The notes under the pieces are model-generated. The model had not been told where the DNA came from. It searched no databases and saw only the letters and a program-made list of their open reading frames with translations. Below, in pieces: positions 1 through 64,000 of a DNA stretch of 64,000 nt (position 1 is its first letter; every line of letters starts with the position of its first letter). The stretch covers positions 558,001 through 622,000 of the forward strand of contig NZ_JAHXPQ010000002.1 in the NCBI RefSeq assembly GCF_019391655.1, written 5' to 3'. The position numbers and the translations under genes are program-made. This DNA is from Mucilaginibacter rivuli (GTDB taxonomy: Bacteria > Bacteroidota > Bacteroidia > Sphingobacteriales > Sphingobacteriaceae).

Positions 1-78
1 TCGTACTTAAAAGGCGAAGTGTTAGAGGCTGTTTTCCGTAAGGTGAGCGATTATAACATCAAACCAAAAACGGTTTAA
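1..78 (+). CDS. 3' end of an unidentified gene (partial)
   Basis: An open frame runs from the first base to a TAA at 76-78 and encodes only the last 25 residues, ending in YNIKPKTV. It lies 4 bases before the SDR start, so it probably belongs to the same operon. The next three genes look like nonulosonic acid synthesis genes, so a cytidylyltransferase or sugar oxidoreductase would fit, but this fragment is too short to assign a family. Confidence 0.5.
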   Translation, partial: SYLKGEVLEAVFRKVSDYNIKPKTV

Positions 79-82
79 GCTG

Positions 83-886
83 ATGGATCTGTTTTCTTTA
101 AAAAATAAAACTGCCATTGTTACCGGCGCTTTGGGCCTCATCGGCAAAAAGCATTGCGAAGCTTTGGCTTTGGCAGGAGCAAACGTAGTAGTAGCCGATG
201 TTAACGAAGCTAAATCGCAGGAATTTGCAGCTACTTTGGGTGGTAATCACACCGGTATTGGGGTTGATGTTACCAGTCAGGATTCGCTAAAAGCAGCCCG
301 TGATTTGGTTATCGCAAAATACGGTTCGATAGATATTTTGGTGAACAATGCGGCTATCAATGATATGTTTGAGAACCCGGCGATGGCTAAGGACTTGTCG
401 GCGTTTGAGAACTACCCGTTGGATGCTTTCCAAAAATCAATCGATGTAAATATCACAGGTGTATTCCTGTGTTCGCAAATATTGGGTACCGTAATGGCCG
501 AGCAAGGGTTTGGCAGCATTATCAATGTGGCCTCAACTTACGGTATGGTTGGCCCCGATCAAAGCATCTACCGCAATGAATGCGGCGAACAAACGTTCTA
601 TAAATCGGCTGCTTACCCGGTAACCAAGGGAGCGGTAATTAACTTCACCCGTTTTTTAGCTGCTTACTGGGGCGAAAAAGGTGTGAGGGTAAATACACTT
701 TCGCCGGGTGGGGTAGAGAATAGCCAGAACGAGTTTTTTGTAAGCAATTATTCTGCTAAAACGCTGTTGGGCCGTATGGCGCAGCCTACAGATTACCAGG
801 GCGCGCTGATCTATTTAGCAAGTGAGGCTTCGGCTTATATGACGGGAGCTAACTTGGTGGTTGACGGAGGGTGGACGGCGATCTGA
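83..886 (+). CDS. SDR family oxidoreductase, PtmA-like
   Basis: 267-residue classical short-chain dehydrogenase/reductase. The N-terminal Rossmann motif is TGALGLIG (about residues 14-21), an acidic residue follows the second strand (VVVADVN), the NNAA motif is present, and the active-site Tyr-x3-Lys appears as YPVTK. The C-terminus has the usual VVDGGW ending. The start ATG lies 4 bases after the preceding stop. The next gene begins at the TGATG overlap with this stop. SDRs of the PtmA type occur with NeuB-like synthases in legionaminic/pseudaminic acid clusters. The link to that pathway rests on the neighbours; the actual substrate is unknown. Confidence 0.85.
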   Translation: MDLFSLKNKTAIVTGALGLIGKKHCEALALAGANVVVADVNEAKSQEFAATLGGNHTGIGVDVTSQDSLKAARDLVIAKYGSIDILVNNAAINDMFENPAMAKDLSAFENYPLDAFQKSIDVNITGVFLCSQILGTVMAEQGFGSIINVASTYGMVGPDQSIYRNECGEQTFYKSAAYPVTKGAVINFTRFLAAYWGEKGVRVNTLSPGGVENSQNEFFVSNYSAKTLLGRMAQPTDYQGALIYLASEASAYMTGANLVVDGGWTAI

Positions 887-1413
887 TGGAAGACGGAAGA
901 GGTAAGATGGAAGATGTGATACAACAGAAAGCTGAAAAAGTTAAGATACTGATCACCGATTGCGACGGCGTTTTAACTGACGGCGGCGTATATTATGGTG
1001 AGAACGGCGAGGTGATGAAGAAGTTTAACATTAAGGATGGTATGGCTGTAGAGCGTATGCGTAACATCTGCAATGTGGAAACGGGTATTATTACCGGAGA
1101 AATGTCGCCATCGGTAGCTAAACGTGCCGAAAAGTTGAAGATAACCCAATTGCATTTGGGCGCTAAGGATAAACCTGCGGTGCTGGCTAAAATATTGGCC
1201 GAGTTAACCGAGCTAAAACCTGAAGAGATTGCCTACATAGGCGATGATGTGAACGACCTGGAAATTATGAAGTTGGTTGGCTTAACCGCCAGCCCGGCTG
1301 ACGGGATTTCGTTTGTTAAAGATAAAGTAGATTATATTTGCCATGCAAAAGGTGGCGAAGGATGTTTCAGAGAGTTTGCCGAGCTCATAATTGCGGCCAA
1401 AACAAAAAAGTAA
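886..1413 (+). CDS. KdsC-like HAD-family sugar-acid phosphatase
   Basis: About 175-residue HAD hydrolase of the KdsC (3-deoxy-octulosonate-8-phosphate phosphatase) type. Motif I is DCDGVLTDGG with both Asp residues, motif II is the Thr of TGEMS, and motifs III/IV are the Lys of KPAV and GDDVNDLE. The compact form without a cap domain fits the tetrameric C0 group. Next to a NeuB homologue it probably removes the phosphate from a 9-phospho nonulosonic acid, or acts as the KdsC-type phosphatase fused to cytidylyltransferases elsewhere. The ATG at 886 overlaps the upstream stop by one base (TGATG). An in-frame ATG at 907 follows a purine-rich stretch and is an equally good start; a GTG at 871 is less likely. 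Confidence 0.85.
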   Translation: MEDGRGKMEDVIQQKAEKVKILITDCDGVLTDGGVYYGENGEVMKKFNIKDGMAVERMRNICNVETGIITGEMSPSVAKRAEKLKITQLHLGAKDKPAVLAKILAELTELKPEEIAYIGDDVNDLEIMKLVGLTASPADGISFVKDKVDYICHAKGGEGCFREFAELIIAAKTKK

Positions 1414-1417
1414 AAAT

Positions 1418-2323
1418 ATGTCTAAAACGATTAAATTGAATACCGGACGCAGCATTGGCGCAGGAGCACCTTGCTACATTATTGCCGAGATCGGTATCAA
1501 CCACAACGGCTCATTAGAGATCGCAAAAAAATTAATTGACGAAGCTGCAGCCGCTAAGGTTGATGCCGTTAAATTTCAAAAACGTACACCCGAAATTTGT
1601 GTACCCAAAGATCAGTGGGAAATTATGCGTGATACCCCATGGGGCCGCATGAGCTACATCGATTACAAACGTAAAACCGAGTTTGGCGTTGAAGAATACG
1701 GCGCGATAGCCGACTATTGCAAAAGCTTAGGTATAGATTGGTTCGTTTCTGTTTGGGATGTAGATTCGGTTGATTTTATGGAAGCTTTTGATACCCCTGT
1801 TTACAAACTGGCATCAGCTTCGTTAACAGATTTCCCGTTAATCGAGAAGATATTAGCTACCGGCCGCCCCTTAATGTTATCGAGCGGTATGTCAACCAAC
1901 CAGGAAATTGAAGATGCCATGAACCTGGTATTTAAATTTAACCCGGATTACCCGGTAATGATGGCTCATTCAACATCTGCTTACCCATGCAAACCGGAAG
2001 AGTTGAATTTGAAGATGATCCCAACCCTGGCTGCTAAATACCCAACAACACCAATAGGTTACTCTGGGCACGAGACTGGCTTAGCTACCACTGTTGCTGC
2101 TGCAGCAATTGGCGCGCACTTTGTTGAACGCCACTTTACATTAGACCGCGCCATGTGGGGGTCTGACCACGCGGCTTCGGTTGAGCCGGGAGGTTTCCAG
2201 CGTTTAGTAAAAGATATCCGCGATATCGAGATTGCTATGGGCGATGGTGTGAAAAAAGTATACGAAAGTGAAATAGGCCCGATGAAACGTTTACGCGTAA
2301 ACATTAACGAGCCTGTAAAATAA
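1418..2323 (+). CDS. neuB: NeuB-like N-acetylneuraminate/nonulosonate synthase, no SAF domain
   Basis: 301-residue synthase that would condense phosphoenolpyruvate with a six-carbon amino sugar to give a nine-carbon sialic-type acid. The (beta/alpha)8 NeuB domain shows AEIGINHNGS near the N-terminus, the KFQKR strand, YSGHE, and the metal/substrate region HFTLDR followed by GSDHAAS. The reading frame could begin at a TTG at 1391, but that lies inside the upstream gene; the ATG at 1418, 4 bases after its stop, is preferred. The protein stops where family members continue into the SAF (antifreeze-like) domain of about 60 residues, so the substrate lid normally given by the partner subunit is missing. 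A hairpin terminator follows at 2376-2420. Confidence 0.88.
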   Translation: MSKTIKLNTGRSIGAGAPCYIIAEIGINHNGSLEIAKKLIDEAAAAKVDAVKFQKRTPEICVPKDQWEIMRDTPWGRMSYIDYKRKTEFGVEEYGAIADYCKSLGIDWFVSVWDVDSVDFMEAFDTPVYKLASASLTDFPLIEKILATGRPLMLSSGMSTNQEIEDAMNLVFKFNPDYPVMMAHSTSAYPCKPEELNLKMIPTLAAKYPTTPIGYSGHETGLATTVAAAAIGAHFVERHFTLDRAMWGSDHAASVEPGGFQRLVKDIRDIEIAMGDGVKKVYESEIGPMKRLRVNINEPVK

Positions 2324-2375
2324 ACCATCATTTTTATGCGGCCAATTACAGGCTGCATAAGTAAATGCAGTGTAA

Positions 2376-2420
2376 ACTTAGCCACATTTTTAATAAAGAT
2401 GTGGCTAAGTCATTTTTTAT
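2376..2420 (+). terminator. Rho-independent terminator after neuB
   Basis: A perfect 12-bp inverted repeat, ACTTAGCCACAT (2376-2387) and ATGTGGCTAAGT (2399-2410), with an 11-base loop. It is followed by CATTTTTTAT, a T-rich run on the plus strand. It lies about 50 bases after the neuB stop and closes the nonulosonate operon. Confidence 0.75.
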
Positions 2421-2435
2421 AGGCTATACTAATGT

Positions 2436-2443
2436 TAATTTTG
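2436..2443 (+). promoter_or_regulatory. Possible -7 box for the hydroxylase gene
   Basis: TAATTTTG matches the Bacteroidota -7 consensus TAnnTTTG, 33 bases before the ATG at 2477 and just past the neuB terminator. No TTTG sits at the expected -33 position (the bases there are TTTT), so support is moderate. Confidence 0.3.
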
Positions 2444-2476
2444 GACGTTTTACTTAAAACGCACTAACATAACCGT

Positions 2477-3451
2477 ATGAAGTACGATTTAGAACACGTA
2501 ACGTTTATTTGCTCAGTAATTTTAGGCTGCTGGATAGTTTTGATGATAGCGTGGGAGCGTATCTCACCATATCGCAAAGGGCTGCCTTTTTTTCGTGATG
2601 GCTTTTGGGTTGACCTGGTTTGGTATACCATTATACAGAGCTTTTTATTGAAGATACTAATATTCGATTATGTGATAGCCCCGGTACAGCATGCTTTACC
2701 TTTTGAGAGCAGCATACAGTTTGTTAAAAACTGGCCTTTGTTTTGGCAGGTGATGTTCTTTTTGGTAACCCACGATCTGTATATCTACCTGTTTCACCGT
2801 TTTCAGCACCATAGCAAATTTTTCTGGAGAACACATGAGGCACACCACTCGGGCAAGCATGTTGATTTTATGGCAGGCTCACGCTCGCACGCGCTCGAGA
2901 TCGTTATTAACCAGACCATTGAGTTCGCGCCTATCATACTATTTGGCGCAGACCCGGTAGTAGTGCCTATTAAGGCTTGTTTGGATGCTGTGCAGGGCAT
3001 GTTTATCCACGCTAATATTGATGTGAAGTTGGGGAAATTGAAATACCTCATTAATACGCCCGAACTGCACCTATGGCACCATGCTAACTATGTGGAAGTT
3101 TTTCATGCTAATTTCAGTACTAAGTTTGCCATCTGGGATCACCTTTTCGGAACGGCTTATGACCCCGGATTTAAACCCGGTAACGAACCTGAAAATTGGG
3201 GTTTGCATTATGATTATCCGCGCGATTACTTTTTGCAGCATGCCTTTTCGGTAAAGCGTTTTGATGAGCAAAAGCTATTGAGGTACAAATGGTTTGCCTG
3301 GTACTATGACCTGCGGCCCAACTTTATGAACTTTTTCAGGAAGCTGTTCGGTATGCCGCTGATGCAGGTGCCGAGAGAATTACCGTTATCAAAGCATCCA
3401 CTTGATCAACCATCTGTTGAAACCCCCGAACCCGAATTGCAGGAAGTTTAA
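2477..3451 (+). CDS. Sterol desaturase/fatty acid hydroxylase family membrane protein
   Basis: 324-residue integral membrane di-iron oxygenase of the fatty acid hydroxylase superfamily. The histidine clusters that bind two irons are HDLYIYLFHRFQHH, HEAHH and HLWHH, in the usual order and spacing, set among hydrophobic segments. A first membrane segment begins about residue 8. The C-terminal 25 residues are Pro/Glu rich and probably disordered. Bacterial members hydroxylate or desaturate lipids, carotenoids or sphingolipids; Sphingobacteriaceae do make sphingolipids, but the substrate cannot be read from the sequence. A possible promoter lies at 2436. It reads alone between the neuB terminator and a small transporter gene. 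Confidence 0.85.
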   Translation: MKYDLEHVTFICSVILGCWIVLMIAWERISPYRKGLPFFRDGFWVDLVWYTIIQSFLLKILIFDYVIAPVQHALPFESSIQFVKNWPLFWQVMFFLVTHDLYIYLFHRFQHHSKFFWRTHEAHHSGKHVDFMAGSRSHALEIVINQTIEFAPIILFGADPVVVPIKACLDAVQGMFIHANIDVKLGKLKYLINTPELHLWHHANYVEVFHANFSTKFAIWDHLFGTAYDPGFKPGNEPENWGLHYDYPRDYFLQHAFSVKRFDEQKLLRYKWFAWYYDLRPNFMNFFRKLFGMPLMQVPRELPLSKHPLDQPSVETPEPELQEV

Positions 3452-3505
3452 AACAATTTTATATCTTGCAGGTTTTAACCTAATCATTCACTAATACACA
3501 TTAAT

Positions 3506-3892
3506 TTGCGCTGGTTTTACTTATTTATCGCATCGTTGTTTGAGGCCCTCTGGACCTACTCTGTTAAATATTTTAATTTTAGCAATGTAAAAACCGTACG
3601 GTGGGATAACTTCTACAAAATGGATGGCGGATTGCCGATGCTGGCACCTTTGATCGGATATATCCTGTTTGGTATTGGTAATATTTTCTTTTTTTCGCTT
3701 TCACTGAAATCGTTAACCAACGCTACTGCCTATTCCGTTTGGACTGCCATGACCATCGTGGTGTTGAAGTGTATCGAGATATTCTACTTTAAACAAAAAA
3801 TATCCATTGCCGAATTTGGCTTTATTATGATGATATTGGTAGGGATAGTGGGATTGAAGTTTGTTGCCGCACCGGAGAAGGTAATGCCGTAA
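3506..3892 (+). CDS. SMR-family small transporter (SugE/Gdx-like)
   Basis: 128-residue, four-helix membrane protein. The SMR hallmark glutamate sits in helix 1 (FEALW, residue 13), and the TAYSVWT motif before helix 3 and the GIVGLK C-terminal signature resemble SugE/Gdx guanidinium exporters. It is about 20 residues longer than typical SMR proteins (105-110) because of an extra loop between helices 1 and 2 (FSNVKTVRWDNFYKMDGG). The start is a TTG at 3506; no in-frame ATG lies near the first helix, so the start choice is forced. Function as an efflux subunit is inferred from the family only. Confidence 0.7.
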   Translation: MRWFYLFIASLFEALWTYSVKYFNFSNVKTVRWDNFYKMDGGLPMLAPLIGYILFGIGNIFFFSLSLKSLTNATAYSVWTAMTIVVLKCIEIFYFKQKISIAEFGFIMMILVGIVGLKFVAAPEKVMP

Positions 3893-3901
3893 AGCATAAG
3901 A

Positions 3902-4001
3902 TCGTCATTGCGAGGCACGAAGCAACCTTCGATAGATAGGTTTGCGACATGCTAAACGCGAATAAATGGTTTAGGATTGCTTCGTACCTCGCAATGACGC
4001 G
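3902..4001. repeat. REP-like palindromic repeat, family A, copy 1
   Basis: About 100 bp with inverted ends: CGTCATTGCGAGGCACGAAG (from 3903) and CTTCGTACCTCGCAATGACG (ending 3999), with a variable centre that keeps GATAGG and GGTTTAGGATTGC. Other full copies lie at 14245-14345, 23272-23372 and 58870-58969. This copy sits between the stops of convergent genes. Confidence 0.85.
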
Positions 4002-4021
4002 TTGAGAAGCAAATTGGGTAT

Positions 4022-4570
4022 TTAACCCAGCAACTCCAAAAAAACAAATATCGCCGCAAACCCCGCGAAACCTAAGCTTATAAACCAGTACAGTCTTTTC
4101 TTCACCAAGATAGATATGGCGCCAATGGCAATAGCTATTTGGAATAAGGTAACCGAGCGGGCCAGCTTTTCGTGTTTGGCCACAAACTCATGCGATTCTT
4201 TCTCGAAGTCTTTTGTCTTTTCGGATGTTTCTTCCTGCTGCTTTTTGTTCTCGGCTATTTTTTCGGTACTGGCTTCATCTACGGGTTTGCCTATAGCGGC
4301 GAGTAATTTATTTTGGCTTATCAGCACCTCCGTTTTTATGCCTTTTGCCTGGTAGTAGGCCCACTGGTCGCTGGCGCGTATTTGGCTGAGCATAGACTCG
4401 TCGGCATAATGCGAAGCATATAGACCAGCAATGGCCGACAGTACCGCTATAACCGCGGTTGTTAAAGCCACATACACTATCCATTTATGTTTACCTTCTT
4501 CGGCAGCGTGATGCGCGCTTTCGTGAATATGTTCGTGGAGTGATTCGGTAGGGTCTTCTATTTCTTCCAT
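4022..4570 (-). CDS. DUF4337 family membrane protein
   Basis: 182 residues. The N-terminus is rich in His and Glu (HEHIHESAHHAAEEGKHK), followed by a membrane segment at about residues 30-50, a charged coiled-coil-like middle (about 95-130: KKQQEETSEKTKDFEKES) and two closely spaced C-terminal membrane segments. The WAYYQAKGIK motif after the first helix is typical of DUF4337. The family has no established function. It is the last gene of the rpmH-rnpA-yidD-tsaB run, 10 bases after tsaB, so it is probably co-transcribed. Confidence 0.75.
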   Translation of the reverse strand: MEEIEDPTESLHEHIHESAHHAAEEGKHKWIVYVALTTAVIAVLSAIAGLYASHYADESMLSQIRASDQWAYYQAKGIKTEVLISQNKLLAAIGKPVDEASTEKIAENKKQQEETSEKTKDFEKESHEFVAKHEKLARSVTLFQIAIAIGAISILVKKRLYWFISLGFAGFAAIFVFLELLG

Positions 4571-4580
4571 ATCAGTTGAA

Positions 4581-5276
4581 TTATACAGCTTTCTTAACGC
4601 CTGCTATAAAATCTTTCAGGTAATAAGGTTCAAAATAAGCAATGTCTGCAAAAATACCCTCGTTAAATTTTTTTGTCGCAATTACCGCCATATCCTGCGC
4701 CGAGTTCACAAATGTTCCGTCAAATTGAGCGTTAGGGTTGTACTCCAGTATTGTCCGGCATTTTTCGGCACCATCGCCTAAAAAGATGACCTTGTTTTCT
4801 TTCAGTTGACCGGCAAAGCTGTTCTCGTCAATAATTTCGGCCGCGGTTGGTTTAATAACAGTTCCCGATTGGTCTAAAATAGCTGTATAAACCTCCATAC
4901 GCCGGGCATCTATCATAGGGCACAACAAGGTGTCGTTACTTATTTGAATGTCCCCACGGGTCTTATAGCCCTGCGCCATGGCCGATAAGGTATCTACCGC
5001 TATCAAAGGTTTATCTAAAGCAAAACACAAACCTTTGGCTGTAGATACACCGATGCGTAAACCGGTATAGGAGCCCGGCCCGCTACTTATCGCGATAGCA
5101 TCTAATTCTTCGATCTTTTTGCCGCTTTCAATAAAAAGTTCGTGTATGTAAACTGTAATCACCTCGGCATGTATATTGCGCTGGTTTATCTCGCGCAAAG
5201 CAATAATTTGATTATCCATTGCCAAAGCAACGGAGCATGATGTGGTAGCGGTTTCTATCAGTAATATTAAACTCAT
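4581..5276 (-). CDS. tsaB: tRNA threonylcarbamoyladenosine biosynthesis protein TsaB
   Basis: 231-residue ASKHA-fold protein. The N-terminal LLIETATTSCSVAL and the SSGPGSYTGLRIG stretch (about residues 64-76) are the TsaB signature. TsaB is an inactive partner of the TsaD enzyme; with TsaE it supports formation of t6A37 in ANN-decoding tRNAs, in the cytoplasm. It follows yidD by 6 bases. tsaB in an rpmH-rnpA-yidD operon is a plausible translation-related grouping. Confidence 0.93.
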   Translation of the reverse strand: MSLILLIETATTSCSVALAMDNQIIALREINQRNIHAEVITVYIHELFIESGKKIEELDAIAISSGPGSYTGLRIGVSTAKGLCFALDKPLIAVDTLSAMAQGYKTRGDIQISNDTLLCPMIDARRMEVYTAILDQSGTVIKPTAAEIIDENSFAGQLKENKVIFLGDGAEKCRTILEYNPNAQFDGTFVNSAQDMAVIATKKFNEGIFADIAYFEPYYLKDFIAGVKKAV

Positions 5277-5282
5277 GTGTTC

Positions 5283-5525
5283 TCAGGGTACAGGATCATG
5301 CCCGTGGCCACCCCAGGGGTTGCAGCGGGCAATACGTTTCAAAGTTAACCATCCGCCTTTAAAGCTGCCATGTTTTTTTATGGCTTCTATTCCATATTGT
5401 GAGCAGGTAGGGGTGTAGCGGCATTGCGCGCCCAGTATTGGTGATAATAAATACTGATACAGCTTAATAAGCACTACAAAAAGACTGCCCAGCATGGTTT
5501 TCAATATGTTCAGGATGAGCGTCAT
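5283..5525 (-). CDS. yidD: Membrane protein insertion efficiency factor YidD
   Basis: 80 residues. An N-terminal amphipathic/hydrophobic helix is followed by the invariant [11 protein letters not shown] and [12 protein letters not shown] motifs of YidD. The protein is thought to help YidC-dependent insertion at the inner membrane. Its ATG overlaps the rnpA stop by four bases (ATGA), so translation is probably coupled. Confidence 0.95.
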
Positions 5526-5902
5526 GCTATCTGGCTGCAGATCTGGATGAGGGTTTTCTGCATCTTTTTTTCCATCAGGGCATAATCTTCAATCTCTTTA
5601 CCAATATAAGCAAGGGATAAAATGATGGGTTTATTTATAGCGATAAGATGGTTGTACAGGTGTTCCTGCTTAGCCAGGCGATAAGCCTCGCGCATGCGCC
5701 GCTTAATGAGGTTGCGGTCCACGGCGTGCTTGTAGCGTTTTTTGGCTACAGCAAATAATACCTGCGCGGTAACCGTTTGGCTATCGGGCGCGGCAAGCCA
5801 GGAAACTTTAAAGGGATAACATAAAAAAGAAGAACCGCTATGAAAAAGGCTGTCAATAAGCCTTTTATTACATAACCGTTCTTCTTTTTTAAATGTATAC
5901 AT
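5522..5902 (-). CDS. rnpA: Ribonuclease P protein component
   Basis: 126 residues. The RNP motif [18 protein letters not shown] is the RnpA signature; the N-terminal [18 protein letters not shown] also fits. It binds the catalytic RNase P RNA for tRNA 5' maturation. It sits 75 bases after rpmH and overlaps yidD by four bases, the conserved bacterial order. Confidence 0.95.
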
Positions 5903-5977
5903 ATTGATCGCTACTGTACCGAAAATAAAGAATTACCAGCCGGCATCAGTTCCCCGCAAGGGAAAAGAGCAATCAAA

Positions 5978-6136
5978 TTATGCTTTGTGACGACGTTCGT
6001 CAGATACTGACAATCTTTTTCTTCCTTTAGCTCTTCTTGAAGCTAATATTCTGCGGCCATTCGCAGTTGACATACGTTCGCGGAAACCGTGTTTGTTTCT
6101 TCTTTTTCTTTGCGAAGGCTGAAACGTTCTTTTCAT
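5978..6136 (-). CDS. rpmH: 50S ribosomal protein L34
   Basis: 52 residues starting [19 protein letters not shown], then [19 protein letters not shown], the near-invariant L34 sequence. The C-terminal [13 protein letters not shown] is a few residues longer than the E. coli form, as is usual in this phylum. It is the first gene of the minus-strand rpmH-rnpA-yidD-tsaB unit and lies about 34 bases after the predicted transcription start of the promoter at 6176-6206. Confidence 0.97.
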
Positions 6137-6175
6137 GATTATATTCTTATATACGTTGTTTTAAAAACAAGAGCG

Positions 6176-6206
6176 CAAATATAGCGTTGTTTTTTCATAT
6201 TTCAAA
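6176..6206 (-). promoter_or_regulatory. Bacteroidota-type promoter for rpmH operon
   Basis: Read on the minus strand, TTTG (6206-6203), a spacer of exactly 19 bases, then TATATTTG (6183-6176). This matches the Bacteroidota sigma-A consensus TTTG-N19-TAnnTTTG at every fixed position. The predicted start is near 6170. Confidence 0.75.
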
Positions 6207-6372
6207 TGGTGATTTAAATTTTTATTCAGTGCGTTACTAACACTATGTTAATAACATTGGGTGTAAAATTTATTGATTAGGGCTTATTTTGCAATGTTTT
6301 ATGTAATAATCGCGCTCGGAAGAAATAGATTGTTAATAAATATTGTGGATAACACTAACCCCTATTGATGAT

Positions 6373-6918
6373 ATGCGCCATAACGTACGCTTAGTTTTAT
6401 TCGTTTTTGCAGCAGTAATTTTAACGGCCTGCCATTCCCGTAAGGCAGCGCTAAAATATTCATCAACAACAAATTTCAAACCCTCATCATCGCTGGCACA
6501 AAAGTATGCCGATATGATGAATGTTAAAAAAGGCGATATCCAAAACGGCAGGTTGTATGCTTTTATTAACGATTGGTATGGTACACCCTATCAATATGGT
6601 GGTATGAATAAGAATGGCACCGATTGCTCGGGCTTTGTTTTTCAGTTACAGCAACAGGTTTATGGCATTACGCTTCCGCGTAGTACAGGCGACCAGGTAA
6701 ATGTAATAAAACGTAAATATGAGGGCCAATTACAAGAGGGCGACCTTGTTTTTTGGGATTACGATGGCAAGCGGTTTAGCCACGTAGGTGTTTACCTGCA
6801 AAATGATTACGTTGTGCATGCCAGCACACGCAAAGGTGTTATTATAGTAAAACTGCACGACCCGTCAACCTACCGTTATTTTTCCCGATGCGGTTCGGTA
6901 CTGGCTTCGGTGCAATAA
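6373..6918 (+). CDS. NlpC/P60 family lipoprotein (cell-wall endopeptidase)
   Basis: 181 residues. A signal sequence ends in a lipobox LTAC (Cys about residue 20), so this is probably an anchored lipoprotein. The NlpC/P60 papain-fold domain has the catalytic Cys in GTDCSGF and the His in FSHVGVYL, with a polar third residue expected in VVHAST. Such enzymes cut D-Glu to diamino-acid bonds in peptidoglycan peptides. The frame is open from an ATG at 6343, but that start would put ten polar residues before the signal; the ATG at 6373 gives a standard lipoprotein signal. Confidence 0.88.
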   Translation: MRHNVRLVLFVFAAVILTACHSRKAALKYSSTTNFKPSSSLAQKYADMMNVKKGDIQNGRLYAFINDWYGTPYQYGGMNKNGTDCSGFVFQLQQQVYGITLPRSTGDQVNVIKRKYEGQLQEGDLVFWDYDGKRFSHVGVYLQNDYVVHASTRKGVIIVKLHDPSTYRYFSRCGSVLASVQ

Positions 6919-6962
6919 TATTAGAGCTACTGATTTAAACTAAACCCACACACTTTTTAACA

Positions 6963-7124
6963 ATGGAAAATTCTGTAAATTTGTCGCAAATGAGCGACGG
7001 AAAAGAAAACTACTCTTTTTGGACCAAATACAAAAAGCACGCTACAAGCGAGCTGCTGCTGTATGGCATCATGATTTTAGGTATAGTGCTTAGCCTTATC
7101 GCATTCAGTATTTTTAAAGATTAG
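6963..7124 (+). CDS. Small single-pass membrane protein, 53 residues
   Basis: The frame starts MENSVNLSQMSDGKENYSF and contains one hydrophobic segment (YGIMILGIVLSLIAFSIF) at the C-terminus, ending FKD. The polar, charged N-terminal half would lie on one side of the inner membrane. It is 44 bases after the NlpC gene and convergent with the transglutaminase-like genes. I do not recognise a family. Support comes from the clean start, the membrane segment and its fit in the gap. Confidence 0.5.
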   Translation: MENSVNLSQMSDGKENYSFWTKYKKHATSELLLYGIMILGIVLSLIAFSIFKD

Positions 7125-7138
7125 GGGCGTATAGCGGG

Positions 7139-9049
7139 TTAATTTTTTTCGATGGTAACAACGTAGTTATCGGCATCGTAAATATCCTGGTAAAAATCTA
7201 CCAATTCTGTATAAGTATCTTTACTAAATGTACCGTTAATGATTTGCAGGCTGCGTTTGTAGATGAGCTTGTTATTTTCAACCCGCATACTTATGCTGTA
7301 TTTACCAAAGGGTTTAGTCAAACTGGTTGATGGGAGCCTGTTTTTTATTTTGAAGCCTTCGGGTAAATTGAAACTTATCTCGTCAATATCAGTATATCCC
7401 CGGTTGATATAAACATCAGTAACCCGGTTCATTATGTTTTTAAGTGGTTTAATGTAGCGGCTGGCTATGTTAGGTGTAAAAAAATATCGTTCGCCATTTT
7501 GGGCCATGTAATCGCGGGCGTTAAACGTTATTATTTCGGTAGTAGTGGGATCGGTGTTTTTACTTTGTGTTACTGATAATGCTTTTACATCAAAGTTTTC
7601 TATAGGGTAAATGTTTTTTATTTTTTTTACCTGCTCGGTAAATGTTTCATTTACTAATTCGTCTCTGTTATCGTATTGCGTTCCTTTAAATGCTGTTATC
7701 ATTTCGCCGCTTAATTGTCCATTTGGCGTAATAGTAAAGTTTGCTGTACGTATTTGCTTATTGGTTTCTGGCGTAAAGGCGGGGGTACGCATAAGTTTGC
7801 CACCACCCGGGGTACAGGCAACAACAAGTCTGTCATCGGTAAAGCTACCTAAATAACCAAATGGGTTTTCTTTGCTGGTACAATCTATCCAGGTGGTGTC
7901 ATTTTTAAAGGGCAGGCATAAAATAACGTGGTTAAACTGGTTCATGCTTGCAAAATCGGGTATTGCGCTTTGTTTGGTTGAGCCTGCCATATTTAACACA
8001 TAGTACGATTCGATACCTGCCACGGCCAGCAGGCTTTGTGTATAGTTTACTAAGGCCTTACAATCGCCGTAGCTTTGCTGGTCAACCTCGGTAGCGGTAA
8101 ATGGCTGGTAACCCCCAATGCCAATTTGAACGCTCACGTACCGTGTTTTTTGCTGCATGTACTCGTATATTTTTTTAGCTTTTAGTTTAGCATCGCTAAT
8201 GCCTGCTGTTAAGGTTTTGATATGATTGATGGTTTCATCGGGGAGGGCGCTCCGGTTTTTTAGCAGTTTATCATAAATAAATTTGCCATACTCATCCCAA
8301 TTAGTAAATGAGCCCGATACACCTGCGTAACTAAACTTTTCGGGAGCTATTTTTACCGATGGGAATATCTTATCATCAATAGGGCTGTAAGGTTCATCGC
8401 GTAAAGCTTTTATATTTTTAATCTCCCACCCATATGTTTTTAAGCCATTTTGCGTAGCGCCAATAGTAACATCACCGGGTTTGTTAAGCGCTTTGTAGCG
8501 GATATTAAAATCGGGTTTACAAATGAGTTTATATGAGCTATGCTCAACGGATACTCCCGTTGATTGACGCCCATTTGGATCCCAATCTGGTAAAAAGAGT
8601 GTTTGTTTGGCGTACATTTCGTAATCATACTCAACAGTATAGGGGTAAGTTGTAATTGCAGGTTTAAAATACTTAAAGCGGGCATCCAAAAAAAGAGAGA
8701 AGCCATCTGCCGAGCTATGATCATCAAAATCGCGCTCGGCTATTTTTTTAATCGGTTTTCCAAACTCATCATACACTGTTCCCTTAACTGATTTTATGCC
8801 GCCAGATTTATTATAGTACAAGTATAAGGAAGCTTCACTGTCGCCATTTTTGTTGAGTACTGTTACTGCATATTTAACATGCCTGGTTACGGCATCAAGG
8901 CTTTTAACTTCTATTATATTCTCGTTTTCACGAATAATGGCTTCCGCACGTGATAGCAGCTCTTTTGGGATCAAACTTACATCATAGTTCTGTTGACTGT
9001 AAACCGATGAACCAATGAACAATAAAATTAACAGGGAACAATATCTCAT
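7139..9049 (-). CDS. DUF3857/transglutaminase-like exported protein, intact triad
   Basis: 636 residues with a signal peptide ending near SVYSQ. The DUF3857 N-terminal half is followed by a transglutaminase-like core: Cys330 in YGDCKAL, His374 in FNHVI and Asp389 in WIDCT form a complete catalytic triad. The C-terminal part (about 430-636) is the usual beta-rich DUF3858-like region. Homologues are exported proteins of unknown substrate, common in Bacteroidota. Its ATG overlaps the stop of the upstream paralogue by four bases (9046-9049), so the genes are probably one transcript. It is the last and most divergent of the three. Confidence 0.85.
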   Translation of the reverse strand: MRYCSLLILLFIGSSVYSQQNYDVSLIPKELLSRAEAIIRENENIIEVKSLDAVTRHVKYAVTVLNKNGDSEASLYLYYNKSGGIKSVKGTVYDEFGKPIKKIAERDFDDHSSADGFSLFLDARFKYFKPAITTYPYTVEYDYEMYAKQTLFLPDWDPNGRQSTGVSVEHSSYKLICKPDFNIRYKALNKPGDVTIGATQNGLKTYGWEIKNIKALRDEPYSPIDDKIFPSVKIAPEKFSYAGVSGSFTNWDEYGKFIYDKLLKNRSALPDETINHIKTLTAGISDAKLKAKKIYEYMQQKTRYVSVQIGIGGYQPFTATEVDQQSYGDCKALVNYTQSLLAVAGIESYYVLNMAGSTKQSAIPDFASMNQFNHVILCLPFKNDTTWIDCTSKENPFGYLGSFTDDRLVVACTPGGGKLMRTPAFTPETNKQIRTANFTITPNGQLSGEMITAFKGTQYDNRDELVNETFTEQVKKIKNIYPIENFDVKALSVTQSKNTDPTTTEIITFNARDYMAQNGERYFFTPNIASRYIKPLKNIMNRVTDVYINRGYTDIDEISFNLPEGFKIKNRLPSTSLTKPFGKYSISMRVENNKLIYKRSLQIINGTFSKDTYTELVDFYQDIYDADNYVVTIEKN

Positions 9050-11013
9050 GGTTTCTTTTTAAATACAATGTTGGCTTTTTGATGTTGGATGATCTTATTA
9101 AAAAGCTCCCTCAGGTACGGATATTCTTCGGGGAAATAAATGGCTTTGCTTAGTTGCTCTATCTGAGCGTATGTAATCAAATTGCCTTCTGCGCTAATGC
9201 TGGTTAAAAATTTGCCGCCATTATTTGGCAGGCCCATAGCAACCGGTGCAGGCTGCTCTGCAATGGTATAGTTTTCGGGAAACGATAGTGTGAGGGTAGT
9301 AGATTGGCTAATGGCAGAACCAAGATCAACAGGGTAAGTGCGTTTGTCCAATTTAAAAGGATTCTGCGTTTCTTTATCATAAAAAGACGGATTAAAGTTG
9401 ATGATATCCTGATTGGCCGTGGCAATGCTAAACTCTATGTCGTATTTTTCAACAATAGGCTGGTCGAGCGTGTCAACACCCGAAATATCCCATTTTGTGA
9501 TTTTTGCTTTGCTTAACTTTTCGGCAACACTTTCAGCATACTCATCCATCGAGTTAAATTTTTTTATGGCTTTACGCTTCTCGTATGCAGCATAGCCTAT
9601 TGAAAAATTAGTTATCGTACCTTTTATCTTACCGTTAGCCTGCAAAGCAAGATTGATATTTGTTGTGGTATTGCGCTTTTGTGGCTGTACCATATCTATC
9701 CAGTATGATGGTTTGGTTAAGCTCATTACCCGGCCCTGATCGTTAATACAATGCAGCGGCAATAAGCCAAATGGAAGCATTGGGTCAGTAGCATCCAATA
9801 AATAGGGGTGGTTGTTAATTTCTATCCGGGCTACTACATAATTGAACTCGCTTATAACCGGATATAATTTATTGATAATGCCATTTTTTCGTGTCGATAA
9901 GATCACCGCATCGGCATTTATGCCTGCAGTATTTAAAGCAGATATAAGTGTTAAATTAATATCGCCTACGCTACCTGTATGTGTTTCGATGGCTTTTTTT
10001 ATACCGTCATTGCTATATTTAGTATAGTCGTTATTAAACTTGAACCATTTTTGCAGGTAGGTATAAATGGCTTTGGCTTTTTGCAGTGTATCGGTAATGG
10101 CCAGCAGGTTTGGAGGTAAATGGTCTTTTAATATGCCGGTGCGTTTCATCTGGTCGCCAAAAGACTCGTTGTGCTTAAGGTTATAATCAACATCTTTCCA
10201 TTCTTGTGTTTTCGGTTCTTTTTTTCCATACTGATTGGTCATGGCTGATAGCTCATAATAAATAGCCGATATATAATTGGATGCCGCAGTCATGTAATCT
10301 TCTTCAATAAAGGCCGGAATATCTTTTATGGCGTACATTATCTTCGAACAATCAGCCTTGATGCCATAATAGCTAAAACAGCCCTGCTCCAAATCGGCAG
10401 TGTTTTTAGAAAGCTTTAAATAGCCACGTAATACGGTATTGAACTCGTAAATGGCTGGTATGTGTGCTTCATACTCCGAGTACATTTTAGGTATTTCCGA
10501 TTGAAATATCCATGGATGGAAATTAAAATGATATGGCGATTCGGTAGTGTATGTATATTCAATAATACAGCCATCTCTTAAGTTAGGCATTGCAAATTTT
10601 ACTATTTCGCGGTGCTTATCTCTTTTCTCGTGGAATATTTTTGACGATTCCAATTCTGTTTTGCGTACAAGGCCGTTCTCATCGGTATAAAAAGTTATAC
10701 CTTTTATATCTCTAACCGTTTCGAAGGTGTTGTTATCGCCGGTGTATAAGTAAATGGCTACATCGCCCTGGTTAAAGCCTTTGCTATCAAATATCTTTAT
10801 GCGTACGTGATATTCATGTATCAATGGCATTTGACTGGCATCACTTATAAATGATTTGCCAAACTCCCTTAACACAACGGCATGCGCACTGGTATCTTTA
10901 TCGTATTTTTTCAGGTTCATATCGGCAGCATCTATTTTACCAAAGTCGAAATCCTGGCATAAGGCTGTAAATGAAACTGATATGGTAAAAAGTAAAGTAA
11001 AAATTTTCTTCAT
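9046..11013 (-). CDS. DUF3857/transglutaminase-like paralogue lacking catalytic Cys and His
   Basis: 655 residues, signal peptide ending near TALCQ. Architecture follows the neighbouring 7139-9049 protein, but the triad Cys is Ile352 (VGDINLT) and the His is Tyr392 (FNYVV); Asp407 remains (LLDATD). Spacing between these positions is close to that of the intact paralogue, so the alignment is secure. It is unlikely to be a transglutaminase or protease and may bind a ligand or partner. It is clearly a close duplicate of 11082-13043 (shared KPSYW, GYAAYEKRKAIKKFN and KIKGTIT stretches). It lies 68 bases downstream of that gene. Confidence 0.85.
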   Translation of the reverse strand: MKKIFTLLFTISVSFTALCQDFDFGKIDAADMNLKKYDKDTSAHAVVLREFGKSFISDASQMPLIHEYHVRIKIFDSKGFNQGDVAIYLYTGDNNTFETVRDIKGITFYTDENGLVRKTELESSKIFHEKRDKHREIVKFAMPNLRDGCIIEYTYTTESPYHFNFHPWIFQSEIPKMYSEYEAHIPAIYEFNTVLRGYLKLSKNTADLEQGCFSYYGIKADCSKIMYAIKDIPAFIEEDYMTAASNYISAIYYELSAMTNQYGKKEPKTQEWKDVDYNLKHNESFGDQMKRTGILKDHLPPNLLAITDTLQKAKAIYTYLQKWFKFNNDYTKYSNDGIKKAIETHTGSVGDINLTLISALNTAGINADAVILSTRKNGIINKLYPVISEFNYVVARIEINNHPYLLDATDPMLPFGLLPLHCINDQGRVMSLTKPSYWIDMVQPQKRNTTTNINLALQANGKIKGTITNFSIGYAAYEKRKAIKKFNSMDEYAESVAEKLSKAKITKWDISGVDTLDQPIVEKYDIEFSIATANQDIINFNPSFYDKETQNPFKLDKRTYPVDLGSAISQSTTLTLSFPENYTIAEQPAPVAMGLPNNGGKFLTSISAEGNLITYAQIEQLSKAIYFPEEYPYLRELFNKIIQHQKANIVFKKKP

Positions 11014-11081
11014 GTTTGGGAGTGGTATTATCAGGGTGTTAAAATAGTTAGTTATTAGCAGACAATTGCAGCTGCTACCGG

Positions 11082-13043
11082 TTATTTTTTGAACACCACA
11101 GTCGCTTTTTGATTTTGGATTATTTTATTGTAAAATTCCTTTAGGTAGGGATATTCTGAGGGCAGGTATATGGCTTTGTTAAGCTGTTCAACCTGGCTGT
11201 ATTTTAATATGCCCGGCTCCACACTTATGGTAGTAACAAAGCTGCCACCATTATTGGGGATAGTGATACCCAACGGTACGGGTTGCGCAATAACGTTGTA
11301 TCCGCCCGGATAGGTAAACACTACCGAAAGGGTTGATTTTAATGCCGAACCAATATCAACAGGGTAATTGCGTTCATCCAAAGTAAAGGGGTTTATGGTT
11401 AGTTTATCAAGCATCACAGGGTCGATAATGATGTTATCGTTATTTTGATTTTTGCGTACATCTATCTCAACTTCATACATTTCAGAAACAGGTATATCTA
11501 AACTATCGGCTCCGGCTACTTCCCACTTTAATACTTTTACCTTATTTAGTTTTGCGGCCACGTCTTCAACATACTCTTCGGTGGTATTAAACTTTTTTAT
11601 GGCTTTGCGTTTCTCATAAGCGGCATAACCCAATGAGTACCTTGTTATTGTCCCTTTTATTTTACCATCGGCCTGTAAGTTAAGGTTAAGGATGGCTGCG
11701 GTACTTCGTTTTTCGGGTTGGGTAATATCCATCCAGTAGGATGGCTTATCTGTACACATTACCCGCCCCTGGTCGTTAATACATTTTAAGGGTAACATCC
11801 CAAAGGGCAGCATCGGGTCGGTGGCATCGAGCAGGTAGGTTTTATTGGCAAGAACAACTTTAGCAATTATGTAATCAAAATCATTTATAACGGGGTAAAG
11901 CTTATTGATATGGCCATTGTTACGCGTTGAAAGTATAACAGGTTCAACCGGTATTTTTAATGATCTTAAGAGTGCTACTAACGAAAGGTTGATATCGGCA
12001 ACACTGCCAAGGTGACCGTCATACGCTTTCCGTATTCCATTTATACAAAAGATACCCCTTGAATTATCCCATTTATACCATTTTTGTATATAAGCATAAG
12101 CCATGTGTGCTTTTTCAAGCGAATCGGTATTGCTTAATAACTGGCGTGGTAGTTTGTCTTTTATAAAATCGCCCCGGTCTATCTGCTTGCCAAAATCATC
12201 ATCGTGCTTAAGGGTATAATCCACGTCTTTCCATTCTTTTGTCAGCTTAATTTTAAAGTTGTCGCGGTTGGTGTACGAAACCATATCAAAATACAAAGCC
12301 GATATAAAGTTGGATGGTGCGGTCATGTAATCCTCTGCAACAAAAGCCGGTATATTGCTCATTCCATAAGTTATTTCAGTACAATCGGCCGTCAGACCAT
12401 AATTAAAGCAATCCGGTTTAATAACAGAGGTTTTCTTTTCGAGCCTGAGATACCCCCGTAGGGCGATATTATATATGTAAATGGCCGGAATAACAGCAAC
12501 GTACTCCGATGATACTTTTGGAATATCCGATTGAAATTCCCAGGTGTGAAAAGTTTGATGGAAAGGAGACTCGGTTTGGTAGCTATATTCAATGATGCAG
12601 CCCGGGCGCAGGTTTGGTAATGCAAATTTTGCTACAGCATGATGCCCGTTTATTTGCTCGCGGTAAATTTTTTCGGGGTCTAATTCACTTTTTTGTATGG
12701 TGCCTTTTTCATCTTTATAAAATACTTCGGCTTTAATATGGCTAACTTTTTCGAAACTGTTTTTATCGCCAATGTATAAAGGTATGGTTACATTTCCTTG
12801 TGTAAAACCCTTACTGTCGAAAATTTTTATGCGTGCATGGTAGTTAAAAATAAGTGGTACGCCATCATCTGATGTAATGCGTGCTTTACCAAATTCTTTT
12901 AAAACCAGGGCGTGGGCATTGGTGTCTTTTAAATATTTTTTCATTTCAAACTCATCGGCGCCGGGTTTGCCAAATTCAAAATCTTGCGATAGTGCTGGTA
13001 ATGAAACGGATATCAATAAAAATAATATAAAAGCCCTTATCAT
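11082..13043 (-). CDS. DUF3857/transglutaminase-like paralogue lacking catalytic Cys and His
   Basis: 653 residues, first of the three-gene set, with a signal peptide ending near LPALSQ. As in 9046-11013 the catalytic positions are Ile351 (VADINLS) and Tyr391 (FDYII), with Asp406 kept (LLDATD). The N-terminal DUF3857 region includes EYSYQTESPF; the C-terminal part ends IIQNQKATVVFKK, very like its neighbour. The two inactive copies share the same substitutions, so the loss came before their duplication. A role as a structural or binding protein is inferred. Confidence 0.85.
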   Translation of the reverse strand: MIRAFILFLLISVSLPALSQDFEFGKPGADEFEMKKYLKDTNAHALVLKEFGKARITSDDGVPLIFNYHARIKIFDSKGFTQGNVTIPLYIGDKNSFEKVSHIKAEVFYKDEKGTIQKSELDPEKIYREQINGHHAVAKFALPNLRPGCIIEYSYQTESPFHQTFHTWEFQSDIPKVSSEYVAVIPAIYIYNIALRGYLRLEKKTSVIKPDCFNYGLTADCTEITYGMSNIPAFVAEDYMTAPSNFISALYFDMVSYTNRDNFKIKLTKEWKDVDYTLKHDDDFGKQIDRGDFIKDKLPRQLLSNTDSLEKAHMAYAYIQKWYKWDNSRGIFCINGIRKAYDGHLGSVADINLSLVALLRSLKIPVEPVILSTRNNGHINKLYPVINDFDYIIAKVVLANKTYLLDATDPMLPFGMLPLKCINDQGRVMCTDKPSYWMDITQPEKRSTAAILNLNLQADGKIKGTITRYSLGYAAYEKRKAIKKFNTTEEYVEDVAAKLNKVKVLKWEVAGADSLDIPVSEMYEVEIDVRKNQNNDNIIIDPVMLDKLTINPFTLDERNYPVDIGSALKSTLSVVFTYPGGYNVIAQPVPLGITIPNNGGSFVTTISVEPGILKYSQVEQLNKAIYLPSEYPYLKEFYNKIIQNQKATVVFKK

Positions 13044-13185
13044 ACTGGTATAGTTGCAATTTGTGGTTAAAATAGATATTTTTTTATTGTTAAGGTTATA
13101 ATTAATGTACCGGTTGCCAATACTTTTTTAGTGATTATAAAATTATTTGCTGATTTTAGTACCCGAATACTTTGTACTGTTATAA

Positions 13186-14226
13186 ATGAAATTAAACCTT
13201 AAACGCCCCCTTGCTTTTTTTGATCTGGAAACTACCGGAACTAATATTGGCGTTGACCGTATTGTTGAAATATCGGTAATAAAAATGAACCCTGATGGCA
13301 GCGAAGCTGTTAAAACCTGGAAGGTTAACCCCGAAATGCCTATCCCGTTAGAGTCATCGCTGGTACACGGCATATATGATGAAGATGTTTTACATGCACC
13401 TGTTTTTAAGGCTGTGGCCGATGATGTAGCTGTATTTATTGCCGATAGCGACCTTGCGGGATACAACTCCAACCGTTTTGACATCCCCATGCTGATGGAG
13501 GAGTTTTTACGTGTGGGGCATGGTTTTGAGCTTGATGAGCGTTATTTTGTTGATGTGCAAAACATATTCCACCAGATGGAGCAACGCACGCTAAAGGCCG
13601 CTTACCAGTTTTATTGCGGTAAGGATATTGTTAACGCGCACAGCGCCGAAGCTGATACCCGTGCCACCATGGAAGTATTGCTTGCACAGGTGGAGCGCTA
13701 CGCCAACGCCGAGTTTGAAGATAAGAAAGGCGTTAAGAGCATCCCGGTAACGGGTAATGTTGATGAACTGCATAAATTTACCAACCTAACCAAGCCTGTT
13801 GATTTTGCAGGCCGTATGGTGTTTAACGATGCCGGCGAAGAATGCTTTAATTTTGGCAAACACAAAGGCAAACGGGTAGAAGATGTATTTAAGGCAGAGC
13901 CAAGCTATTATGCCTGGATGATGCAGGGTGATTTTCCGTTATATACCAAGCGTAAGCTGGAGCAGATATATAAACGCTTTACGCAGAAAAAAGAACAGCC
14001 TAAACCTGAGCAAAAGCAGGCTGCGAAGGCTGAAGCCCCTGTACAAACAGCAGCTAAACCTGTTACACCACAATTACCACAAGCACAAAAACCGGCATAC
14101 AATCCAAAAACAAATAATCCCGAAAGGAAACCTTTTGTACCACGCCCCGAATTGAAAAAGGCCGAGCCTGCTAAACCCATTGATGAGGATATGCTGGCCG
14201 CTTTAAAACAGAAGTTTGGTAAGTAA
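13186..14226 (+). CDS. DnaQ-like 3'-5' exonuclease with Exonuc_X-T C-terminal domain
   Basis: 346 residues. The N-terminal RNase T/DnaQ fold shows ExoI FDLETTG (about 11-17), ExoII YNSNRFD and ExoIII HSAEADTRAT, a full DEDDh set. A second small domain at about 215-265 (FNFGKHKGKRVEDV, YYAWMMQGDFP) is the module often found after exonuclease X-T domains. The tail (about 270-330) is Lys, Pro and Ala rich, and the end IDEDMLAALKQKFGK may be a peptide that contacts a partner. It is probably a repair or proofreading exonuclease, not the replicative epsilon subunit. A TTTG and an ATACTTTG box precede the start with spacing two bases short of consensus. Confidence 0.85.
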   Translation: MKLNLKRPLAFFDLETTGTNIGVDRIVEISVIKMNPDGSEAVKTWKVNPEMPIPLESSLVHGIYDEDVLHAPVFKAVADDVAVFIADSDLAGYNSNRFDIPMLMEEFLRVGHGFELDERYFVDVQNIFHQMEQRTLKAAYQFYCGKDIVNAHSAEADTRATMEVLLAQVERYANAEFEDKKGVKSIPVTGNVDELHKFTNLTKPVDFAGRMVFNDAGEECFNFGKHKGKRVEDVFKAEPSYYAWMMQGDFPLYTKRKLEQIYKRFTQKKEQPKPEQKQAAKAEAPVQTAAKPVTPQLPQAQKPAYNPKTNNPERKPFVPRPELKKAEPAKPIDEDMLAALKQKFGK

Positions 14227-14244
14227 GGAGATCTGATTTAACAT

Positions 14245-14345
14245 CGCGTCATTGCGAGGTACGAAGCAATCTTCGATAGGTATGTCGGCTACATGCGTGG
14301 TGTGAATGAATAGTTTAGGGTTGCTTCGTCCCTCGCAATGACGCG
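14245..14345. repeat. REP-like palindromic repeat, family A, copy 2
   Basis: Ends CGCGTCATTGCGAGGTACGA and TCCCTCGCAATGACGCG, with the shared centre GATAGG and TTTAGGGTTGCTTCG. It fills the gap between convergent stops of the exonuclease and queG. Confidence 0.85.
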
Positions 14346-14349
14346 TTTT

Positions 14350-15279
14350 CTATATTTTGGGGTAATGTATATTCCTCTTCAACCCTTCAAACTTTGCCCG
14401 TTTTACGGCTGAGCCTTTAAATACCTTTTTAAATACATCTTCGGTAATTTCATGCCAGTCTTGTTTGGTCATGCCGAGGAGGTCGGGGTGTGGATTAAAA
14501 GCAGGCTCAGTATGTGTAACCGAAAATCGGTTCCAGGGGCAAACATCCTGGCAAATATCACAGCCAAACATCCAGTCGTCCATTTTATCTTTAAATGATG
14601 CCGGTATTTCATTTTTTAGCTCGATGGTAAGGTAGGATATACATTTGCTGCCATCAACAACGTAAGGGCCTACAATAGCTTGGGTAGGGCAGGCATCAAT
14701 ACATTTGGTGCATGTGCCGCAATGGTCGGCTGTGGGGGCAATATCATATTCTAACTCAAGGTCAACTATCAATTCAGCTAAAAAGAAAAAAGAGCCTGTG
14801 CTTTTGCTGATGAGGTTGCTGTTTTTGCCTATCCAACCCAAGCCGGCTTTTTTGGCCCAGGCTTTATCCAATACCGGTGCCGAGTCAACAAAGGCGCGTC
14901 CGTTTACTTCGCCAATATTATCGGTAATGAGTTGCTGCAGTTGTTTAAGCTTATCTTTAATAACATGGTGATAATCATTACCGTAAGCGTATTTTGATAT
15001 TTTGGGGGCAGAGGCATCCAATTGCTGCTCTCCGGTATAATAGTTAAGGCTAAGGCTGATCACCGATCTGGCGCCATCAACCAGCAGACGTGGGTCCAGG
15101 CGTTTATCAAAATAGTTTTCCATGTAGCTCATTTCGCCATGGTGTCCATTTTTTAGCCAGTTCTCTAAACGTGGAGCTTCACTCTCTAAAAAACCTGCCC
15201 GGGCAATACCGCATGACTGAAAGCCGAGCTCTTTAGCCCAGGCTTTTATCTGTTGCGAGTATTTAGCGGTATTTAACAT
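14350..15279 (-). CDS. queG: Epoxyqueuosine reductase
   Basis: 309 residues. Two 4Fe-4S ferredoxin-like cysteine clusters, [15 protein letters not shown] and [11 protein letters not shown], follow the B12-binding N-terminal region, as in QueG. It reduces epoxyqueuosine to queuosine in the wobble position of GUN tRNAs. The open frame extends to 15336, but that part is translated from an intergenic repeat, so the ATG at 15279 ([10 protein letters not shown]) is preferred. Confidence 0.92.
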
Positions 15280-15283
15280 TAAT

Positions 15284-15376
15284 GTGCTTATGTGCAAATG
15301 TGAATATGTGCAAATGTATGAATTACAATAACTCAATCATTTGCACATCTGCAAATACGCACATCTGCACATTCAA
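15284..15376. repeat. TGCACAT intergenic repeat, family C
   Basis: Several copies of a TGTGCAAATG / CATTTGCACATCTGCA motif in both directions, able to form a hairpin (ATGTGCAAATG with CATTTGCACAT). Related stretches lie at 24588-24630 and 29876-29912. It occupies the spacer between two minus-strand genes. Confidence 0.65.
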
Positions 15377-15380
15377 AAAA

Positions 15381-16064
15381 TCAGTTTTTCGTTTCGTGTT
15401 TTTCGTTATAAGCTTTAATCAGCTTTTCCATATCGCCGAAAGAATACTTTTTTGCTTTTACCTTCTCTACAATTTCGGGCTCATCGGCCATTACTTCGCT
15501 TATCACATCAACAAAGTTTTGCTTTTTCATTTCTGTCATACTGCCGGTATCCGAGCCAAAATAGTATACAGCACGGTTACCGCCACCAAACATACCGCTG
15601 CCTAATGACAGGCCAATGCCGGTACCAATGCCGCCAACTGAGCCTCCACCCATACCCAGGCCAAAGCTTGGCTGTATGCCACCACCGCCACCACCACCGC
15701 CAGAAGCATTAATGGCGTATAATTTGAGCGGGGAGTTAACCATCACCTGCATAAAATCCAATTCGTTTTTGCTCCAGGTACCAACACGTGGTGCGCGGGC
15801 CACAATAAAACTATCCCTCCCAATAACAAAACCATGTATCATGCTGGCGCTCAGGTTTTGTTTGTTGGCTTTGTCATCTTCTTTAAAAGTAATGTAACCC
15901 TCGTTCTCTACCAGTTTTTTGCCTGTACCGGTACGGATAAGGCCTTCAACCTTTTGGCCGTTAATATCATAATAATAACCTTGCTGAAACTTGCTGGTTA
16001 AGCCCTGTGCATTGCTGCTGCATGCGAAAAAGAGTATAAATGCGGATAAAAATAGAAACTTCAT
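15381..16064 (-). CDS. Exported hypothetical protein with Gly-rich segment
   Basis: 227 residues. The N-terminal signal is MKFLFLSAFILFFACSSNAQ; the FACSS stretch could be a lipobox, but SNAQ-G is also a good signal peptidase I site. A first domain (about 25-115) resembles Bacteroidota exported proteins with YYDINGQKVEGLI. It is followed by a Gly run and Gly/Ser-rich segment (about 120-160), then a charged C-terminal region with MEKLIKAYNEK. No enzyme motif is visible. Function unknown. Confidence 0.7.
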   Translation of the reverse strand: MKFLFLSAFILFFACSSNAQGLTSKFQQGYYYDINGQKVEGLIRTGTGKKLVENEGYITFKEDDKANKQNLSASMIHGFVIGRDSFIVARAPRVGTWSKNELDFMQVMVNSPLKLYAINASGGGGGGGGIQPSFGLGMGGGSVGGIGTGIGLSLGSGMFGGGNRAVYYFGSDTGSMTEMKKQNFVDVISEVMADEPEIVEKVKAKKYSFGDMEKLIKAYNEKHETKN

Positions 16065-16108
16065 GATCTGTATTGAATAGATGCAAATAGAACAAAAAAA
16101 ACGGCGAT

Positions 16109-16555
16109 TTATTGTGCTGGTTTACTAACGGCTGGTATTAAACCATGCCGGTTCATTATTTCGCCCAATACTTTTGGGTCGGGTGGCACGCCGGGTTTAA
16201 TAGCGTCGCGTATCTCGCGGAAATAGGCCGGACCTATTGATGCCGGCGTAAGTACGCATAATGTTTTAGCTTCCTTATCGCTCAGGTTATCGTGGTAATG
16301 CACTACGCCTCGGGGGATAAAGCAATGATCGCCGGGGCCAATGCTGATATGCTCGCCATTAACGATGGATGATAAGGTGCCTTCCAGTCCGTAAACCGCT
16401 TCGTCAACATCAATATGGTAATGTGGTACAGGTACTTTGGCTCCTGCCGGGATGATCATCTCGAACATTACCAATCGGTTGCGGGTATCATCGCCATCCA
16501 GCAGGAAACGGAGTTCTAACTGGCCAATACGTATTATTTCTTTTACAGCAGGCAT
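16109..16555 (-). CDS. Cupin domain protein
   Basis: 148 residues forming a single cupin barrel. Motif 1 is HYHIDVDEAVYGLEG, with His and Glu ligands, and motif 2 is PRGVVHYHDN. These residues would bind one metal ion. Substrate and role are unknown; such proteins range from small dioxygenases to sugar isomerases and binding proteins. It is divergent from the threonine aldolase gene. Confidence 0.8.
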   Translation of the reverse strand: MPAVKEIIRIGQLELRFLLDGDDTRNRLVMFEMIIPAGAKVPVPHYHIDVDEAVYGLEGTLSSIVNGEHISIGPGDHCFIPRGVVHYHDNLSDKEAKTLCVLTPASIGPAYFREIRDAIKPGVPPDPKVLGEIMNRHGLIPAVSKPAQ

Positions 16556-16561
16556 AAATTG

Positions 16562-16591
16562 TTTGATTTGGTTTAGGCTATATTAACTTTA
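16562..16591 (+). promoter_or_regulatory. Probable promoter of threonine aldolase gene
   Basis: TTTG (16562-16565), an 18-base spacer, then TAACTTTA (16584-16591), one mismatch from TAnnTTTG. The predicted start would give a leader of about 26 bases before the ATG at 16624. Confidence 0.45.
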
Positions 16592-16623
16592 CGATTTAAA
16601 GATAAAAATTATTACACAATACC

Positions 16624-17637
16624 ATGATTGTTGACCTGCGAAGTGACACTGTTACCAAACCAACGCCCGGCATGCTGCAAGCCATGATGAGCGCCAAAGT
16701 TGGCGATGATGTGTTTGGAGAAGACCCTACTGTTAACGAATTAGAAAATAAGCTTGCCGCGATGTTTGGCATGGAAGCAGGGATGTTTTGCCCTTCGGGT
16801 ACGATGAGTAACCAGATAGCCATAAAATGCTTTACCCAACCTTTGGATGAACTGATAGCCGACCAAACTGCGCACGTGTACCGTTACGAGGGTGGGGGCA
16901 TTGCTTTTAACTCAGGTGTATCAACACGTTTATTGCATGGCGAGCGTGGCATACTGACCGCTGATATGATAGCTCCGGAAATTAACGAGGAGAATATCCA
17001 TTTCCCGCATACCAGTTTGGTGGTGTTGGAAAATACGGTGAATAAAGGCGGTGGCAGCTGCTACACCTTAAATGACATTGCCCCGATAGCAGAGCTTTGC
17101 AGAAGCAAGGGTTTAAAGTTGCATTTGGATGGCGCACGTATATTTAACGCGTTGGCCCATACAGGCGATAAAGCGGCCGATTACGGCAAGTATTTTGATG
17201 GGATATCAGTTTGCCTGTCCAAAGGTTTAGGAGCGCCTGTGGGCTCTGTATTGCTGGCTGATAAGGCTGCTATTAAATATGCCCGCCGGATACGCAAAGT
17301 ATTAGGTGGGGGCATGCGCCAGGCCGGTTTTTTAGCCGCGGCCTGTATTTACGCGTTAGATCATCATGTAGCGCGTTTAAAAATTGATCATGCCCATGCA
17401 GCTTTATTGGCTGCTGAGTTGGCAAAATTGCCCTGGGTGAGCGGCGTATTGCCTGCCGAAACCAATATTGTTTTATTTGATACTGTTGAGCCTGCAGCTA
17501 CTGTGGCTAAGAAATTAGAAGATAAAGGCATCCGCGCAGTACCTACGGGTGCCAACCGCATTCGTTTTGTGTTGCATTTGGATATTAGCCCGGAGATGGT
17601 GGAGTATGTTGTAGAGAATCTTAAGTCTTTAGCCTAA
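16624..17637 (+). CDS. ltaE: Low-specificity L-threonine aldolase
   Basis: 337-residue PLP enzyme of fold type I (beta-eliminating lyase/threonine aldolase family). It starts MIVDLRSDTVTKPTPGML, the typical aldolase opening, and the PLP lysine is in SVCLSKGLGAPVGS. HLDGAR supplies the Asp that pairs with the cofactor ring nitrogen. It splits L-threonine or L-allo-threonine to glycine and acetaldehyde. A bidirectional hairpin follows the stop. Confidence 0.92.
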   Translation: MIVDLRSDTVTKPTPGMLQAMMSAKVGDDVFGEDPTVNELENKLAAMFGMEAGMFCPSGTMSNQIAIKCFTQPLDELIADQTAHVYRYEGGGIAFNSGVSTRLLHGERGILTADMIAPEINEENIHFPHTSLVVLENTVNKGGGSCYTLNDIAPIAELCRSKGLKLHLDGARIFNALAHTGDKAADYGKYFDGISVCLSKGLGAPVGSVLLADKAAIKYARRIRKVLGGGMRQAGFLAAACIYALDHHVARLKIDHAHAALLAAELAKLPWVSGVLPAETNIVLFDTVEPAATVAKKLEDKGIRAVPTGANRIRFVLHLDISPEMVEYVVENLKSLA

Positions 17638-17673
17638 AGTCAAGAGTCTTTTTTTATTTTGACTCCTGACTTT
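17636..17673. terminator. Bidirectional hairpin terminator
   Basis: Inverted repeat AAAGTCAAGAGTC (17636-17648) and GACTCCTGACTTT (17661-17673), 13 bp with one G-T type mismatch, loop rich in T. It lies between the convergent stops of the threonine aldolase and an aldo/keto reductase. Confidence 0.55.
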
Positions 17674-17687
17674 AAACTCCCGACTAA

Positions 17688-18716
17688 TTACTTTATCTCT
17701 CTATCCGCCGATTGCCTTTCAACCATCCAGCCGGGGTACTCTTTTGGCAGGGCGCTTACTTCATCAATTTGTTTCAATTCATCAGCGCTAAGCGTTACTT
17801 GGGTCGATTTAATGTTATCGGCCAGCTGATCTGCGTTTTTAGCGCCTATGATGGTACTGGTCACTGTACTTTGGTGGCGTATCCATGCCAATGCAATTTG
17901 TGCTGCAGATACGTTATGCGCTTTGCCTATTTGCAGTATCACATCAATAATATCATAAGCCTTATCTTTATTAACCGGGGGGAAATCAAAAATATCACGG
18001 CGGTTATTGCCCGATTTTTCGGCGTTGCGTGTAAACTTTCCCGAAAGGAAACCACCTGCCAACGGGCTCCAGGGCATTACGGCCAGGTTTTGATCGGCAG
18101 CCATGGGCAGTATTTCGCGCTCTACATCGCGTCCCGCAAGGGAATAGTAATATTGCAGGCCTTCAAATTTGTTCCAGTTGTGTTTTGCGGCAATGCCCTG
18201 CGCTTTCATTACCATCCAGGCGGGCCAGTTACAAACGGCTATGTAGCGTACTTTGCCGGTGAGCACAATGTCGTTTAAGGCGCGCATGGTTTCTTCAACC
18301 GGGGTTTTAGGGTCAACACCGTGTACATACAAAATATCCAGGTGGTCCATTTGCAGGCGTTGCAGGCTCTCATCAACCGATTGGAAGATATGGTATCGCG
18401 ACAGGCCTACATTGTTTTTGCCTTCGCCCATACGGCCGCGCACTTTGCTGGCAATTACTAAATCATGGCGGTTCAAGCCAAGGTCTATAATGGACTGGCC
18501 AAGCAGCCTTTCCGATTCGCCGAAAGAATAAACATTGGCAGTATCGATAAAGTTGATGCCAGAGTCCACAACGGTTCTCATCAGTTGGTTAACTTCATCT
18601 TGCTGTGTTTTGCCTATGTTGGCCCAAATGCCGCCACCACTGCCACCAAAGGTCATGGTGCCAAAGCACAGTTCGGAAACCACAACACCTGTGGAGCCAA
18701 AAAAATTGTATTTCAT
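17688..18716 (-). CDS. Aldo/keto reductase
   Basis: 342-residue NADPH-dependent reductase with a TIM-barrel fold. Active-site residues of the usual tetrad are visible: Asp and Tyr in DTANVYSFGESE, Lys in VIASKVRGR, His in DILYVHGVD. The C-terminal cofactor stretch includes TSTIIGAKNADQL. It resembles YajO/Tas-type enzymes. The substrate is not predictable. The gene stands alone on the minus strand, with a small TTTAGGG/CCCTAAA hairpin upstream at 18730-18746. Confidence 0.88.
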   Translation of the reverse strand: MKYNFFGSTGVVVSELCFGTMTFGGSGGGIWANIGKTQQDEVNQLMRTVVDSGINFIDTANVYSFGESERLLGQSIIDLGLNRHDLVIASKVRGRMGEGKNNVGLSRYHIFQSVDESLQRLQMDHLDILYVHGVDPKTPVEETMRALNDIVLTGKVRYIAVCNWPAWMVMKAQGIAAKHNWNKFEGLQYYYSLAGRDVEREILPMAADQNLAVMPWSPLAGGFLSGKFTRNAEKSGNNRRDIFDFPPVNKDKAYDIIDVILQIGKAHNVSAAQIALAWIRHQSTVTSTIIGAKNADQLADNIKSTQVTLSADELKQIDEVSALPKEYPGWMVERQSADREIK

Positions 18717-18811
18717 AAAATTGATTTTGTTTAGGGGAACCCTAAATTACCGGCTTTTGTTTACCCTAATGTTAAGTTTTGAAGAAATGGTAAGGATATG
18801 ACAATACAGGC

Positions 18812-19411
18812 CTATAATTTGCTTTCGAGGTTCTGTTTTACATCGCTTTCCCATTCATTTTTCAGGATGCTGAGTATGATAGAATCGCGGCGGGCACCTG
18901 TAGCGGTAACGGCATGGCTGCGCAAAACGCCTTCCACTTTACAGCCTATGCTTTGCATGGCTGCTTTGCTGCGTGTATTGTTATTGTCTGCACGAAACTC
19001 TACACGTTCGGCTGCTAATTGCTCAAAAGCAAACTGTAGCAGTAAATACTTGCAATGTTTGTTGAGACCCGTACCCCAAAAGGCTTTGCCATACCATGTA
19101 TAACCCAATTGTAGCATTGAGTTGGCGATCTGGATATCATAAAAACGGGTGCAGCCTGCGTATTGGTTGGTTTGCTTGTCAAACACAATGAAAGGGTATT
19201 CTGTTCCGGCAGCTTTAGCGATGAGCGCGTCATTGATGTACTTTTCCATGCCTGCTTTGGTTGCGGCGCTGCGGAGTGAAAACTGCCACAGATCAGGCTC
19301 ATTTTTGGCGAAGGGGAGCAGGTTGTCAATATCGCTTTCCTGTAAAGGGCGGAGCAGTACACGTTCGTCTTCTAAAATGTATTCCTTGTTTTTATTGAAC
19401 GTTAAAGGCAT
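18812..19411 (-). CDS. GNAT family N-acetyltransferase (RimJ/RimL-like)
   Basis: 199 residues. The fold's first strand reads LRPLQESDIDNL. The acetyl-CoA region is GYTWYGKAFWGTGLNKHCKYLL, and RVEFRADNNNTRSKAAMQSIGCKVEGVLR is typical of the RimJ/RimL subgroup. It probably acetylates a protein or small-molecule amino group. It starts 2 bases after cobA ends, on the same strand, so the two are probably co-transcribed without an obvious functional link. Confidence 0.85.
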   Translation of the reverse strand: MPLTFNKNKEYILEDERVLLRPLQESDIDNLLPFAKNEPDLWQFSLRSAATKAGMEKYINDALIAKAAGTEYPFIVFDKQTNQYAGCTRFYDIQIANSMLQLGYTWYGKAFWGTGLNKHCKYLLLQFAFEQLAAERVEFRADNNNTRSKAAMQSIGCKVEGVLRSHAVTATGARRDSIILSILKNEWESDVKQNLESKL

Positions 19412-19413
19412 GG

Positions 19414-20148
19414 TCAGTATTTTAAGTTCACATCTGCAACTTTACCAATAATGATGATGGCAGGGTGGGTGAGGTGGTGCTGTTCAACCAATGCGGGCAG
19501 ATCCTTCACCATACCACGAACAGATTTTTGCTGCGGCAGCGATGCGTGCTGAATGATAGCGGCAGGCATATCTGCATTGCCCGCTTCGGTGTAGGTTTGT
19601 ACTATTTCGTCCAGTTTTTTCATACCCATGTAGATCACAACGGTGGCATTGCTTTGCATGGCAAGTTTGAGGTCGGCAGAGAGTCGGCCATCTTTTTTGG
19701 TTCCGGTAACCATCCAAACACTCTCGCTTACAGCACGGTGTGTAAGCGGTATATCCTCAAAGCCGCTGGCCTGCATGCTGGTAATGCCCGGTATGTAAAA
19801 GCTTTGAATACCATGCTCGCGGGCAAAGAGCATCTCTTCGTAGCCACGGCCAAATATGAACGGGTCGCCACCTTTAAGGCGTACTACCAAACCTTTTTCG
19901 AAGGCCTTTTCTTTAATGAGTTCCAGTATGCGTTCCTGCGATGTATAATCGCCGTAAGGGCGTTTGCCTACGTATAGTTTTTCGCAATCGTCAGCTGCGA
20001 GGTCTAACAATTCCTTATTCGCCAGGTTATCGTACAGGATAACTTTGGCCTGTTGTAAAATTCTTTGTCCTTTTACAGTGATCAGTTCAGGGTCGCCCGG
20101 ACCGGCGCCGATGACATATAGCTGGGGGATAATGGTAGTCGTATCCAT
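19414..20148 (-). CDS. cobA: Uroporphyrinogen-III C-methyltransferase (SUMT)
   Basis: 244 residues. VIGAGPGDPELITVKG and VVRLKGGDPFIFGRGYEE are the SUMT signature motifs; the protein makes precorrin-2 from uroporphyrinogen III with two SAM. In organisms with nitrite or sulfite reductases this feeds siroheme. The frame extends upstream to 20184, but the ATG at 20148 (MDTTTIIPQLYVIGAG) suits the family. It is divergent from the molybdenum cofactor block, which is consistent with nitrate/nitrite assimilation (inference). Confidence 0.92.
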   Translation of the reverse strand: MDTTTIIPQLYVIGAGPGDPELITVKGQRILQQAKVILYDNLANKELLDLAADDCEKLYVGKRPYGDYTSQERILELIKEKAFEKGLVVRLKGGDPFIFGRGYEEMLFAREHGIQSFYIPGITSMQASGFEDIPLTHRAVSESVWMVTGTKKDGRLSADLKLAMQSNATVVIYMGMKKLDEIVQTYTEAGNADMPAAIIQHASLPQQKSVRGMVKDLPALVEQHHLTHPAIIIIGKVADVNLKY

Positions 20149-20226
20149 AATTGTGATAAAGTTCATAAAAAATGGACAATCCAAAAACTTAATTCACACT
20201 AATCCTATAAAATGCTGTGTTTTATA

Positions 20227-20234
20227 TAGGTTTG
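20227..20234 (+). promoter_or_regulatory. -7 box ahead of moeB
   Basis: TAGGTTTG matches TAnnTTTG and ends 8 bases before the ATG at 20243, so the transcript would be nearly leaderless. No clear -33 TTTG. Confidence 0.4.
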
Positions 20235-20242
20235 TATCTGCG

Positions 20243-21301
20243 ATGAATACCGAACAGGATAAATATTACCAAAGCCATAGCAAGCTGCAACTGATAGGCC
20301 AGCAAGGCCAGGCCAAACTTAGCGCTGCAAAAGTATTGGTAATAGGTGCCGGTGGCCTGGGCTGCCCCTGCCTGTTAACACTTGCAACAGCAGGGATCGG
20401 TAACATTGGCATTGCCGATTTTGATACGGTATCGGTAAGTAACCTGCACCGGCAAACCTTGTACACCATGGGCGATGTTGGGCAGTTAAAAGCCAAAATT
20501 GCCCATGATAAAATTGTACAATACAATACATATATAAATGTTAATCAAATTGATATGATGATTAACGAAAGTAATGTGTTAGATATCATTAGTCAATATG
20601 ATATGGTAGTTGATGGTACCGATAACTTTGCCACCCGCTACCTTGTTAACGATGCTTGTGTGTATTTAGGTAAGCCTTTGGTATACGGTGCGATATACCA
20701 GACCGAGGGACATGTAACAGTTTTTAACTATCATAACTCAGCTACTTTACGCTGCCTGTTCCCCGAACCTGATGCCGAAACCTATGTGCCATCATGTGCT
20801 GAGGTGGGCGCTTATAATGTGGTAACCCAGATCATCGGGGTGATGATGGCCAATGAAGTGGTAAAAATAGTGACGGGAAACGACGATGTACTTTCCAATA
20901 AATTACTGACCTACGATGCAATTGCCCCCGGGACGCGAACCATCTCTTATCGCGCAAAGCCGGAGAGCCGCGAAGTAAGCATGGCAAGGTTTGAGCAGAA
21001 AGAACAGCCTGCTGATATGAGCATTGAAGAGTTTTTGAACTTGGATGAGGATACATATCAATTGCTGGATGTGCGTGAGGATTGGGAGCGTGAGGAATAC
21101 AACATTGGCGGTTTACACCTGCCCCTGGCAGCGATAAATAGTTTTAAATTATTGGACTTATCCCAAACAGGTAAAATTGTGGTTTATTGTGAGCAGGGTA
21201 GCCGCAGTGCTGCTGCGGTGCAGTATTTGCGAAAAAAAGGGTTTATTAATGCGGTGAGTTTGCAGGGTGGTATAGTAGCCTATCAAAAACTTGTTCCCTG
21301 A
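20243..21301 (+). CDS. moeB: MoeB/ThiF-type adenylyltransferase with rhodanese domain
   Basis: 352 residues. The N-terminal E1-like domain has the ATP loop VIGAGGLGCP and DGTDNFATR; it would adenylate the C-terminal Gly-Gly of MoaD (gene at 25858). The C-terminal domain (about 255-350) is a rhodanese with an active-site loop VYCEQGSRS, which could give sulfur directly. The two CxxC pairs that hold zinc in E. coli MoeB are not seen: only RCLFPEP and SCAEVG remain. The frame extends upstream over cobA to 19964, but that part shadows cobA; the ATG at 20243 is preferred. ThiS activation is an alternative. Confidence 0.88.
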   Translation: MNTEQDKYYQSHSKLQLIGQQGQAKLSAAKVLVIGAGGLGCPCLLTLATAGIGNIGIADFDTVSVSNLHRQTLYTMGDVGQLKAKIAHDKIVQYNTYINVNQIDMMINESNVLDIISQYDMVVDGTDNFATRYLVNDACVYLGKPLVYGAIYQTEGHVTVFNYHNSATLRCLFPEPDAETYVPSCAEVGAYNVVTQIIGVMMANEVVKIVTGNDDVLSNKLLTYDAIAPGTRTISYRAKPESREVSMARFEQKEQPADMSIEEFLNLDEDTYQLLDVREDWEREEYNIGGLHLPLAAINSFKLLDLSQTGKIVVYCEQGSRSAAAVQYLRKKGFINAVSLQGGIVAYQKLVP

Positions 21302-21354
21302 TCAATTTTCACATCCCTTTATGATAACACCCAAATAGCTTGTACCTTTAGCGC

Positions 21355-22176
21355 ATGTTGCAGGTAAGCGAGTTGTTTGTGTATCCTATCAAATCCTTAG
21401 GGGGGATCGGGCTGAGATCGGCCAGAGTAACCGACCGTGGCCTTGAGCACGACCGCCGCTGGATGCTGGTAGATAGCAACAACCGTTTTTTGTCGCAGCG
21501 CGAGTTTAGCCAGATGGCCTTGCTCAGAACCGCCATCACCACCGAAGGCATTGCCGTACGCCATATAAATTATCCCGAGGAAGGCATTGTTATTCCCTTT
21601 ATACCTCAAATTGACGAGGCGGGCGAGTTTACCGTTTGGGATGATACCGTTAGGGGTAGATACGTAAGCCATGAGGCCGATGTGTGGTTTAGCGATATGC
21701 TTGGCACCATATGCCGTTTGGTGTATATGCCTGATGAAACCATGAGGGAAACTGGGCGACAAGAACCTTCAGCTACCAACATCACATCACTGTCTGATGC
21801 TTACCCATTCCTGTTATTAGGCGAGGCAACGCTCGGGCACCTGAATGAACAATTGGATACGGCGGTGCCGGTTAACCGCTTCAGAGCTAATATAATATTT
21901 AGCGGCGGCCAGCCGCATGACGAAGATACCATGGCGCACATTAAAATTGGCGATATTGATTTTTATGGTGTAAAACTTTGCGCGCGTTGTAACGTGATCA
22001 CCATTGATCAGGATACAACCCACCAAAGCAAAGAGCCAACCCGCACCTTAGCCCGTTACCGTGCGCTGAACAACAAAATATACTTTGGCCAAAACCTGTT
22101 GCATACAGGCGAAGGCAGTATTAGTGTTGGCGATAAAATAACCATTGTAGCACTAAAAGAAGCCCTTATACATTAG
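21355..22176 (+). CDS. MOSC domain protein
   Basis: 273 residues. The N-terminal MOSC_N barrel opens with LFVYPIKSLGG and RGLEHDRRWMLVD. The C-terminal MOSC domain carries the conserved Cys in KLCARCNVITID followed by the PTRTLARYR stretch. MOSC proteins of the YcbX/mARC type bind molybdenum cofactor and reduce N-hydroxylated compounds, or act in Moco sulfuration; the location here supports a Moco link. TACCTTTA ends only four bases before the ATG, again suggesting little or no leader. Confidence 0.85.
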   Translation: MLQVSELFVYPIKSLGGIGLRSARVTDRGLEHDRRWMLVDSNNRFLSQREFSQMALLRTAITTEGIAVRHINYPEEGIVIPFIPQIDEAGEFTVWDDTVRGRYVSHEADVWFSDMLGTICRLVYMPDETMRETGRQEPSATNITSLSDAYPFLLLGEATLGHLNEQLDTAVPVNRFRANIIFSGGQPHDEDTMAHIKIGDIDFYGVKLCARCNVITIDQDTTHQSKEPTRTLARYRALNNKIYFGQNLLHTGEGSISVGDKITIVALKEALIH

Positions 22177-22178
22177 CC

Positions 22179-23129
22179 ATGCGCGATATTACCCATAAAC
22201 AAATTACCCTGCGTACTGCCAAAGCTATCGGTGTTATTTACTGCTCGGCGGCGACCATTGATATGATCAAAAACAACGAACTGCCCAAAGGTAATTTGTT
22301 TGACGTGGCACGTGCGGCAGGCTTTATCGGCGCAAAGCTAACGCCCCAGTTGCTGCCCCATTGCCACCCCGTACAAATTGATGGCATGGATATTACATTT
22401 GAGTTTTTAGATAAGGCACAACACGCTGACTATTTTGATGATACGGCGTTTATCAAAAGTGGAATTGTAATTACGGGTGAAGCAAAATCAATAGGTCGTA
22501 CAGGTATTGAAATGGAGATACTAACGGCGGTATCCGTTGCGGCTTTGGAGATATACGACATGCTGAAACCCGTTGACAAGCAACTGGAGATAAGCGGAAT
22601 TAAACTGCTGCAAAAGCGCGGAGGCAAAAGCGACAGGGAACGCTTTTTTGAAGTGCCACCAATATGCGCGGTGTTGGTTTGCTCTGATTCAACAGCTGCA
22701 GGCACACGCGAGGATAAAAGCGGAAAGATCATTACCGAAATGCTGAAAGCCGTAAACGGCGATGTTGTGCATTATGAAGTATTGCCCGATGATATTACGC
22801 AGATACAAATGCAGGTACGTGCCTGGGTTGAAGCGGATGTTCAGTTTATATTCACTACGGGGGGCACTGGCTTTGGTCCGCGTGATAATACCGTGGAAGC
22901 CATTGAGCAAATATTGGAACGCAAAGCCGACGGCATTAGCGAGGCCATGCGGGTTTACGGGCAGCAACGCACACCTGTAGCCATGATGAGCAGGGGTATA
23001 GCCGGAACAATAAACAATACCATGATCGTTACCTTGCCGGGAAGCAGCAATGGCGCAAGGGAATCGTTAGAAGCGATATTGCCGGCCGTTTTCCATGCAA
23101 GGGCGATGATGCTGGGCGGAGGGCATTGA
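22179..23129 (+). CDS. Bifunctional MoaC-MogA/MoaB fusion
   Basis: 316 residues with two domains. The N-terminal MoaC (about 1-150) shows LLPHCHPV, EILTAVSVAALEIYDM and KRGGKSD, which fit the cyclic pyranopterin monophosphate synthase active site. The C-terminal half (about 160-316) is MoaB/MogA-like, with VCSDSTAAGTREDKSG, TTGGTGFGPRDNT and LPGSSNGARESLEAI, the molybdopterin adenylyltransferase motifs. The fusion pairs an early and a late Moco step in one chain. It begins 2 bases after the MOSC gene. Confidence 0.92.
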   Translation: MRDITHKQITLRTAKAIGVIYCSAATIDMIKNNELPKGNLFDVARAAGFIGAKLTPQLLPHCHPVQIDGMDITFEFLDKAQHADYFDDTAFIKSGIVITGEAKSIGRTGIEMEILTAVSVAALEIYDMLKPVDKQLEISGIKLLQKRGGKSDRERFFEVPPICAVLVCSDSTAAGTREDKSGKIITEMLKAVNGDVVHYEVLPDDITQIQMQVRAWVEADVQFIFTTGGTGFGPRDNTVEAIEQILERKADGISEAMRVYGQQRTPVAMMSRGIAGTINNTMIVTLPGSSNGARESLEAILPAVFHARAMMLGGGH

Positions 23130-23257
23130 TTTGATTTCGGATTTCGGATTTTCGATTTCGGATTTACCTTTCTTGTCCGCCAATTTATAAATATGTCATG
23201 GCGAGCGATAGCGTGGCCATCACTGAGAAGGGTAACAAATTGATATTTCGGATTTAG
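23127..23257. repeat. Short GATTTCGG repeats and GTCATGGCGAGCGATAGCG module (family B)
   Basis: Imperfect tandem copies of GATTTCGG at 23132-23165 and around 23245. Between them, at 23195-23229, is a 35-bp module starting GTCATGGCGAGCGATAGCG and ending CATCACTGAGAA. It recurs inverted at 33369-33403 with one mismatch. Confidence 0.7.
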
Positions 23258-23271
23258 AAATATTCAACAAT

Positions 23272-23372
23272 ACGTCATTGCGAGGTACGAAGCAATCCTC
23301 GATTGATAGGTCGGCGACATGTATGACGGAATGCAAAGTTTAGGATTGCTTCGCTCTCGCTCGCAATGACGT
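23272..23372. repeat. REP-like palindromic repeat, family A, copy 3
   Basis: Ends ACGTCATTGCGAGGTACGA and CGCTCTCGCTCGCAATGACG, centre with GATAGGTCGGCGACATG and TTTAGGATTGCTTCG. It separates moaCB from moeA inside the cofactor block, 20 bases before moeA. Confidence 0.85.
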
Positions 23373-23392
23373 GATTTTTATAATAATGGTTC

Positions 23393-24571
23393 ATGTTAAA
23401 ATACACAGAAGCTCAAAACATCATTACATCGCTTGCCCGTTCTTTCGGACAAGAAGAAATTGCTTTGGAGGATGCAGACGGCAGGGTGCTGGCCGAAGGC
23501 GTGCCTGCAGATCGTGATTATCCGCCGTTTAACCGCGCTACGATGGATGGCTATGCGATTGCCTTGCGGGATTGGGAAAGTGGCGTACGGGGCTTTAAAA
23601 TACAGCAGGTGGTATATGCGGGTCAGGTTGCCGCTGCTGAGTTAACAGCCGGTACCTGTTATAAAATTATGACGGGCGCCCCTGTGCCTTTATCGGCCGA
23701 TGTTGTTATCCGGCGCGAGGACGCGGTGCAAACAGATGATACCGTAACATTCAATATCGAAACCGTTAAACCTTTCCAAAATATCGCCCGAAAGGGGGAA
23801 GACATGCATGAGGGTGATGTGATCCTGCAAAAGGGCATGGTTTGTAACCCTTCGGTAATCAGCCTGCTGGCATCATTAGGTAAAGTAAAACTGATGGTAA
23901 AAAGCCTGCCCAAAGTGGCCCTGTTTACTACAGGAGACGAAGTGGTAGAGCCGGGTATGCCTGTGTTGGTCAGCCAGATACGTAACAGCAATCAATATCT
24001 GCTGAAAAGCCTGCTCAGGAAGTGGCTGATAAAGCCCGCCGTTTATCAACATATTGCTGACGATCAGGAACAATTAAAACAACATTTAACCAAAGCCTTA
24101 AACTGCGATATGATCATCACCTGCGGCGGCGTATCAGCAGGGGACGCGGATTATTTGCCCGAAGTGCTGGAAAGCATTGGTGTTAAAAAACTATTCCATA
24201 AAGTAGCTATACGGCCCGGAAAACCCATTTGGTGCGGGCAAATGCCCAACGGTGGTTTGGTGTTTGCCTTGCCGGGAAACCCCTTCAGTTGCCATGTTAC
24301 CTTTAAGCTCTTTATCGAAACCTATTTAATAGCTTGCTTTGGCCTGCCCAAACCCGCGCTATCGCAATTGCCATTATTATCGGCGAAAGCCAAAAAAGTG
24401 AACTTAGATGAGTTTTTTCCCGCCAGGGTATCTAATGATGGCTTATTGTCCATAGCGTTCAATAGTTCGGGCGATATTAAATCGGCCTTAGTTGCCGATG
24501 CCTTGGCGGTGCATCCCGCAGATGCAGGCGACCTGATTGCCGGGAATAAGGTAATGTTCATCTCATTGTAA
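23393..24571 (+). CDS. moeA: Molybdopterin molybdenumtransferase MoeA
   Basis: 392 residues. The domains are in the usual order, with PPFNRATMDGYA, MTGAPVP and GDEVV in the first half. The MogA-like domain carries TCGGVSAGDADYLP and RPGKPIWCGQ, followed by FALPGNPFSCHVTF. The enzyme inserts molybdenum into adenylated molybdopterin. The C-terminal domain (about 315-392) is present, so it is full length. It reads in the same direction as moaCB and moaA; repeats on both sides may form transcript boundaries. Confidence 0.93.
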   Translation: MLKYTEAQNIITSLARSFGQEEIALEDADGRVLAEGVPADRDYPPFNRATMDGYAIALRDWESGVRGFKIQQVVYAGQVAAAELTAGTCYKIMTGAPVPLSADVVIRREDAVQTDDTVTFNIETVKPFQNIARKGEDMHEGDVILQKGMVCNPSVISLLASLGKVKLMVKSLPKVALFTTGDEVVEPGMPVLVSQIRNSNQYLLKSLLRKWLIKPAVYQHIADDQEQLKQHLTKALNCDMIITCGGVSAGDADYLPEVLESIGVKKLFHKVAIRPGKPIWCGQMPNGGLVFALPGNPFSCHVTFKLFIETYLIACFGLPKPALSQLPLLSAKAKKVNLDEFFPARVSNDGLLSIAFNSSGDIKSALVADALAVHPADAGDLIAGNKVMFISL

Positions 24572-24587
24572 CAAATCATGTTTATGT

Positions 24588-24630
24588 GTAGTCATTTGCA
24601 TATTTGCACATTTGCTCATCAGTACATTAA
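24588..24630. repeat. TGCACAT intergenic repeat, family C
   Basis: A stretch with GTCATTTGCATATTTGCACA and related steps, similar to the repeats at 15284-15376 and 29876-29912. It ends about ten bases before the moaA promoter box. Confidence 0.5.
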
Positions 24631-24642
24631 AAAATTACATTG

Positions 24643-24650
24643 TATATTTG
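24643..24650 (+). promoter_or_regulatory. -7 box ahead of moaA
   Basis: TATATTTG is a full match to TAnnTTTG and ends 7 bases before the ATG at 24658. Transcription from it would start at or just before the start codon. An out-of-frame ATG at 24651 follows directly. Confidence 0.45.
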
Positions 24651-24657
24651 ATGTTTG

Positions 24658-25611
24658 ATGATGGATCTGCAGGATAAATACGGTCGCGATTTTAAAACTT
24701 TACGGGTAAGCTTATTGAGTACCTGTAATTTGGGCTGCGTGTATTGCACAATGGGTACCGAGGAAGAGATCACGACAGATCGTAAACCTCAAACGCCTGC
24801 CGCAGTATTCCTGCGCCACATCCGCAAACTGCATGAGCAGCTTGATCTGAAAACCATCCGTTTTACAGGCGGCGAGCCGCTCTTATACCGTGAGCTGCCC
24901 GAGGTAATAGCGGGAGTAAGGGCAATGGGTATCGAAGACATTAAAATGACCTCGAACGCTTTTCTGCTGGATAGGCTTGCGCCGGCTTTAAAGGATGCAG
25001 GCTTGCAGTATATCAACGTTTCGCTCGATGCCATGGACAGCGATTCGTTTTTCGCGATGACGCGCCGTAAACAGTTACAGCGCACCCTGAAAGGGATTGA
25101 AACCGCTTTAGCTTGTGGTCTGGATATTAAACTGAACGCTGTAATGATGAAGGGTAAAAATGATGACCAGGTTTTGCCTTTGCTGGAATATGCTTTTAAG
25201 CATAACATCAGGATCCGTTTTCTGGAAGTAATGGCAATGGGGCATTTATTTGGCCATGCCAATGATTATAAACTATCTCAGGATGAGATACTGGATATTA
25301 TTGCTACCCGTTACAGCTTTAACCGTTTGGAGCGCAAAACATCATCAACAGCCAATTACTGGCAAACTGACGAAGGGCATGTATTTGGCATTATAGCCAA
25401 TGATACCGAGCCGTTTTGTATGGATTGTAACCGCCTCAGGCTGGATGCCGAAGGTAATATTTATGGCTGCCTGAGCACCAATAAAGCCATCGCGTTAAGC
25501 GGCGATGAAACTGATGCCCAACTACAGCAAAAGCTGCAAATGGCCATGGCACAAAAACAAGATATGCAGTTTACAGGCAGCGAAATGAGCATGTTGCATA
25601 TTGGAGGATAG
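24658..25611 (+). CDS. moaA: GTP 3',8-cyclase MoaA
   Basis: 317-residue radical SAM enzyme making the first Moco intermediate from GTP. The SAM cluster motif is CNLGCVYC, followed by FTGGEPLLYR, and the second 4Fe-4S cluster is held by the C-terminal FCMDCNRLRLDAEGNIYGC (Cys-x2-Cys-x13-Cys). It lacks the usual C-terminal Gly-Gly tail, ending MLHIGG with one GG pair. Starts at TTG 24655, ATG 24658 and ATG 24661 are possible; I use the first ATG. Confidence 0.92.
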   Translation: MMDLQDKYGRDFKTLRVSLLSTCNLGCVYCTMGTEEEITTDRKPQTPAAVFLRHIRKLHEQLDLKTIRFTGGEPLLYRELPEVIAGVRAMGIEDIKMTSNAFLLDRLAPALKDAGLQYINVSLDAMDSDSFFAMTRRKQLQRTLKGIETALACGLDIKLNAVMMKGKNDDQVLPLLEYAFKHNIRIRFLEVMAMGHLFGHANDYKLSQDEILDIIATRYSFNRLERKTSSTANYWQTDEGHVFGIIANDTEPFCMDCNRLRLDAEGNIYGCLSTNKAIALSGDETDAQLQQKLQMAMAQKQDMQFTGSEMSMLHIGG

Positions 25612-25651
25612 GAAGAGAATCAAGAGTTAAGATGCAAGAATCAAGATTGAA

Positions 25652-25798
25652 ATGAATTGGGGATTAAAATCTGATTATAAAATAAAACGTGGCGATCGTT
25701 GGATGCTTTATCGCCTTATGCAATATACAGTTTGGAGAATGGCTAACCTTAGCGGGAAGATGTACGGACGTATAAAATATCTCTTAGACAAGAAATAG
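25652..25798 (+). CDS. Possible 48-residue basic protein
   Basis: A frame beginning MNWGLKSDYKIKRGDRWM and ending GRIKYLLDKK. It is rich in Lys, Arg, Met and Tyr with no clear membrane segment. It fits the gap between moaA and moaD. Against it, the first codons (AAGATTGAAATGAATTGGGG) resemble an intergenic repeat also seen at 58800-58835, so the start may be chance. No family recognised. Confidence 0.2.
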   Translation: MNWGLKSDYKIKRGDRWMLYRLMQYTVWRMANLSGKMYGRIKYLLDKK

Positions 25799-25857
25799 AA
25801 TGAAGAGAGTTAATTGCCGGATAGCAATAACTTTATAACTAACAACTAATAACCAAA

Positions 25858-26091
25858 ATGAAGATACAGGTGTTCGCGGTTTTAAAGGAATACTTTGATA
25901 AGGAGTTTGAGCTGGGCGATGATATTACAGATATCGCATCGCTGCAAAGCCACCTGTCGTGTTTAAACGCATCGGCGCAGGGTATATTACAATTATGCCG
26001 CTTTGCTGTGCACGATGAGTTTGTTGACCATGATTTTACAATAACAAAGAATGATACGATCTGCATATTCCCACCAAGCAGCGGTGGCTGA
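25858..26091 (+). CDS. moaD: Molybdopterin synthase sulfur carrier subunit MoaD
   Basis: 77-residue beta-grasp protein. It starts MKIQVFAVLKEYFDKEFEL and ends PPSSGG, the diglycine that MoeB adenylates and that then carries thiocarboxylate sulfur. It overlaps the start of moaE, as in most bacteria, and is the small subunit of MPT synthase. Confidence 0.92.
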   Translation: MKIQVFAVLKEYFDKEFELGDDITDIASLQSHLSCLNASAQGILQLCRFAVHDEFVDHDFTITKNDTICIFPPSSGG

Positions 26092-26509
26092 GCTAAGCGA
26101 AATATCGGCAGGGCCACTTGATGTGGTGGGCTTACTTGCCGCGGCGCATCACCCTAAGGCAGGGGCGGTAGTGCTGTTTAGCGGCGAAGTGCGTAATCAC
26201 AACGAAGGTATGGCTGTTGATTACCTCGAGTACGAGGCGCACGAAAGCATGGCTACCAAAATGATAAAGGCCATTATTGCCGATGCCAACCAAAAATGGC
26301 CGCTAAATATTGCTGTAGCGCAACACCGCACAGGTAAGGTTACCGTTGGCGAAACCGCTGTCATCGTAATAACCGCATCGGCACACCGTGGCGAGGCTTA
26401 CGCGGCTAATCAATACATTATCGACCGTATCAAGCACGAGGCCCCCATCTGGAAATGCGAGTACTTTAGCGACGGTACGAAGAAGTGGGGCAGTAATTGC
26501 CATTGTTAG
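26084..26509 (+). CDS. moaE: Molybdopterin synthase catalytic subunit MoaE
   Basis: 141 residues. GAVVLFSGEVRNHN and the RTGKVTVGETAVIV...SAHRGEAY stretch are MoaE signatures; the catalytic lysines lie in RIKHEAPIWKCEYF. It pairs with MoaD to add two sulfurs to the pterin precursor. An ATG at 26051 in the same frame would overlap moaD by 41 bases; the GTG at 26084 gives the family's normal length with an 8-base overlap and is preferred. The stop lies inside the left arm of a palindromic repeat. Confidence 0.9.
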   Translation: MAELSEISAGPLDVVGLLAAAHHPKAGAVVLFSGEVRNHNEGMAVDYLEYEAHESMATKMIKAIIADANQKWPLNIAVAQHRTGKVTVGETAVIVITASAHRGEAYAANQYIIDRIKHEAPIWKCEYFSDGTKKWGSNCHC

Positions 26510-26599
26510 CCCCCCAGCCCCCTAAAGGGGGAGCAAAAAGTATGGAAGACAAACCTCAAAATATTAATTCAAATTCGCCCTTTAGGGGATCAGGGGGCA
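26506..26599. repeat. C-rich palindromic repeat, family F, overlapping two genes
   Basis: Left arm GCCCCCTAAAGGGGGAG (26516-26532, itself palindromic) and right arm CGCCCTTTAGGGGATCAGGG (26576-26595), imperfect inverted copies of each other. It covers the moaE stop codon and the first 19 codons of the SelW-like gene. Confidence 0.7.
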
Positions 26600-26880
26600 A
26601 ACCCACGATCACCATAGAATACTGCCCCAAATGTAACTGGATGCTGCGTGCGGCGTACATGGCGCAGGAGCTGCTGAGTACTTTTAGCGATGATGTGCAT
26701 GGCGTGCTATTGCAGCCCAGCGAAGTAAGCGGCAGGTATACCATCAGGATAGATAATGTGGACTTGTTTGACCGGAAGAGGGAAGGGCGTTTTCCCGAGA
26801 TCAAAGAATTAAAGCAATTGGTGCGCGATGTGGTAGCTCCGGATAAAAGCCTGGGCCATTCGGATAAAAAGACCGATTAG
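26542..26880 (+). CDS. SelT/SelW/SelH-like Rdx protein
   Basis: 112 residues. The thioredoxin-like Rdx core begins at about residue 21 (TITIEYCPKCNW) with a CxxC in place of the selenocysteine motif, followed by RAAYMAQELL and FDRKREGRFPEIKELKQLVRD, the family pattern. Residues 1-20 (with SNSPFRGSGGK) are encoded by a palindromic repeat and are not part of the fold. The protein is a putative thiol oxidoreductase of unclear role. Its end overlaps the convergent sensor gene by 4 bases. Placement after moaE suggests co-transcription. Confidence 0.82.
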   Translation: MEDKPQNINSNSPFRGSGGKPTITIEYCPKCNWMLRAAYMAQELLSTFSDDVHGVLLQPSEVSGRYTIRIDNVDLFDRKREGRFPEIKELKQLVRDVVAPDKSLGHSDKKTD

Positions 26881-28472
26881 TTATTCCGGATACTGGTCTC
26901 GGTTTCAATGGTGCGGTTAATGTTGTGGATAATATCATCCAACTGAACGGTGCATTGGTCCAGAAAATCAACATACTGTTCTTTTTCACCCTCATTTTCA
27001 GCATCTTTTATCAGTTGCATTAAGCCAAGAATAGACGCTACGGGCCGCCTCAACTCATGCGAGCTTAGCCAGGCAACATCGCGCAGAATAGTATTTTGTT
27101 TCAGTATCTCGTCTTCTTTTTCTTTTCGGATGGTAATGTCGTTCTGTATGGCAATGTAGCCTATAAAGGTATTGTCGTCATCAAACAATGGCGTAAACTC
27201 AATATTTACCCAGTACTTTTGGCCGGTTTTGGTATAGTTGATCAGGTCAACCGAAAACACTTCGCGGTTACGCTCGGCATTATCAACAAAGTCAATATCA
27301 TTAGGGTTGGTATCGGGCCCCCACATAAACTGCGATGGTTTTTTTCCGGCAACTTCGTTCAGCGTATAACCTGTAAAATTCTCAAACGCTTTGTTTACCC
27401 AGGTAATACGGCTTTCGGTATTCAATATCACCACCATATTGTTTATCCGGGTAACTATGGTGCCGAGGCGCTTGTTCTCGTCGCTTATTTTGTTACGCTC
27501 CGTTTCTATCTGTTTCAGTTCGGTAATATCCTGCATGGTGCCGCGTATCTTAAAAGGCTTGCCATCCTGGTATTCCAGTTTGCCTAACTGGCGCACATAT
27601 TTTACTTCGCTGCGCAGGTACAGGCGGTGTATAATGTCAAAATCGGTGCCGTCTTTAATGGTTGTTTTTATCGCATTCAAAAACCGGTCAAGGTCGGCAG
27701 TGTGGATGATCTTTAACAATAACTCATAATCGGCAACAACCGCTTTTGGGTCAGCATTAAAAATAGCATACATCTCGTCAGAAAGCTTTAGGGTGTTATC
27801 TTCCATATAAAGTTCCCAACCGGCAATTTTGCTTAGCTGCTGTATGTCGCTCAAACGCCTTTTCTCTTGTTCAAGGCTTTGGTTTATTTGAGATAGTTGT
27901 GTCTCATGTTCTATAGCATCTGTACAATCGCGCGAAAGTACCATAACGGCATATTCGCCCCAAATTCTTATTTTGTTTGATGATATATCGACATAAATTA
28001 ACGAGCCATCTTTTTTCAAGTGCCGCCATATACCCGATTTATTGAACATGTTAACGTTTTTAGCCGCGCTTTCTACTTTTGCAACATCTTCGGTTGGGCG
28101 TATATCCCTGATGGTCATTTTTAAAAATTCATCGCGGCTATAACCATAAAACTCTATGGCCGCGTTATTTACCGATATAAATTTAAGGCTATCCAGTTCA
28201 TATATCCACATGGGGTTGGGGTTGCTCTCGTACATGGTACGGTATTCAAAACCATTTTTGATGATTTGTCGGTTACTGTACAGCGTGAGGATATAAATCA
28301 AGATACCCGATACAATAACGAATACAACGCCCTTAATGCTATTAATGAGGAAAAAGGTATGTTTATCAACCTTGTGTTCAAAAATGAATACAAAGCGGTC
28401 GCTAATTAATATCCACAGCAAACTTACTATGATATATATAGCAGCTATGTATAAGGGGCTAAGCTTTTTCAT
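26877..28472 (-). CDS. Membrane PAS sensor with HisKA but no ATPase domain
   Basis: 531 residues. Two membrane segments lie at about 8-28 and 40-62. Three PAS-type domains follow (about 75-195, 205-320 and 335-445; visible PAS pieces include MYESNPNPMWIYELDSLKFI and VVILNTESRITWVNKAF). The C-terminus is a HisKA-like helix with an H-box, SSHELRRPVASILGL, and a second helix, then the protein ends at IRNN. No N, G1 or G2 box of a kinase ATPase domain is present, and the next gene does not supply one. It may dimerise with or signal through another kinase. Its minus-strand end overlaps the SelW-like gene by four bases. Confidence 0.85.
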   Translation of the reverse strand: MKKLSPLYIAAIYIIVSLLWILISDRFVFIFEHKVDKHTFFLINSIKGVVFVIVSGILIYILTLYSNRQIIKNGFEYRTMYESNPNPMWIYELDSLKFISVNNAAIEFYGYSRDEFLKMTIRDIRPTEDVAKVESAAKNVNMFNKSGIWRHLKKDGSLIYVDISSNKIRIWGEYAVMVLSRDCTDAIEHETQLSQINQSLEQEKRRLSDIQQLSKIAGWELYMEDNTLKLSDEMYAIFNADPKAVVADYELLLKIIHTADLDRFLNAIKTTIKDGTDFDIIHRLYLRSEVKYVRQLGKLEYQDGKPFKIRGTMQDITELKQIETERNKISDENKRLGTIVTRINNMVVILNTESRITWVNKAFENFTGYTLNEVAGKKPSQFMWGPDTNPNDIDFVDNAERNREVFSVDLINYTKTGQKYWVNIEFTPLFDDDNTFIGYIAIQNDITIRKEKEDEILKQNTILRDVAWLSSHELRRPVASILGLMQLIKDAENEGEKEQYVDFLDQCTVQLDDIIHNINRTIETETSIRNN

Positions 28473-28667
28473 TTAAATTATATCAGGTAGATATTTGATT
28501 ATCAAATGGCAACATTGTTTTAATGCAATGCCACTCCATCTAATTTTAAGTAAAAAAACAAATAATTTCGCGTATTATTAATATTTTTAGTTAAAGTTTT
28601 TTATCAGCTCCGGGCATAATTACGCTAATAGCCTTACATTTGGTTTTTAAATTGTTGAAGTAAATAT

Positions 28668-29051
28668 ATGCAAAGCCTCAAAAAATATTACATAATTCCG
28701 GCAACGCCGGCCGAAGTTTACCAGGCCATAGTTAACCCCATAAGCATACAAATATGGACAGGCGAAGACGTACAGATGAGTACCGAGCCCGGCTCTGAGT
28801 TTTCACTTTGGGATGGCAGCATTGTAGGGAAGAACATTGAGTTTGTTGAGGATAAAAAAGTTGTTCAACAATGGTATTTTGGCGACCAGGTTGAAGAATC
28901 TATCGTTACCATCATACTGCACCCCGATAAGCACGGCACATCGGCCGAGTTAAGGCATACCAATATACCCGATGGCGATTTTAACGATATTGCCGAAGGT
29001 TGGGATACCGCTTACTTTGGTTCGATAATTGATTTTTTTGATGGCCTTTAA
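28668..29051 (+). CDS. SRPBCC/AHSA1-like domain protein
   Basis: 127 residues in a single helix-grip fold. IPATPAEVYQAIVNPISIQIWTG at the N-terminus is the AHSA1 start, and GSEFSLWDGSIVGKN and VQQWYFGDQ fit the central strands. The C-terminal helix is GWDTAYFGSIIDFFDGL. Family members bind hydrophobic ligands or activate Hsp90; the ligand is unknown. TACATTTG (28635-28642), a -7 match, precedes it by 25 bases. Confidence 0.8.
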   Translation: MQSLKKYYIIPATPAEVYQAIVNPISIQIWTGEDVQMSTEPGSEFSLWDGSIVGKNIEFVEDKKVVQQWYFGDQVEESIVTIILHPDKHGTSAELRHTNIPDGDFNDIAEGWDTAYFGSIIDFFDGL

Positions 29052-29135
29052 ATATTTGTTTTCCCGGTAACAAACACAAAACCGCTATTCGCCTGTTAGC
29101 AGATCAATATATTGTTTACAAAAAGATCTACTGAT

Positions 29136-29819
29136 ATGGAAACTATAAAATTATTCAAGCCTGTTACGGCTGTACTAACCGCGGCGGTAATGCTGTTCAG
29201 CTCGGCAACCGTGCAAGATAAACAAACCGATAAAGTACAGGATGCAACGGCCGTAGTGCGCGACTTTGGCAAAATGCAGGAAAGTATCCCACAACAATTA
29301 TTGGAGGTTACGCAAGGTATAATCATCATCCCTAAAATGATAAACGCCGGCCTGGTGGTTGGCGGTAAGCGCGGTAAAGGCGTAGCCATGGTAAAAGATG
29401 CCGATGGTAAATGGAGTAATCCGGCTTTTGTAACCCTTACCGGCGGCAGCTTTGGTTTACAGGCAGGTGTACAATCTGTTGATCTTGTGCTGATATTCAA
29501 AAAACGGGCAACACTTAATAACATTGGCAAAGGCAGCTTTACCCTTGGCGGCGATATATCAGTAGCGGCAGGCCCGGTAGGGCGCAGCTCAACTGCCAAT
29601 ACCGATTATAAATTGGAGGCCGAAGTTTACTCATACTCGCGCAGTCGTGGCCTGTTTGCAGGCATCAGCTTAAACGGCGCTTCACTAAGTGTTGATGAGA
29701 AAGCTAACAAAGCTTTTTACGATAATGATAATTCAGCTAAAGAGATATTCATCTCATCAAAAACAACATCAGCATCGGTAACAGATCTAAAAGCGGCTTT
29801 GAGCGCATTGTATAAATAA
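29136..29819 (+). CDS. SYLF (Ysc84-like) lipid-binding domain protein
   Basis: 227 residues. A signal-like N-terminus (about 1-28, hydrophobic VTAVLTAAVMLFSSA) is followed by the SYLF domain: IPKMINAGLVVGGKRGKGV, NPAFVTLTGGSFGLQAGVQ, and RGLFAGISLNGASLSVD. SYLF domains bind phosphoinositides in eukaryotes; bacterial members are exported proteins of unknown role. The frame starts with TTG at 29112, but the ATG at 29136 gives the signal peptide. A strong terminator follows. Confidence 0.85.
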   Translation: METIKLFKPVTAVLTAAVMLFSSATVQDKQTDKVQDATAVVRDFGKMQESIPQQLLEVTQGIIIIPKMINAGLVVGGKRGKGVAMVKDADGKWSNPAFVTLTGGSFGLQAGVQSVDLVLIFKKRATLNNIGKGSFTLGGDISVAAGPVGRSSTANTDYKLEAEVYSYSRSRGLFAGISLNGASLSVDEKANKAFYDNDNSAKEIFISSKTTSASVTDLKAALSALYK

Positions 29820-29836
29820 GCATTTAATACACAACA

Positions 29837-29868
29837 AAAAATGCCCTGACGAAAGTCAGGGCATTTTT
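29837..29868. terminator. Strong hairpin terminator with GAAA loop
   Basis: AAAATGCCCTGAC and GTCAGGGCATTTT pair perfectly around a GAAA tetraloop. A-rich and T-rich flanks make it usable in both directions. It serves the SYLF gene and possibly the convergent M13 peptidase gene. Confidence 0.85.
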
Positions 29869-29875
29869 ATTTAAT

Positions 29876-29912
29876 CATTTACACATCTGCAAATTCTCAC
29901 ATCTGCACATTA
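29876..29912. repeat. TGCACAT intergenic repeat, family C
   Basis: Three related steps: ACACATCTGCAAAT, CTCACATCTGCACATT. Similar to 15284-15376 and 24588-24630. It follows the terminator and sits just after the M13 peptidase stop. Confidence 0.55.
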
Positions 29913-29919
29913 AAAAAAG

Positions 29920-31971
29920 CTACCATATCTTCACCCGCTTTTCGGGTGCTAACCACATCGGGTCTCCTTTTTTAACGCCGAAAGCGGCATAAAACTCAGG
30001 CACGTCGCTAAATGGTCCGTTTACACGTAAAAAGCCGGGAGCGTGTACATCTGTATTTATCTGTTGCGCTAAAGCTTCATCGCGGCGTTGCCCTAACCAA
30101 CCAATTGCATAACCTAAAAAGAAACGTTGTATCGGTTTTAAGCCATTTATGGTTTTGCCTTCTTTGTATTGTTTTGTCTTTTTAAAGGCATCTAAACCTA
30201 ACACTATCCCGCCAAGGTCGGCAATGTTTTCGCCCAGGGTAGCCTGGCCGTTAACATGCAGGCTATCTAAAACTACGTAGCTGCTAAACTGGTCGGCTAG
30301 CATTTGCGCGCGTTTGGTAAAGTTTACCGAGTCGGCTTTTGTCCACCAGCTTTTCAGGTTGCCTTTAGCATCATATTGGCGGCCTTCATCATCAAAGCCG
30401 TGGGTAATTTCGTGCCCGATGGTTGATGCTGCAGAATAACCGTAAACAACGGCATCATCAATATCGGCATCCATAATACCCGGAATAATAAACTGTGCCG
30501 CGGGTAATGTGATCTCGTTGTTTGACGGCGAGTAGTTAGCATTATAGGTTTGCGGCGTCATGTTCCACTCTGTATGATCAATAGGCTTACCCAATTTGTT
30601 AATGTTATTTTGGTATGCCCATTTGCGTGCCTGCATTACGTTTGCCGCGTATGATTCGCGACTAACCTGCAGGGTCGAAAAATCTTTCCATTTATCAGGG
30701 TAACCAACTTTAGGGTGTATGGCATTTAATTTTACCAGGGCCTTTTTCTTTGTTTCGGGGCTCATCCAGGTCAGTTTGGCAATATGCTCACGATATGATT
30801 GCCTGATGGCTTCAACCAGGTGGGCATATCGCATTTTAGCTTTTAGCGGAAAATATTCTTTAACAAATAGCTGACCCAACAACTCGCCCATAATACCGTT
30901 CTCGGTATCTAAAACGCTTTTCCAGCGTGGTAGTTGGGTTTTGCGGCCCTGCAAAACGGTACCTGTAAATCGGAAGTTCTCGGTAACAATGGCATCATTC
31001 AAATAAGGGGCGTATGATGAGATAAGTTTCCAGCGCAGGTAAGCCTTCCAGTCAGCAACCGAAAATGCAGTAAGGTATTTATTAACCCCTCTGAAAAACT
31101 CAGGCTGGCCAATAATAATACTATCGGCGCCAATGATGCCCATCTTACCAAAAAAGGTATTCCAATTAATAGCAGGCGTTAGTTTGTTAAACTGTGCTAC
31201 CGACATTTTGTTGTAATTGCGATACGGATCGCGCAGTTCTTCTAATTTACGACTGCTATCGGCTAATGCTTTCTCTATCGCGAAAACACTTTTGGCCGCT
31301 GCATCAGCCTGGGCATCGCTCAGGCCGGAAAGTTTGAGCATGGCAGGCACGTATTTAGTGGTATAATCGGTACGTATTTTAACCGTGCGCGCATCGGTTT
31401 TAAAGTAATACTCGCGGTTAGGCAGGCCCAGGCCGCCTTGCCCGGTTTGCAGTATCATTTTAGCGCTGTTCTTATCATCCTGCCCGGCACGTGCCCCGGC
31501 AAAGGTGCGTACCCCAATGGTGTTAAAGTAGGCGGTAACATCCAGTATATCCTGCACCGTGCTTATCTTATCAATACGCCCCATAGGTTCGCTCAGGGCG
31601 TTAATGCCCAGTTTTTCAATGGTTACGCTATCTAAACCTGAGTAATAAAAATCGCCTATTTTTTGTGTGCTGCTACCTTTTGGCGCATTAGCTTTTATGG
31701 CACTTTCGTTGATCTTTTTCAACCTGTCGCGAATATCTTCGCCCACCACATTACCAATACCCCAGCTTGAGTAGGCAGGAGGGATAGGGTTATTTTTTAA
31801 CCAGGTGCCATTGGCATACATAAAAAAATCGGTACCGGGTTTTACAGATTTATCAAGATTTTGATAGATCGGGTCGTTTTTAGGGTGGCTTTGCGCCAAC
31901 ACGGCCGATGTGCTGAACACAGCAAGCGCCGTTACACCTAAATAAAGGAGTTTAAGGTTGGGTTGTTTCAT
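29920..31971 (-). CDS. M13 family zinc metallopeptidase (neprilysin/PepO-like)
   Basis: 683 residues with a signal peptide ending near SAVLAQ. The zinc site is HEITH within STIGHEITHGFDDEG, the second glutamate ligand is in GENIADLGG, and NANYSPSNNEITLPAA is the M13 substrate-binding stretch. These enzymes cut peptides on the hydrophobic side outside the cytoplasm. Length matches the family (about 680). The C-terminus ends in the usual PEKRVKIW. Probably periplasmic. Confidence 0.93.
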   Translation of the reverse strand: MKQPNLKLLYLGVTALAVFSTSAVLAQSHPKNDPIYQNLDKSVKPGTDFFMYANGTWLKNNPIPPAYSSWGIGNVVGEDIRDRLKKINESAIKANAPKGSSTQKIGDFYYSGLDSVTIEKLGINALSEPMGRIDKISTVQDILDVTAYFNTIGVRTFAGARAGQDDKNSAKMILQTGQGGLGLPNREYYFKTDARTVKIRTDYTTKYVPAMLKLSGLSDAQADAAAKSVFAIEKALADSSRKLEELRDPYRNYNKMSVAQFNKLTPAINWNTFFGKMGIIGADSIIIGQPEFFRGVNKYLTAFSVADWKAYLRWKLISSYAPYLNDAIVTENFRFTGTVLQGRKTQLPRWKSVLDTENGIMGELLGQLFVKEYFPLKAKMRYAHLVEAIRQSYREHIAKLTWMSPETKKKALVKLNAIHPKVGYPDKWKDFSTLQVSRESYAANVMQARKWAYQNNINKLGKPIDHTEWNMTPQTYNANYSPSNNEITLPAAQFIIPGIMDADIDDAVVYGYSAASTIGHEITHGFDDEGRQYDAKGNLKSWWTKADSVNFTKRAQMLADQFSSYVVLDSLHVNGQATLGENIADLGGIVLGLDAFKKTKQYKEGKTINGLKPIQRFFLGYAIGWLGQRRDEALAQQINTDVHAPGFLRVNGPFSDVPEFYAAFGVKKGDPMWLAPEKRVKIW

Positions 31972-32090
31972 TAAAAATCAGTTTACGTTAGCCAAATTTA
32001 ATATTTTAATTCAAAGTATTTAGTTGAGGATTGCAGCCTAATACAATTACATCCTTACTTTTAACTATAATTGTGAATATGATATAAGTA

Positions 32091-32717
32091 ATGTATACCG
32101 ACGAGATACTTAAAATAGCACTATCTGCAATAATTGGCTGCCTGGTTGGCCTTGAGCGTGAAATTCGGCGCAAGCCGGCCGGCTTCCGCACACTTGCACT
32201 GATATGCGTTGGCGCTACTATATTTACCATTTGCTCCTACAAGTTGGGTCTTACTGATAACCGCGACCGTATAGCCGCCAACATCATTACCGGTGTAGGT
32301 TTTTTAGGCGCAGGCGTCATCTTTCGTAACGGCGCATCGGTATCGGGTATTACCACGGCAGCAACCATCTGGATAGCGGCAGCGCTGGGTATGCTTATCG
32401 GGATAGGCGAGTATATGCTGGCTTTACTGGGATTGGGCATCTCGCTCTTCATCCTGTATGCTTTGCAATTCATACAAAACCTCATCGATACCAAATTCCA
32501 GCACCGCGATTATACCGTAACCTACAAAGGCGATTGCGATGCAACAAACTTTAAGGCCCACATAGCCACCCTGAAACTAAAAACCCACTACTTCAAAGAA
32601 ACCCGGCAAGACCACCAAACAACTTTCGAGTTCGACATCACCGGAAAGGAAATCGAACTGGATGTTTTTAATGATTGGTTGAAGGGTGAGGAGAAAGTGT
32701 ATTCGTTTAGGTGGTGA
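32091..32717 (+). CDS. MgtC/SapB family membrane protein
   Basis: 208 residues. Four membrane segments fill about 1-125, with the MgtC signature GLEREIRRKPAGFRT and GVGFLGAGVIFRNG. The C-terminal domain (about 138-208) has an ACT-like pattern. MgtC proteins protect against low magnesium and modulate membrane ATPase in pathogens; in environmental bacteria the role is uncertain. It is followed by the 0.8-kb repeat region. Confidence 0.88.
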   Translation: MYTDEILKIALSAIIGCLVGLEREIRRKPAGFRTLALICVGATIFTICSYKLGLTDNRDRIAANIITGVGFLGAGVIFRNGASVSGITTAATIWIAAALGMLIGIGEYMLALLGLGISLFILYALQFIQNLIDTKFQHRDYTVTYKGDCDATNFKAHIATLKLKTHYFKETRQDHQTTFEFDITGKEIELDVFNDWLKGEEKVYSFRW

Positions 32718-32764
32718 TGATTTTAGTATGCAATGTGAGAATGATTGGCTGAGGGAAATCCGAT

Positions 32765-32892
32765 ACTGGTCGAAGTTTTCAACTTCGTCCTAAAATGTGT
32801 TAAGCTATCAGCTTAAGGGTGCGATACCTATTTGTATCTCGCAAGCAGAATGCTTGCTGTAATGTAGGACGAAGTTGGAAACTTCGACCAGT
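32765..32892. repeat. Nested palindromic element, 128 bp (family D)
   Basis: Outer arms of 27 bases, starting ACTGGTCGAAGTTTTCAACT (32765-) and ending AACTTCGACCAGT (-32892), pair with one mismatch. Inside lie TTAAGCT/AGCTTAA with a 3-base loop (32800-32816), a GCGATAC hairpin with a 2-base bulge (32821-32842), and GCAAGCA/TGCTTGC with a GAA loop (32841-32857). It could fold as a cloverleaf in DNA or RNA. Confidence 0.8.
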
Positions 32893-32920
32893 AAAGTGCC
32901 AGTTGGAGGATAGGAGGATT

Positions 32921-33362
32921 TATTCTTTTCCCCGTCAGCAAAAAAGCTTCGGCCAAAAGCGGAGAAAACAATGGTGGCCAAGAGCGGCAGCAGGGCATAG
33001 CAATTTTTGCAGCAGGGCAGGCCATGAGCGAGCGGAGCAGGGCAAAAGGTTGCAGCCCAGGTTTTCTCCGCTTTGTGCGGCAGGGCATGTGCGGCAAGGA
33101 AGCCTCTTTGCTGACTTGACCTTTTGGTTACTTTTGGGTCAAGCCAAAAGTAACTAGGCCCGTCGCGGCTATGAGCGACCAGATGAAGCTTGTCGGAGCC
33201 GTAATAGTTCGCGAAGCATAGTTTAGGATTGCTTCGTGCCTCGCAAAGACGTGGTGGAAATATTCTTCTTCCCCGTCAGAAAAAAAACTTCGGCCAAAAG
33301 TAACTAAGCCCGTCGCGGCTATGAGCGACCAGATAAAGCCTAATCGTAGCCGTAATAGTTCG
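32921..33362. repeat. Direct repeat pair with a palindromic insert in copy 1
   Basis: Copy 1 (32921-33211) and copy 2 (33261-33362) share TATTCTT(T/C)T-CCCCGTCAG, CTTCGGCCAAAAG, then TAACTA-GCCCGTCGCGG and AGCCGTAATAGTTCG. Copy 1 carries an extra 191 bases between two GCCAAAAG boxes (32952-32959 and 33143-33150). That extra piece includes a 14-bp perfect inverted repeat (32956-32969 with 33061-33074), nested in a 9-bp pair GTCAGCAAA/TTTGCTGAC (32934-32942 with 33107-33115), and a GTTACTTTTGG/CCAAAAGTAAC hairpin (33127-33154). Confidence 0.8.
33222..33251. repeat. Family A repeat, right half only
   Basis: TTTAGGATTGCTTCGTGCCT followed by CGCAAAGACG, matching the right arm of the full copies; no left arm nearby, so it is a degraded copy. 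Confidence 0.6.
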
Positions 33363-33519
33363 AGGCCTTTCTCAGTGATGGCCACGCTGTCGCTCGCCAT
33401 GACATGGTGGAGGAATACCTGCTTTTTTAACTATCTCATTAACAAATTAAAATAGTTCTTATTCTACTGCTCGCAATAACGGTCATTTTAATAACTTCGC
33501 ATACCTATTTTCTAGAAAC

Positions 33520-34299
33520 ATGCGTACCACGCTTATCGGATCGGGCAATGTAGCAACACACTTTGGGGCGGCATTAAAAAATGCAGGCCACCATATTGTA
33601 CAGGTATATAGCCCTACCCAACACAACGCCGATCTGCTGGCTTATCATTTAGGTGCATCGGCAATCAGCGATCTTGATAATATTGATACCGAAACAGACC
33701 TATTCATCATATCGGTTAAAGATGACGTTATTGAGCAGATAGCCAAGCAATTGGCCGTACATCAAAAACTGATCGTTCATACATCGGGCGCTACATCTTT
33801 GCAGGCCATCAGTCAATATAATAAGCGATCGGGTGTTATTTATCCACTGCAAACCTTCAGCAAACAGCGCGAGGTTGATTTTAGAAAGGTGCCCTTATGC
33901 GTTGAAGGAACTGATGAAGTAACTATTGCCAGCCTTAAAGTATTGGCGCACATGTTAAGCTTAAACGTATACGATGTAGATACCGCACAACGTAAAATAT
34001 TGCACCTGGCAGCGGTTTTTGCTTGTAATTTTCCAAATAACCTATATGCCGTTGCACAGGGTTTATTGGCAAAGCACCAGCTTGATTTTAACCTGCTGCG
34101 CCCGCTCATCCTGGAAACAGCGCAAAAGGTACAGCATAATTTCCCTGCCGAAGTGCAAACCGGCCCGGCGGTTAGGGGCGACGAAAAAACAATGCAGGCA
34201 CATTTGGCTTTGCTAAATGATGATGCTTTAAAGCAGGTTTACACGGAGCTTAGTCAAAGTATTATCAAATTGGACAAAGTCTATAACGCCGATAGGTAA
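33520..34299 (+). CDS. Rossmann-like protein with DUF2520 domain
   Basis: 259 residues. The N-terminus has a nucleotide-binding GSGNVATHFG (about 7-16), as in NADP-binding oxidoreductase relatives; the C-terminal half (about 120-259) is DUF2520, with GVIYPLQTFSK and AAVFACNFPNNLYA. The pair forms a widespread, poorly characterised dehydrogenase-like family related to ketopantoate or 6-phosphogluconate dehydrogenases. Its stop lies 20 bases before the ferredoxin start. Confidence 0.82.
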   Translation: MRTTLIGSGNVATHFGAALKNAGHHIVQVYSPTQHNADLLAYHLGASAISDLDNIDTETDLFIISVKDDVIEQIAKQLAVHQKLIVHTSGATSLQAISQYNKRSGVIYPLQTFSKQREVDFRKVPLCVEGTDEVTIASLKVLAHMLSLNVYDVDTAQRKILHLAAVFACNFPNNLYAVAQGLLAKHQLDFNLLRPLILETAQKVQHNFPAEVQTGPAVRGDEKTMQAHLALLNDDALKQVYTELSQSIIKLDKVYNADR

Positions 34300-34305
34300 T
34301 TTTGT

Positions 34306-34313
34306 TACTTTTG
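34306..34313 (+). promoter_or_regulatory. -7 box ahead of ferredoxin gene
   Basis: TACTTTTG, a full TAnnTTTG match, ends six bases before the ATG at 34320. The transcript would start at or next to the start codon. No TTTG at the expected -33 position. Confidence 0.45.
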
Positions 34314-34319
34314 CACCCA

Positions 34320-34652
34320 ATGAACGTTTTTAGTATTAAAATAAATTTTGAGGAAGCCGATCATGAATCGCTGGAGCTGCAAATTGCCGAGGGCGAATCG
34401 GTTTTGGATGTTTGCCTCGAAAACGGAATAGACCTGCAACATAATTGCGGTGGCGTATGTGGTTGCAGTACCTGCCAGGTTTATGTAACCAAAGGCATGG
34501 ACAACATACAGGAAATATCGGATAAAGAGGAAGACTTTATTGATCGTGCCATCAGCCCTAAAATAAACTCGCGCCTGGGTTGCCAGTGTGTAATTATTGA
34601 TGGCGATATTGAAGTAACTATCCCCGACCAGTCGCACTTTATGGGACACTAA
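34320..34652 (+). CDS. fdx: 2Fe-2S ferredoxin (adrenodoxin/Fdx type)
   Basis: 110 residues. Cluster cysteines appear in NCGGVCGCSTC (the C-x5-C-x2-C pattern plus an extra Cys) and a fourth in SRLGCQC. The C-terminal half has the IPDQSHF ending. This type of ferredoxin serves iron-sulfur cluster assembly and other redox steps. A TTG at 34302 opens the frame, but it lies on the promoter box; the ATG at 34320 is preferred. iscX follows 19 bases later, supporting a role in cluster assembly. Confidence 0.9.
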   Translation: MNVFSIKINFEEADHESLELQIAEGESVLDVCLENGIDLQHNCGGVCGCSTCQVYVTKGMDNIQEISDKEEDFIDRAISPKINSRLGCQCVIIDGDIEVTIPDQSHFMGH

Positions 34653-34671
34653 CCTATTATAACAAGCAAAA

Positions 34672-34914
34672 ATGACAAGCAAAATATTTGAACTCCCTAT
34701 ACATTGGGCCGACCATGAAGACATAGCCATGGGTCTTTACGAAAAATTTGGCGATGATTTTGATGAATCGAAAATATACCGCATCCGCTTTACCGACCTG
34801 CTGGAGTGGATACTAAGTCTGCCTAACTTTGCCGGCACCCGCGAAGAAAGCAGCGAAGGCCACCTGGAGCAAATACAATCGGCGTGGGTGTACGAGTGGA
34901 GAGATAACCAGTAG
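34672..34914 (+). CDS. iscX: Fe-S cluster assembly protein IscX
   Basis: 80 residues. IHWADHEDIAMGLYEKFGDDF and IRFTDLLEWILSLPNF are the IscX pattern, with an acidic surface and a C-terminal WVYEWRDNQ. IscX binds IscS and iron in other bacteria and adjusts the rate of cluster formation. It is about 14 residues longer than the E. coli form, at both ends. No iscS, iscU or hscA lies in the window. Confidence 0.85.
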   Translation: MTSKIFELPIHWADHEDIAMGLYEKFGDDFDESKIYRIRFTDLLEWILSLPNFAGTREESSEGHLEQIQSAWVYEWRDNQ

Positions 34915-34915
34915 C

Positions 34916-35027
34916 GGTTCATTTGTTCACTGGTTCATTAGTTGATTTGTTATATCAATTTAATAGGCCGGTGACAGATCAGCAAGCTAAAGTACCAATG
35001 AACCAATGGCTAATGAACTAATGAACA
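34916..35027. repeat. GTTCATTAGTT palindromic repeat (family G-like), covers maf start
   Basis: Left part has CGGTTCATTTGTTCACTGGTT and GTTCATTAGTTG; right part has CCAATGAACCAATGG and CTAATGAACTAATGAAC in reverse. The two sides are imperfect inverted copies around about 50 bases, and the right arm contains both candidate start codons of the next gene. Confidence 0.55.
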
Positions 35028-35587
35028 TCCCTTCAATAATCCTCGCATCAAAATCCCCGCGCAGGCAGGAGTTGATGAAGCTGATGAATATCAATTTCAG
35101 GGTAGTATTAAAGGATGTTGATGAATCGTATCCCGAAGGTTTAACACCTACCGAAATAGCCCTGCATATTGCCGAAAAGAAATGCTATGCCTTTGATGAG
35201 ATGGTAGATAATGAGGCTGTAATTACTGCTGATACCATTGTTAGCATAGGCAACCAGATACTCGGTAAACCCGAAAGCCCGGAGCATGCCGTAGCTATGC
35301 TGCAAACCCTATCCGGCCAAAAGCACCAGGTAATAACCGGGGTTTGCATCTTATATAAAGGCCAATACAATTTATTTTACGATGTATCGGATGTGCTGTT
35401 CCGCACGCTGAGTGATGATGAGATACGGTTTTACGTTGAAAAATACCAACCCATGGATAAAGCCGGCTCATACGGTATCCAGGAGTGGATAGGCCTTACC
35501 GGAATAGTGCGTATTGATGGTTCGTACACCAATGTGGTGGGCTTGCCTACAGAGAAATTATACCAGGCTTTGATTAAGTTAGGATAG
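35021..35587 (+). CDS. maf: Maf family nucleoside triphosphate pyrophosphatase
   Basis: 188 residues. The Maf motif LASKSPRRQELM opens the protein, ADTIV and KPESPEHA mark the nucleotide site, and GSYGIQEW fits the C-terminal part. Maf proteins remove modified or canonical UTP/TTP/CTP derivatives. An earlier ATG at 35006 adds MANEL, which is translated from the repeat, so I prefer 35021. Confidence 0.9.
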   Translation: MNIPSIILASKSPRRQELMKLMNINFRVVLKDVDESYPEGLTPTEIALHIAEKKCYAFDEMVDNEAVITADTIVSIGNQILGKPESPEHAVAMLQTLSGQKHQVITGVCILYKGQYNLFYDVSDVLFRTLSDDEIRFYVEKYQPMDKAGSYGIQEWIGLTGIVRIDGSYTNVVGLPTEKLYQALIKLG

Positions 35588-35649
35588 AATTTCGAAAAAT
35601 TATTTCATCGCTTTTTATGGAATTGCTATGCTGTTTGCGTCTACAGCAT

Positions 35650-36405
35650 ATGAAAACAAAACCAACCCTATCTATCCCGCAGCCTTGCAGCCAAAACTGG
35701 CATAATATGCAGGCCAATAAACAAGGTAAATTCTGCAACAGCTGCCAAAAAACTGTTGTTGATTTTAGCCTGCTGACCAATGCCCAGATACTCGACCTCA
35801 TGGCTTCATCAACAAAAATTTGTGCCCACATTACACAGGCACAGCTTGATGATTTTAACAGACAGGCAAAAAACTGGTCTTCGTTTTCATGGCGTAAATT
35901 TAGCATAGCTGCAACCATCATAGGCTTTATATCCCTGTTAAAGGCCGAAGCTAAACCAGTAATAACAAAACCAAAGCTGGAGCAAATGCCAGTTGCTGCA
36001 AAAGAAACCTACGCTGCCACCGATACATCTGCAGCTTATAAAAGGATATTCGGGAAGGTAACCGGGGGCAGCGATACAACAGGTATTCCCGGTGCTATAA
36101 TTACTGTGAAGGGGACACAAATAAATACCATAACTAATGCCGAAGGCAAATACAGTTTAAATGTACCCGCGTCTGCAAATTGCACTTTGCTAGTAAGTTA
36201 TATTGGTTATCAGCGGCTTGAAACCAGTATTGAGGTAAGCAAACCCTCGCAGCAATATAATTTAAACTTAAAAATGAACGCCGCGTTACTAGGCGAAGTG
36301 GCAATTATACGGCCATCATTTGCAAAACGTGTTTATTATAATGTTACCCGCCCTGTAAGAAAGCTTTTTAGAAAGAAGGCTAAAACTGTAGCCAATATGA
36401 AATAA
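35650..36405 (+). CDS. Exported-type protein with zinc-ribbon-like N-terminus and carboxypeptidase-regulatory-like domain
   Basis: 251 residues. The first 55 residues have the Cys pattern PCSQNWHNM and FCNSCQKTVVDFS, a ribbon seen at the N-terminus of many Bacteroidota proteins. A membrane segment lies at about 75-95 (KFSIAATIIGFISLL). A CarboxypepD_reg-like beta-sandwich (IFGKVTGGSDTTGIPGAIITV to YIGYQRLETSIEV) follows, with a basic C-terminus (KLFRKKAKTVANMK). It is probably a membrane-anchored protein whose sandwich faces outward. The frame opens at 35617, but the ATG at 35650 (MKTKPTLSIPQ) fits better. Confidence 0.75.
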   Translation: MKTKPTLSIPQPCSQNWHNMQANKQGKFCNSCQKTVVDFSLLTNAQILDLMASSTKICAHITQAQLDDFNRQAKNWSSFSWRKFSIAATIIGFISLLKAEAKPVITKPKLEQMPVAAKETYAATDTSAAYKRIFGKVTGGSDTTGIPGAIITVKGTQINTITNAEGKYSLNVPASANCTLLVSYIGYQRLETSIEVSKPSQQYNLNLKMNAALLGEVAIIRPSFAKRVYYNVTRPVRKLFRKKAKTVANMK

Positions 36406-36412
36406 CGACTGA

Positions 36413-37372
36413 TTATTGGTCAGCAACCAAGCCGGCCAACACACCCTCTTTTAACGAATAGGTTGACATACCCACAGTATGGATCTCTAATTTTTCCATC
36501 ACAAAGCGGGTGAGAAGAGATGCCACCACGATCATATCAACACGGAGCGAAATAATGCCTTTCATGGCCGCACGCTCTGTATGGTGCGATCTGATAATGG
36601 TATTGGTAGCATCTATAAAATCGCGCAATTCAAAATCGTAACTTTTAATCCGCTTTACATCAAAAACAGTACTTTTATGCAGTTCTATTATTTCAGCAAA
36701 GGTTTCAAATGCCCCGGCTGAACCGATGAGTTTACCTATCGTGATGTTTTGTGTTGCGATAAATAAAGGTTGTAATACATCGTTCAAATACTGGTGCAGA
36801 TCTTCAATAGCATGGTGGGGTATCGGGTCGGTTTGGTGAAAGCGGTCCATTAACCTAACTGCACCTATTTCAAAACTTTGTTTCCACAGTATTTGGCTTT
36901 GGGTGCACAAAATAAACTCTACACTACCTCCGCCAATATCAACTATCAGCGATGTATCCACCGAAAGGCAGCCCGATGCTTTAACACCCTGGTAAATATA
37001 AGCCGCTTCCTGCTGGCCGTCTATCAATTCGATCTGTATGCCCGATGTTGCTTTTACTTCATCAATAAAAGCCCGCCCGTTAGCGGCATTGCGCAACATG
37101 GATGTGGCTATGGCCTTAACTTTACCTACATTATGCGCTGTAATTTCCCGGCCAAATTTTTCCATGGTTTTTATGCCGCGCTGGTAGGGTATGGGTTGTA
37201 TAAAACCTTTGCTAATACCGCCTTCGCCTAATTTTACGGCTTCATGGTCCTTTACAATTTCGGTTATATTGCCATCCTTAACTTCGGCTATCAATAAGTG
37301 GAACGTATTGGTGCCCAAGTCCATAACGGCTATGCGTTCCGCAATTTTGCTATCGGCTTCCTTTATTTGCAT
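36413..37372 (-). CDS. Ppx/GppA family phosphatase
   Basis: 319 residues, ASKHA fold. AVMDLGTNTFHLLIAEV near the N-terminus and LIVDIGGGSVEFIL in the middle are the nucleotide-binding loops. It lacks the extra C-terminal HD-like domain of long exopolyphosphatases, as is common in Bacteroidota. Action on polyphosphate or pppGpp is inferred from the family. It is convergent with the gene at 35650. Confidence 0.88.
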   Translation of the reverse strand: MQIKEADSKIAERIAVMDLGTNTFHLLIAEVKDGNITEIVKDHEAVKLGEGGISKGFIQPIPYQRGIKTMEKFGREITAHNVGKVKAIATSMLRNAANGRAFIDEVKATSGIQIELIDGQQEAAYIYQGVKASGCLSVDTSLIVDIGGGSVEFILCTQSQILWKQSFEIGAVRLMDRFHQTDPIPHHAIEDLHQYLNDVLQPLFIATQNITIGKLIGSAGAFETFAEIIELHKSTVFDVKRIKSYDFELRDFIDATNTIIRSHHTERAAMKGIISLRVDMIVVASLLTRFVMEKLEIHTVGMSTYSLKEGVLAGLVADQ

Positions 37373-37583
37373 TTGTTGTTTTATTACAAAAAATATGCTT
37401 TTTACTTACCGGAAAAATACATGGAAATTTTTTAACAACACAGCATCCTAAATTATTTATCGCTGTGTAGATGTTGTAAGCAAAAAACATGATTAATAAG
37501 AAAGCAACAGGCTTTTTGTTTTGTTAAAAACTATATCTGGTGTATGTTTATAATTATAGTTTATTTTATATAATTTAGATTTA

Positions 37584-38954
37584 ATGAATTTAAACTTTGA
37601 GGAAGAACTTTCGCGAAACCCCGTAATCAAGGAAGTTAACATTTTAAGAAATCAGATCGATGATATCCGCCCTCTGTCCCCCGATGTAGAGAAACGGATA
37701 CTTGATAAATTGTGTTTAGACTGGAACTATCACTCTAACGCGATTGAAGGTAATCGCCTCAATTACAATGAAACCCTTACGTTTTTAAACACCGGTGTAA
37801 CTGTCAAAGGAAAGCCTTTTCAGGATCACTTAGACCTGCGCGGGCATGATGATGCTTTGCACTACCTCATTACTTTGGTTAAAAGCGGCGAACCTATTTC
37901 CGAAATAGATATTAACGTGCTGCATAAAATGGTGCTTGCCGAATCGGGCAATACCCGTTTGGTAAAACAAAACGAATTATTCGCACTAAACCGGGTATTG
38001 CTTACCGACCTTGATCAAACTGTAGCCGAAGCATTGGCTGGCGATAGTTTTCATTATTCAAACAATAATGATAGCTCTCTTAAAATGCAGGGCCTTATGG
38101 ATTGGTACTACCAAACCAGTGAGCACCATAGCCTTCACCCACTCGTTATCGCATCGTTGTTCCATCAAAAATTAATTGCTATTAATGCTTTTGACGAAAC
38201 CTCCGGAAAAATGGCGCGGATGATAATGAATTTTATTTTGATGCACCATAATTACCCGCCTGTTATCATTAAAATGGAAGACAGGCAAACGTATTATGCA
38301 CTCACCACTAATGTGGGAGAAGAACAGGATAAGAAATTTGTTGATTATGTTGCAGAAGCAATGATCAACTCTTTGAATTTGTACCTGGATAATCCTGCTG
38401 AAACAGAGATTGATGATGTTGATAAAGAGCTTGCCTTGTTTGTGCGCGACCTGCGAAGTAAATCACTCACTAAGCTCAAAGCTACCGGTTTTGAGATAAG
38501 TAATACCGTTGTGCAGGTTATAATACCTTTAATGGAGCATGTACTTACTAAAACGGCTTTGATAGAGGATTTTTTTGATTCTACCGATAAAAAGGTAAAT
38601 ATGGTATATCTTAAAACTGCCAGGAAGCCTTATGATGTTGAGATAAAGGATATTCATTTTACCAACCTGATGGCGGAAAAAATGATCAAGCCTGTTTTAA
38701 GGCCCGAGAATAAAATGATGAGGATGGAGTTTAACATCCACTTCAGGAAATTCAAAACCGAAGAACGCAAGTTTGATGTACGCAGTACCTTGTTCATCAA
38801 GTTTGATGATTACGAATACTCGTTATCAAATTATAATAACGAATTGGAAATTACAAAAGCTTACAGCGAAAGGCTAAGTGACGAAGATATCAACGCCATT
38901 AATAAAACGCTGATCCGGGATATTAAGAAATACATACAGGATAGGATAGGGTAA
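37584..38954 (+). CDS. Fic-domain protein with degenerate active site
   Basis: 456 residues. The N-terminal inhibitory helix motif S51-N-A-I-E55-G-N is intact, as in self-inhibited class II Fic proteins. The catalytic motif HxFx(D/E)GNGRxxR reads N201-A-F-D-E-T206-S207-G-K209-M-A-R212: the key His is Asn, GNGR is TSGK. The rest of the Fic core (LHPLVIASLFHQKL, MIMNFILMHHNYPPVIIKMEDRQTYY) is recognisable. Residues about 290-456 form an unassigned region; a winged-helix fold is possible. AMP transfer is unlikely. The frame is intact and long. Confidence 0.85.
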   Translation: MNLNFEEELSRNPVIKEVNILRNQIDDIRPLSPDVEKRILDKLCLDWNYHSNAIEGNRLNYNETLTFLNTGVTVKGKPFQDHLDLRGHDDALHYLITLVKSGEPISEIDINVLHKMVLAESGNTRLVKQNELFALNRVLLTDLDQTVAEALAGDSFHYSNNNDSSLKMQGLMDWYYQTSEHHSLHPLVIASLFHQKLIAINAFDETSGKMARMIMNFILMHHNYPPVIIKMEDRQTYYALTTNVGEEQDKKFVDYVAEAMINSLNLYLDNPAETEIDDVDKELALFVRDLRSKSLTKLKATGFEISNTVVQVIIPLMEHVLTKTALIEDFFDSTDKKVNMVYLKTARKPYDVEIKDIHFTNLMAEKMIKPVLRPENKMMRMEFNIHFRKFKTEERKFDVRSTLFIKFDDYEYSLSNYNNELEITKAYSERLSDEDINAINKTLIRDIKKYIQDRIG

Positions 38955-38958
38955 GCTG

Positions 38959-39753
38959 TTACGAACGGTGTTTTTTGTGTTTCTTTTTTACCGTATGCTT
39001 TTCTTTTTTATGCGATTTTGATTTTGTTTCTGTCGGCTTAGTTTTGGGCTCCTTTTTAGTGTATTCGCTCAATGTTTTCTTTACTGTGTCTTTTACTGCA
39101 GGTTTTAAAGCTGCACTGTCAATCGGAGTAATATCTTTTACTGTAAACTCGTTATCGCGAATGCCATATTGAAGGATGCGTTTTTTACCTGTAGGCTTTG
39201 CATTTTTTCCTTCCCCATCATAAGCCGGAAACTCACGCACCAGGTTGCCCTGTTCTATATGGAAGTCATCACCACCGTGATACATAGTTTTTGATTTACC
39301 CCCAAGTTTAGGGAAATCGATCTTATTGCCTTTCCCGTTACGGTACTCGTAAGCATAAATATTGAAGTGAACTGTAGTGTCCTTTGCTTTTGATAGCAGG
39401 AGTATTTCCGGGTTACCATCCATATTCATATCTGTGTTAAAAACATCGGTAATGGCGCCTTCCAGGTCGCCGGTAATGGTGGTGTATTTTTTGCCTGTAG
39501 AGTCGGAGTGAAGAATAAGGTATCCACCTATCGAATCTTTACCGCGGCCCCATGTTAATACATCAAAATATTTTCCCGGCGAGCTCTCAATTAATTTATG
39601 ATACCTGAAAGGTTCCATAACCGTAGGCTTTGCAACTGTAGCGGTTGGTGGTGCAGCAACACTACTTGTTTGCTGATCGGTATGGTTACATGCCCATAAT
39701 GTAGCTAAACAGCAGGTTATTAGTAAATTAAAGGCAATTGATTTTGGCGACAT
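38959..39753 (-). CDS. Lipoprotein with Ca-binding-like loop and Lys/His-rich tail
   Basis: 264 residues. The signal ends in a lipobox LWAC (Cys about residue 22). NTDMNMDGNPEILLL resembles an FG-GAP/EF-type calcium loop within a beta-rich region. From about residue 215 the chain is Lys, Thr and His rich (TKSKSHKKEKHTVKKKHKKHRS), which could bind anionic polymers or be disordered. It begins 22 bases after the GH20 stop on the same strand. No family recognised. Confidence 0.7.
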   Translation of the reverse strand: MSPKSIAFNLLITCCLATLWACNHTDQQTSSVAAPPTATVAKPTVMEPFRYHKLIESSPGKYFDVLTWGRGKDSIGGYLILHSDSTGKKYTTITGDLEGAITDVFNTDMNMDGNPEILLLSKAKDTTVHFNIYAYEYRNGKGNKIDFPKLGGKSKTMYHGGDDFHIEQGNLVREFPAYDGEGKNAKPTGKKRILQYGIRDNEFTVKDITPIDSAALKPAVKDTVKKTLSEYTKKEPKTKPTETKSKSHKKEKHTVKKKHKKHRS

Positions 39754-39775
39754 GCTATAAAATTATAAAATCACG

Positions 39776-42073
39776 TTAATTAAACATAACATCAGATGGT
39801 AATTCTGTTTTAGGCTTGCCCGGTGGCGTTATATATACCCTTAGCGAGTTTGCCGCACCTATAAAAAAGTATTTCACAGTTATTTTATGAAAGCCTTTTA
39901 ACAGATCGATATCACCACCTTGTTCAAACAGGCTATGCTTACCTTCGTTGTTAACAACAAGCTGATCGTCTATCAACACAACAGAACCATCTGCCGATTG
40001 TGTTGTAAAGCTGTACTTTCCATCAGTATCAATACGTATAAAGCCGTTATATATTACACCAAAGTTGCGGCTTTTGCTTCTGAAAGCTGCCGTTCCGAAA
40101 TGCTTTATTGCCCCTGTATCAATAACAGGGCCGTTATCAATCTGCTCGGTATTATTAAACAGGCCACTGTGCACCACATATTTCAAACCTTCGGCTGTAC
40201 CGGTATATGGAACGGCAGGCAGCGGGGCTTTGTTATACATGTAGGTACGTGTAACCGCGCTGTGTTTGCCCGATGGGCTAATAACAATGGTTTGCAACTC
40301 GCGGCTGGCGTTATCGGGCACCGTAATAATAATAGGCTCCTTGTATTCCAGGTCTGTTTCGCGGGGGCGGTAACCATCAATAGTATAGTATATTTTGGCA
40401 TTCGTTACGGGGCTTTTAAGGCTAAAGCTGAATTTATTACCCGTCATAATGGTATCAGTAATGCCAAATGGCGTTGCCACGCGATAGTTATAGCCCAGGG
40501 CATCTATCTTACTTAAATGTACGGGTAACCTAACCTCGCTAAAATCATTTAAGTTTTTATTAGCTATAGGTGTCCACGCTATTTCTGATAATGCCAGCAG
40601 GCGTGGCAGGAGCATATACTCCACTTTATCTTCGGTGCTGATGTATTCTGCCCAGATATTGGCCTGTACACCTAAAATATACTTTTGCTGGTCGGCTGTT
40701 AACGATGCCGGCACAGGGTTATAGTTATATACTTTCGATAGCGGGGCAAAGCCCCCTATGCCTAATGGCTCATTGTTACCTTTAGCCTGAGCGTGATCAA
40801 AATACAGCGCGCCGCTGGCCGGTGTCATTATAACATTATGGCGTTGCCTTGCTGCTGCAATGCCACCGGCTTCGCCACGCCAGCTCATTACGGTTGCATT
40901 GGGGGCAAGGCCGCCTTGCAATATCTCATCCCAGCCAATAATGCTGCGCCCTTTACTGTTTACAAACTTTTCAATGCGTTGTATAAAATAGCTTTGCAGA
41001 CCTTCTTCGTCTTTTAACTTGAGTTTTTTGATGAGTTTTTGGCAAAATTCTGATTGCCTCCATGCCGCTTTTGATACTTCATCACCACCAATATGGATAT
41101 ATTTACTCGGGAAGAGCTCCATTACCTCGGTCAGCACATCTTCCATAAAGCCAAAGGTGTATTCTGTGGGGCAATATACATCATCAAAGCCACCCCATGA
41201 TTCTGCCACTTTATATGTTTTTTTAGGATTGCAGCTCAATTCAGGGTAAGCGGTAATTGCTGCAACACTATGCCCCGGCATTTCAATTTCGGGTATTATG
41301 GTAATGTAGCGTTGGTTGGCGTATTTAATTACATCTTTAATTTCTTCCTGGGTATAGTATCCGCCAACGGGGGTATTATCATATTGCGGCGGGTCGAAAT
41401 CGTGGAAGTTGCCTATCATGGTTTGGGCGCGTTTGCTGCCTACTTGTGTTAAGAGCGGATATTTTTTTATTTCAATGCGCCAGCCCTGGTCGTCGGTTAA
41501 GTGCCAGTGAAATGTGTTGAGTTTGTAAGTAGCCATCAGGTCGATATACTTTTTAACAAAAGCTACCCCGAAAAAATGGCGCGCAACGTCAAGGTGCAGG
41601 CCCCGGTAGCCAAAGCGAGGGTAATCGTCAATTTCAACACAGGGCAGTTTAGCAGTGGCGGCTTTTTCGGCAGGTAATAGCTGCATTAAAGTTTGCAAGC
41701 CATAAAACAAGCCGGCTCCTTTGCCGCTAACTGTTATTTTTTGCGGTGTAATGCTAATGTGGTAACCCTCGGCAGGTAATAATTCGGCCCCGGCAGATGT
41801 TAGCCTGATCACGTTATTATTTACCGCAGTATCTGTTTTTGTTGCCTGGTAATGCAGCCCCCATGCGTTTTGTATGGCATCGGCAAAAAATGTTACAGCC
41901 TTATTCGCAGGCGTATCTGCCTGTAAAACAGTTTCGCGGCTTAAGGTAAAAGTACCTTGCGATTTTTTTACAGACACAGGGGCAGGAATGATATTCAGAT
42001 TGGGGTTTGTATCCTGAGCGGTAGCTACTGAAACCCCGGTAGCGAAAATGAAAACAAAAAAATATTTCAGCAT
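39776..42073 (-). CDS. GH20 beta-N-acetylhexosaminidase with PA14-like C-terminus
   Basis: 765 residues with a signal peptide ending near SVATAQ. After the GH20 N-terminal domain, GYRGLHLDVARHFF and HWHLTDDQGWRIEI open the catalytic barrel, and the Asp-Glu pair is in IHIGGDEVSKAAW. TVMSWRGE is a further family motif. The C-terminal part (about 540-765) carries a chitobiase-type beta region and a PA14-like carbohydrate-binding module (NFGVIYNGFIRIDTDGKYSF, SADGSVVLIDDQLVV). It removes terminal GlcNAc or GalNAc residues from glycans in the periplasm or outside. Confidence 0.92.
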   Translation of the reverse strand: MLKYFFVFIFATGVSVATAQDTNPNLNIIPAPVSVKKSQGTFTLSRETVLQADTPANKAVTFFADAIQNAWGLHYQATKTDTAVNNNVIRLTSAGAELLPAEGYHISITPQKITVSGKGAGLFYGLQTLMQLLPAEKAATAKLPCVEIDDYPRFGYRGLHLDVARHFFGVAFVKKYIDLMATYKLNTFHWHLTDDQGWRIEIKKYPLLTQVGSKRAQTMIGNFHDFDPPQYDNTPVGGYYTQEEIKDVIKYANQRYITIIPEIEMPGHSVAAITAYPELSCNPKKTYKVAESWGGFDDVYCPTEYTFGFMEDVLTEVMELFPSKYIHIGGDEVSKAAWRQSEFCQKLIKKLKLKDEEGLQSYFIQRIEKFVNSKGRSIIGWDEILQGGLAPNATVMSWRGEAGGIAAARQRHNVIMTPASGALYFDHAQAKGNNEPLGIGGFAPLSKVYNYNPVPASLTADQQKYILGVQANIWAEYISTEDKVEYMLLPRLLALSEIAWTPIANKNLNDFSEVRLPVHLSKIDALGYNYRVATPFGITDTIMTGNKFSFSLKSPVTNAKIYYTIDGYRPRETDLEYKEPIIITVPDNASRELQTIVISPSGKHSAVTRTYMYNKAPLPAVPYTGTAEGLKYVVHSGLFNNTEQIDNGPVIDTGAIKHFGTAAFRSKSRNFGVIYNGFIRIDTDGKYSFTTQSADGSVVLIDDQLVVNNEGKHSLFEQGGDIDLLKGFHKITVKYFFIGAANSLRVYITPPGKPKTELPSDVMFN

Positions 42074-42159
42074 TATAACAAATTAAGCAATTCTGTGAAG
42101 TTAACAGATTTGGCAATAATTTGTGATTATTGATTGTAAAAAAAGTATTAGGGAGGATA

Positions 42160-42227
42160 GTTGATTAAGTTAAGCAGTTGATTAGGTTAAATGGTTGATT
42201 GGGTTGAGTAGTTAATCAGATTAGACT
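42160..42227. repeat. Four tandem 17-bp repeats
   Basis: Units start at 42160, 42177, 42194 and 42211 and read GTTGATTAAGTTAAGCA, GTTGATTAGGTTAAATG, GTTGATTGGGTTGAGTA and GTTAATCAGATTAGACT. An inverted 13-base copy (CCCAATCAACCAT, 42275-42287) pairs perfectly with 42191-42203. It lies between GH20 and the exonuclease/GIY-YIG gene. Confidence 0.75.
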
Positions 42228-42294
42228 ATAACAACAACTATTCACAATAAACTAAAAACCTCTCACTTAATAAACCCAATCAACCATTCACGGT

Positions 42295-43662
42295 TCACGA
42301 TGCCAGGTCTATTTTACACTCCGGGTTATTTACGGCATAGTTGGCCACCATGCTTTTAATATAACCATTGCCGGGATAAGGGGTAAGGTGTGGTTTTAAG
42401 GATGCGATACCATCGGTAACTAAATGCTGTTTAATATAGCCCATACCATAAAATTCGCCATTCTCAATAAGGATATAGCTGTTTTCATCATCACTACGCC
42501 CTTTATCGCGTATAGCAAAGGTAGATAAGGCTTCTTTTAAATGCGTAATAGCTTTATTTACCCGGGCGTTATATCGTTTAATGGTTTCTGTATTCTGGCA
42601 GGCGCAGGGCTTGGTGGTATTACGGGGGCAATCCTGATGGTGCTGTAAAATAAAGCACAGTTTAGGGCACAGATCAAACGCCTGTACCAATGTATTGAGC
42701 AGGTTATAACCCTCGGGCAAAGAGTTGCAGGTGTACAGCGGGCGCGAGTATTTTTGCCATTTATCAATAGCCAGCCTGAGGTAACCACGCTGATCTTCAA
42801 ACTGGTAAAGGCCGTACGTGTATTCATGGTGCTTTTGTGCACGGTTGTATTTAGGCCACAGTCGCTTTATCTCAACGGCTTCCAATATAAAGGCATACAG
42901 TTCGGTACCGCAGGATTGATGTGTTATTTTGTGGATATTTTTTAAAAACTCCTGCTTTTGCAGGTCGGCACGGTTATTTTTAAAATGGCTGTTTACCCGC
43001 TTTTTAATGCTTTTTGCCTTACCTACGTAAATGATCTTGTCTTTGTTATCATGAAAATAGTATACACCCGGTGCATCGGGCAGGGCATCAATATTTTGTT
43101 TGGGCAGGTTGGATGGCAGCGAGTTTTCTTTTGCCTTAAGCTTAAGCGATTCCCGGATATGCCCATCCTTATCGTTTTGGAGCATCAGGCTAAACAATTG
43201 CGCTGTGGCATAAGCATCGCCCATGGCACGGTGGCGGGCGTTATTATCAATACCCATTTGCCTGCAAAATTTACCCAGGCTGTAAGAGGGCAGGCCCGGG
43301 AATATTTTACGGCCCAGGCGCACGGTGCATAATTTAGGGCATTGCAAATCAAATCCGGCAGCCATTAAATGGTGCTTTATAAAGGAATAATCAAAATTTA
43401 CATTGTGTGCTATAAATATGCGGCCCTTTAGCAAATCATAAATATGCTCTGCTATATTACCGAACAGGGGTGCATTGCACACCATATCGTTAGTGATTCC
43501 GGTTAAAGCCTGTATATACACGGGTATATCGGTACAGGGATTAAGCAACGTTTCAAAGCGTTCGGTCACCTTTTCGCCATCGTGCAAAACAATGGCAATT
43601 TCGGTAATGCCATGCGCGCTGGCATGGCTCCCTGTGGTTTCTATATCAACAATAGCATACAT
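42295..43662 (-). CDS. DnaQ-like exonuclease fused to GIY-YIG nuclease domain
   Basis: 455 residues. The N-terminal DEDDh exonuclease (about 1-165) shows VDIETTGS, HNVNFDYSFIKHHL and RHRAMGDAYATAQL. A GIY-YIG endonuclease domain follows (about 190-275) with PDAPGVYYFHD and IIYVGKAKSIKKRV, the UvrC/Cho type. The last 180 residues include four closely placed Cys (CPKLCFILQHHQDCP, CACQ). The same fusion is known in other phyla as a putative repair nuclease. Role in DNA repair is inferred. Confidence 0.87.
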   Translation of the reverse strand: MYAIVDIETTGSHASAHGITEIAIVLHDGEKVTERFETLLNPCTDIPVYIQALTGITNDMVCNAPLFGNIAEHIYDLLKGRIFIAHNVNFDYSFIKHHLMAAGFDLQCPKLCTVRLGRKIFPGLPSYSLGKFCRQMGIDNNARHRAMGDAYATAQLFSLMLQNDKDGHIRESLKLKAKENSLPSNLPKQNIDALPDAPGVYYFHDNKDKIIYVGKAKSIKKRVNSHFKNNRADLQKQEFLKNIHKITHQSCGTELYAFILEAVEIKRLWPKYNRAQKHHEYTYGLYQFEDQRGYLRLAIDKWQKYSRPLYTCNSLPEGYNLLNTLVQAFDLCPKLCFILQHHQDCPRNTTKPCACQNTETIKRYNARVNKAITHLKEALSTFAIRDKGRSDDENSYILIENGEFYGMGYIKQHLVTDGIASLKPHLTPYPGNGYIKSMVANYAVNNPECKIDLAS

Positions 43663-43741
43663 CGGTAAAACGCTTTGTACAAATATATAAAATCAATTGC
43701 TAATTAATTTAGTTAATTATAATGCTTTTATATCTCAACTT

Positions 43742-43784
43742 AAAAGCGAGGTTTAATAATGCGTTAATTGTTTATCTCGCTTTT
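43742..43784. promoter_or_regulatory. Palindrome between divergent genes, possible operator
   Basis: AAAAGCGAG (43742-43750) and CTCGCTTTT (43776-43784) form a 9-bp inverted repeat separated by 25 bases, midway between the exonuclease and cytochrome starts. No T-run follows, so an operator is as likely as a terminator. Confidence 0.3.
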
Positions 43785-43852
43785 GTTACAAGGCACTTCT
43801 GCGATATTTGAAATGTTTTTTTACTTTAGCATTACAAACTGAAAATATAACT

Positions 43853-44362
43853 ATGCTATCACATAAAAAACTCCTTATTACTTTATCCTTAAGCTCTGTT
43901 GTTGTTTTTATTACCGCTACAGCAATGAAATCATCTCAGCAAGAACAGCAGGATGAAAAATTTAAAAACCTTAAAGTATTACCTAAAGACATCAGCAAAG
44001 ATGACCTTGAAAAAGTAATGCATAGCTGGAACGATGCTTTAGGTGTACGTTGTAATTTTTGCCATGCGCGCAATGCCGAAACCAATAAAATGGATATGGC
44101 CAGCGATGCCAAGCCTGAAAAGGAAATGGCCCGCGAAATGATGAAGATGACAGAGCAGATCAATAAAAAATACTTTAAACCTGAAAAGGAAGACAAAGAG
44201 CATAAAGACGATATGATGGCCGCCGTTAATTGTATGACCTGCCACCACGGTTCTGCACACCCCAATAGTGCAGCGGCAAAACCCAATGGATTTGGCCCAC
44301 CCCAGGGAGGATTTGGCCAGCCAGGCGGGCAAGGGCAGCAAGCGCCTCCAGTTAAACAATAG
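43853..44362 (+). CDS. Di-haem c-type cytochrome (CytoC_RC-like)
   Basis: 169 residues. A signal or anchor segment covers about 7-25. Two haem-attachment sites, CNFCH and CMTCH, are set in a family pattern (LEKVMHSWNDALGVRCNFCH) similar to the reaction-centre cytochrome c family found widely in non-photosynthetic Bacteroidota. Methionines around the sites may be ligands. The tail is Gly/Pro/Gln rich. Haem attachment means it acts on the periplasmic side as an electron carrier. The frame opens at 43808 but the ATG at 43853 is preferred. Confidence 0.85.
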   Translation: MLSHKKLLITLSLSSVVVFITATAMKSSQQEQQDEKFKNLKVLPKDISKDDLEKVMHSWNDALGVRCNFCHARNAETNKMDMASDAKPEKEMAREMMKMTEQINKKYFKPEKEDKEHKDDMMAAVNCMTCHHGSAHPNSAAAKPNGFGPPQGGFGQPGGQGQQAPPVKQ

Positions 44363-44572
44363 GAATATTCTTTATATATGAGGGTGTTTTACAGGTATGG
44401 CAATTGTGTTATATGTGTAAAATACCTTTGTTGAAATTGCCAATATGTTAATAATTTGTAAAATTGTTATTAATATTGCAATTATTTGAACTTTTTGAAA
44501 CTTAATGCGCAAAGAAATATACTTGTTGTAACAATTTTTTGCTATTATTACGTTTTTAAAGTTTAGTTGTCT

Positions 44573-45319
44573 ATGAAAATAAGCTCTGCCAAATATTCAA
44601 AGTATAAAATATTTATTACCGCGCTATGCATTTTTGCGTGTACACAACTACTTTTTTTGTCATCGGCATTTGCACAACTTGATTTTTACTATGGTAAAAA
44701 TACAAAAGGCCTGCGTGTAGGTTTAGGGCCGGGTGTTACCACCTTATTTACACATTACAGCAGTTTTCCGTTTGGTTTAACTATTGTTGGCGATGTTGAT
44801 TATGCTTTTAATCCGTATTTCAGTATTGGAATTAATGGGCAATCCGGAAAGTTGATAGGGCAAGATAATACCGGTAAATTTTATTATCAAACAGCTACTG
44901 ATAGCTATATGGCCGGTAGTTTGAACATGAAATTTGGCCTGGGGTTAATTACTGATTTCAACTCAAAAAATGGCTTTATGGATGCACTTAAAAGATTATA
45001 TATCGGATTGGGCTATGGCCAGATTAAAACGGATAATAAAATCACAATAAATAATGACGTATCGCCAACTACAGTGTATGATGATCCTGATAACCAGAAC
45101 GGAAAGCAATTTAAAGGGACATTCTCTTTTTATGCGTTTAATTTGGGAACATATATAGACCTTCCGGGCGTGTGGGGAACCGATAAATTAGAACTGTGCC
45201 CAAACTTTCAATTTAATATGACCAATACGCTTTACCTGGATGGCTATAGAAGTAAGCCCTCAAGTAACTTGAAAGGTAGTTATTCTGCTACTTCGCTTAC
45301 ATTAAGATATAAATTTTAA
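44573..45319 (+). CDS. Outer membrane beta-barrel-like protein
   Basis: 248 residues with a long signal segment ending near SSAFAQ. The rest alternates polar and hydrophobic residues with many Gly and aromatic residues (FSIGINGQSGKL, LYIGLGYGQIKTD), and it ends in an aromatic-terminated strand (SYSATSLTLRYKF), the usual outer-membrane barrel pattern. No enzyme motif. TTG 44567 opens the frame, ATG 44573 is used. The next gene starts 2 bases after its stop. Confidence 0.7.
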   Translation: MKISSAKYSKYKIFITALCIFACTQLLFLSSAFAQLDFYYGKNTKGLRVGLGPGVTTLFTHYSSFPFGLTIVGDVDYAFNPYFSIGINGQSGKLIGQDNTGKFYYQTATDSYMAGSLNMKFGLGLITDFNSKNGFMDALKRLYIGLGYGQIKTDNKITINNDVSPTTVYDDPDNQNGKQFKGTFSFYAFNLGTYIDLPGVWGTDKLELCPNFQFNMTNTLYLDGYRSKPSSNLKGSYSATSLTLRYKF

Positions 45320-45321
45320 CC

Positions 45322-46152
45322 TTGACCAAGCCTGGCGCTATTGATAATATAAGTAGGCGGTTAAAGTTGCCAGGCTTTATTGTATTGTGCTTTTTTATAG
45401 CAACTTTTTACAGTAATGCCCAGGTATTAAAAATCAATACCATTAATAGTTCCTTATCTAAAGACGATCGCGCTTATTATGGTAAGATGGCCGCCTTTGA
45501 AGCTAAATTTTTTAATACTGTTTTCGGCACAACAAAAAATGATAGCTGCTTAGTAACTGTAGAGTTTTACGGCAAACTAAAAGAATACAACTCCCTACCA
45601 AGCCGGGTTAGCAATTCAACTTTTATAGATGGCTTTTATTCGCCTTTCTATAATAAAGTATATACTTATAAATCGGATAGATATATGAGTGTATTGATAC
45701 ACGAAACCAGTCATTGTATATTAGAAAATAATTACCATAACTCACCACAGTGGTTAAATGAGGGCGTTGCTACCTTGTTTAGTAACCTGGTACTTCAAAA
45801 CGGAGATGTATATTATACTAAAAACCTTGGGAATATAAATTTGGTGAAGGATATGATATATGATGGGACTTTTAATTTGAAAAGCTTTTTTAATTATAAC
45901 CCCCGTGATTTTATGGATGTTACCAAGCGTCCTTATGTTTATGCGGTATCATATGATATTGTTTATTTCCTTGTAAACTTTGATATAGACTACCTGCAGC
46001 GTACACTGGTATTAATGCAACAAGGCGTTAGTACTATGGATGCCTTTGGCCGGGTTTTTGGCGGTTTTGATAAATTTGAAAAGCGCTTTAAAGACTTTTA
46101 CAAGCCCGAAGTAGGCTACCGTGCACACCTTTTCAAATACGATCAAAATTAA
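45322..46152 (+). CDS. Putative secreted metallopeptidase (HExxH)
   Basis: 276 residues. A hydrophobic N-terminal segment (about 16-33, ending FYSNAQ) looks like a signal. HETSH (in SVLIHETSHCILENN) followed by WLNEGVATLFSNL gives a gluzincin-like HExxH plus Glu pattern with about 19 residues between. Start is TTG 45322, two bases after the barrel gene; no nearby ATG precedes the signal segment. The pair with the barrel protein is likely co-translated. Substrate unknown. Confidence 0.7.
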   Translation: MTKPGAIDNISRRLKLPGFIVLCFFIATFYSNAQVLKINTINSSLSKDDRAYYGKMAAFEAKFFNTVFGTTKNDSCLVTVEFYGKLKEYNSLPSRVSNSTFIDGFYSPFYNKVYTYKSDRYMSVLIHETSHCILENNYHNSPQWLNEGVATLFSNLVLQNGDVYYTKNLGNINLVKDMIYDGTFNLKSFFNYNPRDFMDVTKRPYVYAVSYDIVYFLVNFDIDYLQRTLVLMQQGVSTMDAFGRVFGGFDKFEKRFKDFYKPEVGYRAHLFKYDQN

Positions 46153-47651
46153 TTAATTACTTTCCCTTTATCCAATTTAAGCACCAGGTTAACGCTGCCT
46201 GGTATTTCGTGCTGGTAGTGGGTTACGTAAATCAGGGTGGTTTTACCAAGGCTGCAAATGGCATCAACCACATGTTTAAAGTGTAATTGCTGATGCGCGT
46301 CCAATCCCTGGCAAGGCTCATCAAAAATTAATAGGGGTGGGTTTTTAACCAAGGCCCTCGCCAGCAGGCACAAACGTTGCGCACTTGCTGAGAGGCTTTT
46401 TAGCGGCTTATTGGCATATTTATCAAGTTCCAATAATTTCATCCACCGTAAGGCAATAGCTGCTTTTTGCGTATCGGTTTGCCTAAATAGGCCCAGCGTA
46501 TCATAAAAACCCGATTCAATTACCTGTAAGCAACAATTATCTGTCGGGAAGTATTGATGCAATTCGGGCGATACAAAACCGGTTTTGCTTTTTATATCCC
46601 AAATGCTTTCGCCAGTACCGCGCTTACGGTCGAAAAGGATAATATTGTTGGCATAGGCCTGCGGATTATCTCCGTTTATTAAACTCAGTAAAGTTGATTT
46701 TCCGGCACCGTTAGCGCCAAGCAATGCCCAATGTTCTCCTTGTTTTATCTGCCAGTTAACATGGCTCAATACCTGGTTATCGCCATACCTGATGTTTACA
46801 TCGCTCATGCTCACAATATCATTGTAAATATCAAACGGTTTTACAGATAGCAGTTTTTCAAGTTCGGCCATATCAATTTGCTTTACCTGGGGGATATTAA
46901 CCATTGCAGGTTCAAAATTCTGTCTGTCAATAGTTCCTGTAATTTCGCCCTGGTGCAATATGGCAACATCGGTAATGATATCGGGTACTTCATTTGGCGA
47001 TGTGGCAATGATAAGGGCAATGCCAGAATCGATTATCTCTTTCAGCAGATCGTTAAACCAAATTCTGCTTTGCACATCAAGACCCGTCAGTGGGTTATCT
47101 AACAGTAACAGTGCCGGATGCTTTAATAAAGCCGCCGCAATTAGCAATCGTTTTGTTTCGCCGTTTGATAACTTGATGAGCTGTTTTTGCAGTAAAGACT
47201 CAAGCCGGAGTTTTTGTATGGTTGTTTCTCTGTCCCAAACTTTATTATGGCTAATGGCCGGAACTATGGAAGAGAGGTATTCGGCTACTGTAGGGGCGTC
47301 TTCCGAATCCATCGAGTTAAAACGCTGCTGGTAGTAAAAATCGGTAGTGTTAGACAGGTTACGGAAGCCATGTTTTGGTGATACGAGCGCTACCAGTTTA
47401 TGATAAGTTAAGGTTGCATCATCAACAGTGTATTGAGTAATGAGCTCATCAAAATAATGGTGTGATATTGTACCACCGGTAACATTAAATTTGCCGGATA
47501 TGGTTTGCAGTAAAGCGCTTTTACCCGAGCCGCTTTCGCCAACCAAAGCCCAGTGCCTGCCTTTTTGTACCCGGAAGTTTAAGTTTTTAAACAGAACCTG
47601 ATCAAGGTTGCGCACCGTAATATTTTGTATAGATAGGATAGCCGTATTCAT
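46149..47651 (-). CDS. ABC-type protein with two ATPase domains, ModF-like
   Basis: 500 residues. Two ABC cassettes in one chain: Walker A GESGSGKSALL (about 37-47) and GANGAGKSTLL (about 313-323), Walker B LLLLDNPLTG and LLIFDEPCQG. The first signature is LSNGETKRLL; the second is LSASAQRLCLL, which lacks the LSGGQ glycines. No membrane domain is present. The arrangement matches E. coli ModF, a double ATPase of unclear function near molybdate genes. Its role here is not established. Confidence 0.8.
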   Translation of the reverse strand: MNTAILSIQNITVRNLDQVLFKNLNFRVQKGRHWALVGESGSGKSALLQTISGKFNVTGGTISHHYFDELITQYTVDDATLTYHKLVALVSPKHGFRNLSNTTDFYYQQRFNSMDSEDAPTVAEYLSSIVPAISHNKVWDRETTIQKLRLESLLQKQLIKLSNGETKRLLIAAALLKHPALLLLDNPLTGLDVQSRIWFNDLLKEIIDSGIALIIATSPNEVPDIITDVAILHQGEITGTIDRQNFEPAMVNIPQVKQIDMAELEKLLSVKPFDIYNDIVSMSDVNIRYGDNQVLSHVNWQIKQGEHWALLGANGAGKSTLLSLINGDNPQAYANNIILFDRKRGTGESIWDIKSKTGFVSPELHQYFPTDNCCLQVIESGFYDTLGLFRQTDTQKAAIALRWMKLLELDKYANKPLKSLSASAQRLCLLARALVKNPPLLIFDEPCQGLDAHQQLHFKHVVDAICSLGKTTLIYVTHYQHEIPGSVNLVLKLDKGKVIN

Positions 47652-47690
47652 GAATATCCAAAACTATAGTTTTATGCTGCAACCCCCAAA

Positions 47691-48170
47691 CTAATTATTG
47701 GTATCGTCTTCCTCGGGTGGTGGAATGTAGTACTCGCCGTCCTTATAAAAATCAAAGTTAAATAACTTCGCGTTAATGTATTCGTACTCGGCAAACTTAT
47801 CCTTCAGGTGATCTTTGTTGAGGCTAAACAAAGTAAGGTGCGAATCTTTATCCAAAAACGGTGTTTCCTTGTAAAATGTAAAGTATATGGCAGGATGATC
47901 TTTTATCTCTTTACGCAGGTATTTTGCAATGTAGGCATCCATTTTATCTTTTGACTTTTGGGTATAATCAGCGTTCTCAAAAACATAAAAGCGTATCTGT
48001 ATACCGTTCCGCCGTTCGTGGCTTACATCCTCATCTTTTAAAAACTTAATGCTATCGGTGTACGGACTGAGGGGGTATATGCGTATTTCGTTTTTTCTGT
48101 TTTTTAAATAGGTAAAACAAAAAAATACAGCCAAAATAATTAAAGAAAAAATGAAGTATGTTTTTTTCAT
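47691..48170 (-). CDS. Membrane-anchored hypothetical protein
   Basis: 159 residues. One N-terminal membrane segment (YFIFSLIILAVFFCFTYL) is followed by a charged soluble domain with many Lys, Asp and Tyr residues, ending in an acidic tail (PPPEEDDTNN). No family recognised. It stands between a GH51 gene and the double ATPase gene on the same strand. Confidence 0.65.
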   Translation of the reverse strand: MKKTYFIFSLIILAVFFCFTYLKNRKNEIRIYPLSPYTDSIKFLKDEDVSHERRNGIQIRFYVFENADYTQKSKDKMDAYIAKYLRKEIKDHPAIYFTFYKETPFLDKDSHLTLFSLNKDHLKDKFAEYEYINAKLFNFDFYKDGEYYIPPPEEDDTNN

Positions 48171-48227
48171 TTATCAATTACATATTTACCTGTTGCGCGT
48201 ATACGTGCAACAGGTAAATATATTTTT

Positions 48228-50213
48228 TTAGTTTTTTACATGTAACTGTAAAACAGTGACCGAATTAGCGGCAAATGTATAACTAAAATTTTTGTTTAGG
48301 CCGTTTATTGTAGTATTAACGGGTATTATTTTTTCGGGATCGGTTATGGTATTGGTGTCTTCGGGTTTGCCCGCCAGTGTTATTGCCGTACCATTTGCAT
48401 TAATACCGCTAACGCCATCAATGTTAATTTGTACCGCTTGTGGGCTACCCATAATATTTACCACCTTTAAATAAACAATACCTTTTTTTGTGTCTTTGGT
48501 TACCACGTAACTTAACGATTGCATGGTTTGCGGTACAACAGGTTTTGGTTTTGTGGTATCGCCAGGGGCACGCCTTGGTGGCGCGGGTATATACGGCACA
48601 TCAGGTATGCCGCTCATCTCGGTAGTAAGTACAACATCCCCGATATTCTGATAGAACATTTGCTGCGCATAGTACGATGGCGAGCCATAGCTTGTCATGG
48701 CATCATAACCTATCATGTTAATGCGCCATTGCATAGCGCCGGGGTTTACGTTTACAAATAACGGCGCGTATGATGCCATCAATATCAGATCGGTATTACG
48801 CTCCATTCCTGTCATCCAGGCAGCATCGCCAAGTGCGCAGGCCATGTTAGGTGTAGGTACGGGGTTTGGTATACGCGCAGCCCATTCACCTACAAATATT
48901 TTTGGCCCGTTGCGCGGCGCATTATCATAATGGTGTATATCTTTTTCAAACTCTTGCGGTAGTTTATAAAAGTGATCATCTACCAGGTCGGGCACACGGC
49001 TTGTTACTTTTGTTGTTGCTATTAACTGTAGTTTTGGATATTTAGCTTTTATGGCATCGTGCATTTGTGCGTAGCGGCCATCATAACTGCCAGATTTATC
49101 AAAAAAATCCTCATTCCCAATTTCAACATAAGTTAAAGCAAATGGAGCGGGATGACCGTCGAGTACACGCTCTGCACCCCATTTTGTAGTAGCATCGCCG
49201 GTGATGTATTCTATTTCATCAAGCGCGTCTTGTACAAATTTTTTCATCTGTGGCCCTGCAGGGTCAACATACTCTTTGTTTAAGGTATACCCTGCAAATA
49301 CCGCCAGCACAGGTTGTATCTTGAGGTCTTCGCACCATGTCATGTATTCTAAAATACCCATACCATCTGTAGAGCGGTATTTCCAGGTACCCGGGTGCCC
49401 GGGGCGGAGCGAAAGATCGTGTATGGTTTTCTTCCAGTCATAATAGGTAGCCATGGTATTGCCCTCTACATAATTACCGCCGGGGCAACGCAAAAATGTA
49501 GGGTGCAGATCGGCAAGCTTTTGCATAATATCAATACGGTTGCCATTTTTACGATCTTTATAAGTAGGAGGGAATAGTGAAACCAAATTAAAGTAGGCCA
49601 CCCCCGGCTGCTGTGTGGCAATAACTAATTTATTGTTTGCCGATGGTGCAACATCTGCACCGGTAGTTAAGGTAACGCTATATTGTTTCCATTTATCGAT
49701 GAGTGGCTTAATGGTAGCAGTAGCCAGTACTTTACCATCATTGCTTTCCAAACTAACGGTAAAAGGCAAAGCATCGCCTTTTGCATAAAATGATGCATGG
49801 TATGTTGTTTTTGGGCGTATGGGTATTCCCCAATAGCCATCGTTTGCAAAACCAACGCGATTGCCTTTTGATGCATTGGCCGCGCTGAGTTTAAGGCATA
49901 CGGTTAACGAATCATTAATGCGCTGGTTGTTTTCCAGCGATATAGACCCTAAATCTGCTGTACCTATTAAACTCCAATGTGCCGGTGCTTTATTATCATC
50001 TTTAAATATGCGGTTTTGTATCAATTCGGCATAAATGCCGCCATCGTAAGAGTGGTTGATCTCTTCTGTCATAATACCGTACAGCGTGGGGCTTACTTTG
50101 GCCTTAGCTTTAGCAGCGTCTATTTTTAATACAATGGGCGGATTGTTTTGCGCTATTACAGCAAAATTGAATAATGAAAGCACGATAAGTGCAGGCGTGA
50201 ATTTGGTTCTCAT
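48228..50213 (-). CDS. GH51 alpha-L-arabinofuranosidase, exported
   Basis: 661 residues with a signal peptide ending near AVIAQ. The GH51 N-terminal pattern is LYGIMTEEINHSYDGGIYAE. A CBM-like insertion covers about 75-205 (FYAKGDALPFTVSLES). The barrel contains the acid/base glutamate in YVEIGNED and the nucleophile in FVGEWAAR. The C-terminal beta domain includes an unusual Pro-rich linker (PYIPAPPRRAPGDTTKPKP, about 560-580). It releases arabinose from arabinoxylan or arabinan. The window has no TonB receptor or SusD pair beside it. Confidence 0.9.
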   Translation of the reverse strand: MRTKFTPALIVLSLFNFAVIAQNNPPIVLKIDAAKAKAKVSPTLYGIMTEEINHSYDGGIYAELIQNRIFKDDNKAPAHWSLIGTADLGSISLENNQRINDSLTVCLKLSAANASKGNRVGFANDGYWGIPIRPKTTYHASFYAKGDALPFTVSLESNDGKVLATATIKPLIDKWKQYSVTLTTGADVAPSANNKLVIATQQPGVAYFNLVSLFPPTYKDRKNGNRIDIMQKLADLHPTFLRCPGGNYVEGNTMATYYDWKKTIHDLSLRPGHPGTWKYRSTDGMGILEYMTWCEDLKIQPVLAVFAGYTLNKEYVDPAGPQMKKFVQDALDEIEYITGDATTKWGAERVLDGHPAPFALTYVEIGNEDFFDKSGSYDGRYAQMHDAIKAKYPKLQLIATTKVTSRVPDLVDDHFYKLPQEFEKDIHHYDNAPRNGPKIFVGEWAARIPNPVPTPNMACALGDAAWMTGMERNTDLILMASYAPLFVNVNPGAMQWRINMIGYDAMTSYGSPSYYAQQMFYQNIGDVVLTTEMSGIPDVPYIPAPPRRAPGDTTKPKPVVPQTMQSLSYVVTKDTKKGIVYLKVVNIMGSPQAVQINIDGVSGINANGTAITLAGKPEDTNTITDPEKIIPVNTTINGLNKNFSYTFAANSVTVLQLHVKN

Positions 50214-50260
50214 AAAAATTGTAGGTTTGACAATTATAACCTAAAGGTAAAAACTTTTAT

Positions 50261-51922
50261 CTAAACCAAAGGCAATTCGAAATAAAAAGATGCACCTTTA
50301 CCAAGCTCACTGTTAACACCAATAATGCCGTTATGGTCTTTAATTATTTCTGCACAAATATAAAGGCCCATGCCAAGGCCGCTGCTCATAAATTTTTTAT
50401 CTTCAACACGATAAAACCTTTCAAATATTTTGTTTTGCTGGCTTTCTGAGAGGCCTATGCCAAAATCGGTAACTACAACCTTTGCCATATTACCTGATGT
50501 TGTTGTACTGATGATGATCTGTTTGTTTTCTTTTGAGTATTTAACAGAATTGCTGACCAGGTTCATCATTACCTGCTCAAGCCGTTCCATATTACCCATT
50601 ACGAGCATTTTTGCACCTCCCTCGTTTTTAATGTCATATTTAGGATAAATATGGCGGGCGTTATTTATACAGCTTTCTACCAGTTCCGCCAGATCGATCA
50701 CCAGCATTTGGTATTGCAGCTTACCTGCGTTTATCTTACTTACATCAAGCAAATCGTTAACCAGGTATTGCAGTTTACCTAAGGCCTCGTTAGCTTTATT
50801 TACAAACATTTTAACAGGGGCGGGCAGAGGTTCTTTTTTGTAACCCGAAATGAGTTGTAAGTATCCTTTAAGGCTTGTTAATGGCGTTTTTAACTCATGG
50901 CTTGCAATGCCAATAAACTCATCCTTCTTTTCCATCTCGCGTTTTTGATCGTCAATATCGGTAGATGTGCCTATCCAAAGGGTTATCTCACCAGTCTCAT
51001 TCCGCATAGGCACTGCCCTGTTTAAATGCCAGCGGTACGTACCATCTTTTCTTTTCACCCTGCTTTCCATCATAAAGGGTTGTTTGGTTTTGAGCGCAGC
51101 GGTAAATCTTCTGTTGTTTTCTTCTATATCCTCAGGATGAGAAATAAGCCCTCTTATATTCTCGAGTGGTTCGCTCACATCAAGCCCGGTAAATTCATAC
51201 CATTGCCGGCTCCTAAAATTAACGGTACCATCAGGCAGGCTTGTCCATATCATCTGCGGAACGTTGTCGGCCAGGCTTTTAAAGTGCTCGCGGCTATCAA
51301 AAAGTTCAAGTGTACGCTCTTTAACCGATACTTCTAATTCATCATTCAGCTTTTCGGTAATGGAGCGGGCTTCTTCTAACTGCTCGTTTTTTAATTTAAG
51401 CTGGCTTTGGATTTCACGCTGACTTGTCAGGTCGGTAATGATGATGCTCAATGCCAACCCTTCATCAAGTTCGAGGATATTACAGGACAGGAGGCAGGGT
51501 ATTGGCTTGTTGGTTACGGTATCTGAAAACATGATCTCGCCTTTGCAATCCTCTTTCCATCCGTTACGCACCAGTTTTTCGTATTCTTTGCTATTACTAT
51601 CATCAACAAACAGTGCAAAACTTTCGCCTATCACTTTTTCGAGGGGTATACCTATTAATTTAGCAAAACGGGAGTTACTGTATAGGATAATACCCTCGCG
51701 GTTAATTGTAACAGCACCTTCGGCCATTTTTTCGATAAATACGCGATAGGTTTGGTCGGCGTTTTTTAAGGTGAACAACTGGTGCCCTTTTTTTCCCTTT
51801 ACAACAAGCGCGTCAACCTGGCCATTGCGTATAGCATCAATGGTATCTTTAGCCTCGGCAAGTTGGTATTGCAGTTCCCTGTTCTCGGCTAACAATTGCT
51901 CGTATGGTTTTTGTGCGTCCAT
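50261..51922 (-). CDS. PAS sensor histidine kinase linked to Kai genes
   Basis: 553 residues. An N-terminal coiled coil (about 1-45) leads to a PAS domain (about 60-170), a coiled-coil linker (about 175-215) and a second PAS (about 215-335, MIWTSLPDGTVNFRSRQWYEFTG). HisKA has the phospho-acceptor His in ASHELKTPLTSLKGY, and the ATPase domain has NLVSNSVKYS, VTDFGIGLSESQQ and GLGMGLYI. No membrane segment, so it is cytoplasmic. It follows kaiB2 by 7 bases, the last gene of the Kai operon. No response regulator is nearby. Confidence 0.93.
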   Translation of the reverse strand: MDAQKPYEQLLAENRELQYQLAEAKDTIDAIRNGQVDALVVKGKKGHQLFTLKNADQTYRVFIEKMAEGAVTINREGIILYSNSRFAKLIGIPLEKVIGESFALFVDDSNSKEYEKLVRNGWKEDCKGEIMFSDTVTNKPIPCLLSCNILELDEGLALSIIITDLTSQREIQSQLKLKNEQLEEARSITEKLNDELEVSVKERTLELFDSREHFKSLADNVPQMIWTSLPDGTVNFRSRQWYEFTGLDVSEPLENIRGLISHPEDIEENNRRFTAALKTKQPFMMESRVKRKDGTYRWHLNRAVPMRNETGEITLWIGTSTDIDDQKREMEKKDEFIGIASHELKTPLTSLKGYLQLISGYKKEPLPAPVKMFVNKANEALGKLQYLVNDLLDVSKINAGKLQYQMLVIDLAELVESCINNARHIYPKYDIKNEGGAKMLVMGNMERLEQVMMNLVSNSVKYSKENKQIIISTTTSGNMAKVVVTDFGIGLSESQQNKIFERFYRVEDKKFMSSGLGMGLYICAEIIKDHNGIIGVNSELGKGASFYFELPLV

Positions 51923-51929
51923 ATTTAAA

Positions 51930-52256
51930 CTACGCCTTTATTTCTAAACCTGTTAACACTTTATTTAAATCCGACATGTCGCCTATTAGCCTGCGCTCGG
52001 GTAAGGGCAATCTCCGCATCAGCATGGGTACGGCCAGTAACTGCTCCAGTTCCGCCATTTCCGGCTGCTGGTATATGTCAATTATCTCGAGCTCATAGCG
52101 GCCATTCAGATGATCTTCGCACATCTTTTTTGTGTTGGCAATAGCGCGTATCGAATTTGGGGATGCCCCTGTAACAAAAAGCCGAAGGGAATACATCGCT
52201 TTGTTTTTATCGATGTAATCATCATTATCACCAGGAACTATATATTGCTCGCTCAT
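51930..52256 (-). CDS. KaiB-like protein, second paralogue
   Basis: 108 residues. YSLRLFVTGASPNSIRAIAN and IIDIYQQPEMAELEQLLAVP match KaiB's thioredoxin-like fold, and RRLIGDMSDLNKVLTGLEI matches its C-terminal part. It has a 20-residue N-terminal extension (with PGDNDDYIDK) absent from the other KaiB. The fold-switch region keeps the Gly of TGL but has Glu where cyanobacterial KaiB has Asp. It lies 9 bases after kaiB1 and 7 before the kinase. Confidence 0.88.
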   Translation of the reverse strand: MSEQYIVPGDNDDYIDKNKAMYSLRLFVTGASPNSIRAIANTKKMCEDHLNGRYELEIIDIYQQPEMAELEQLLAVPMLMRRLPLPERRLIGDMSDLNKVLTGLEIKA

Positions 52257-52265
52257 TTAATTCGT

Positions 52266-52559
52266 TTATGCAGGTCTGATGTTAAGGCCTACTAATACTT
52301 TTTCTTCGTTTGATAGGTCGCCTATTATTTTACGTATAGGTTCCGGAAACTTGCGCACCAGCGTAGGGATGGCCAGTATCTGGTCGCCCTCGGCTAATTG
52401 CGGGTTTACCAACAGGTCTATCACTTCAATCCTGTACTGGCCCTGTAAATGCTCTTCACAATACTTTTTCAGGTTGTTTAAGGCATCAACAGATTTTTGT
52501 GTTTTCCCGGCAACGTATAACCGCAGCTCCCAGGTCTTTGGTTCTTTTTCTTCACCCAT
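52266..52559 (-). CDS. kaiB: Circadian clock protein KaiB
   Basis: 97 residues. [40 protein letters not shown] and [18 protein letters not shown] match cyanobacterial KaiB almost along its whole length, though it ends sooner, without the acidic tail. KaiB is a fold-switching partner that docks on the CI ring of KaiC. The ATG overlaps the kaiC stop by one base (TAATG), indicating translational coupling. Confidence 0.95.
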
Positions 52560-54301
52560 TATTTTTTCTTCCTTATTTGAGTTTCCTGTTCCTCTGCTTT
52601 GCTACGCCGGATATTAGTTATTTCCGACAGTGTTTTAGCCATAATTTCGTCTTTCAGTTGTTCCTCAATATACACCTTGTTCAATTCTTCTTCAACAGAT
52701 TCAAATTCGGTTTGCAGGCTTGCAATTTTAGCTTCCAACACTTTGCGTTTACGGCTTATTTCCCTGTCTTTGCGTGATACCGCATTGGTTTTTATTACCT
52801 TACTGGTTTGTTCCTTCAATATCTCCGCCTCGCGTGCAGAACCGGTTAATACACCATCAGGGCCTAAGTACACATCTACAAGGTCAAGCCCGTTATCGGT
52901 GATCACAAACTCACGCACCTGGTTTGAGTGCTTCATCCCTCGCGATTTCATGATATACATGCCGCGGTTGCGCTCGCCGTTATATTCAATATCGCGCACC
53001 AGCAGCCAGGCATCAACTAAAGATGATACACCTTCGTCGGTTTGCTCGGTAACGGCTGTATTTAATGTTAAGGCGGTAAACATTACCGTGATCTGCTCTT
53101 CCTGTAAAAAATCTATCAGGCGTATCAGCATTCCTTTTACTTCGCTAACTGAGCCAACAGTAACAAGGTTGGTAATAGGGTCGAGAATTACTACAGATGG
53201 TTTGAATTTTTTGATAGATTTATAAATGTTCACCAAATGCATTTCCAAACCATACATAGTGGGCCTTGCGGCATGAAACTCTAATAAGCCTTTATCAACA
53301 TAAGGTTGCAGGTCCAGGTTTATAGATGTCATGTTCCTGATGATCTGCCTTGGCGATTCCTCGAAAGCGAAGTATAAACAGCGCTCACCGCGACTGCAAG
53401 CTTCGCTGGCAAAATAGGCAGCTATACTGGTTTTACCTGTACCCGCCGTACCCGACACCAACACGCTGCTGCCACGATAAAAGCCTTTGCCACCCATCAT
53501 TTGATCGAGTGCTGTAATACCCGATGGTATGCGCTTTTCTGATACTTCTTTATCCAGAAATAAACTGGTTACCGGCAATACCGAAATGCCTTCCTGATCT
53601 ATAAGGAAAGGATATTCGTTTGTTCCATGAATGCTTCCGCGATATTTTACAACACGCAGGCGGCGGGTTGATATTTGGTTGATGATGCGATGGTCAAGCA
53701 GTATCACACAATCAGATACATACTCTTCCAGGCCCTGGCGGGTTAATTTGCCGTCACCACGCTCACCGGTAATAATGGCGGTAACACCTTTTTCTTTTAA
53801 CCAATGGAAAAGCCTGCGTAATTCGGCACGTAATATAGTTTGATTAGCTAATCCCGAAAAAAGGTTTTCTATGGTATCCAATACAACACGTTTTGCGCCA
53901 ATGCTGTCAATAGCGTATCCCAAACGGATAAACAGGCCGTCAAGATCATATTCGCCGGTTTCTTCTATTTCGCTGCGCTCGATATGCACATGGTCAAGGC
54001 GGATCTTTTTTTCGTCCTGTAGTTTTTTCAAATCAAAGCCTAACGAAGCTACGTTCATTTCCAGCTCTTCGGCTTTTTCTTCAAATGCCATAAAAACGCC
54101 GGGCTCGTTAAACTCCATAGCGCCACGGACAATAAATTCGAGCGAAATTAAGGTTTTACCGCAGCCTGCATCGCCACAAATCAGGGTGGGGCGCCCCTTG
54201 GGGATGCCACCGCCGGTAATCTGATCGAGTCCGGTAATGCCTGTAGGCGTTTTAGGAAGTAAAACGTGATTGGCTAAAACTTTTTTTGATTCTTTACTCA
54301 T
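52559..54301 (-). CDS. kaiC: Circadian clock ATPase KaiC with coiled-coil tail
   Basis: 580 residues with tandem RecA-like domains CI and CII. CI: Walker A GDAGCGKT (43-50), catalytic Glu pair E74-E75. CII: Walker A GTAGTGKT, Glu pair in [11 protein letters not shown]. The autophosphorylation region reads T421-D-E-G-V-S426-S427, aligning with T426, S431 and T432 of Synechococcus elongatus KaiC at identical spacing. After [11 protein letters not shown] a Lys/Glu-rich coiled coil fills about residues 485-580; cyanobacterial KaiC ends about 60 residues earlier. No KaiA gene is seen. A TTG at 54313 could extend the frame by four residues; the ATG at 54301 is preferred. Confidence 0.95.
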
Positions 54302-54480
54302 ACATTTAAACAATAGTTATTCTCTTATTACGATAACCGAAAAATAAGAATTAGAGAAATAACCACGAAATATAATTTTTGTTTAAGCTTTTGTCCTAAA
54401 AATTATGCACACACCTTTTTATCGTCAAATTGTTACCTACTGTACGCAAGTGTGCTAAATAGTGTAAATTTGATGTGATA

Positions 54481-54488
54481 TAATTTTG
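54481..54488 (+). promoter_or_regulatory. -7 box ahead of cbpA
   Basis: TAATTTTG, a full TAnnTTTG match, ends seven bases before the GTG start at 54496. It lies in the 194-bp divergent spacer shared with kaiC; I found no full consensus promoter for kaiC on the other strand, only GAAATATA at 54367-54374 (one mismatch from the reverse complement). Confidence 0.4.
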
Positions 54489-54495
54489 AACTACC

Positions 54496-55389
54496 GTGGA
54501 CTATAAAGATTATTATAAAATATTAGGTGTTAAAAAGGATGCTACTGCCGATGAGATAAAAAAGGCATACCGCAAGCTTGCCGTAAAATACCATCCGGAT
54601 AAAAATCCCGGCGATAAAGTAGCCGAAGATAAATTTAAAGAGGCCAACGAGGCTAACGAGGTATTAGGCGATGCCGAAAAACGCAAAAAGTACGATGAGC
54701 TTGGCGCTAATTGGAAACAATATGAGCAGCAGGGTGGTTATGGCGGCGGCCGCGGTGGTGGTGGTTTTGATACCAGCAGCTTTTATGGTGATGGCGGGCA
54801 GTTTTCAAGCTTCTTTGAATCGATATTTGGGAGCGGGGCCGGTTTTGGCGGGGCAAGACAGCGCGCGCCGCGCCAGCAAAAGGGGCAAGACCAGGAAGGC
54901 ACCATTACCCTTACGCTGGATGAATCTTTCCACGGTGTTGCAAAAACACTTACCATTAACGGCGAAAAACTGAACCTTAAATTTAAACCCGGTACTACCA
55001 ACGGGCAGATATTGCGTTTGAAAGGCAAAGGCAGCCCAAGCTATACGGGCGGCGAGGCGGGCGACCTGCTCATTACAATTCAGCTTGCGCCAAACCCACG
55101 CTATGAAGTTAAAGGCAATGACCTGTACTTTGACCAACCCCTGGATATATACACAGCTATATTAGGTGGAAAGATATCAGTACAAAGTATTGATAAAGCG
55201 GTAATGATGCCCATTCCAGCCGGAACGGATAGCCATAAAACCTTTCGTTTAAAAGGTATGGGCATGCCTGTTTTTGGGAAGGCCGATATGCGTGGTGATG
55301 CGTATGTGCGCATGGTGTTGCAAGTGCCCAAGAACTTAGCTGATGATGAGAAGGAGATATTTGAAAAGTTGAGGGAGTTGAAGAAATAA
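54496..55389 (+). CDS. cbpA: DnaJ-type co-chaperone without zinc finger (CbpA-like)
   Basis: 297 residues. J domain at about 4-70 with the HPD motif in KYHPDKNPG; a Gly/Phe-rich linker (about 80-125); then two substrate-binding beta domains ([11 protein letters not shown] near the C-terminus). The zinc-finger Cys repeats of DnaJ are absent, so this is type B like CbpA. It stimulates DnaK ATP hydrolysis. The start is GTG; no ATG lies nearby before the J domain. It is divergent from kaiC. Confidence 0.9.
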
Positions 55390-55510
55390 TTATCTTGTTA
55401 TTTACTTCTTGTTACCTACTATGGGTGTTTCATTGGAGAATATGTAATGAGGTAAAATAACCCACTTAAGATTGAAATAATAGTTAGAGTAATTGGAAAT
55501 GAAATTTCAA

Positions 55511-56218
55511 TTAGTTTTCTTGTTTTGTACTTGGGCAATGTATTTCAATTATTTTATTATACATTTTAAGTATAGAGTCTAATTTTTTTCTTTCTTTATC
55601 TAACAGCATCAGTTTTTGATCTAATTCATCTTTTGCCTTATTACAGAAAGTATCATACTGCTGCTCCCGTTTGTGATGGTCTGAAAATATTTTGTCGTTT
55701 TTGTGAAAAGCAGCCATTTTTTCTTTCCATGTTTGACCATTGGTATCTGGTATAGTTACTTGGACATGTAAACCCAATTCAACTTTTTTTTCATCAAGTT
55801 TTTTTTGATGTTCATCCCGCAATAAATCTGCATTAACTGTGATACCTTTATTTATGGTGTCAAGTTCTGCTTCGGGATAAAATTCATCATTTTCAGAAAT
55901 TAGACTTTTAAGTTGTGAGATTGTTTTTTCCTGATAGATATCAAATAAATACAAAGACAAAAGATATAGACAAACTATAACTAAAATTAGTATGACATAT
56001 TTTCCATCTGTTTCATCAAACCTTAAACCCAATATCGACTCTTCCTTGATATTTAAAATTTTAAAAGATATTAATATGGATAAACAAGATAATATAATAA
56101 GAGTGTTCCCTTTATCTCTGGTTTCCTTGCTGCTATATGGTGTTAATTTGGTAATTCCAAATTTTGCCACACGGTTTAACCATATGGTTATATCGGTATT
56201 TATTTCTTCTGAAATCAT
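55511..56218 (-). CDS. Membrane protein with coiled coil, unknown
   Basis: 235 residues. Two membrane segments (about 40-55, TLIILSCLSILISFKIL; about 75-95, VILILVIVCLYLLSLYLF) follow a soluble N-terminus; the C-terminal 140 residues are charged with coiled-coil character (KLMLLDKERKKLDSILKMY). Codon usage is clearly more AT-rich than the neighbours, which suggests recent acquisition. It stands alone. No family recognised. Confidence 0.65.
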   Translation of the reverse strand: MISEEINTDITIWLNRVAKFGITKLTPYSSKETRDKGNTLIILSCLSILISFKILNIKEESILGLRFDETDGKYVILILVIVCLYLLSLYLFDIYQEKTISQLKSLISENDEFYPEAELDTINKGITVNADLLRDEHQKKLDEKKVELGLHVQVTIPDTNGQTWKEKMAAFHKNDKIFSDHHKREQQYDTFCNKAKDELDQKLMLLDKERKKLDSILKMYNKIIEIHCPSTKQEN

Positions 56219-56341
56219 ATTTTTGAATTAGTTATTCTAAGGTAAAAATAAATATTATAATATTAAATTAGACGTTTAATCATCTTTTTTTCTATCCCCA
56301 TCAAAATCCATATTTTTACAAACTAAAAATATCAACACCAC

Positions 56342-56749
56342 ATGAACTATTGGCTCGTAAAATCAGAACCTCATAAATATAGCTGGGAAAAATTTAATAA
56401 AGATGGCCGAACCCATTGGGATGGCGTGCGTAACTACACTGCCCGCAATAACATGCGCGATATGCGCCTGGGCGACCTGGTAATGTTTTACCACAGTAAT
56501 GAAGGTAAAGAAGTAGTGGGTATTGCCAAAGTAGTAAAAGAAAGCTACCAGGACCCCACAACAGATGATACGGCCTGGCTGGTTGTTGAAATCGCTCCCG
56601 TTGAAGCACTTAAAAAACCAGTTACCCTTGCACAGATAAAAGCCGAACCAAGCTTGTCCGAAATACAGATATTGAAGCAGGGTAGGCTATCAGTTACTTC
56701 GCTTAAAAAGGAAGAGTTTGATAAGATACTTGAAATGAGTAGCCATTAA
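56342..56749 (+). CDS. EVE domain protein
   Basis: 135 residues, a single EVE/PUA-like domain. It opens MNYWLVKSEPHKYSWEKF and contains WDGVRNYTARNNMRDMRLGD and FYHSNEGKEVVGIAKV, the usual pattern. EVE proteins bind modified bases in DNA or RNA. In bacteria they are often found near restriction or repair genes, but not here. Confidence 0.9.
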   Translation: MNYWLVKSEPHKYSWEKFNKDGRTHWDGVRNYTARNNMRDMRLGDLVMFYHSNEGKEVVGIAKVVKESYQDPTTDDTAWLVVEIAPVEALKKPVTLAQIKAEPSLSEIQILKQGRLSVTSLKKEEFDKILEMSSH

Positions 56750-56848
56750 GAGCTAAAGTGGAAAGTTAGTAAGTGGATATCTGACATTTATAGTCTCATT
56801 GCCTTATACTTTTAACGTTTAACTTTCAACTTCTTGCCTCAAAAACCG

Positions 56849-56856
56849 TACCTTTG
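56849..56856 (+). promoter_or_regulatory. -7 box ahead of the ABC-F gene
   Basis: TACCTTTG, a full TAnnTTTG match, ends six bases before the ATG at 56863; the transcript would be leaderless or nearly so. No TTTG at -33. Confidence 0.45.
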
Positions 56857-56862
56857 CGGCAA

Positions 56863-58782
56863 ATGATAGCGATTAACGATCTTACGTTCGAGATAGGTGC
56901 AAGGGCCCTTTATGATGAAGCCAACTGGCATATAAAACCCGGAGAAAAAATTGGTTTGATAGGTGCTAATGGTACCGGTAAAACCACCCTCCTTAAAATT
57001 ATTGTTGGAGATTATAAACCTACATCGGGCACCATATCTATGGCTAAGGACCTGAAGATGGGTTACCTTAACCAGGATCTGTTATCATACTCATCAGATA
57101 AGAGTATTGTGGAGGTGGCTATGGAAGCCTTTGAGCGCCAGAATATACTGCACCACGAGATAGAAGAGCTGTTAAAGAAACTTGAAACCGATTACTCGGA
57201 AGAGATTCTGGAAAAACTAAGCGACAGGCAACATGAGTTTGAAGCGCTTGATGGTTATAATATTGAATACAAAGCACACGAGATTTTAGCAGGCCTTGGC
57301 TTTAGCGAAGAGGATTGTAAGCGCAAGCTAAGTACCTTTTCGGGAGGCTGGCGCATGCGCGTGATGCTGGCCAAGATACTTTTGCAGGCGCCTGATATTT
57401 TATTGTTGGATGAGCCTACCAACCACTTGGACTTACCATCGATACAGTGGCTTGAAGATTATTTGAAAGTTTTTGACGGCGCCATCGTTATCGTATCGCA
57501 CGACAGGTGGTTTTTAGATAAGGTAATTAACCGTACCGTTGAAACCCGTAAAGGTAAGTTAACTGTTTATGCAGGTAACTATTCTTTCTATCTGGAAGAG
57601 AAGGCTTTACGTGGAGAAATACAAAAAGGCGAGTTTAAAAATCAGCAAGCCAAAATAAAACAGGAGGAGCGTTTGATAGAACGTTTCCGTGCCAAGGCAT
57701 CAAAAGCCAAGATGGCGCAATCGCGTATCAAAATGCTGGACAAGTTAGAGCGTGTTGAAGATGTTGATGATGAGAATCCATCGGTAAACTTCAATTTCAG
57801 GTTTAGCAAGCAATCAGGCAGGCACGTGATCACGTTAGAGCATATCACCAAAAAATACCCGGCTATTGATATTTTGGATGATGCCGAAGCGGTGATAGAA
57901 AAAGGGGATAAGATAGCCCTGATTGGTGCCAATGGTAAGGGTAAATCGACTTTGCTGCGCATCATCGCGGAAGCTGACCATGACTTTAAGGGTAAGATGG
58001 TGACCGGTCATAATGTGAGCGAAACCTTCTTCGCGCAGCACCAGTTGGAATCGCTGCATTTGGAGAATGAGATATTGGCCGAACTTCAATCTTTCGCACC
58101 AAAGCATACCGATACAGAGCTACGCTCAATATTGGGCTCATTCCTGTTTACGGGCGATGATGTGTTTAAAAAGATAAAGGTATTGTCGGGTGGCGAAAAA
58201 TCACGCGTGGCACTGGCCAAGGCGCTAACCGCGGATGCCAACTTTTTGATACTGGATGAGCCTACCAATCACTTGGATATTCAATCGGTAAATATATTGA
58301 TACAAGCCCTGCAACAGTACGAAGGTACTTTCATTGCCGTATCGCACGATAGGTTCTTTTTAGATAATATTGCCAATAAGATCTGGTTTATTGAAGATCA
58401 GAAGATCAAGATCTACCCCGGCACTTACGCCGAGTACGAAATATGGCAGGCAAAACGTAAGCTGGAACCTAAAGCGGTTATACCAGCGCCTCAGCCTAAA
58501 AAGGAAGAGCCTAAGCCTGTTGTTAAAGCGGCACCGTCGGAAGATAAAGCCAAACAGTTGAAAAAGCTGAACAGTGACCTTACCCGTATGGAAGACCGGA
58601 TTTCGCAATTGGAAAAGGAGATAAAGGAACTGGAAAATAAGTTAGCCGAGCCGGGCGTTTATAATGACCAGGCAAAATCGAAAGAGGTAAACGCGACTTA
58701 CAGTGCTAAGAAAGCTGAGTTAGTAAAAGTGCAGGATGAGTGGGAAGAGCTTGCCGGGCAGATATTGGAGATGGAAGCATAG
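56863..58782 (+). CDS. ABC-F family ATPase
   Basis: 639 residues with two ATPase domains and no membrane domain. Walker A GANGTGKTTLL and GANGKGKSTLL; signatures FSGGWRMRV and LSGGEKSRV; both Walker B regions read LDEPTNHLD. A linker between the domains is charged and helical (about 245-300), and the C-terminal coiled-coil domain (about 555-639, SDLTRMEDRISQLEKEIKELE) is the ABC_tran_CTD of Uup/YdiF types. ABC-F proteins act on the ribosome. The frame extends to a TTG at 56854 that overlaps the promoter box; ATG 56863 is chosen. Confidence 0.93.
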   Translation: MIAINDLTFEIGARALYDEANWHIKPGEKIGLIGANGTGKTTLLKIIVGDYKPTSGTISMAKDLKMGYLNQDLLSYSSDKSIVEVAMEAFERQNILHHEIEELLKKLETDYSEEILEKLSDRQHEFEALDGYNIEYKAHEILAGLGFSEEDCKRKLSTFSGGWRMRVMLAKILLQAPDILLLDEPTNHLDLPSIQWLEDYLKVFDGAIVIVSHDRWFLDKVINRTVETRKGKLTVYAGNYSFYLEEKALRGEIQKGEFKNQQAKIKQEERLIERFRAKASKAKMAQSRIKMLDKLERVEDVDDENPSVNFNFRFSKQSGRHVITLEHITKKYPAIDILDDAEAVIEKGDKIALIGANGKGKSTLLRIIAEADHDFKGKMVTGHNVSETFFAQHQLESLHLENEILAELQSFAPKHTDTELRSILGSFLFTGDDVFKKIKVLSGGEKSRVALAKALTADANFLILDEPTNHLDIQSVNILIQALQQYEGTFIAVSHDRFFLDNIANKIWFIEDQKIKIYPGTYAEYEIWQAKRKLEPKAVIPAPQPKKEEPKPVVKAAPSEDKAKQLKKLNSDLTRMEDRISQLEKEIKELENKLAEPGVYNDQAKSKEVNATYSAKKAELVKVQDEWEELAGQILEMEA

Positions 58783-58783
58783 G

Positions 58784-58836
58784 AAAGAATCAAGAAGCCA
58801 GAATCAAGAGGCAAGATGAAAGTGGGCGTAAAAATC
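58784..58836. repeat. GAATCAAGA repeat (family H)
   Basis: GAATCAAGAAGCCAGAATCA followed by AGAGGCAAGATGAAA, similar to 25614-25655 after moaA. Both follow a stop codon directly and read into a stretch with GG(G/A)CGTAAAAATC or GGGGATTAAAATC. Confidence 0.5.
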
Positions 58837-58869
58837 TTACTTTATCCCCCTTTAATCAATATCAAATTT

Positions 58870-58969
58870 GTCATTGCGAGGGACGAAGCAATCACTGAGA
58901 AAGGTGGCGGATTTTGAACATTGGTCACCTATCGCTGAGATTGCCACGTCGTTCCTCCTCGCAATGACA
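58870..58969. repeat. REP-like palindromic repeat, family A, copy 4
   Basis: GTCATTGCGAGGGACGAAGC on the left and CGTTCCTCCTCGCAATGAC on the right. The inside differs: ATCACTGAGAAAGG and TCGCTGAGATTGCC join it to the family B module (CACTGAGAA). It lies between the ABC-F and T9SS plug genes. Confidence 0.75.
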
Positions 58970-59030
58970 TAGCGAGGCTGTTTAATATACATATTTACCC
59001 ATCTGCCTCAGGCGGATTAAGTATAGTAAA

Positions 59031-60287
59031 ATGATGAGAAACTGTATCATATTATTTCTTGTGTTTTGTTTTACAATTACTTACGGGCAGCAGTATGATA
59101 ACCATGTTTATCAATCAAACATCAAAACCGTACAGCTTTATAATAGTGTAAAAGAAGGCTCGTTCCCTGCAATTACGTTAGGCTCATCAGAAACCTTAAC
59201 GCTTGGTTTTGATGATCTGAAAGCCGGAAGCCGCAATTATATGTACACCATTGAGCATTGCGATGCGGAATGGAACCCGTCGCGCATATCACCAACAGAA
59301 TACCTGCAAAGCTTTACCGAAGATAGATTGTCGGATTACCGCTACTCAACAAATACCATCCAAAAGTACACGCATTATCAGCTAACGCTGCCTAACTACA
59401 ATATCATACCCAAACTATCCGGCAATTACATATTAAAGGTTTACGAAGATGGCGACCGGAACAAAATGGTGCTAACCCGTAAGTTTTATGTAGTTGATAA
59501 TAAGGTAAGTGTACAAACAGATATTACAGCTTCGAGCGATAATTTGTTAAGGCAATCGGCCCAGAAAATTAACTTTCAGCTTAGTACTGGTAATTTCCAG
59601 GTGCAAAACCCATTTACAGATATCAGGGTGCTGGTAATGCAGAATGGCAGGCCTGATAAGCAGCAGTGGAACACTAAGCCACAGTTTATTCGTGGCAGCC
59701 AGTTGCAGTATAACGATCTTACTACCAATCAGTTTATGGGAGGCAATGAGTTCAGGCATTTTGATCTTCGTTCGCTCAGGCAAAACTCGGAAAGGGTGGG
59801 GCATATCTACCGCGATACAGCTAATACCGTTGTGTTACTTGGCGACCCGAGCCGTAATCAAGCCAATTATGTATTTCAATACGATAATAACGGCGCCTTT
59901 TTTATCATGAACCAGGATGGGAATAACCCGCGCTATGATGCCGATTACGCTCATGTATATTTTAGCCTTGCGGGAAACCGCTCGGATAATGAGGGTTCGG
60001 TTTATATAGTTGGTCAGTTTAATGATTATCAGCTTACGGACCAAAATAAAATGCGCTATGATGCCAGCAAAGGGCGTTTTTATACAGACCTGTTTTTAAA
60101 GCAAGGTGTTTATGATTATGAATATGTTTGGGTAGATAAGCAAACCAAAATACCCGATGATGTTGCTTTTGAAGGCTCTTACTACGAAACCGAAAATGAT
60201 TACCAACTATTGGTTTATTATCGCCGCCCCGGCGCGCGCTGGGAAGAACTTGTAGGTTTCAGGCAAATAAATACGACTAAGAGATAA
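59031..60287 (+). CDS. Type IX secretion plug-domain protein (DUF5103)
   Basis: 418 residues with a signal peptide ending near TITYGQQ. The N-terminal region (about 20-150) is the T9SS_plug domain: FPAITLGSSETLTLGFDDLK, YTIEHCDAEWNPS, SPTEYLQSF. The rest is beta-rich with further plug-type segments (YVFQYDNNGAFFIMN, YVWVDKQTKIPDDVAFEGSYY). In Flavobacterium a DUF5103 protein is the plug of the SprA outer-membrane translocon; a matching role is inferred. Two ATG codons (59031 and 59034) are possible. Confidence 0.88.
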   Translation: MMRNCIILFLVFCFTITYGQQYDNHVYQSNIKTVQLYNSVKEGSFPAITLGSSETLTLGFDDLKAGSRNYMYTIEHCDAEWNPSRISPTEYLQSFTEDRLSDYRYSTNTIQKYTHYQLTLPNYNIIPKLSGNYILKVYEDGDRNKMVLTRKFYVVDNKVSVQTDITASSDNLLRQSAQKINFQLSTGNFQVQNPFTDIRVLVMQNGRPDKQQWNTKPQFIRGSQLQYNDLTTNQFMGGNEFRHFDLRSLRQNSERVGHIYRDTANTVVLLGDPSRNQANYVFQYDNNGAFFIMNQDGNNPRYDADYAHVYFSLAGNRSDNEGSVYIVGQFNDYQLTDQNKMRYDASKGRFYTDLFLKQGVYDYEYVWVDKQTKIPDDVAFEGSYYETENDYQLLVYYRRPGARWEELVGFRQINTTKR

Positions 60288-60290
60288 ACT

Positions 60291-60325
60291 TTGTCCATGG
60301 TCTATGGTCCATCGTCCATGGACAA
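60291..60325. repeat. TTGTCCATGG hairpin with CCATGGACAA
   Basis: Ten-base perfect inverted repeat (60291-60300, 60316-60325) with TATGGTCCAT in the loop. It sits between the plug gene and the thioesterase. It resembles REP-type elements more than a terminator, because A's and not T's follow on the plus strand. Confidence 0.5.
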
Positions 60326-60345
60326 AAAAACTTATCTTTACATCC

Positions 60346-60870
60346 ATGAAATCCAAAACCCCAAAAGAGTCGCATACCATAATGAATGAACTGGTATTGC
60401 CAAATGATACCAATACCATGAACAACCTGATGGGTGGGCGTTTGCTGCATTGGATGGATATTTCGGCAGCGATAGCGGCGCAAAAACATTGCAACCGCAA
60501 TGTGGTAACGGCTTCGGTAGATAACGTGTCCTTTCAGCACCCGATTAAACTGGGGAATGTGGTGAGTATCGAATCGAAAGTGACCAGGGCGTTTAATACT
60601 TCGGTTGAAGTAAGGCTTGACGTTTGGGCCGAAAATATACCTTCCGGCCGGAGGTTAAAGAGCAATGAAGCTTACTACACTTTTGTTGCTTTGGATGCGG
60701 ACGGACATACTGTACCTGTACCCGAATTAACCCCTGTAACTACCGAAGATGTTGCTTTGTACGACGGTGCTTTACGCCGCAGGCAATTACGCCTTGTATT
60801 GGCAGGCAGAATGAAAGCTGATGATGCTACAGAGTTGAAAGCTTTATTTTTTGGGCCGGCAGCAAAGTAA
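60346..60870 (+). CDS. Acyl-CoA thioesterase (hotdog fold)
   Basis: 174 residues, one hotdog domain. [20 protein letters not shown] carries the catalytic Asp, and [19 protein letters not shown] marks the second strand with the Asn. The YciA/BACH type hydrolyses short or medium acyl-CoA. An earlier frame start at 60304 lies inside a palindrome and is rejected. TATCTTTA lies 5 bases before the ATG. Confidence 0.88.
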
Positions 60871-60878
60871 TACAATTT

Positions 60879-61397
60879 ATGGACGAGCGAATTAGGGTTA
60901 TAAAAGGTGATATTACAAAGCAACAGGTTGATGCAATTGTAAATGCTGCAAACAGTAGTTTAATGGGTGGCGGCGGTGTTGATGGTGCCATACATCGCGC
61001 GGGCGGCAAAGCCATTTTGGAAGACTGTATGAAGATAGTTTATCGTCAGGGTAAATGTAAAACCGGACAAGCTGTGATAACCACAGCGGGTAATTTGCCG
61101 GCCAAATATGTAATACACACCGTAGGACCGATTTGGAATAGCGGAAAGAGTAAGGAATCAGAGTTGCTGGCAAATTGTTATCTAAACAGTTTGAAGCTTG
61201 CTGTCGATAAACAAGTTAAGACAATAGCCTTTCCAAACATCAGTACAGGTGTTTATCGCTTTCCCAAAAATGATGCAGCGAAGATTGCGCTGGAAGCGGT
61301 TAATAGCTTTCTTGCCGAAGATAGTTCACTAAGCGAAATAACATTTGTTTGCTTTGATGATGAGAATTTGGGTCTGTACGAAAATATGTTGAAGTAG
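60879..61397 (+). CDS. Macrodomain protein (O-acetyl-ADP-ribose deacetylase-like)
   Basis: 172 residues, one macrodomain. [20 protein letters not shown] at the start and [15 protein letters not shown] contain the ADP-ribose loop and conserved Asn/Asp residues; [12 protein letters not shown] is the phosphate loop. This fits the MacroD/YmdB branch, which removes ADP-ribose from proteins or deacetylates O-acetyl-ADP-ribose. It starts 8 bases after the thioesterase stop and is likely co-transcribed. Confidence 0.93.
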
Positions 61398-61419
61398 CTT
61401 TTCGCACAAACCATTCAAA

Positions 61420-62400
61420 TCAATAATGCCCCCTTATTTTAGCTTTGATCTCATCATTATATAGTTTCCTTAAATTTTGATGTACTTCAGGGGATAATGG
61501 TTTCAGATCAGATGCTTCGATATTACCATAAACCTGTGGCACTTTAGATGCGCCGGGGATAACTGTAGTTACCTGTGGATGATCCAATATCCAGCGGATG
61601 GCCCATTGCGGCATGCGGCTATCGGGCAACATACCCTTAATTTTATTGGCTAAGCGTATACCTTCTTTAAACTCAACTCCCGAAAAGGTTTCGCCCGCGT
61701 TGAATGATTGGCCATCTGCATTAAAGTTACGATGATCGCTTGGCGCGAAATGCGTGTCTTCGCTGAATTTGCCTGTAAGTAAGCCACTTGCCAACGGTAC
61801 ACGAACGATAATACCAACGCCTTTGGCGGCGGCCTTTTCAAACACCTCATCGGCCACATGCTGGCGGAACAGGTTAAATATGATCTGCAGCGATGCCAAA
61901 CCTTCCTGCTCAAGGCATATCAACGCTTCTTCGGATGTTTCAACGCTGGCGCCAAAATGTTTGATCAGGCCCTCTTGCTGCAATTTGCGCAGGTGACCAA
62001 ATACTTCGCCTTTGCGCATATCTTCTGTAGGGATGCAGTGCAGTTGCTCAAGAAATAGCTGTGATATATCAAGGTGTTTTAAAGAGTCCTCGGCATGGCG
62101 TTTTAGCAGGTCGTAAGTGTATTTTGGCGGCCATGTACCACCATCACTGCGGCGGCCCAGTTTAGTGGCCACATAGATTTTTTTATCAGTGGTCTTTAAA
62201 AACTTGCCTATGATGCTTTCGCTGATTCCCATGCCGTAAACATCAGCGGTATCAATAAAGTTGCCGCCTTCATCAATATAAGCCTGAAGTATGCGCATGG
62301 CATCTTCTTCATTTACATTGCCCCAATCGGCGCTGCCTAATTGCCAGGTGCCTAAGCCTACTTCGGCTATCTTAACATCTTTAAAATTTCTGTATTCCAT
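61420..62400 (-). CDS. Aldo/keto reductase
   Basis: 326 residues. Active-site residues: Asp and Tyr in DTADVYGMGISES, Lys in VATKLGRR, His in LEQLHCIP. TVIPGASKVPQV is the cofactor stretch. It resembles a sugar or small-aldehyde reductase; the substrate cannot be predicted. The upstream SGNH hydrolase gene is on the same strand, 12 bases away, so the two may be one unit. Confidence 0.88.
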   Translation of the reverse strand: MEYRNFKDVKIAEVGLGTWQLGSADWGNVNEEDAMRILQAYIDEGGNFIDTADVYGMGISESIIGKFLKTTDKKIYVATKLGRRSDGGTWPPKYTYDLLKRHAEDSLKHLDISQLFLEQLHCIPTEDMRKGEVFGHLRKLQQEGLIKHFGASVETSEEALICLEQEGLASLQIIFNLFRQHVADEVFEKAAAKGVGIIVRVPLASGLLTGKFSEDTHFAPSDHRNFNADGQSFNAGETFSGVEFKEGIRLANKIKGMLPDSRMPQWAIRWILDHPQVTTVIPGASKVPQVYGNIEASDLKPLSPEVHQNLRKLYNDEIKAKIRGHY

Positions 62401-62412
62401 AAAAGAGATAGA

Positions 62413-63180
62413 TTAACCTTTAACTACATCCAGCCACGCGTGCGATATCAGGCTTGCGCCTGCCATGCTTGGGTGTACACCATCAGGCGTCCAGTATTTA
62501 GGCGGAGCTTGTTTAACAGCTTCATTAAATATACTTTGCAGGGGTATAAATGTAGCCTCATACTTTTCGGCAATTTCGCGGGCAACCTGCTGGTAGTCAT
62601 CAAATGCCGGATGCCATTTGGCCTCTTCGGGCCTTATGCCGTTTACAAAGTAGGGCTCCAATATAATGAGTTTAAGGTTGGGCAAAGCAGTTTTGGTGCG
62701 GTCTAATAGTTTAATATAATCGTTTTTATAAACTTCAACGGTGCCGGTATATCCATTGGTTAGGGTGTGCCAAAAATCGTTCACACCTATCATAATGCTC
62801 ATTACAGCAGGCTTTAAATTAAGACAATCATTATCCCAGCGGTCGGCAAGCTGATAAACCTTATTGCCGCTGATGCCACGGTTATAAATAGTGAAGTTTT
62901 TATCAGGGTGTTTATTTAATAGCTCGCACGTTGTTAAAAAAGAATAGCCTGTTCCTAATGCCTTGTTATTGTTAGCCGTAAGGTTGGTTTTATCACGGCC
63001 GGCATCAGTTATCGAATCTCCCTGGAAAAGGATGATATCATCTTTTTCCAGCCTGATCTTTTTGCCTTTGGATGCTGTACTTGCAGCAGCAACAATTTGT
63101 GGAATACTAAGCGAGGCGATGGTACCTACAGCTGCGGTTTTGATGAAACCGCGGCGCGAGTTATTGAAGAGGTTTAACAT
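62413..63180 (-). CDS. SGNH/GDSL hydrolase with Tat signal
   Basis: 255 residues. The N-terminal SRRGFIKTAAVGTIASLSIP is a twin-arginine signal (S-R-R-x-F-x-K). The catalytic Ser is in FQGDSITDAG, followed by GVNDFW and the Asp-His pair in DGVHPS, the SGNH blocks. It is probably an exported esterase, perhaps removing acetyl groups from polysaccharides. It is divergent from pyrD. Confidence 0.9.
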   Translation of the reverse strand: MLNLFNNSRRGFIKTAAVGTIASLSIPQIVAAASTASKGKKIRLEKDDIILFQGDSITDAGRDKTNLTANNNKALGTGYSFLTTCELLNKHPDKNFTIYNRGISGNKVYQLADRWDNDCLNLKPAVMSIMIGVNDFWHTLTNGYTGTVEVYKNDYIKLLDRTKTALPNLKLIILEPYFVNGIRPEEAKWHPAFDDYQQVAREIAEKYEATFIPLQSIFNEAVKQAPPKYWTPDGVHPSMAGASLISHAWLDVVKG

Positions 63181-63247
63181 TGGTTTTATTTTGAGAAACT
63201 AAGATATGTACAAAAACTCATTCAACAAAAACTGCTAACTTAGCCGC

Positions 63248-64000
63248 ATGTATTCCTTGCTTAAACCCATCCTTTTTAAATTTGATCCCGAAAATGTGCA
63301 TTATTTTGTAGTGCGGAATTTAAAACGATTCAATCGCTTTCCAGGTGGCGCTGCGCTAAGCCGGGCGGCATGGTCTACAGAAGATAAACGTTTGGAGCGC
63401 GAAGTATTCGGACTCAAGTTTAAGAACCCCGTGGGCCTGGCCGCAGGCTTTGATAAAAATGCCGAGGTTATAAACGAAATGGCTAACCTTGGTTTTGGCT
63501 TTGTTGAGATAGGTACAGTAACGCCTTTGCCTCAGCCGGGTAATGATAAGCCACGCATGTTCCGTTTACCGCAGGATGAGGCATTAATTAACCGGATGGG
63601 CTTTAATAACGGAGGTGTTGAGGCCGCCGCGCAACGTATTAAAGCGTACCGTAGCTCAAAGCAAAATAATAGTGGGCTAATTATTGGCGGTAACATCGGC
63701 AAAAATAAGGTAACACCAAATGAGGATGCCGTTAACGATTATATCAAATGCTTTAACGCGCTTGTTGATGTAGTTGATTACTTTGTAGTTAATGTAAGTT
63801 CGCCTAATACACCCAATCTGCGTGCTTTACAGGAGAAGGAACCATTAAAGCATATCCTGAATACCTTGCAACAACTAAATGTTCAGCAAGCCAGGCCGCG
63901 GCCCATTTTATTAAAGATAGCGCCGGATTTGACCGATAGCCAGTTAGATGATATTGTTGAGATAGTTCAGGAAACAAAAATAGCGGGCGTTATTGCAACC
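63248..64000 (+). CDS. pyrD: Dihydroorotate dehydrogenase, class 2 (3' truncated)
   Basis: 251 residues are in the window; the frame runs off the end. The N-terminal membrane-interacting helix ([20 protein letters not shown]) is present, then [16 protein letters not shown] and [15 protein letters not shown], and the class 2 serine in [11 protein letters not shown]. It is the quinone-linked pyrimidine enzyme at the inner membrane. TAACTTAG (63236-63243) lies four bases before the ATG. About 90 more residues are expected beyond the window. Confidence 0.92.

What the first reader, a model, noticed from the sequence alone, without database searches (positions are those of the whole stretch)
50261..54301. 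KaiA-less Kai operon: kaiC, two kaiB genes and a PAS histidine kinase
Four genes on one strand with a one-base overlap and gaps of 9 and 7 bases. KaiC and KaiB are sure by motif. Cyanobacterial clocks use KaiA, KaiB and KaiC with the SasA and CikA kinases; here KaiA is absent and a PAS-only kinase sits last in the operon. That suggests a self-contained timing or energy-sensing module in a heterotroph, with the kinase either reading KaiC state or being controlled by KaiB. KaiB/KaiC genes outside cyanobacteria are known; the four-gene order, the double KaiB and the kinase link in this phylum are the points worth testing.
Basis: partly seen in the sequence, partly recalled or inferred. Interest (0 to 1): 0.75.

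Follow-up and report, generated by a model that had tools for sequence, protein, structure and literature searches.

The report
Kai operon with dedicated signalling receptor
This bacterium carries a clock-like gene set (kaiC and two different kaiB genes, no kaiA found), and the kinase gene packed behind it belongs to a receptor family whose front end turned up only beside kaiB genes while its output end is swapped freely, which points to how such systems may signal outside cyanobacteria.

Summary
No KaiA match, no other kaiB, no second close kaiC in the genome. KaiA-less kaiC-kaiB-PAS kinase operons are known from purple bacteria, so that part is not new. Three points go further. (1) The four-gene order is whole in 79 of 80 named Bacteroidota loci; the other ends with its contig. 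(2) First and second KaiB are old, separate paralogs in fixed order (42 and 42, none misplaced in a quick tree; 35 and 35 in a careful one). (3) The kinase's conserved part is its N-terminal domain, about 78 residues: 36 of 36 places in two genome surveys lie behind kaiB, and 0 of 314 kaiB-less genomes of the first survey have it. Behind it sit different HisKA cores, HWE or hybrid kinases, or an HD-GYP domain. I read it as a Kai-dedicated receptor with interchangeable outputs. One genome keeps kaiB plus receptor without kaiC. No interaction and no timing was tested.

The parts
52559..54301 (-). kaiC, 580 aa: two KaiC-type ATPase domains, candidate phosphosites S426/S427, C-terminal tail (residues 500-580) aligned with the extension of R. 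sphaeroides KaiC
   Evidence: (8dba E 8.4e-198, residues 16-572)
52266..52559 (-). first kaiB (KaiB-alpha), 97 aa, slowly evolving; closest solved relative is R. sphaeroides KaiB
   Evidence: (8fwj_M E 1e-28)
51930..52256 (-). second kaiB (KaiB-beta), 108 aa, faster-evolving old paralog with near-invariant Q63-Q64; predicted thioredoxin-like fold
51689..51922 (-). N-terminal domain of the kinase (residues 1-78): helix 7-32, hairpin 38-51, helix 55-64 and the first PAS strand; the part found only beside kaiB
51395..51688 (-). rest of the first PAS domain (residues 79-176; model strands 69-164)
50264..51394 (-). second PAS (about residues 210-323) and transmitter (HisKA 333-400 with invariant H342, HATPase_c 445-552): the exchangeable part

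Best explanation
A KaiA-independent KaiBC module of the Rhodobacter sphaeroides type, tied by gene order to its own output receptor. Supported here by sequence: KaiC has both ATPase sites, the catalytic glutamates, the two serines that are changed to Glu in the R. sphaeroides phosphomimic, and that protein's C-terminal extension; KaiB-alpha corresponds to R. sphaeroides KaiB; KaiB-beta is an old second KaiB; the last gene is a receptor whose N-terminal domain is dedicated to Kai operons and whose output module is interchangeable. Inferred: KaiC follows the ATP/ADP ratio, phosphorylates itself and is reset with KaiB-alpha bound to its CI ring in the ADP state, as shown for R. sphaeroides (PMC10076222). 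Inferred, less sure: KaiB, most likely KaiB-beta, contacts the receptor's N-terminal domain and passes on the state of KaiC, changing phosphotransfer here and c-di-GMP breakdown where the output is HD-GYP; the PAS domains add a second input.
For: Order whole in 79 of 80 named loci. Both serines in 109 of 109 KaiCs (window and 108 loci, L033 left out, 12 contigs present twice). Phylum survey, 345 genomes: N-terminal domain in 23, one place each, all 23 behind kaiC and kaiB on the same strand; kaiB in 31; 0 of 314 kaiB-less genomes have the domain (Fisher p 1.8e-29, genomes not independent). Class survey, 395 genomes: 21 places in 19 genomes, all behind kaiB (ten opened; eleven known). In ten genomes searched to E 10, the four true matches are 3e-23 or better and the next match is 0.03. 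Plasmids: the 13 records with the domain are the 13 with KaiC at 53-59% identity, nine of them Cereibacter sphaeroides, each with the domain right behind kaiB by coordinates (5 opened); 3 records with KaiC at 34-37% lack it. Interchangeable output: identity to the window's kinase core is 25-31% in 25 of 78 loci while the N-terminal domain stays at 56-83%; the window's core ranks the operon kinase of G182 21st of 31 matching places, and the L059 core ranks ours 4th of 43; HWE in three alphaproteobacteria; HD-GYP motifs in all six domain-bearing genomes of one genus (Pfam HD_5 run on one). KaiB as partner: G758 has kaiB plus receptor and no kaiC match at 1e-20; KaiB-beta follows the receptor's N-terminal domain and PAS1 (partial r 0.41, 0.50 given KaiC) more than KaiB-alpha does (0.26, 0.28).
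Against: No interaction, activity or rhythm was measured. The profile was built from kai-linked proteins, so remote relatives elsewhere could be missed, though the E-value gap is wide (weakest survey match 4.5e-16, cut-off 1e-6). 8 of 31 kaiB-bearing genomes of the phylum survey lack the domain (one kaiB at a contig edge, one partial); three of them have a fairly close KaiC with one kaiB and no receptor (G227 61%, G403 60%, G154 50% identity), so the core can do without it. 11 of 36 places have one kaiB only, so KaiB-beta is not required. In G276 and G378 a gap of 241 bases separates kaiB and receptor. The KaiC tail is missing in L140, L151, L155, L156 and L159, and L156 has SP at the phosphosites. 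The partial correlations ignore tree structure; the KaiC tail, for example, correlates with the kinase core (0.35) but hardly with the N-terminal domain (0.08), which shows how lineage effects enter. The KaiC-less case is one genome. The helix-hairpin part of the model has only moderate confidence and pTM is 0.37.
Confidence: 0.62

Rival explanations
1. The receptor is an input device: its PAS domains sense redox, oxygen or a ligand and pass that to KaiBC, as suggested for R. sphaeroides.
For: PAS domains are typical sensors; the proposal is in print for R. sphaeroides (PMC5520375 and PMC10931921, passages). PAS1 matches are found across the operon kinases (77 of 78 match Pfam PAS).
Against: Outputs as unlike as HisKA, HWE and HD-GYP behind the same front end fit a readout better; a c-di-GMP phosphodiesterase has no evident way to set KaiC (inference). 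PAS1 varies more (47% mean identity) than the stretch before it (72%).
Confidence: 0.2
2. An energy or stress sensor rather than a timer: KaiC reports ATP/ADP, the receptor adjusts gene expression, and no daily rhythm exists. This rival shares the anatomy of the best explanation and differs in purpose.
For: R. [quoted passage not shown] Legionella and Pseudomonas Kai proteins are reported to act in stress resistance (as cited in PMC11832031, passages). The system is patchy: 32 of 151 family genomes have kaiC.
Against: Nothing here speaks against it; the anatomy does not separate it from an hourglass timer.
Confidence: 0.45
3. KaiB-beta is a redundant or decaying duplicate of KaiB-alpha.
For: It evolves faster (64% against 85% mean pairwise identity).
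Against: Fixed second place and separate side of the tree in 42 of 42; 14 invariant positions besides the start over 50 sequences; in L031, L032, L155, L156 and L160 the only kaiB at the locus falls on its side (quick tree; L031 and L032 also).
Confidence: 0.1
4. Gene-order hitchhiking: the receptor sits in the operon without any dealings with the Kai proteins.
For: Operon linkage alone is not interaction.
Against: 36 of 36 surveyed places behind kaiB, some in genomes outside the window's class (G193 and kin, G410, G479), plus 13 plasmid records of another phylum (nine from one species); no place without kaiB found; no fifth gene comes near this linkage (largest neighbour cluster 18 loci).
Confidence: 0.05

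Closest known systems
R. sphaeroides / R. palustris kaiC-kaiB-PAS/HK operon (PMC4794148 passages; PMC10076222 passages and section 10; locus L115)
   Same: No KaiA reported; KaiC with two serines and C-terminal extension; KaiB; downstream PAS kinase; in L115 it carries the same N-terminal domain
   Different: One kaiB in L115, two here; HWE kinase in L115, HisKA here; KaiC 54% identical
kaiBC gene contexts of De Luca et al. 2011 (PMC3164672, section 17 read)
   Same: Their first context: kaiC-kaiB followed by a kinase or GGDEF/EAL gene outside cyanobacteria
   Different: They define a conserved N-terminal domain (RtaNt) for kinases of the kaiB-less context; the section read describes no shared domain for the kaiBC context and no KaiB paralogs
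SasA of cyanobacteria
   Same: Histidine kinase as reader of KaiC (for SasA as described in PMC3164672 and PMC5520375)
   Different: SasA has a KaiB-like N-terminal domain; none is found on this kinase, whose front end is modelled as helix, hairpin and PAS
Bacteroidetes KaiB2/KaiC2 group of Schmelling et al. 2017 (PMC5520375, passages read)
   Same: Same phylum; KaiC2-like proteins reported there
   Different: Operon, KaiB pair and receptor do not appear in the passages read

Membership tests
KaiA-less KaiBC system of the R. sphaeroides type | Two-domain KaiC with Walker A motifs and catalytic Glu pairs | tested here: met
KaiA-less KaiBC system of the R. sphaeroides type | Two adjacent serines at the S413/S414 place | tested here: met
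   S426/S427; 109 of 109, aligned with 8dba and its EE variant 8fwi
KaiA-less KaiBC system of the R. sphaeroides type | C-terminal coiled-coil extension | tested here: met
   by sequence only: match to residue 572 of 580; not modelled; absent in some relatives
KaiA-less KaiBC system of the R. sphaeroides type | KaiB present, KaiA absent | tested here: met
   (Pfam KaiA; KaiA3-like proteins not sought)
KaiA-less KaiBC system of the R. sphaeroides type | ATP/ADP-dependent phosphorylation and KaiB binding, timing | not testable with these tools
   needs purified proteins
Cyanobacterial KaiABC oscillator | KaiA | tested here: not met
SasA | KaiB-like N-terminal domain on the kinase | tested here: not met
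   no KaiB match in Pfam; the NCBIfam SasA-type model PRK09303 matches only the kinase core and far below its cut-off (121.6 of 342 bits)
CikA | GAF domain and receiver-like end (recalled) | tested here: not met
   neither
Nt_HK (RtaNt) kinases of De Luca et al. | kaiC followed by the kinase, no kaiB elsewhere in the genome | tested here: not met
   two kaiB here
Nt_HK (RtaNt) kinases of De Luca et al. | RtaNt domain | not tested
   no RtaNt sequence was fetched for comparison

The most novel reading that the evidence does not exclude
The N-terminal domain is a general output port of Kai systems outside cyanobacteria: one Kai-dedicated receptor family, seen in Bacteroidota and Alphaproteobacteria, that plugs the same KaiBC state into kinases, hybrid kinases or c-di-GMP enzymes, with KaiB-beta, a KaiB paralog held in the thioredoxin-like fold, as the messenger to the receptor, able to work even where KaiC has been lost.
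Probability: 0.3. Interest if true: 0.85.

Novelty: new variant of a known kind. Interest (0 to 1): 0.62.

Why it matters
How KaiBC systems outside cyanobacteria signal is open: Schmelling et al. concluded that possible clocks of other bacteria must use an output pathway different from that of Synechococcus (PMC5520375, passage). A domain of about 78 residues, found here only beside kaiB and joined to unlike output enzymes, is a concrete candidate for that pathway and makes the question testable with small purified proteins. A paired, old KaiB paralog would add a second use of the KaiB fold.

Tried and rejected
Shared fifth gene: none. A single-domain response regulator stands behind nine of 79 receptors, all nine of the 424-432-aa kinase type, and a divergent PAS kinase is next to kaiC in 12 loci; not part of the unit. 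Promoter evidence: chance level. The downstream arabinofuranosidase gene, 47 bases behind the kinase on the same strand, has no match at 1e-20 among the frames of L001-L113. The first impression that L105/L107 lack the N-terminal domain came from showing only the best segment; they have it. A strict motif search for the phosphosites missed many relatives and was replaced by an alignment. KaiB trees: the careful one (88 rows) and the quick one (104 rows, L143 left out, several long branches that meet) agree on first against second KaiB but not on the KaiBs of L142, L144, L146 and L147 (no receptor), which lie on the alpha side and on the beta side. Rows left out: L033 from the residue counts; L005-L033, L049 and L087; L005-L033 and L049; KaiCs with a match of 250 bits or less. 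Alignment A1 holds 77 of the 80 named loci plus the window (kinases absent or touching a locus end left out).

Print: statements about what is described rest on ten library searches. No paper holds kaiC, kaiB and Mucilaginibacter. The two papers with KaiC, KaiB and HD-GYP were seen as a listing only (by title, S. elongatus and Myxococcus xanthus). Subscription papers are not held; the original R. sphaeroides operon paper was not read.
Full report
What is there. On the minus strand lie kaiC (54301-52559), a first kaiB (52559-52266), a second kaiB (52256-51930) and a histidine kinase with two PAS folds (51922-50261), with a one-base overlap and gaps of 9 and 7 bases. The genome (14 contigs, 99.84% complete) has no further kaiB, only one weak other KaiC-like match and no Pfam KaiA match. 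To avoid a clash with the Synechocystis names I call the two KaiB proteins alpha (first) and beta (second).

KaiC. The best solved relative is R. sphaeroides KaiC (8dba, E 8.4e-198, residues 16-572), matched into its C-terminal extension; other full-length KaiC entries match at 2.3e-107 or weaker and stop near residue 504. Both Walker A motifs and Glu pairs are kept, and S426/S427 align with the serines that read EE in 8fwi; 109 of 109 KaiCs (window and 108 loci, L033 left out) have both serines. In the wider set the pair is SS in 41 of 44 rows (some genomes twice), ST in L142 and L146, SP in L156; the tail is missing in L140, L151 (= L141), L155, L156 and L159 and nearly so in L142 and L146. 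In R. sphaeroides this type of KaiC works without KaiA, with the coiled coil as key regulator and KaiB binding the ADP state of CI (PMC10076222; passages and section 10 read).

Conservation of the operon. 80 named loci, all Bacteroidota by title, were brought in by kaiC (the best 80 of 190). 79 have all four genes in the same order and strand; the remaining one, L049, ends with its contig. Spacing is 35 bases or less in 78, 79 and 79 of 79 at the three junctions, with starts taken as the longest frames. In the family survey 32 of 151 genomes have kaiC. 27 of these 32 have the four genes (the window and L005-L030), two keep kaiC, KaiB-beta and the receptor gene (L031, L032), two are decayed (L033, L170), and one is cut by a contig end (L169).

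Two KaiB proteins. In a careful tree of 88 KaiBs all 35 second-place KaiBs, with L031 and L032, lie on one side of a supported branch (96/81) and all 35 first-place ones on the other. In a larger quick tree 42 and 42 are split with none misplaced (SH-aLRT 88), though several branches are long and the receptor-less KaiBs of L142, L144, L146 and L147 change sides between the trees. Pararhizobium, in another phylum, has the same four-gene order with two KaiBs, and its second KaiB, on a long branch, falls on the beta side. R. sphaeroides KaiB is nearer alpha (63% identity) than beta (44%) and lies on the alpha side. Mean pairwise identity is 85% for alpha and 64% for beta. Beta has near-invariant QQ at 63-64. 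The residues named for fold switching in S. elongatus KaiB (K57, G88, D90; PMC5520375 passage) read Q, G, N in alpha and Q, G, E in beta of the window, by the numbering of chain 4kso. The beta model (pLDDT 71, pTM 0.60) has the thioredoxin-like order and matches Legionella KaiB (TM 0.76) and R. sphaeroides KaiB in complex (0.69), while the KaiB crystals 1wwj and 1vgl score 0.38. AlphaFold's own preference between KaiB folds was not controlled.

The receptor. Within the operon kinases, residues 17-75 have 72% mean identity over 79 sequences, PAS1 47% and the kinase core 41%. Identity of the core to the window's is 57-68% in 35 of 78 loci, 52% in 2, 35-44% in 16 and 25-31% in 25, while the N-terminal domain stays at 56-83%. 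In G182 the window's core finds 20 other places before the operon kinase (21st of 31); in G036, of the window's own genus code, the operon kinase is first. In the reverse test the core of L059 finds three other places of the window's genome before ours (4th of 43). So catalytic halves have been exchanged behind a constant front end. All 78 kinases of the named set, window included, have HisKA and HATPase_c. Elsewhere the same front end carries HWE kinases (L115-L117), HisKA plus receiver (L114, L149) and, in the six domain-bearing genomes of one genus, an HD-GYP domain with HD.GK and HHE..DG.GYP motifs (Pfam run on one of the six). In L130 the frame ends after the PAS.

Is the front end tied to kai? 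A 78-column profile (21 sequences) was searched in 345 genomes of the phylum: 23 genomes, one place each. kaiB is in 31 of the same 345. All 23 places lie behind kaiB and kaiC on the same strand (in G276 and G378 with 241 bases between kaiB and receptor). None of the 314 kaiB-less genomes has a match (Fisher p 1.8e-29; related genomes, so not an independent-sample probability). Eight genomes have kaiB only: G227 and G403 with a KaiC 61% and 60% identical, G154 with two KaiCs (50% and 37%), G235 with one at 37%, G163 and G329 with no kaiC match at 1e-20, G361 with kaiB at a contig edge and G322 with a partial kaiB. In 395 genomes of the class there are 21 places in 19 genomes, all behind kaiB (ten opened, eleven known). 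Without the eight shared places this gives 36 distinct places: 36 of 36 behind kaiB, 35 of 36 with kaiC, 25 with two kaiB and 11 with one. kaiB was not separately sought in the domain-less genomes of the class survey. In ten genomes searched to E 10 the next match after the four true ones is 0.03. In 72,556 plasmid records the front end (residues 1-175, tblastn 1e-5) is found in 13, the same 13 that hold KaiC at 53-59% identity; nine are Cereibacter sphaeroides; three records with KaiC at 34-37% lack it. By coordinates all 13 have it right behind kaiB; five were opened. Other phyla's chromosomes could not be surveyed.

Which Kai protein does it meet? G758 (99% complete) has a beta-side kaiB and, two bases on, the receptor, but no kaiC match at 1e-20; the gene before kaiB ends in a secretion-sorting domain. 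G163 and G329 also have kaiB packed against kinases without kaiC, though without this domain. After removal of the KaiC trend, distances of KaiB-beta follow those of the receptor's N-terminal domain and PAS1 (0.41, 0.50) more than KaiB-alpha does (0.26, 0.28) or than KaiB-beta follows the core (0.25). None of 500 permutations reaches these, but permutations do not remove tree structure, and the KaiC tail shows 0.35 with the core and 0.08 with the N-terminal domain, so lineage effects are present. Against beta as the sole partner: the receptor occurs with an alpha-side KaiB alone in Cereibacter and others.

Mechanism. Best reading: KaiC as an ATP/ADP-driven hourglass or energy gauge, KaiB-alpha as its resetting partner, KaiB-beta or KaiB in general as link to the receptor, and the receptor as output. 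Rough weights, all mine: R. sphaeroides-type core 0.95; N-terminal domain is a Kai-dedicated signalling interface 0.8; output rather than input 0.75; KaiB rather than KaiC as direct partner 0.5; a timer rather than an energy sensor 0.4.

Known and new. KaiA-less kaiC-kaiB-PAS/HK operons (PMC4794148, passages), kinases or GGDEF/EAL genes behind kaiBC (PMC3164672, section 17) and kai genes in Bacteroidetes (PMC5520375, passages; PMC11573002, one passage calling them rare there) are in print. In ten library searches and the passages read I saw no account of the shared N-terminal domain, its exchangeable outputs or the paired KaiB paralogs; subscription papers are outside the library.

Noticed in passing
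L160 1570-3224 (G758): kaiB and receptor kinase as a pair in a genome with no kaiC match at 1e-20.
   Followed up: partly
L147 2917-7136 and L144 798-4834: kaiB between or before kinases in genomes without a kaiC match and without the N-terminal domain.
   Followed up: partly
L033, L170, L031, L032: Decaying operons: kaiC with an internal stop and no second kaiB or kinase within the locus; a kaiC fragment followed by kinase-core sequence without kaiB; kaiB-alpha missing in two related genomes, with a shortened kinase frame in one.
   Followed up: partly
L035 at -3354 to -355 relative to kaiC, and further loci: Divergent PAS histidine kinase next to kaiC in 12 loci, mainly Mucilaginibacter; about 1000 aa in the ten seen (Pfam on L035 only).
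   Followed up: no
L059, L060, L062, L064, L073, L077, L091, L094, L110, gene behind the receptor: Single-domain response regulator directly behind receptors of the 424-432-aa type: a candidate phosphotransfer partner.
   Followed up: no
L165 4977-5270, L166 4947-5282: KaiB-family genes on two Hymenobacter plasmids with no kaiC annotated nearby; in L166 a response regulator and a PAS protein flank it.
   Followed up: no
window 48228-50213: Arabinofuranosidase (GH51-type by domain) gene begins 47 bases behind the kinase on the same strand; no match in the other loci.
   Followed up: partly
L155, L156 (G514) and L158, L159 (G729): Two kai-receptor operons in one genome.
   Followed up: no
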